Virus record (IMG/VR): IMGVR_UViG_3300048115_000506
Span: 1-20,265 of that record
Source: a virus
Strand: one strand, 5' to 3'
Length of the DNA stretch: 20,265 bases
The position numbers and the translations under genes were made by a program. The notes beneath the pieces were generated by a model, which worked only from the letters and a program-made list of their open reading frames with translations, had not been told where the DNA came from and made no database searches. Below are positions 1-20,265 of the stretch, one piece after another (the first letter of the stretch is position 1; each line of letters opens with the position of its first letter).

Positions 1-2
1 CA

Positions 3-908
3 AGTTGGGATAAGTTAAACGGAGGTATTGGCTCTACTCCAGTTTTGGATTTTGGTTACGCTTCTCCAGACGGAACATCAAACGCAACAAAAATTAATTT
101 AGACAAAGGTAATAGTTCAAATTTATCGGATTTTAGTGCATTAAGATTTCAGGTTACTGAATTTGATGGAGTTGGGTCTATTTATTTGAAAGGAGATAGT
201 GGAGGGGAAGATATCACTTTGTTTACAAGAGGTGCTGAGTCAGTTGTTGTTACTTTAACAACTGAGTGGCAGAGGTATGATGTTTCTTCTACTCAGTCAA
301 CACAGCTAACATTAAGATTAAGGGGGGGTGATAATACAAATGATGTTGCCACGTTTTACGCTTGGGCCGCACAACTAGAACAGCAATCTTACGCAACTTC
401 TTACATACCAACAAGTGGCTCTACAGTAACTCGTGCAGCAGAATCAGTTTCTAAGTCTGGACTTGAAGATTACATTAACTCTAGTGAGGGTGTTTTGTAT
501 GCTGAAATTGCTGCATTAAATGATGATGAAACCGCTAGGTTTTTATCATTAAGTGATGGGAGTACAAGTAATATAATTAGATTTGGTTATAGTTCCTCTA
601 GTAACTCAATTAGAGTACTTATTATTAATGGAGGAGTTTCTGTGTTTGACTATTCTCATACTATTGTAGATACAACTGAGTTAAATAAGTTCGCTATTAA
701 GTATAAAGAAAATGATTTTAGTTTGTATGTAAATGGTCTTGAGGTTGATAATCAAAACACTGGTTCTACATTTGCATTAAACACATTAAACAGTATATTT
801 TTTGATAGAGGAGATGGCTCTGGAGACTATTTCTACGGAAAAATAAAAGACCTAAGAGTCTATAATAAAGCATTAACCGACACAGAGTTACAAGAATTAA
901 CACAATAG
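3..908 (+). CDS. Phage tail adhesin with C-terminal LamG/ConA-like domain (5' end outside window)
   Basis: The reading frame is open from base 3 (…SWDKLNGGIGSTPVLDFGYASPDG), so the gene starts upstream of the window and the TTG at 45 is not a real start. The N-terminal part resembles the carbohydrate-binding, jelly-roll type modules of phage tail fibers. It is followed by the linker AAQLEQQSYATSYIPTSGST, a phrase I know from phage tail structural proteins. From about residue 140 after base 45 the protein is beta-rich and ends FYGKIKDLRVYNKALTDTEL, the typical end of a LamG/concanavalin-like sandwich. The likely role is receptor binding at the tail tip. Codon use looks looser (more TCT, AGT, GTT) than in the genes that follow, and a G7 run lies at 322-328. 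No catalytic residues are visible. The fold assignment is by motif resemblance only. Confidence 0.75.
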   Translation, partial: SWDKLNGGIGSTPVLDFGYASPDGTSNATKINLDKGNSSNLSDFSALRFQVTEFDGVGSIYLKGDSGGEDITLFTRGAESVVVTLTTEWQRYDVSSTQSTQLTLRLRGGDNTNDVATFYAWAAQLEQQSYATSYIPTSGSTVTRAAESVSKSGLEDYINSSEGVLYAEIAALNDDETARFLSLSDGSTSNIIRFGYSSSSNSIRVLIINGGVSVFDYSHTIVDTTELNKFAIKYKENDFSLYVNGLEVDNQNTGSTFALNTLNSIFFDRGDGSGDYFYGKIKDLRVYNKALTDTELQELTQ

Positions 909-912
909 TATT

Positions 913-1224
913 ATGAAAATAGGAAAATACGAGTTTGAAAGCCAAGAGCAAGCATTAGAATATATCAACGGACTAGGAGTAACAACCGACGAAGAAGGAA
1001 AAGAAATACCAGATCACGAAAACGTAGTTGTTAAAATAGGTAATATTTGCAGCGTTCCAGCAGAATACGACGAAGAAGGAAAAATTACTAAAGAGGCCGT
1101 ATATTCTACAAAATACAGCGTTGACGTTCTTTGGAAAGAAGACCAGCCGGCAGATTGGGAAGCCTTTAACATTCATATACAAGGGAACGGAATACACAAA
1201 TTTTTAGGACACGACCTTAGATAA
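913..1224 (+). CDS. Small acidic phage protein between tail genes, unknown function
   Basis: I do not recognise a named family. The 103-aa product begins MKIGKYEFESQEQALEYINGLG and has a charged middle with a DEEGK motif twice (about residues 26 and 54). It ends WEAFNIHIQGNGIHKFLGHDLR. It starts 4 nt after the adhesin stop and its own stop abuts the next ATG, so it is part of the tail operon. Small proteins placed next to an adhesin can be fiber chaperones or minor tail-tip components. That is inference from position only. There is no signal peptide or membrane segment. Confidence 0.65.
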   Translation: MKIGKYEFESQEQALEYINGLGVTTDEEGKEIPDHENVVVKIGNICSVPAEYDEEGKITKEAVYSTKYSVDVLWKEDQPADWEAFNIHIQGNGIHKFLGHDLR

Positions 1225-2445
1225 ATGGCAATTGTATTTGAAAAATTACCGTTCAATATTGCTGGTTTTATACCGGCAAATGACGATTTTATCATTGTTT
1301 TTAGAGACGATGCTTTAACACCAGATATTTCAACGGTTGAACTTGACAATATTAAACTAAGTTTTGTTCCGTTTCCAAATCCAGTAAACCCGTCTCAGTT
1401 ACTTTTTTATGTAAACTTAAAATCACTATTCAAGGCTTTTATTGGTAATTCTCAAACAATTGAAGATATACAGCTTAATTTAGGATCGAACGATTACAAC
1501 CAAGGTTTTATAGAGGAACAACTTATAATAGAGGTAAAAGAAAATTCCAGTGTTAATTCTTCCACGTTTGACTTAACTATTTTTGATGCTTACACAAATT
1601 TTGACGATACAGAAAACAAAAAAAAATTAACAGAAGGCGAAACAGACGAAAACGGAATTACAACCCAAATCACAGAAGCGGTTTTACAAAATACGGAAAT
1701 CACATATTTTAAAGGTTATCCGTTTGAGTTACCGATAATGAATCTTCTGGGTACGGGTTATGACGTTAGTTTAATAAACAATAATTCAGGAAAAAAATTT
1801 AGTACAAATTCAATCATAAATTTTAATAGAATTTTATTGAGCAACGGTCTAGCTCAAGTCGTAGAAGGTCAAACGTACGAAGGTTTTGCAAACGGTATGC
1901 TTAATGAGGACAAAGGCTTTGTATTAAATAAGTTTTGTTATACTTTTCCAGAGCAAAACGGACTACTAAACACCGGTGCAAACAATTTTACTTTAACTAT
2001 AAACGACACTACAATACCGCTAAAATTAAACCTAAAAGATCAATGCGGTATTTATTTGAAATGGCAAAACGATTATGGTTCTTTTGGCAATTGGCTTTTT
2101 GACAGAGTTTATTTAAATGAACACGAAGTAACTACCTTAGACACCTATGCCGTTAATAAATACAGCACAGAGGACGTCAGAACTTTTAACAGGGCGTTAT
2201 CAAAAGACATAGGCCAAATATATACAATCAGAGCTTTTAATGTAACCAATCCCGAAGCGCAGCAAATAAAGAGTATTTTAGGCGCAACAAAAATATGGCT
2301 TTACAATGGCGAAAAAGGAGAAATATATAAAGAGGAATACTTTTATGGGGTTATGTTAATCGACGGAAGTTTTGTAATTCAAAACACAAGGAGAGGTTTA
2401 GTAAATATTACCTTACAAATAACAAGAGAAAGAAACAGTCGCTAA
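1225..2445 (+). CDS. Tail/baseplate-type structural protein, beta-rich, unassigned
   Basis: The 406-aa product starts directly at the stop of the previous gene (TAAATGG) and stops directly before the next ATG, so it is translationally coupled on both sides. Sequence is rich in alternating hydrophobic residues, N, T and F, with no membrane segment and no enzyme motif, as expected of a virion protein. It contains an internal acidic segment (about residues 125-145, DTENKKKLTEGETDENG) that may be a domain linker. It lies between the adhesin and the tape measure gene, which in a mirrored siphophage order is where distal-tail and baseplate proteins sit. I cannot name the family. A structure prediction against distal tail protein (Dit) or hub folds would decide. 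Confidence 0.6.
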   Translation: MAIVFEKLPFNIAGFIPANDDFIIVFRDDALTPDISTVELDNIKLSFVPFPNPVNPSQLLFYVNLKSLFKAFIGNSQTIEDIQLNLGSNDYNQGFIEEQLIIEVKENSSVNSSTFDLTIFDAYTNFDDTENKKKLTEGETDENGITTQITEAVLQNTEITYFKGYPFELPIMNLLGTGYDVSLINNNSGKKFSTNSIINFNRILLSNGLAQVVEGQTYEGFANGMLNEDKGFVLNKFCYTFPEQNGLLNTGANNFTLTINDTTIPLKLNLKDQCGIYLKWQNDYGSFGNWLFDRVYLNEHEVTTLDTYAVNKYSTEDVRTFNRALSKDIGQIYTIRAFNVTNPEAQQIKSILGATKIWLYNGEKGEIYKEEYFYGVMLIDGSFVIQNTRRGLVNITLQITRERNSR

Positions 2446-4221
2446 ATGGATGAAATTATTTTTATCAATGGCAAAAGGGCGCAATTAACCGAGCGCAGCG
2501 TTTCCAGAAATTTACAAGTCAATGACTTTGGAGAAATTGCAAAAAGGCAATCAAATTACAGTAATACGATAAAGTTACCTTTTTCACCAATTAACAAAGA
2601 AATTTTCGACTTTGTTGGGGTGATTGGTAACACCTCAGAAAAGGCCTACAGAATAGTATCTATCGATTACAGTTTAGATTCAATTCAGCTTGTAAATAAC
2701 GGAAAAGGAATTTTAAAAAAGACATCGAAAAATTACGAACTTGTTTTTTATGATGGCAATATAACTTTAAGAGATCTTCTTGGTAATTCAGAACTAAAAG
2801 ACTTGGACTTTACTTCAATAAACCACACCTTGACGATTAACGAGTTTTTCCAAAGTTCTAACAATACAGGAGATTACATTTACCTTTTAAAAGAAGGCAA
2901 TACCGTTGATATACATAAAACGCCTCCCTTTTTTTACGCGTTTACGGTGTTTCAAATGATTTTCGAGCAGAAAGGATGGACTATTGCTGGTGATTTAATT
3001 ACTAACGCAAAGTTTAAAAAAGAATTACAAAGCGTTCAAAAGGGTTTTGAAAATGGTTCTAGTGGATCAGTTGTTCAAGAGTATTCGCAAAACCACACAG
3101 ACACCCGAAGTTATGCCGGTACAGTTTTTCAAAGTCAAACGTTTAATCTGGACAGCTTTACTCTTACAACCGGTAACTTGCATTCCGTTAGTATTATCGG
3201 TACAATACAAGTTCAAGAGGCTGAAAGGGTAAAAATTTCAATATTTAGAAATGGTAATGAAATAACCAGCGAAGAATACTTTTCGCCTTATGCTAATAAC
3301 ACAGAGGTAAATATAGTTACCCAAGGTATTTATAACTCAGGAGACGTCATTACTACAAGCATGACAGTAGATAGCGCAGATATTCCTGGAAGCGTTGTAT
3401 TTGCATTTGATTTAGTTGAAAACTTCATTACTAGGATTTTTTCAAACGTTCAAAATATATCGATTGACTTTAGCGAAATAATCGGTAATAGAAAGCAGAT
3501 TGATTTTGTTAAGGATATTGTTCAGAGATACAATGTAATTTACAGAAAAAACAGTGAAACGGAAATAGAGTTTAAATTGGTAGAATCTATTTTACAAAGT
3601 TCAGACGTTGAAAATTGGACTGACAAATTTAGCGAAGTTATTTCAGAAGAGTACACAACAAGGTACGCTCAAAGTAATGAGTTAAAATACAGTTACGATC
3701 AAGACGGAGAAAATTTTTTAGACGGAGTGATAGAGTTGGACAACGAATTACTAGAACCAAATAAAACTATTTTAAACTCGCCTTTAAAAGGTGTTAGATT
3801 AATTAACGGTGCTTTTATTTATAATTATCCTTGGGGTTTTTATGATGAAAACGGGCAGCCAATAGAAAACGGCTACTATATTGCTTATGCAGAAAAATTT
3901 ACAGACGATATTTTCTACAGGATTAATGATTCAGACAATTACACTTTGACAAACCTACAGGCCGCAAGAGTAACAAACACAGATTTATCATTCGATAATT
4001 TTATAAACGAATATTTTACAGCATTTCAGCAATTAATTGAACGATATAAAAAAATTACGTTAAATTTAAGGCTTACAAACATTGATATTTACGAACTAGA
4101 CTTTTTTAGACCGAAATATTTTGCACAATTGGGAAGAAAATATTATTTACAAAGGGTTGTTAGTTATAAATCAGACAGAATTACGAAGGTTGAACTATTA
4201 GAAATACCTCCACAAACGTAA
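2446..4221 (+). CDS. Large phage tail protein, possible tail-tip hub
   Basis: A 591-aa product whose N-terminus (KRAQLTERSVSRNLQVNDFG…RQSNYSNTIKLPFSPINK) follows a pattern I associate with Bacteroidota phage tail proteins: a short ligand-like opening, then an RQSNYS-TI-LP motif. Residues about 205-320 form an S/T/N-rich beta-sandwich-like insertion (GSSGSVVQEYSQ… to …ADIPGSVVFAFD). After it the chain resumes with an amphipathic helical segment (RKQIDFVKDIVQRYNVIYRK) and another beta-rich part. The position directly before the tape measure gene and the size suit a hub or baseplate protein to which fibers attach. There is no peptidase motif. Function is inferred from context, but its nature as a virion protein is fairly secure. 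Confidence 0.6.
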   Translation: MDEIIFINGKRAQLTERSVSRNLQVNDFGEIAKRQSNYSNTIKLPFSPINKEIFDFVGVIGNTSEKAYRIVSIDYSLDSIQLVNNGKGILKKTSKNYELVFYDGNITLRDLLGNSELKDLDFTSINHTLTINEFFQSSNNTGDYIYLLKEGNTVDIHKTPPFFYAFTVFQMIFEQKGWTIAGDLITNAKFKKELQSVQKGFENGSSGSVVQEYSQNHTDTRSYAGTVFQSQTFNLDSFTLTTGNLHSVSIIGTIQVQEAERVKISIFRNGNEITSEEYFSPYANNTEVNIVTQGIYNSGDVITTSMTVDSADIPGSVVFAFDLVENFITRIFSNVQNISIDFSEIIGNRKQIDFVKDIVQRYNVIYRKNSETEIEFKLVESILQSSDVENWTDKFSEVISEEYTTRYAQSNELKYSYDQDGENFLDGVIELDNELLEPNKTILNSPLKGVRLINGAFIYNYPWGFYDENGQPIENGYYIAYAEKFTDDIFYRINDSDNYTLTNLQAARVTNTDLSFDNFINEYFTAFQQLIERYKKITLNLRLTNIDIYELDFFRPKYFAQLGRKYYLQRVVSYKSDRITKVELLEIPPQT

Positions 4222-4225
4222 AAAA

Positions 4226-6730
4226 ATGGCAGTAGAAAAAATCACAATTGCGGAATTAGACTTAGATGTGGATGCTTTGTTAAAAAAATACACGTCTACT
4301 CGTAAAGAAATAGACAGGCTCAAGGAGGCACAAAAAGAATTAACCAAGCAAGGCAAAAGAGATACCAAACAATTCTCAGAAAATGAAATAGCTTTAAAAA
4401 CTTTAGGCACACAGTACAATCAACAAAAAAAAGTACTTAGCCAAATGACTGACCAATACAACAAAATTACTTCGGTCGAAAAAACATACAACAGAGCCAT
4501 AAATCAAGAAAATAAATCTATTGAGCAAGCTAGGAAAAACAATAAAGAACTTTTAGCAATACGAAATAAATTAGATTTAAGCACTAAAGAAGGAATCCAG
4601 CAAACCGAAGCGTTAAACAAAAAACTAGACGAAAATAACGCTTTTATAAAAGATAATGTAAGCGCATACGAAGAGCAAAAGATTGGGATTGGAGATTATG
4701 AAGGTGCATTAAGAAAAGTATTTCCAACGGGTGCAAATATTATTGGGATGCTGTCTGGTTTAAAATCGGGTCTACAGGCTAAAATGGTGGCCATGAATGG
4801 AGCAACAAAATCGACAAAGGCTTTTCGTCTTGCGTTAATTTCTACAGGAATAGGCGCTATTGTTGTGGCTCTTGGTAGTTTAATTGCTGCATTTTCTGGA
4901 ACTCAAAAAGGTATTGACGCAATAAACAAAACACTCGCACCATTAAAAGGAGCATTCCAAGGTATTATTGGAGTGGTTGAAGATTTGGCAGTAAACGTTT
5001 TCAGTTCTTTAGGTGATCGGTGGACAATTGTAAGCGGTAAAATTCTCGGAGGTATTGACATGATCCGTTTAGGATGGAACAAAATAACAGGAGACGAAGA
5101 AGAAGCGGCAGAAATAGGCGAAAGAATAAAAAACAGAGTTCAAGAAATAAGCGAAGCGCAAGAAAGGTTAAACAAAAAGAATGCGGAGTTTTTAAAAATA
5201 CTAAAAGAAGCGCCAGAAAGAATTAAAGAAAGCGCAGACGCCCAAGTCGAAATTGAAAAACTGCAAATCAGAATCGAACGTGCCGAAATAAATTTGGTTA
5301 AGCAAAGAGCCAAAAGCTTGCGTTTAATCAAGGAACAAAATAAAATCGCAGAAGACACCACAAAAACCGAGGAAGTCCGAAAGAAGGCAGCAGAGACCGC
5401 AATAAAAGAAACTGAACGCCTTTTAAAGACGGAACAAGGTATTCTCGACCTTAAAATTAAAAAAACTCAGCTAGAGCAATCGCAAAACGATACAAGCAGA
5501 GAAGAAGAACTAGAATTGGCCAACTTGATAGCAGAAAGGACAGACAAAGAAACTCAGGCCTTGGAAATGCAAACAACTCTTCAAAATAAGCTTAACACGA
5601 TTACACAGCAAGCAAAGACGCAAGAGTTAAAACTAATTGAACAAAAAAATAAGGCCTTATTGTTACAAGCCGAAGAGGAATTGCGCTTGTTTAGAGAAAC
5701 CAATCAGAAAAAAATTGAAGAGGGCAAATTTTATTCTGAGCAAGTTTTCGAACAAGAAAAAAACAGACTAGAACAATCCAACGCGTTTGAACTTCAAAAA
5801 GCACGCGAACTTTTCGACAACAAAGTTATAACCAAACAAGAATACGAACTCAGAGTTAATGAAATAGACGCAGAGAACACCGCTAGAAGGGACGAAAACG
5901 AAAGGTTAAGAAATGAAGCTATTGCCGAACAAAAAGCGGTTGATTTAGAAAATCAAAGAATAATCGACGAAGAAAACTTTTTAAACGATTTTCAAATTAA
6001 AACCTTGCGCTTGGAAAAACAGCGTAAAAAAGAACTAGAGTTAGCCAAAAAGACCGGTGCAGACACTCAATTAATTAAAGATAAATTCGCTTTAAGACAA
6101 GTTAAACTAGAAGCGGCAAAAAACGAAGCTATTTTACAAAACAATTTAGCGTTATTTGGTGCAATTTCTCAGTTGCTAGGCGAAAGTACTGCCGTAGGTA
6201 AAGCGGTTGCACTATTTCAAGCCGGTATAAACGTGCAAGAGGGTATCACGAAAGCGCTTGCACAAGGTGGAGTTAAAGGCTTGTTTACGGCTGGTATAGT
6301 TGCGGCAAGAGGATTTAAAGCAGTTCAAAAAATAAGTTCTTCGGATAGGCCGAACACTAGATTTGAAAAAGGGGGTTTGCAAGAAATAGGCGGTCAAAGA
6401 CATTCTAACGGGGGAACAAAATTTTACGGGGAAGATGGAACACGTTTCGAAGCTGAACGCGGCGAGTTAATTGGCGTAATGAGCCGCACGGCCTCGAAAC
6501 ATTTCCTAAACTTTAACAATGCTTTCACAAGTGGGAAAAGCGTTGTCGGTAAATACGCAAGCGGTGGAATAGTCCAAAGACGACAAAGCGTAAGCAATGC
6601 AAATGATCCGCAAGAGTTCGCGCGAATAATTAGCGACCAGGTTAATAAAGTACAGCAAGTTTTAGTCGTGGAAGACGTTACCAATTTACAAAATCAACAA
6701 GTGGAAGTTCGTGAATTTGCAGACATCTAA
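4226..6730 (+). CDS. Tape measure protein
   Basis: An 834-aa protein with the typical build of a tail tape measure. There is an N-terminal coiled coil (about residues 20-150, heptad-rich in K, E and Q). A hydrophobic segment follows at about 202-223 (LALISTGIGAIVVALGSLIAAF region), then a very long charged coiled coil (about 295-650). The C-terminus is glycine-rich with a second hydrophobic patch (GKAVALFQAGINVQEGITKA) and the repeats GGLQEIGGQRHSNGG and YGEDGTRFEAERGELIGVM, familiar from Bacteroidota tape measure proteins. It sets tail length and is injected with DNA. At 834 aa it implies a tail of roughly 120 nm by the usual 1.5 angstrom per residue rule (inference). The next gene overlaps its 3' end by 20 nt. 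I see no slippery heptamer that would mark a frameshifted chaperone here. Confidence 0.9.
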   Translation: MAVEKITIAELDLDVDALLKKYTSTRKEIDRLKEAQKELTKQGKRDTKQFSENEIALKTLGTQYNQQKKVLSQMTDQYNKITSVEKTYNRAINQENKSIEQARKNNKELLAIRNKLDLSTKEGIQQTEALNKKLDENNAFIKDNVSAYEEQKIGIGDYEGALRKVFPTGANIIGMLSGLKSGLQAKMVAMNGATKSTKAFRLALISTGIGAIVVALGSLIAAFSGTQKGIDAINKTLAPLKGAFQGIIGVVEDLAVNVFSSLGDRWTIVSGKILGGIDMIRLGWNKITGDEEEAAEIGERIKNRVQEISEAQERLNKKNAEFLKILKEAPERIKESADAQVEIEKLQIRIERAEINLVKQRAKSLRLIKEQNKIAEDTTKTEEVRKKAAETAIKETERLLKTEQGILDLKIKKTQLEQSQNDTSREEELELANLIAERTDKETQALEMQTTLQNKLNTITQQAKTQELKLIEQKNKALLLQAEEELRLFRETNQKKIEEGKFYSEQVFEQEKNRLEQSNAFELQKARELFDNKVITKQEYELRVNEIDAENTARRDENERLRNEAIAEQKAVDLENQRIIDEENFLNDFQIKTLRLEKQRKKELELAKKTGADTQLIKDKFALRQVKLEAAKNEAILQNNLALFGAISQLLGESTAVGKAVALFQAGINVQEGITKALAQGGVKGLFTAGIVAARGFKAVQKISSSDRPNTRFEKGGLQEIGGQRHSNGGTKFYGEDGTRFEAERGELIGVMSRTASKHFLNFNNAFTSGKSVVGKYASGGIVQRRQSVSNANDPQEFARIISDQVNKVQQVLVVEDVTNLQNQQVEVREFADI

Positions 6731-6965
6731 AATATTAGAAATTGGCGACGGTTGGTACAGCCTTCTCACAAATAGAAATAAAAAACTAGCAAAAAAACGA
6801 GCCGAAGTTTGTGCGAAATGCCCAGAAAAAAAATACAGTAAATATTTGGAAGTAATAAACGACGAATTTAAAGAGGTTAAAGGCTATGTTTGTACACAAT
6901 GCAGCTGCCCGTTACAGGCAAAAATACGGAGTAAAAATTCTAAATGCGATTTGAATAAATGGTAG
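6711..6965 (+). CDS. Small zinc-ribbon-like phage protein
   Basis: An 84-aa product starting at GTG 6711 inside the tape measure gene. Cysteines at 34, 37, 61, 64, 66 and 79 form the pattern CAKC … CTQCSCPLQAK … CDLNKW, like a small zinc-binding protein common in Bacteroidota phages and prophages (C-x2-C, then C-x2-C-x-CPL-x-AK, then C-x-L-x-KW). The exact biochemical role is unknown to me. It overlaps the tape measure gene by 20 nt and the next gene by 7 nt, so expression is coupled to tail genes. Possible roles are tail assembly or regulation. Zinc binding is inferred from the cysteine spacing. TTG 6717 is an alternative start. Confidence 0.65.
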   Translation: MNLQTSKILEIGDGWYSLLTNRNKKLAKKRAEVCAKCPEKKYSKYLEVINDEFKEVKGYVCTQCSCPLQAKIRSKNSKCDLNKW

Positions 6966-7189
6966 TTTACGACTATTTGAAAAAATACGAAGACAGCGAA
7001 CAATTTTTGTTCCTTCTTAAAAAAGGCGTTGTAAGTCTCAAAATATTAAATTATAAATGCTATTATGAAAAGTTCTTACAGTTCCAATCAAGGGGATTTG
7101 GCAAGTTGGACAGCTATTCAATGACGGCCGAGGAATACAAAGTGAGCGAAAACACAGTTCGAAACGCGGTTAACTTCATGGTAAAATAA
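6959..7189 (+). CDS. Small phage protein with C-terminal helix-turn-helix-like segment
   Basis: A 76-aa product starting at ATG 6959, overlapping the zinc-ribbon gene by 7 nt. The C-terminal portion (about residues 54-75, SMTAEEYKVSENTVRNAVNF) reads as a helix-turn-helix: the EEYKVSENTVRNAV stretch matches the second and recognition helices of winged or simple HTH proteins. The N-terminal 50 residues are mixed charged/aromatic helices. It could be a DNA-binding regulator or a small assembly factor. Its location at the end of the tail block, just before an independent promoter at 7231, leaves the target open. I cannot name the family. Confidence 0.6.
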   Translation: MVVYDYLKKYEDSEQFLFLLKKGVVSLKILNYKCYYEKFLQFQSRGFGKLDSYSMTAEEYKVSENTVRNAVNFMVK

Positions 7190-7206
7190 AAATATTTATG
7201 ATTAAT

Positions 7207-7238
7207 GTTGTTTAGGTAAAATATATCCGTTATATTTG
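7207..7238 (+). promoter_or_regulatory. Bacteroidota-type promoter for the 117-aa insert gene
   Basis: A -7 box TATATTTG at 7231-7238 matches TAnnTTTG. A GTTG at 7207-7210 lies 20 nt upstream, in the place of the -33 TTTG element. The start codon of the 117-aa gene follows at 7268, giving a short leader of about 20-25 nt. It is internal to the structural operon, which implies separate expression. Confidence 0.7.
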
Positions 7239-7267
7239 TAGGGTAATTAATTCTAAAAGCCGAAAAA

Positions 7268-7621
7268 ATGAACATTAATTTAAAAATCGAATCCAAAAAA
7301 TTATTTAATCCTTTCAAAATGGCATTAAGTCAAAATAAGACTAAGCCTTTAAATTTTGTTAAATCATATTACAATACTTTTATGATGGTTCAAGGATCAG
7401 AATATAAACAACCAAAAAAACAAGAACTTTTTGTAATTCATACTAATTACGGGGGGTTATTTGAAGCAACTTTAAACGGTAAAGAAATTTCTGAGGTTAC
7501 ACTAAAAGAAATAATCGGTGCAAAACCTGACGACAGAAGAAGAATTGAATTTCTTGTTTTTAATTTTAAAAAAAGAAATAAAAACTATAATGTAGAAATT
7601 TGGGAGAGGGACGTTTCTTAA
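7268..7621 (+). CDS. Moron-like gene of unknown function
   Basis: A 117-aa soluble, basic protein (MNINLKIESKKLFNPFKMAL … ending FNFKKRNKNYNVEIWERDVS). No family is recognised and there is no membrane segment or signal peptide. The middle has a DDRRRIEFLVFNFKKR segment, beta-strand-like with positive charge. It has its own promoter (7207-7238) and is followed by its own Rho-independent terminator (7649-7688). This is the classic layout of a moron, an independently expressed cargo gene in a phage structural operon. A G6 run at 7451-7456 encodes GG. It converges with, and overlaps by 4 nt, the minus-strand 54-aa gene. Morons often serve superinfection exclusion, host fitness or anti-defence. 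Which applies here cannot be told from sequence. Confidence 0.7.
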   Translation: MNINLKIESKKLFNPFKMALSQNKTKPLNFVKSYYNTFMMVQGSEYKQPKKQELFVIHTNYGGLFEATLNGKEISEVTLKEIIGAKPDDRRRIEFLVFNFKKRNKNYNVEIWERDVS

Positions 7622-7782
7622 CGTTCTTTTTTATACGCAACTTTTAAACCTCGACTAACGTAAACCCTTCGTTTTGGTCGGGGTTTTTCTTTTACATTAT
7701 AGTTATATGTAAAAAGTATGTAAAAGCCTCTAAAAATTAAGAAAAAGCCTATCAGAATAACGGCAAAACCAATTACAATCAT
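7618..7782 (-). CDS. Small minus-strand membrane protein (54 aa), only reverse-strand gene
   Basis: On the minus strand an ATG at 7782 opens a 54-codon frame ending TAA at 7618. The product begins MIVIGFAVILIGFFLIFRGF, a single strong transmembrane helix (about residues 2-25), followed by a strongly basic tail (KEKPRPKRRVYVSRGLKVAY, then KKER). The positive-inside rule puts the tail in the cytoplasm. Support that it is real: a perfect TATATTTG -7 box on the minus strand at 7809-7802, about 20 nt before the ATG, the same distance as for the 17441 gene. It is convergent with the 117-aa gene and overlaps it by 4 nt. Its promoter lies against the start of the protease gene. It could be a superinfection-exclusion or toxin-like peptide (inference). 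No homolog is recognised. Confidence 0.6.
   Translation of the reverse strand: MIVIGFAVILIGFFLIFRGFYILFTYNYNVKEKPRPKRRVYVSRGLKVAYKKER
7649..7688 (+). terminator. Rho-independent terminator after the 117-aa gene
   Basis: Stem CCTCGAC (7649-7655) pairs with GTCGGGG (7677-7683, one G-U). An inner AACG/CGTT stem (7657-7660 / 7670-7673) extends it, and T5 follows at 7684-7688. It lies inside the coding region of the minus-strand 54-aa gene. Read on that strand it has no clean T-run, so it acts in the + direction. Confidence 0.8.
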
Positions 7783-7801
7783 TTTTAGCAGTTGAGCAAA
7801 A

Positions 7802-7809
7802 CAAATATA
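7802..7809 (-). promoter_or_regulatory. Minus-strand -7 box (TATATTTG) for the 54-aa gene
   Basis: The plus strand reads CAAATATA at 7802-7809, so the minus strand carries TATATTTG, an exact TAnnTTTG match. The ATG of the 54-aa gene is 20 nt downstream. The upstream -33 region would lie inside the first codons of the protease gene (about 7828-7833, minus strand TTTCC), a weak match to TTTG. Confidence 0.6.
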
Positions 7810-7823
7810 GCTATTTTTATGGC

Positions 7824-8849
7824 ATGGAAATATATTTAATTGGTAGCGTTGGACAGGAAATCACTTTGGAAAAATTGGTGAATCAAACCAAAAACCTAAA
7901 AGTGGACGAAGTATTAAACCTATATATTCACTCGGAAGGTGGATCAGTTTACGAAGGTCTAGCAATCTACAATCATTTAAAGCAATTGCCTAACGAAGTA
8001 AATACGCATTCTAGCGGTTTAGTCGCCTCAATTGCTAGCGTTTTTTTCTTAGCTGGTAAAAACAGAACGGCAAGCACGGTCGACAATTTTCTTATACACT
8101 TGCCTTTTTCAATGGCGCAAGGTAATGCGGCACAGATGGAGAAAACCGCCAAAGAACTTCGAGAAGTAGAACAAAAGTTAGCCGGTATTTATGCAATGGA
8201 AACAGACTTAACGCCAGAGGAAGCTATTGAACTAATGAAAAAGGACGAGTTTTTAGATTCCGATTTTTTAAAGAGTAAAAACTTTGTAACCGAAATAAAA
8301 AAATATCAAGCGGTTGCGACAATCAATAAATTAAAAATGACAGAGCAATTTACAAAAGAAGAGGCAACCGGAATGTTTGCCAGATTTGAGCAAAAAATTC
8401 TCAAAGCTTTAAAATTACAACCAAAAAATAAAATCGTTTTTGACGCGGAAGGCGTTGAGATTGATTTTTACGAATTAGCAGACGACGAAGCTGTACAAGT
8501 CGGCGCAAAGGCGCGTGTAAAAGGATCGAATGCCGACGGCGTTTACCGTTCAGTTAATAACGAAACCTGGACATTTGAAAACGGTGAGCTTATTTCCATA
8601 GAGCCAGCACAAACAGAAGTTGAGGTATTAACACAACAAAACGAAGCGTTACAAGCTAAAATAGAACAACTAGAAAGCGAGAAGGAAGAACTTAGCACCA
8701 CAATTAGCAATCAAACAGAAGACCTAAAGGCAGTAAAGCAAGAGTTTTTCGATTTTAAAAGCGAAATTACTTCGAAGTTTGAAGCTAGTTTAAAAAATCC
8801 AAAACCAGAACCTAACAAATCAAGAACATTAAACTTAAAAAAAAAATAA
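7824..8849 (+). CDS. ClpP-like prohead protease with C-terminal scaffold-like coiled coil
   Basis: A 341-aa head maturation protease of the ClpP/crotonase fold. Residues 1-160 carry the ClpP landmarks. The oxyanion region is IHSEGGSVYEGLAIYN (35-50). The nucleophile is S69 in GLVASIASVFFLAG. The histidine is H92 in FLIHLPFSMAQG, close to the ClpP MIHQPLGGAQG motif. D141 in MKKDEFLDSDF sits where ClpP has its catalytic aspartate. After about residue 200 comes a small domain. A long coiled coil (about 258-320, NEALQAKIEQLESEKEELS) and a basic end (RTLNLKKK) follow. A protease joined to a scaffold-like tail is typical when no separate scaffold gene exists, and none is seen here. The product would assemble inside the prohead and cleave itself and scaffold. 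The stop abuts the capsid ATG. Confidence 0.9.
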   Translation: MEIYLIGSVGQEITLEKLVNQTKNLKVDEVLNLYIHSEGGSVYEGLAIYNHLKQLPNEVNTHSSGLVASIASVFFLAGKNRTASTVDNFLIHLPFSMAQGNAAQMEKTAKELREVEQKLAGIYAMETDLTPEEAIELMKKDEFLDSDFLKSKNFVTEIKKYQAVATINKLKMTEQFTKEEATGMFARFEQKILKALKLQPKNKIVFDAEGVEIDFYELADDEAVQVGAKARVKGSNADGVYRSVNNETWTFENGELISIEPAQTEVEVLTQQNEALQAKIEQLESEKEELSTTISNQTEDLKAVKQEFFDFKSEITSKFEASLKNPKPEPNKSRTLNLKKK

Positions 8850-9902
8850 ATGGCAACTAAAATTGATGTAAGCGGATTAACGCTGAACCCACAAGAAGCA
8901 ACGGAAGTTTCTCAGGCGGTTATGGAATTAGTATTCGTACAAAACGAATTATCACAGTATCACGAAATCCAAACGGGTATTCAAAACAAACAGCAAATAC
9001 CTTTTGTTGGTCAATTGGGTATCGGTGGTGAAGCACTTAATGGCTGTACACCAGCAGAGCAAGACGCTTTAGATTTAACACAAAAATATTGGGATCCAGC
9101 CTTGATTGCTGGGCGTTTTTCACATTGTCAAAACGACCTAAACAACCTTTTAAAATTATTTAGAAAGGCACAAAGAGCAAATCCAGATTATTTTGATAAA
9201 ACAGGTAGTGAGGAAATGCAGTTGTTAATGGCAAAAATTTCTGAAAGCATTAAAACGTCTGTAAACGCGAAAATTTGGTATTCAGATTTGACCGCAGCAG
9301 TTATTTCAGGCGGTGGTACATTTACCAACGGAACAAATCTAAATTTATTCAATCAGTTCGACGGACTTTGGAAGCAAATTTTTGCAGACGCTACCGTTAA
9401 GCGTTTTGAAATTACAGAAAATTCCGGTGCAAATTATGACCTCCAAGAGTTGGCTTCCGGAAAAGGTTATTCTATTCTAAAGTCTATTTACAACGGTTCA
9501 GACACTAGGTTAAAAGGCGCGGATAATAAATACTTCAAAGTAACTCAGTCGGTTTATGACAATTACTATGATTATTTAGAAACCACAGAGCAATCAGGAG
9601 GTAATTTGATTTTGACACAGGGAGGTGTTACTACTTTGACTTATAGAAATATTCCGGTAGTGGCCGAATCAGAGTGGGACAGATTACAAAACCTTTATCA
9701 AAACGACGGAACTAAAGTTAACCTACCACACAGAGCAATTTTAACGGTTGCTGGCAACGTGCCGGTTGGAACTTTGAACGATGAAGACATGACAACTTTG
9801 GAGAGCTGGTACGAGAAAAAAGACAAGGCTAACTACGTTGACTTTTCGTATTTCCTAGACGCTAAAATGTTAGAGCCTTACATGATTAGCGTTGCATATT
9901 AA
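8850..9902 (+). CDS. Major capsid protein
   Basis: A 350-aa product encoded directly after the protease/scaffold gene with zero spacing, the normal position for the shell protein. It starts MATKIDVSGLTLNPQEATEV, has a helix-rich N-terminal part and a glycine/asparagine-rich centre. The C-terminal half includes YRNIPVVAESEWDRLQ and ends KMLEPYMISVAY. This matches the pattern of HK97-fold capsid proteins of Bacteroidota phages that I know, where a short arm and a conserved final segment with a P-domain-like strand occur. No obvious propeptide is visible, in line with scaffold cleavage being the protease job. The high-level identification rests on context plus general sequence character. A fold prediction would settle it. 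Confidence 0.8.
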   Translation: MATKIDVSGLTLNPQEATEVSQAVMELVFVQNELSQYHEIQTGIQNKQQIPFVGQLGIGGEALNGCTPAEQDALDLTQKYWDPALIAGRFSHCQNDLNNLLKLFRKAQRANPDYFDKTGSEEMQLLMAKISESIKTSVNAKIWYSDLTAAVISGGGTFTNGTNLNLFNQFDGLWKQIFADATVKRFEITENSGANYDLQELASGKGYSILKSIYNGSDTRLKGADNKYFKVTQSVYDNYYDYLETTEQSGGNLILTQGGVTTLTYRNIPVVAESEWDRLQNLYQNDGTKVNLPHRAILTVAGNVPVGTLNDEDMTTLESWYEKKDKANYVDFSYFLDAKMLEPYMISVAY

Positions 9903-9922
9903 TCTTTAAAAAACTAAAAAAA

Positions 9923-10516
9923 ATGGGATTAAATTGTGAAGATAAATTAAGCGCGAATATTCAAATTGATTGCGACAACAAACCGGTAGGAGGTATTGAG
10001 GTTAACGTCGTGGCTATTCCTTATGACGATATTGACAAAGCCGCCTCTACTGTAAACGCAACAAACGATTTGTTACTTGACAGCATTGTTTGTAAGTCTG
10101 GAACGCAAGGCTATACAATTGAAGCAGTTAAGCAAGCGCAAGGCGCGAGTTTTGAAATGGTGAAAAAAGAGGAATCTTTTGATATGTACAAGCACACTTT
10201 TTCAGGTGTTTGTTTAAACCCAAGCGCAGCGAACAAAAAGAGTTTAGATTCTTTGGCGTCTGGAATTAGATACGTCTTTGTTGTCGAGAAAAAATGGAAA
10301 GGCGTAGGTCAAGCAGACGCATTTGAGGTTCTTGGCTGGGATGTTGGTATGGTAATTTCAGAAATGAATTGGAATACTAAAGAAGCAGACGGAATTATAA
10401 GATTTGTTTTAGCAAGTGAGGACGGTTACGAAGAGCCTTCAATGACTAGAAACGTACTAGAAACTGACTACGCTACTACAAAAACCGCTTTTGAAAACGG
10501 TTTCGCCGGTAGCTAA
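9923..10516 (+). CDS. Virion protein after capsid, possible major tail tube protein
   Basis: A 197-aa product with an A-rich leader (AAAAAAACTAAAAAAA-type spacing, no SD) and ATG at 9923. The sequence is beta-rich with few helices: SANIQIDCDNKPVGGIEVNV at the start, TFSGVCLNPSAANKKSLDSL in the middle and FEVLGWDVGMVISEMNWNTK near the end. It closes with an acidic TDYATTKTAFENGFAGS. A single-domain beta protein of about 20 kDa immediately behind the capsid gene is what a tail tube or head decoration protein looks like. The YVFVVEKKWKG-FEVLGWD-type strands favour the tube. The stop overlaps the next ATG by one base (TAATGG). Tail tube is my preferred reading but is not proven. Confidence 0.45.
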   Translation: MGLNCEDKLSANIQIDCDNKPVGGIEVNVVAIPYDDIDKAASTVNATNDLLLDSIVCKSGTQGYTIEAVKQAQGASFEMVKKEESFDMYKHTFSGVCLNPSAANKKSLDSLASGIRYVFVVEKKWKGVGQADAFEVLGWDVGMVISEMNWNTKEADGIIRFVLASEDGYEEPSMTRNVLETDYATTKTAFENGFAGS

Positions 10517-10920
10517 TGGACATAAAATTTTATTTAATTGGATTTAAGGCCGTTTTTAGTGATACTACTAGAAACGGTCTATTCATTCAATTTAATAGGC
10601 AATATAAAAAGCGTTTTGGAAAAAATGTTACCTTTAGTTGTCCTAAGTGCAAAGCGAAAGCCTGGGACGATTATTTAAAAACCTTAAAACCAACAAAAAT
10701 GGCAAATTCAAATTATATCTTAAAAAACAAGTACAACGGCATTCAGTTAGGATTTGGCGGTAAACCAATGAGAAACGGTGAGTTCACCGACGCAGAAGCA
10801 AAAAAGCTTATTAAATCGCATAGCTTGGGAGAAGCTTTATTTTCTAAATTGCCCGAAAAAGTCATAAAAAAGCCTACTGCAAAAAAGACTACAAAAAAAA
10901 CGGCTAAACCGAAAAAATAA
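10516..10920 (+). CDS. Small basic phage protein with CxxC knuckle, unknown function
   Basis: A 134-aa protein starting at the overlapped TAATG. The N-terminal half has FNRQYKKRFGKNVTFSCPKC (a single C42-x2-C45 pair) followed by KAKAWDDYL. The last 25 residues are lysine/threonine-rich (KKPTAKKTTKKTAKPKK), reminiscent of a disordered nucleic-acid-binding tail. It lies between the tube candidate and portal with one-base overlaps on both sides, so it belongs to the head/connector operon. With one CxxC pair a full zinc site would need dimerisation. It could help DNA packaging or head completion (inference). No family recognised. Confidence 0.6.
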   Translation: MDIKFYLIGFKAVFSDTTRNGLFIQFNRQYKKRFGKNVTFSCPKCKAKAWDDYLKTLKPTKMANSNYILKNKYNGIQLGFGGKPMRNGEFTDAEAKKLIKSHSLGEALFSKLPEKVIKKPTAKKTTKKTAKPKK

Positions 10921-12068
10921 TGCAAAGAGTTCGTAATAGTAAACTTTATCTTTTAGAGAAGAAAGAAACCAATTTTAACAAAAATTTAGAGGTAATTAAC
11001 AATGGCAAAGACAACCTTTACCCTGATATCGTAGAAAGGATTGCTAACAATTCGAACACGGCTAAAAGTTGCGCTAGGTTAATGGTTAATTATCTTTACG
11101 GTCGTGGCTTTGCTAATGAGGTAAAACTTGGTAAAACGAGCTTAAATGATGGTGCCAAAATTATAGCCAAAAACATAGTAGATCAATACGGTGTTTTTAT
11201 CAATATCAGCTATAACGCAAACTTTATGCCGTCTGATTTCAAAATTTTACCTTATACCTACATGAGAAAAGGTAAAAAAGACAGTGAAAAATACGTGGGT
11301 AAATATGCCTATTGTGAAAATTGGGCAGAGGCCAAAAATTCTGACATTCGTTGGTTTCATTCTTATAACCCAATTAAAGAGATAGTAAAAGCACAAATCG
11401 AACTCGAAAAAGGAGAAACTTTAGCCGAAAAAGTAGAGAACTACAAAGGCCAAGTTATATATGTAAATTTAACGCATGGACACGAATACGCATTGTCTAT
11501 AATAGACCCTGTTTTAAGGGATTGTGATAGCGAAAGCCAAGTGAGTATTTACACAAACAGATCGTTAAGACGTGGTTTTTTTGGCAAACAAGTTGTTTTA
11601 ACTCATCCTTTGGTTGGAGAAATAGAAGATTATCGAGAAGCGAAGGAATTTCACAAGGCAACTAATGAAAGAGATAATTTTAGAGAAACTTTAGAACAAA
11701 TGTTAGGCGCTGAAAATTCTGGAGACGTTGCGCATTTCGAAATGGAGTTGCAAGATGGTGAAAAATTAGACGATATTTTCAAAGTTATCAATATTGAAAG
11801 CAATATAGATGACAAACTATTTGCAGACACCAAAACGTCTGTATTCAAAAATATTTTGATGGCCTATAATTCTATACCGCCAGCCTTAGTTCGTCCAGAT
11901 AATAGCGTATTTTCTGCGTCTGGTGATTCAATTAACGCAATGAGAAGAGTTTATTTTGATAACACCCAAAACGAAAGGGACGAATTGCAAAAAATAATAA
12001 ATAGACTTTGTAAAATTTTTAAACAGGATGAACAACAGTTAATACCTTTATTTGATGTTAGTAACTAG
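10920..12068 (+). CDS. Portal protein
   Basis: A 382-aa product starting at the TAATG overlap at 10920. Residues near 45-65 (NTAKSCARLMVNYLYGRGFA) match the early helix of portal proteins. A central region reads IDPVLRDCDSESQVSIYTNRSLRRGFFGKQ. The C-terminal part has NILMAYNSIPPALVRPDNSV, then SGDSINAMRRVYFDNTQNERDELQKIINRL. The latter follows the portal signature in which a P-P-x-L-loop and an S-G-x-x-I helix are followed by a long Q-R-D-x-L stem helix. It is shorter than many portals (usually 400-500 aa). As the dodecameric DNA channel it connects head and tail. It sits after the capsid gene rather than before it, part of the mirrored order. The next gene starts inside its last codons. Confidence 0.8.
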   Translation: MQRVRNSKLYLLEKKETNFNKNLEVINNGKDNLYPDIVERIANNSNTAKSCARLMVNYLYGRGFANEVKLGKTSLNDGAKIIAKNIVDQYGVFINISYNANFMPSDFKILPYTYMRKGKKDSEKYVGKYAYCENWAEAKNSDIRWFHSYNPIKEIVKAQIELEKGETLAEKVENYKGQVIYVNLTHGHEYALSIIDPVLRDCDSESQVSIYTNRSLRRGFFGKQVVLTHPLVGEIEDYREAKEFHKATNERDNFRETLEQMLGAENSGDVAHFEMELQDGEKLDDIFKVINIESNIDDKLFADTKTSVFKNILMAYNSIPPALVRPDNSVFSASGDSINAMRRVYFDNTQNERDELQKIINRLCKIFKQDEQQLIPLFDVSN

Positions 12069-12567
12069 AGAAGACTTTTTAAAATTAGATAGAAACATAA
12101 GCGAAAGCAACTACAACAAAAGAACGTTAGACGGCCATATTCGCGACGCTCAGTTTGTAGACCTTCAAACGCTTATGGGGATGGATTTTTACCAAGACGT
12201 TGTACACAATAATGTACAAAACAAGTATGATTTTCTTATTAATGGAGGTCAATATACTTACCAAGGTAAAACGTATTTCTGTGAAGGCCTAAAGGCCGTA
12301 ATTGTTTATTACGCATACGCTCGATATATTTTACAAGGTTCTAACGTTGACACGCCTTTTGGATTGGTAAACAAGGAAACGCCAGAAAGCAGCCGAACAC
12401 CTTACAACGAAAAGAAAGCTATTTGGAAGCAAAACAGACAAACGGCCGGTATTTATTGGTCAAATGTTACCCAATATTTAAACAGAAACAAAAACGAATT
12501 TCCTCTTTATTTTGGCAGAGGTTCAAGAGTTTACCAAATACAAAACATTCATGGCAATTCAATTTAA
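12055..12567 (+). CDS. Head-tail connector/adaptor protein (gp6/DUF6712-like)
   Basis: A 170-aa protein. I take ATG 12055 (GATGTTAGTAACTAG, overlapping the portal stop) rather than the upstream TTG at 12052. The sequence runs MLVTREDFLKLDRNISESNY, then HIRDAQFVDLQTLMGMDFYQ, then GLKAVIVYYAYARYILQGSN, then FGLVNKETPESSRTPYNEKK. This order (acid helix, AQ-x-x-DL-x-x-hG-x-x-FY, a Y-rich helix, GLV-K-x-x-x-S) is the pattern of connector adaptors in Bacteroidota phages that I associate with DUF6712. It would form the ring under the portal. Gene position right after the portal fits. Its 3' end overlaps the next ATG by 17 nt. Confidence 0.75.
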   Translation: MLVTREDFLKLDRNISESNYNKRTLDGHIRDAQFVDLQTLMGMDFYQDVVHNNVQNKYDFLINGGQYTYQGKTYFCEGLKAVIVYYAYARYILQGSNVDTPFGLVNKETPESSRTPYNEKKAIWKQNRQTAGIYWSNVTQYLNRNKNEFPLYFGRGSRVYQIQNIHGNSI

Positions 12568-12901
12568 AATATACGCTTCTTCCTTAAGGTTAAACGACCT
12601 TGATACCGGTAAAATCATACTTTTAAGACCAACAAAGGAGATTTGGTACAGAGAAGCCAGATTACAGCTTGGTTTAATTGATTTATACGACGCAAACGAC
12701 CACAGAGCAAAAAAATCATTGGCAAATCTTCAATTGATAGATTGCCTAGATCCAAACGGAACTACATTTACAGAGGAATCTTTTAGAACTTTCGTTTATA
12801 ACAATCTTTGTTATAATCCTATCGTAAAATCTGTTAGTTTTATAACTGAAATACTAGCGCAAAGCGGAGGTTTTGCAGTAAACAATATCTGTTATGCCTA
12901 A
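12551..12901 (+). CDS. Short paralog of the neighbouring fiber/decoration protein
   Basis: A 116-aa protein. The ATG at 12551 is preferred over a longer TTG frame at 12512 that would overlap the connector gene heavily. It aligns without gaps over its first 49 residues to the next gene product: P27, K29, W32, Y33, E35, L38, Q39, G41, L45, Y46, D47 and N49 are identical at identical positions. A common GT-x-F-x-x-x-FR-x-F motif follows. It seems to be the attachment domain alone, without the C-terminal knob of its neighbour. The two genes overlap by 8 nt. Possibly a head-fiber base or capsid-decorating protein (inference). Confidence 0.65.
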   Translation: MAIQFKIYASSLRLNDLDTGKIILLRPTKEIWYREARLQLGLIDLYDANDHRAKKSLANLQLIDCLDPNGTTFTEESFRTFVYNNLCYNPIVKSVSFITEILAQSGGFAVNNICYA

Positions 12902-13676
12902 AAAATTAGAATTAAGAGGAAGTGCGGTTTTAGTTACCGACACAATTACAAATATTATTGAAGTTGCACACCCAAGCAAGGACGTTTGGTACAATGAGCA
13001 ACAATTGCAAAAAGGTATCGTTCAGCTTTACGATTCAAACGGTACAACGGGTCGAGGTATGGCCAGCGTTGAATTTCCTAAGTACGTTGTATCTGATTTA
13101 GAAAATGATTCAGGGACAGCGTTTCAAATAAATACCTTTAGAGAATTTGCAGTTTCTAATTTTGGTTTTGATCGCCTTGGGGATTCAGCGAGTAGCATTT
13201 CACAACTAGGTTGGGCGCTTTACAGAGACACCCAATACACAAGCGCATCACCTTTGGTTGTCGCTGAAGGGCAAAAAGTAAACCTAAACAATAACGCCGG
13301 AAGTACTATTACCTCACACCTACCAAGTACAGTAACCGCCTTGTATAACGGTTCTAGCAAAAAAATTACACCCAATAAACTCGGTGATACAATGGATTTG
13401 CGTATAAGTTTCAAATGTTTTACAGATATTCAAACGGGTTACGGTGAGGTTTCCGTAAATATAGGTGGTACGATTGGTGATATTCTTAACATTCCGGTTA
13501 ATTTTCCTAGGGGAACAGGCTCAAATAACGAACGTAATTTCGTAGAAACCAATTTAATATACAGTCTTGGAACATTTATGGCCAACGGTGGTGAGGTTTT
13601 TTATGAAAGTATCAGAGGCGAAACAAGTATCTGCGACATTGACTATACTATTTTAATAACTTCTAAAGGAAAATGA
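12894..13676 (+). CDS. Head-fiber/decoration-type protein with C-terminal trimeric-knob-like domain
   Basis: A 260-aa protein. Residues 1-100 are paralogous to the preceding 116-aa product (see shared P27, K29, W32, Y33 … D47). A turn-rich linker QYTSASPLVVAEG then leads to a beta-rich domain of about 140 residues (KVNLNNNAGSTITSHLPSTV … TSICDIDYTILITSKGK), which resembles the C1q/TNF-like or fibritin-like knob seen in head fibers and some receptor-binding proteins. The opening phrase (QYTSxSPL…V.LNNNAG) is one I know from phage head fiber proteins. The most likely role is a decorative or adhesive trimeric spike on the capsid or connector. Overlaps the next gene by 4 nt (ATGATAG-type junction). 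Confidence 0.6.
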   Translation: MPKKLELRGSAVLVTDTITNIIEVAHPSKDVWYNEQQLQKGIVQLYDSNGTTGRGMASVEFPKYVVSDLENDSGTAFQINTFREFAVSNFGFDRLGDSASSISQLGWALYRDTQYTSASPLVVAEGQKVNLNNNAGSTITSHLPSTVTALYNGSSKKITPNKLGDTMDLRISFKCFTDIQTGYGEVSVNIGGTIGDILNIPVNFPRGTGSNNERNFVETNLIYSLGTFMANGGEVFYESIRGETSICDIDYTILITSKGK

Positions 13677-14056
13677 TAGAAAGATTACTAAAATTACAAG
13701 CTAAAATTATACCAGATTTTGGTTGGTTAATAATTATACACTGGGTGACGATTTGCGTTGCTCTTTTTATTAATTTTAAGGCATACGGTTTAATTATTGG
13801 GGTTGTTTATTGCGTTGTAAGCTATAAACTAGATTTTCCAAAAAAGGACAAATTAGAACACTATTACATGGGTGTTTTGTATTGTTTGTTTGGGATGTTT
13901 TTAGATTTTGATTTCAATACAAAATATATTTTTTTGATTGTTCCAGGTTTCTTTGCTTTAGCGAAAGAATTAAGAGACTTGACCGGAAAAGGAAACGTCG
14001 AATTTTTAGACTTTTTATACACTATTTTATTTTCTTTATTATTTATTAAAATATAG
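13673..14056 (+). CDS. Polytopic membrane protein with KEhxD motif
   Basis: A 127-aa protein with four or five predicted membrane helices (about residues 17-36, 38-53, 64-79, 86-97, 111-126). Conserved-looking polar residues sit among them: DKLEH (59-63), KELRD (98-102) and EFLDFLYT (110-117). That order (D-K-x-x-H, K-E-h-x-D, D-x-x-x-T) is seen in a family of small bacterial and phage membrane proteins distantly like VanZ. Located between virion and lysis genes, it could modify the envelope, aid lysis or exclude other phages. No experimentally supported function can be given. Starts inside the previous stop. Confidence 0.6.
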   Translation: MIERLLKLQAKIIPDFGWLIIIHWVTICVALFINFKAYGLIIGVVYCVVSYKLDFPKKDKLEHYYMGVLYCLFGMFLDFDFNTKYIFLIVPGFFALAKELRDLTGKGNVEFLDFLYTILFSLLFIKI

Positions 14057-14058
14057 TT

Positions 14059-14760
14059 ATGGAATATCTCGAAGCAATCAGCGACAAGCTTGGAACAATG
14101 AACGGATTTTTTACGTTCGTTTTTCTTATATTTTTTTTTACAATTTTGTTTTTTAAGAAGTTAATAAACAAGTATTTCGAAAATCAAATTCGAAAAAAAA
14201 AGGTCGTAGAACACGATTATAAAAGTTTAAAATACCACACTGTTTTTTTGACTTGTGAAAAAGTAAAAAAGGCCGTTTCAATGAAGGATTTTACCACAAA
14301 TGAAGATTTCGACAAGGTAAAAAGCGCATTGTTTAAATTACTAATTGAGTTGAAAATGCAATCAGTTAGCTGCGGTTTCAAAGACTTTTTAGAGGACGAC
14401 GAGTTACCAGATGCCACGCCTCAAGAACTGATTTATAAAATAACAAGCAAGCTTTCAGCTATTATAAACGATTACAACGATAAAGCATTTCGAGAAATGA
14501 CAGAAATGAAAGGAATCGAAGTAAAAGACGCTAGATATTTAATTGACGAATACGAAAAATTTAGGCACTACATGGTACAAGTTTTTTCTGATAACATTGA
14601 GAAAGCTGGCAGCGACGAAAGTTTAAAAAACAACTTTGAAAAATTAAACGTTATATTCTATTTAATAAGCATGAGTTTAGGCGTAGTTACAAAAGACGTC
14701 GAGCTAGTTTTCGACAAGGTGAACGGTAGATTCAAAAAATATAATTTAGAAAGAGCGTGA
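14059..14760 (+). CDS. Single-span membrane protein with helical cytoplasmic domain, unknown
   Basis: A 233-aa protein with one N-terminal transmembrane helix (about residues 17-32, FFTFVFLIFFFTILFF) followed by a basic stretch (KKLINKYFENQIRKKKVVEH). An about 190-residue acidic/basic all-helical domain comes next (for example FDKVKSALFKLLIELKMQSV and VKDARYLIDEYEKFRHYMVQ). No family is recognised. It is the first of the genes running into the lysis cassette, 2 nt after the previous stop, and it overlaps the following GTG start by 4 nt (GTGA). Anchored helical proteins here may regulate lysis timing or tether replication to the membrane. Both are speculation. Confidence 0.6.
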   Translation: MEYLEAISDKLGTMNGFFTFVFLIFFFTILFFKKLINKYFENQIRKKKVVEHDYKSLKYHTVFLTCEKVKKAVSMKDFTTNEDFDKVKSALFKLLIELKMQSVSCGFKDFLEDDELPDATPQELIYKITSKLSAIINDYNDKAFREMTEMKGIEVKDARYLIDEYEKFRHYMVQVFSDNIEKAGSDESLKNNFEKLNVIFYLISMSLGVVTKDVELVFDKVNGRFKKYNLERA

Positions 14761-14984
14761 GTGATTTTAAAGATCGCATTATAAACATGGTTTTAGATAA
14801 TGGCATGAGTTTGACGCTTGCCGTTAGTACTATTGTTGCAATTTATATGATAATGCACCAATACAACCAAATTCTAATACAGACCGTTCAGGAAATGAAA
14901 AAAGAAAGAATAGAATTAACACAAGAATTAATCGAGTGTTACAAATACCAAGATTATGGAAATAGAAGTTCTAAGATACAATAA
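14757..14984 (+). CDS. BhlA/UviB-like small holin-type peptide
   Basis: A 75-aa peptide starting at the GTG that overlaps the previous stop (GTGA). It has an N-terminal amphipathic part, one transmembrane helix (about residues 17-33, MSLTLAVSTIVAIYMIM) and a charged coiled-coil tail (QTVQEMKKERIELTQELIEC). This is the size and layout of BhlA/UviB-type holin-like proteins, and the location directly before the lysin candidate agrees. The last 29 nt overlap the next gene. An i-spanin-like role is the alternative. Confidence 0.5.
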   Translation: MSDFKDRIINMVLDNGMSLTLAVSTIVAIYMIMHQYNQILIQTVQEMKKERIELTQELIECYKYQDYGNRSSKIQ

Positions 14985-15396
14985 GAAACCAGATTTTACC
15001 GACGGACTTTTTTTTATTGATAGCGAATTTCAATGCTTTACAATAGAGGACGAAGTTAGAACAGCTAAAGTTTACGGAGAAACAGCAATTCCCTTAGGAA
15101 GGTATAAAGTAGAACTTAGAACGGAGGGTGGTTTTCATCAAAGATATTTGAAAAAATACGGTTCAGATTTTCACAAAGGAATGCTTTGGATAAAAGACGT
15201 AGCCAATTTTGAATACATTTTAATCCATATCGGTAATGACGACGACGATACGGCTGGTTGTTTGCTTGTAGGAATGACACAGAACGCAGACGATCAAGGT
15301 TTTTTAGGTTCTAGCGGTATTGCATACAAAAAGATTTATCCTATCATTAGAGACGCTATTTTAAGAGGTGAAGAGGTTTATATAAATTACATATAG
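14956..15396 (+). CDS. DUF5675-family protein, candidate endolysin
   Basis: A 146-aa protein matching the DUF5675 pattern along its length: LFFIDSEFQCFTIEDEVR (18-35), then GETAIPLGRYKVEL (41-54), then FEYILIHIGNDDDDTAGCLL (85-104) and VG. H91, the aspartate cluster 95-98 and C102 in H-x-G-N-D…D-T-x-G-C are the obvious candidate catalytic residues and recall L,D-transpeptidase-like H/C arrangements. No signal peptide is present, so it would need a holin, and holin-type genes sit on either side. No other peptidoglycan hydrolase is seen in the lysis block, which makes this the best endolysin candidate. Family membership is fairly certain, and activity is inference. Confidence 0.75.
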   Translation: MEIEVLRYNKKPDFTDGLFFIDSEFQCFTIEDEVRTAKVYGETAIPLGRYKVELRTEGGFHQRYLKKYGSDFHKGMLWIKDVANFEYILIHIGNDDDDTAGCLLVGMTQNADDQGFLGSSGIAYKKIYPIIRDAILRGEEVYINYI

Positions 15397-15398
15397 TT

Positions 15399-15890
15399 AT
15401 GAAATGGTTAGGCATTATAGGTAATATACTAGGAATAGGAAAAGACGCCTTAAAAAGAAGAGCAGATTTAAAGCAAAAAAAACTTGAAAGCGAATTAAAG
15501 GTAATAGAAGCAAGGGCAAACGCTCAGGTAACAAGGATTAATTCTAATACAGTAAGCGATAACCAACTCGATTTGATGGCTAAAGAGCAGCAAGCAAAAA
15601 GCTACAAAGATGAAGTCGTTTCTGTTATCTTCTTAACGCCTTTAATTGTAGCAAGTATAACGCCGTTTATTGTAATCTCCAAGACGGGACAATGGGAAAG
15701 TCTTACGAATGAATTTGTAAAGTCTTACGACGCGTTAAAAGAGTTTCCTACCTGGTATGTCGTAGGGGTTGTTTTGGTTGTTATTGATATTTTAGGTTTT
15801 AGATCATTTCTAAGGAAAGCTTTTACTTTGTGGCTCGATAAAACAATGGCTAAACACGGGTTGATTGAAAAAATTACCAAAAGTGAATAA
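15399..15890 (+). CDS. 3-TM family holin
   Basis: A 163-aa protein of the phage/GTA holin 3TM type. It has an N-terminal amphipathic, glycine-rich helix (MKWLGIIGNILGIG), then a charged helical stretch with KQKKLESELKVIEARANAQV (about 25-44). A conserved-type SYKDE (68-72) leads into a membrane helix (72-94). An aromatic loop follows, then a second helix (119-134, WYVVGVVLVVIDILGF) and a basic cytoplasmic end. It would permeabilise the inner membrane to release the lysin encoded just upstream (2-nt gap). The start ATG follows TAGTT directly, with no Shine-Dalgarno. Confidence 0.75.
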   Translation: MKWLGIIGNILGIGKDALKRRADLKQKKLESELKVIEARANAQVTRINSNTVSDNQLDLMAKEQQAKSYKDEVVSVIFLTPLIVASITPFIVISKTGQWESLTNEFVKSYDALKEFPTWYVVGVVLVVIDILGFRSFLRKAFTLWLDKTMAKHGLIEKITKSE

Positions 15891-16122
15891 TATTTCAGAG
15901 GTTCGAGTGCCGTTTAATTGGGTACAGTTTGTATTTATTATTGGTAGCGTTATCTCAGCTACTTTTACGGTAACTAATATTTACAATCAAATAGAATTAG
16001 ACAGAGTTTATCTGAATAAGATGGAAGAGAAAATACAATCAATGGAAAAAGACCTCAACCGTAGAATTGACGTAAAAACCGACAGAAACCGCGCTTTGAT
16101 AGAAAAAATGACCAAAAATTAA
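15883..16122 (+). CDS. Small membrane coiled-coil protein, spanin- or holin-accessory-like
   Basis: I place the start at GTG 15883, which overlaps the holin stop. An in-frame TTG at 15865 would add six residues. The 79-aa product has one membrane helix (about residues 12-31, VQFVFIIGSVISATFTVTNI) and a heptad-rich outer part (LDRVYLNKMEEKIQSMEKDL). The layout is that of an inner-membrane spanin subunit, but no outer-membrane lipoprotein partner is visible nested or downstream. It is the last gene before the strong terminator at 16209-16255. Confidence 0.6.
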   Translation: MNNISEVRVPFNWVQFVFIIGSVISATFTVTNIYNQIELDRVYLNKMEEKIQSMEKDLNRRIDVKTDRNRALIEKMTKN

Positions 16123-16153
16123 CTACCTTTTTTTCTTTTTACTTTAGATAAAA

Positions 16154-16169
16154 ACTGTATATTTACAGT
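16154..16169. promoter_or_regulatory. Palindrome, possible operator
   Basis: ACTGTA-TATT-TACAGT is a perfect 6-bp inverted repeat in the gap after the lysis genes. A related string, GTATATTTTTACAG, lies at 17384-17397 near the next promoter. There is no T-run right after it, so it is not a terminator. Operator function is a guess. Confidence 0.3.
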
Positions 16170-16208
16170 CTTATATATTTATTTGAAGTAAATATTTGTT
16201 TTTCGGCT

Positions 16209-16255
16209 AAAGACTAGGCTTTGTTTTCAAGAATTTTCAGCTTAGTCTTTTTTTT
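16209..16255 (+). terminator. Strong Rho-independent terminator ending the late operon
   Basis: AAAGACTAGGCT (16209-16220) pairs with AGCTTAGTCTTT (16239-16250), a 12-bp stem with one G-U. It runs into a T8 tract (16248-16255). The loop is 18 nt. It closes the tail-head-lysis transcription unit. Confidence 0.9.
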
Positions 16256-16282
16256 ATGCCTTAAATATAAAAAATGTATAAT

Positions 16283-16319
16283 TATATTTGCACAATAAAA
16301 AATAATATCTTTATATTTG
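16283..16319 (+). promoter_or_regulatory. Tandem TATATTTG boxes, promoter of the candidate RNA/KilA-N unit
   Basis: Two exact TATATTTG boxes occur at 16283-16290 and 16312-16319. The TTTG of the first (16287-16290) lies 21 nt before the second, so it can serve as the -33 element of the downstream promoter. Predicted transcription starts at about 16325-16328. GC is about 15% here, against 40% in the next 250 nt. Confidence 0.7.
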
Positions 16320-16324
16320 CTTCG

Positions 16325-16574
16325 GAATATTTTTATCGGGAGGAAACAACGTTTGGGATATTCTAAGAAACAAGCTACAAAGGGACTGCGATAGCTTGAT
16401 TGTGAGCCGAAAAATTACCACAACGCAGAAAACACAAGTTAGTTTAAAAAGTAATTGAGCGCGTTTAATCTTGTAAAATCGCGCACCCGTTGAAAGCCTC
16501 GACGTCTGACGAATAAATAAGACAAAAGGAAACAGGGTTTTTAGGTACGCTCTAGGGCAACCTATACCCTTTTC
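16325..16574 (+). ncRNA. Candidate structured non-coding RNA or attenuator leader, no known family recognised
   Basis: This 250-nt stretch has 101 G/C in 250 (16321-16570), about 40%, against 15% and 21% in the flanking 65-70 nt. It has no ATG. It starts at a strong promoter and ends in a hairpin with T4. Helices I can draw: GAATAT 16325-16330/16358-16363; CAAGCTA 16371-16377 with TAGCTTG 16392-16398 (7 bp); CTGCG 16386-16390 with CGCAG 16424-16428, continuous on its 3' side with TTGTG 16400-16404/CACAA 16419-16423. The second and third interleave and so form a pseudoknot. Further stems are GCGCG 16459-16463/CGCGC 16480-16484, CGTTG 16488-16492/CGACG 16500-16504 and the 3' terminator stem. 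It does not look like tRNA, tmRNA, RNase P RNA, SRP RNA or a group I intron core. It could act in trans, or control the KilA-N gene like c4-type or attenuator systems of other phages. Confidence 0.55.
16534..16574 (+). terminator. Terminator-like hairpin at the 3' end of the candidate RNA
   Basis: AGGGT (16534-16538) pairs with ACCCT (16566-16570). TAGGT (16542-16546) pairs with ACCTA (16560-16564). T4 follows (16570-16573). The T-run is short, so read-through into the KilA-N gene is likely and could be regulated. No other promoter is visible for that gene. Confidence 0.55.
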
Positions 16575-16593
16575 ACACCTCTTAATCTTCTAA

Positions 16594-16608
16594 ATAAGTA
16601 AAACTTAT
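16594..16608. promoter_or_regulatory. Short perfect inverted repeat upstream of the KilA-N gene
   Basis: ATAAGT-AAA-ACTTAT is a perfect 6-bp inverted repeat between the RNA terminator and the KilA-N start. It could be an operator or a small RNA hairpin. AT-rich repeats of this size also arise by chance. Confidence 0.3.
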
Positions 16609-16658
16609 AGTACTAATATAATAACCGAAAAAACAAAAAAAAGGTGAAAACAAATAAA

Positions 16659-17267
16659 ATGATGTTGCGAAAAATGGGTGAATTTCAAGTAACACAAAGA
16701 ACGAAAGACGGAATGTTTAACGCTACGACCTTGCTAAAGCAATGGAACGAAACAAAAGGAATGAAAAAAGACGTTAAAGATTTTCTAGTAAACAAAAACA
16801 CTAAAGAATTTATTTCAGAACTTATAAGCCAGAATTATAATAGGGGTAATTCCCCCTATTTAAGTACAAGAGGTAAAAATGGGGGAACATGGATGCACCC
16901 TTACTTATTTATAAAGTTTGCAATGTGGATAAATCCTAAGTTTGAACTTCAAGTGATAAAATTCGTACACGATGAACTTATAAAATACAGGCACGAGGCC
17001 GGAGATAATTATTTAATACTTGGCCAATCATTGCAGAAACTTGACAAACAAAACTACAAAGAGGTAGCTACAGCGATAAATTATATCGTATTCAATAAAA
17101 AATCGAAGGATTTAAGACAAACAGCAACGGCCGAGCAATTAACAGAACTTACAGACGTAGAAAAGAAAATATCATTTTTGATCGATATGGAACAAGTTAC
17201 AAAACACGATCAATTAATGAGGGTACTACGAAGAATGTACGCTTTGAAGTATGTAACACCTTTTTAA
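16659..17267 (+). CDS. KilA-N domain protein, putative antirepressor
   Basis: A 202-aa product with an N-terminal KilA-N DNA-binding domain. The run DGMFNATTLLKQWNETKG … KDFLVNKNTKEFISELI … GGTWMHPYLFIKFAMWINPK … FELQVIKFVHDELIKY contains the landmark W-M-H-P-x-L-x-I-x-F-A-M-W-h-x-P-x-F-E motif. The C-terminal 100 residues are helical (DVEKKISFLIDMEQVTKHDQ), probably for oligomerisation. KilA-N proteins in phages act as antirepressors or early regulators. A GTG frame opens at 16644, but I prefer ATG 16659 (or 16662) because AAAGGTG then lies 13-19 nt upstream. The gene is preceded by the candidate structured RNA and followed by a hairpin at 17275-17300. Confidence 0.85.
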   Translation: MMLRKMGEFQVTQRTKDGMFNATTLLKQWNETKGMKKDVKDFLVNKNTKEFISELISQNYNRGNSPYLSTRGKNGGTWMHPYLFIKFAMWINPKFELQVIKFVHDELIKYRHEAGDNYLILGQSLQKLDKQNYKEVATAINYIVFNKKSKDLRQTATAEQLTELTDVEKKISFLIDMEQVTKHDQLMRVLRRMYALKYVTPF

Positions 17268-17274
17268 AAAAAAG

Positions 17275-17303
17275 AACGCCTAAGAATTAACCCAGGCGTT
17301 TCA
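17275..17303 (+). terminator. Hairpin after the KilA-N gene
   Basis: AACGCCT (17275-17281) pairs perfectly with AGGCGTT (17294-17300). The following bases, TCACAAAA, hold only a weak T-run. The A8 tract before the stem gives a proper T-run only on the minus strand. It is probably a terminator that may work in both directions. Confidence 0.6.
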
Positions 17304-17390
17304 CAAAACCATATTTAAAAAAATTTACCTCGTAAATTATTCTTAAGCCTTAAATTTAAACAAAAAAAACAAAAATAAACCGAGTATATT

Positions 17391-17421
17391 TTTACAGATA
17401 TAAAATAAATCGTTATATTTG
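17391..17421 (+). promoter_or_regulatory. Promoter of the recombination operon
   Basis: TATATTTG at 17414-17421 matches TAnnTTTG. TTTA at 17391-17394 lies at the right distance for a -33 element. The first start codon of the operon is at 17441, 20 nt on. Confidence 0.7.
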
Positions 17422-17440
17422 CGTAACAAAATCATATAAA

Positions 17441-17644
17441 ATGGCAAATCTTCACCAAAGCCTTAAAGAAAGGCCTAGAGAATTACTAGACATAAGGCAT
17501 AGAAATTTCCCAAGAGTTTACACTAGCATAGTAGAGGACTTAAAAAAAAATAGGTATTTAATTAACTTGCAGTACAGAACAGTTGTTTTGCTTGAAGAAT
17601 TAAACCAAAAAAATATAAATCAATTATTTTATGACATTGTATAA
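17441..17644 (+). CDS. Small early phage gene, unknown function
   Basis: A 67-aa basic protein (MANLHQSLKERPRELLDIRH … NLQYRTVVLLEELNQKNINQ), mostly helical, with no recognised family. It is first in the operon, 20 nt behind a consensus promoter, so it should be expressed early and strongly. It overlaps the next gene by 14 nt. The basic helical character would suit a nucleic-acid or protein binding regulator or host-takeover factor, but nothing in the sequence proves that. Confidence 0.55.
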   Translation: MANLHQSLKERPRELLDIRHRNFPRVYTSIVEDLKKNRYLINLQYRTVVLLEELNQKNINQLFYDIV

Positions 17645-17840
17645 ATACAAAAACAAGTTAACCAATAGGGAAAGTTTTTACGGAAACATGAAGCTTTTAC
17701 TTAAAAAAGAGCCTGTTCAGATAGGTAAAAAATTTCTTAGTTACACTAAACTTTATTACAGTATTTCGAAAACAGGAAAGTACGAAGATTCAACTGTAAT
17801 TATAACAAAACACAAATTAAACACCGGAAACTCAAAATGA
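17631..17840 (+). CDS. Small early phage gene, unknown function
   Basis: A 69-aa strongly basic protein (MTLYKYKNKLTNRESFYGNM … VIITKHKLNTGNSK), with a run of tyrosines (KLYYSISKTGKYEDS) and probably beta strands. No family recognised. It overlaps the previous gene by 14 nt, and its stop overlaps the start of the annealing-protein gene (ATGA), so it is co-translated with the recombination genes. A role as accessory factor of recombination is possible from context only. Confidence 0.55.
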   Translation: MTLYKYKNKLTNRESFYGNMKLLLKKEPVQIGKKFLSYTKLYYSISKTGKYEDSTVIITKHKLNTGNSK

Positions 17841-18517
17841 AAAACGAATTACCCAAATTAATCGATTTAGTCAAAGACGTATCATATTACGAAGAATCAG
17901 ACAAGTTAAATTTTCTACTAAATCAAGAACCGCCGAAAAATTGGATAAAAGAACACCCTTACATAAAAGGACATAAATACATACCAATCGATAAAGTAGA
18001 ATATTTACTGAGAAAGATATTCAAACAATACAGAATTGAAATAAAAGATCAAGGTAATACGTTCAACGGTGTTTTTGTTACCGTTCGAGTACACTATTTA
18101 AACATAATCACGAACGAATGGAGTTATCACGACGGTATTGGAGCGATAAACCTACAGTTAAGAAAGCAAACATCCGAAGAAAAGAGGAATAATACAAAGG
18201 TTGAATTTAACACCGTGAACATTAATAACGGGGCCTTAAGTATGGCTTATCCTTTAGCTAAAACCTTAGCGATTAAAGACGCTTGCGATATGTTTGGCAA
18301 GTTGTTCGGCGCAGACCTCAACAGACGCGACACAATACCGGCAAGACTAGACGTAAAACTAGACAAGGAACAAGAAATAAAAAAACTTTTAGAAAATCCG
18401 AGTTTAGAAGTTTCAAATGTTTTAAGAAGTGATATTGAGGCAGTTTTAAAATATAAACAAAAGATGCACTATGACGATGTTATAAAAGCATTAAATAAAC
18501 AAATAACAAAACCATGA
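17837..18517 (+). CDS. Rad52/22-type single-strand annealing protein
   Basis: A 226-aa product resembling phage Rad52-like recombinases of Bacteroidota. N-terminal NFLLNQEPPKNWIKEHPYIK … YIPIDKVEYLLRKIF (25-62) is followed by VTVRVHYLN and NEWSYHDGIGAINLQLRK (93-110). A helix follows with the motif ALSMAYPLAKTLAIKDACDM and FGKLFGADLNRRD (133-165), which corresponds to the A-x-x-x-A-x-K-D-A…G-x-x-F-G-x-x-L-N core of the fold. It would bind and anneal single strands in replication-linked recombination. The nuclease partner is encoded immediately downstream (4-nt overlap), the usual two-component arrangement. Confidence 0.75.
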   Translation: MKNELPKLIDLVKDVSYYEESDKLNFLLNQEPPKNWIKEHPYIKGHKYIPIDKVEYLLRKIFKQYRIEIKDQGNTFNGVFVTVRVHYLNIITNEWSYHDGIGAINLQLRKQTSEEKRNNTKVEFNTVNINNGALSMAYPLAKTLAIKDACDMFGKLFGADLNRRDTIPARLDVKLDKEQEIKKLLENPSLEVSNVLRSDIEAVLKYKQKMHYDDVIKALNKQITKP

Positions 18518-19242
18518 GCAGAAAGGGAAACTTTACAAACAGTAAAATATATAAGCTAGTAAAAAATGGAAGAAATTCAAATTTTTCAAGTCCTGGGATA
18601 ACTTACATTAAAGAAAAAGCTTTGGAGTATCTTCTTGGCAGTAGTTTAGACAAAAACGTTTATACTCAATCCATTGCTTGGGGTAATATTATGGAGGTTT
18701 ATTTACATTCTAAACTTGGATTAAATTACATTCATACAACAAACCGAAGAACCCACAAAGAACTTGATTTTTGGTCTGGTATTCCAGATTTTGAAATAAT
18801 AGGAAAAGCAATTGCAGAGACAAAAAGTTATCAGCCGAAAAAGTTTGCCGAGTATTCACTTGCAATAATGAAACAAGACGTTAACATTTTGAAAGAAAAC
18901 TTTCCAGACGAATATTGGCAAATTGTAGGAAACTGCGAAATAAACGATCTAAACAACGGCGAAGCTATTTCTTTTATGCCAACGATTGAAGATGTGCAAA
19001 AGTTAAGGTATTTGATCGAGGAGACGGACTTCCTAGAAGATCATAATTTTAAACCGTGGGACTATAGGTTTATAATAGAAAAAGATTTAGAAGACTTGGC
19101 TTGTATGAATGAAAACAATTCCCTAATTCCTTCTGTTAATAGATTTATGTTTGAAGTACCAAAAGAGGACAAAGAATTTTTAAAAGAGCGTGTAATTCTT
19201 GCAAATGAAGAAAAACAAAAAATAATTAAAAAAATTTTTTAA
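18514..19242 (+). CDS. YqaJ/lambda-exonuclease-type recombination nuclease
   Basis: A 242-aa PD-(D/E)xK nuclease. The family order is visible: FTNSKIYKLVKNGR near the start, a TYIKEKALEYLLG helix (30-42), AWGNIMEVYLHSKLG with E61, then SGIPDFE with D92 and AETKSY with E102 and K104. These four residues would bind metal and cleave DNA. The C-terminal half is helical and ends KIIKKIF. It degrades one strand from double-strand ends to load the annealing protein encoded just upstream. No residue of the active site is missing. The next small ORF begins one base after its stop. Confidence 0.8.
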   Translation: MSRKGNFTNSKIYKLVKNGRNSNFSSPGITYIKEKALEYLLGSSLDKNVYTQSIAWGNIMEVYLHSKLGLNYIHTTNRRTHKELDFWSGIPDFEIIGKAIAETKSYQPKKFAEYSLAIMKQDVNILKENFPDEYWQIVGNCEINDLNNGEAISFMPTIEDVQKLRYLIEETDFLEDHNFKPWDYRFIIEKDLEDLACMNENNSLIPSVNRFMFEVPKEDKEFLKERVILANEEKQKIIKKIF

Positions 19243-19243
19243 A

Positions 19244-19390
19244 GTGAAAATAAAAGATTCTTTAAGAATGTTTTTAGCTGAAAAGCTATTGTATTTTTCG
19301 TTGGTTCTATTACCTAAAACAAAAGAAGCCTTAAAACTTAAAATTCACATTTTTCAATATTTTTTAAAAGATTATGATAACAATAGGTAG
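19244..19390 (+). CDS. Possible 48-aa phage ORF
   Basis: A GTG start one base after the nuclease stop opens a 48-codon frame, V/MKIKDSLRMFLAEKLLYFSL … HIFQYFLKDYDNNR, ending TAG at 19390 and overlapping the start of the truncated methyltransferase. The spacing matches the tight packing of this operon. The helical, hydrophobic-basic sequence has no recognised family. It is short, so it may be chance. Confidence 0.4.
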   Translation: MKIKDSLRMFLAEKLLYFSLVLLPKTKEALKLKIHIFQYFLKDYDNNR

Positions 19391-19475
19391 TGATTTTAGC
19401 GGCGTAGGAGCGTTTAATCAAGCTTTAAACCGTATAGGAATTAAAATAACTGAAATAAGCCTATATTGTACATAA
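19374..19475 (+). pseudogene. Truncated DNA (cytosine-5) methyltransferase, N-terminus only
   Basis: ATG 19374 opens a frame reading MITIGSDFSGVGAFNQALNR then IGIKITEI. This is the S-adenosylmethionine-binding motif I (D-x-F-x-G-x-G) and following helix of cytosine-5 methyltransferases. After TEI the family normally continues into an acidic strand such as FACD-D/E. Instead the frame runs SLYCT-stop at 19475. Motifs IV (PC dipeptide) to X are absent from the window, so it cannot be active. The break is at about 19455-19460, exactly where the cassette-like DNA begins. Methyltransferases usually follow recombination genes in such phages, so the gene was probably intact before the event. Confidence 0.75.
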
Positions 19476-19509
19476 CGGACGGGTGTAAAATTAGTTGCGT
19501 GAATTATTA
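19471..19509. repeat. Possible remnant of a cassette repeat arm
   Basis: CATAACGGACGGGTGTAAAA begins like the left arm of the 20137 element (TATAACGG), followed by TTAGTTGCGTGAATTATT. I cannot find a complementary right arm nearby, so it is at best a degenerate or half site upstream of the first cassette gene. Confidence 0.25.
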
Positions 19510-19529
19510 ATAAAGTAAATAGAAATACA

Positions 19530-19787
19530 ATGAAAAAAAAAGAGTTAATAGAAATTATAGAAGCTTGTGTTATAAATAGCCAAGTTTTAACAGAAGAAAG
19601 AGTTTGTTTTAATGAATTACGAAAAGAACTAAACGAGGAAATACCTGAGCAATTAACTTTAACCGATGTTAGCCAACAACGTGAACTGTTAGCTTTTGGG
19701 AAATGGCTAAGAGATAATTGGAAAGATGTTTGGTTTTACAACGATGAGTTTATGATTAGTGAATTTAAAAAAGCTAATTGTGGCTAA
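19530..19787 (+). CDS. Cassette gene 1, hypothetical protein
   Basis: An 85-aa acidic protein (MKKKELIEIIEACVINSQVL … GKWLRDNWKDVWFYNDEFMI … KKANCG), helical, without membrane segment. No family recognised. The lone stop codon is part of the left arm of the following repeat (GGC-TAA-CGCC), the typical intimate fit of cassette genes and their recombination site. No promoter is visible in the cassette, so it would depend on upstream transcription, here the phage recombination operon. Typical of orphan cassette genes. Confidence 0.6.
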   Translation: MKKKELIEIIEACVINSQVLTEERVCFNELRKELNEEIPEQLTLTDVSQQRELLAFGKWLRDNWKDVWFYNDEFMISEFKKANCG

Positions 19788-19847
19788 CGCCTGAGTATGC
19801 TCTGTATGGAGCAAGGCGGAATATGGAGTATAATCCATGTTATATGC
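19785..19847. repeat. attC-like imperfect inverted repeat 1
   Basis: TAAC (19785-19788) pairs with GTTA (19839-19842). GAGTATGCTC (19793-19802) pairs with GAGTATAATC (19826-19835) with one mismatch and one wobble. The arms have unequal length, so at least one base stays unpaired. The right end continues GTTATATGC to 19847. Length about 63 nt, within the attC range (roughly 55-140). Confidence 0.5.
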
Positions 19848-19882
19848 TTTTAAATGATTGAATTAACATAAAAAATGTAAAT

Positions 19883-20131
19883 ATGAGTGATAGAATCCCA
19901 AAAAACGCTTGTGTAATTGGTGATAGAGTAGAAGACAATAACACTAAGAGTCTAGGAATAGTAATAGACTTAGATGTAATTAAAAATGAGGGCGGTTACG
20001 AACCACGAGCAAAAGTACACTGGACAGACTGTAGTAAAAGCTTGATTGGAGATTTAAAGGACGGTTGGATTTGTGAGGGGAATTTAACTATGGTGCATCC
20101 GAGAGAAAAGCTACTCCATAGAAACCACTAA
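19883..20131 (+). CDS. Cassette gene 2, hypothetical beta-rich protein
   Basis: An 82-aa protein (MSDRIPKNACVIGDRVEDNN … GIVIDLDVIKNEGGYEPRAK … VHWTDCSKSLIGDL … VHPREKLLHRNH). The pattern GDRV … G-I-V-I-D-L … A-K-V-H-W looks like a small SH3-like barrel, as found in proteins that bind nucleic acid or ribosomes (resemblance only). Its stop lies 5 nt before the second repeat. There is no promoter of its own. Confidence 0.6.
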   Translation: MSDRIPKNACVIGDRVEDNNTKSLGIVIDLDVIKNEGGYEPRAKVHWTDCSKSLIGDLKDGWICEGNLTMVHPREKLLHRNH

Positions 20132-20136
20132 TTGCA

Positions 20137-20227
20137 TATAACGGTTTGTGTATGGCAAGTAGCCGAAGCACGAACTTTTAAATTGATTACAAACCTTAAT
20201 TGGCTATTTGCTATACACGTTGTTATA
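20137..20227. repeat. attC-like imperfect inverted repeat 2
   Basis: Left arm 20137-20164 (TATAACGGTTTGTGTATGGC then AAGTAGCC) pairs with right arm 20202-20227 (GGCTATTTGCTATACACGTT then GTTATA). The inner 18 positions match at 15, and the left arm is two bases longer, giving extrahelical bases as in attC sites. The loop of 37 nt is not conserved. Total 91 nt. Confidence 0.6.
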
Positions 20228-20251
20228 GCCAGTTATTTTAAACATAGAAAA

Positions 20252-20265
20252 ATGAACATATTTAA
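20252..20265 (+). CDS. Start of a third cassette ORF (cut by window end)
   Basis: An ATG at 20252 (MNIF…) follows the second repeat by 24 nt, a distance like that between the first repeat and cassette gene 2. Only four codons are visible, so this is positional evidence only. Confidence 0.25.

Follow-up and report, generated by a model that had tools for sequence, protein, structure and literature searches.

What is the role of a non-coding stretch of about 255 letters that lies directly before the KilA-N gene of a virus of Bacteroidota bacteria, and does it act as an RNA? The best reading of the data presented here is that of a structured, so far unrecognized leader RNA placed before KilA-N, and the stretch would probably be an RNA switch limiting this gene. 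The window, i.e., the whole stretch of DNA that was analysed, is a 20,265-base linear virus record. Tape-measure, protease, portal and lysis-region genes occupy it up to position 16122, nearly all of them on the + strand. Next come a T-run hairpin and an AT-rich gap that contains two TATATTTG boxes; the candidate RNA and KilA-N follow, and behind them lie another hairpin, one more TATATTTG box (17414) and a series of small and recombination-type genes (Table 1). The first hairpin is absent from the terminator pattern scan because the scan takes loops of 3-8 only. The start of KilA-N was set at GTG 16644 since the MKT start is invariant among its relatives, and its presumed nature as an antirepressor is read from the KilA-N domain and family name. 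Located between the late gene block and the one after it, with terminator and promoter surroundings of its own, the leader together with KilA-N would constitute a separate transcription unit. Furthermore, in phage L016, a relative by capsid protein (68%), neither KilA-N nor the leader is present between the lysis genes and the apparent counterparts (matched by eye) of the next small genes, so that the two seem to be gained or lost together.

Table 1. Features of the KilA-N locus, with positions in the window.
Feature	Positions	Strand	Basis
Hairpin AAGACTA..TAGTCTT then T run; probable late/lysis operon terminator	16210-16255	+	direct reading
Bacteroidota-type promoter TTTG-N21-TATATTTG; second TATATTTG at 16283-16290	16287-16319	+	bipartite pattern match
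Candidate leader RNA, 40% GC, without ATG, non-coding	16320-16575	+	composition and codon-usage scripts
Compact H-type pseudoknot	16371-16428	+	stem search and shuffles
Pseudoknot stem 1, 7 bp, CAAGCTA/TAGCTTG	16371-16377/16392-16398	+	
Pseudoknot stem 2, 5 bp, CTGCG/CGCAG	16386-16390/16424-16428	+	
Hairpin inserted in the pseudoknot, TTGTG/CACAA	16400-16404/16419-16423	+	
Candidate GCGCG/CGCGC hairpin	16459-16484	+	direct reading
Hairpin then TTTTCAC; candidate weak intrinsic terminator or attenuator	16529-16574	+	fold z -2.27
KilA-N protein, 207 aa, GTG start	16644-17267	+	PF04383, E 1.7e-21; alignment of relatives
Hairpin AACGCCT..AGGCGTT 3′ of KilA-N; terminator-scoring on the - strand	17275-17300	.	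pattern scan

A preliminary description of this DNA had pointed out a GC-rich block between AT-rich flanks, free of ATG and bracketed by a promoter and a hairpin with four Ts, and each of these traits was recovered. The GC content goes from 14.5% (16258-16319) to 40.2% in the leader and back to 22.1% (16576-16643), and there is no ATG within 16320-16640. A GC excess as large occurs in 20% of comparable non-coding gaps; the boundaries of the jump coincide with the promoter at one end and with the hairpin at the other. The codon-usage score of the leader is 4.2, which 289 of 300 shuffles equal or exceed, against 10-25 for the true genes of the window; being below both shuffles and genes, the leader is non-coding. 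At its 5′ side, the box at 16312-16319 is accompanied by TTTG at 16287, as in the TTTG/TAnnTTTG consensus of Bacteroidota promoters. The pattern TTTG-N19..22-TAnnTTTG has this single match in the window, compared with an expectation of 1.2 in shuffles; such a match carries little weight by itself, and what counts for the promoter is that it lies between genes, downstream of a terminator. No further TAnnTTTG box exists on the + strand between it and KilA-N. At the 3′ side, the hairpin with T4 (-15.9 kcal/mol, 6 of 200 shuffles equally good) is the best local fold element of the leader. As a whole, the leader shows no extra fold stability with respect to shuffles (z of -0.36 for the + strand and +0.63 for the - strand). 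The additional 5-bp stems mentioned in the preliminary description do not exceed chance either.

The interleaved stems proposed from the first reading are indeed present and interleave in the way described; judged as any interleaved pair, they are ordinary. The best such pair anywhere in the leader (261 nt) has a p of 0.46, which becomes 0.066 within a 160-nt stretch and 0.004 under the limits of a compact H-type knot (8 nt in loop 1 and a single nucleotide at the junction), the last value being optimistic because these limits were set after the candidate had been seen. In this geometry, the loop-3 hairpin stacks on stem 2. The H-type score of the candidate is equalled or beaten nowhere else in the window, both strands considered; across 1.7 Mb of other loci, likewise on both strands, 100 places attain it, 26 of them non-coding, and several of these 26 are located within 280 nt upstream of KilA-N. 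The knot terminates in CGCAG, followed by AAAACACA, and the terminator stem is not one of its stems; the best pairing of the terminal hairpin loop with upstream sequence is GAGCG/CGCTC, of 5 bp. A 5′ hairpin presenting segment 1 as its loop is absent in the window.

Is this RNA found elsewhere? Neither ARAGORN nor Rfam, at gathering or permissive thresholds, matched the leader to tmRNA, tRNA, 6S or any other Rfam family, and blastn against phage and plasmid collections gave nothing. About 1,190 whole-genome searches in Bacteroidota (class, family and order of the KilA-N carriers) returned weak matches only, and those whose place was read sit inside genes, hence by chance; an exact-pattern match in viral contigs, one 18-mer in a repeat-protein gene, was equally attributed to chance. 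Searches with the neighbouring proteins found no close relative spanning the leader region. The preliminary description had made its proposal depend on conservation beside other KilA-N genes, and in about 95 loci the sequence of the window is not kept; as the leader is without a homologue, its own stems are not open to covariation. What stands of the proposal of an unrecognized structured RNA is the lack of coding signal, the promoter-to-hairpin arrangement, the lack of an Rfam match and the existence of knotted leaders in other loci; the conservation of sequence does not.

These other leaders come from that set of about 95 loci, all with KilA-N of the same subfamily, which were taken from viral contigs, genomes and named phages; 25 of their upstream regions were read. 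A recurrent plan appears in the regions read: two long stems ordered 1-2-1′-2′, with 2′ continuing as a T run immediately ahead of the start of KilA-N, as in L036 (ACTTCACTCC / AAGTCGGATAA / GGAGTGAAGT / TTATCCGACTT) and L003 (GGACTGGC / ATCCGCTTC / GCCAGTCC / GAAGCGGAT). In the 160 nt before KilA-N of dereplicated loci, strong interleaved stems (p<=0.01 against dinucleotide shuffles) were found in 15 of 76 cases, versus 2 of 103 control gaps, taken upstream of other genes where a non-coding gap is present (Fisher p 1e-4). Among the 52 loci not read beforehand, nine reach the lowest possible p. Some of the control positives also precede phage regulators, namely Rha in L010 and, in L103, a BRO-N gene that follows a c4-2 RNA. 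Moreover, the loop of the terminator pairs with upstream sequence (p<=0.05) in 7/15 terminators before KilA-N, versus 21/262 other terminators. The best knotted leaders are promoter-pseudoknot-terminator units of about 100 nt, ending 8-30 nt before the start codon, in which the terminator is one stem of the knot; a 5′ hairpin with segment 1 as loop is supported only in L054, L055 and L063 (p 0.02-0.025). Between L054 and L057 both helices are kept with both sides changed (GTCAGAGC/GCTCTGAC vs GTGAGAGC/GCTCTCAC for one, AATCCATAATC/GATTATGGATT vs CCCCTTAATCG/CGATTGAGGGG for the other), and a MAFFT alignment of ten knotted leaders leaves the helices out of register. The Rfam scan of the knotted leaders gave zero matches. 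Altogether, the data support an association of KilA-N genes with pseudoknotted leader RNAs, and the new observation is that knotted leaders unrecognized by Rfam stand before many KilA-N genes of related viruses. This enrichment concerns the leaders of other phages and backs the window element only by analogy.

The same loci contain several other RNAs. A permuted tmRNA-like gene (RF04321, 58 bits) lies upstream of KilA-N in a viral contig (L038, 2177-2382), and ARAGORN calls a tmRNA downstream of KilA-N in L064 (4073-4405, tag GKTISLFNEPVRLAA) and L028 (5912-6272). A tRNA-like mini-domain followed by a three-stem pseudoknot precedes KilA-N in L103 (2890-2975) and L031 (3880-3975), and Rha in L010 (2500-2600); in the three cases the mini-domain consists of the T arm and acceptor, without D or anticodon arm, and ARAGORN called no tRNA. 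In an arrangement that resembles the P4 and c4 loci, a segment of 7-10 nt (A) has its complement in a hairpin loop (B) and a second copy at a start codon (C); it is found before a Rha-type antirepressor gene (L084, 5454-5645) and before a small ORF and KilA-N (L049, 2508-2700), and Rfam matches it in none of the scanned loci. Two loci from Bacteroidota phages or prophages have a c4-2 RNA (RF02944) immediately 5′ of a BRO-N antirepressor gene (L011, 5547-5627; L103, 1047-1122); a c4-2-like RNA (ACTGCGC..GCGCAGTTTTTTT) before another BRO-N gene (L079, 1750-1880) is below the Rfam gathering score. Finally, a HEARO RNA (RF02033) occurs in a human gut phage scaffold (L012, 2420-2661).

For the window itself, we infer transcription, partial termination and control of KilA-N by the leader, and we would give about an even chance to the precise reading in which 16320-16575 is a transcribed 5′ leader attenuating KilA-N by means of a pseudoknot and a partial stop at the T4 hairpin. 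RNA polymerase would begin right after 16319, the leader of the transcript would fold into the compact pseudoknot, and transcription would halt part of the time at the terminal hairpin, releasing a small RNA of about 250 nt, while read-through past the hairpin would give the KilA-N message. The leader could in this manner hold KilA-N low and permit its release in the lytic phase, as an attenuation in cis. The released RNA might also pair with other copies of the leader, as the P4 CI RNA does with seqA/seqC, its action in trans being a conjecture. In favour of the attenuator reading are the lack of coding signal, the promoter and the T4 hairpin at the two ends, the compact knot unique in the window, the absence of both leader and gene from L016 and the frequency of strong interleaved stems before KilA-N in other phages. 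Against it, four Ts make a weak terminator, there is no homologue, the whole-leader fold is ordinary, the significance of the knot is tied to limits chosen post hoc and the layout departs from that of the leaders in other phages. In our reading, the window element would do the same kind of job as the other KilA-N leaders, as a leader/attenuator that is longer and divergent; it is not a proven member of their 100-nt group.

The stretch could also be an ordinary long 5′ untranslated region between the terminator and KilA-N, whose stems would be due to chance and would have no specific regulatory structure. The whole-leader fold, the p of 0.46 for any interleaved pair, the lack of conservation and the frequency of an equal GC excess in comparable gaps are all consistent with it; however, the compact pseudoknot is the best of the window, the GC jump matches promoter and hairpin at its two ends, and other KilA-N leaders are structured far more often than controls. 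We regard this reading as rather doubtful.

A different role would be that of a trans-acting immunity RNA of the c4 or P4 CI kind: the released leader would pair with leader or start-codon segments of incoming related phages, silencing their KilA-N, and the divergence of leaders would reflect immunity groups. In the leaders of other KilA-N phages the sequence changes fast and the pairing is kept, the same phages have c4-2 RNAs ahead of BRO-N genes, the C segment lies at the start codon in L084 and L049, and in the window TAGCTTG (16392) can pair either with CAAGCTA (16371) or, via one G-U, with CAAGTTA (16435). Nevertheless, the window has no c4 or c4-2 match, its fragment carries no recognized repressor or integrase that would indicate temperate life, and antisense pairing between the leader and the start region of KilA-N, tried as a candidate, was rejected as not significant (p 0.24); we consider this role unlikely. 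Just behind the terminal hairpin, TTTTCACACCT (16570-16580) can pair with AGGTGAAAA (16642-16650) at the KilA-N start, and this pairing is not significant either. In a broader and similarly improbable version, Bacteroidota phages would widely control KilA-N by RNA immunity of the P4/c4 kind, exerted from pseudoknot-terminator leaders, and the window would hold an enlarged attenuator that is also a trans-acting immunity RNA; leader sequences would then diversify freely because only self-complementarity matters.

An element acting as DNA (operator array, replication origin or attachment site) would agree with the position at the junction of the late and next gene blocks and with the two TATATTTG boxes spaced 29 bp apart, yet 16320-16575 has no tandem or operator-like repeats and is GC-richer, not AT-richer, than its flanks, so that we hold it very improbable. 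A gene for a small protein that starts in an unusual way, or a gene remnant, is hardly credible, since its one 50-codon, ATG-less open frame was rejected on codon use below shuffles and on the lack of PHROG and phage tblastn matches.

If KilA-N genes are commonly guarded by knotted leaders, they would offer a testable RNA mechanism for lysis-lysogeny control and mutual exclusion in Bacteroidota phages. The present loci would be the seed of a new family of RNAs that escapes searches by sequence, since its members preserve base pairing and not the bases themselves.

Antirepressors under the control of RNAs have been described in a few enterobacterial phages and in the c4 families, and processing by RNase P from a precursor is a trait of c4 and c4-2 RNAs. 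The c4 RNA derives from a leader before a phage antirepressor-type gene, and its a′ and b′ loops pair with the target start region, where small changes shift specificity (PMC5320573). Like c4 and c4-2 (RF01695, RF02944; P1, P7), the candidate of the window stands directly upstream of an antirepressor-type gene, with KilA-N 70 nt further on; unlike them, it fits no c4 covariance model, its loops are not significantly complementary to the gene start, and it is longer than the 77 nt of c4. In P22, too, an antirepressor gene is controlled by an RNA, sar (PMC12197685). It is an antisense RNA to the start region of the ant mRNA, whereas the candidate is on the same strand, upstream of its gene.

In type III toxin-antitoxin systems, a pseudoknot RNA (ToxI-like), a terminator and a protein gene are under a single promoter. 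The window shares this order, but it has no tandem antitoxin repeats, and KilA-N is not a ToxN-type nuclease.

With the leaders of other Bacteroidota KilA-N genes, the window has in common the succession of TAnnTTTG promoter, interleaved stems, T-run hairpin and KilA-N. It differs in length (255 nt, about 2.5 times their ~100 nt), in that its knot and terminator are separate parts while theirs are joined, and in the 70 nt between hairpin and start, as compared with 8-30. In P4, pairing of the CI RNA with seqA and seqC leads to premature termination, and IsrK of Gifsy-1 is a prophage leader that is either terminated or read through (PMC4825925). The window resembles both as an untranslated leader with internal complementary segments, which in those systems govern premature termination before lytic genes, and departs from P4 in lacking a clear seqA-seqB-seqC triple: the third copy, CAAGTTA, needs its G-U, and the search for exact-copy triples placed none of the window among its best 60. 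By analogy, c4 on one side and P4 CI and IsrK on the other could serve as models for how the leader of the window works.
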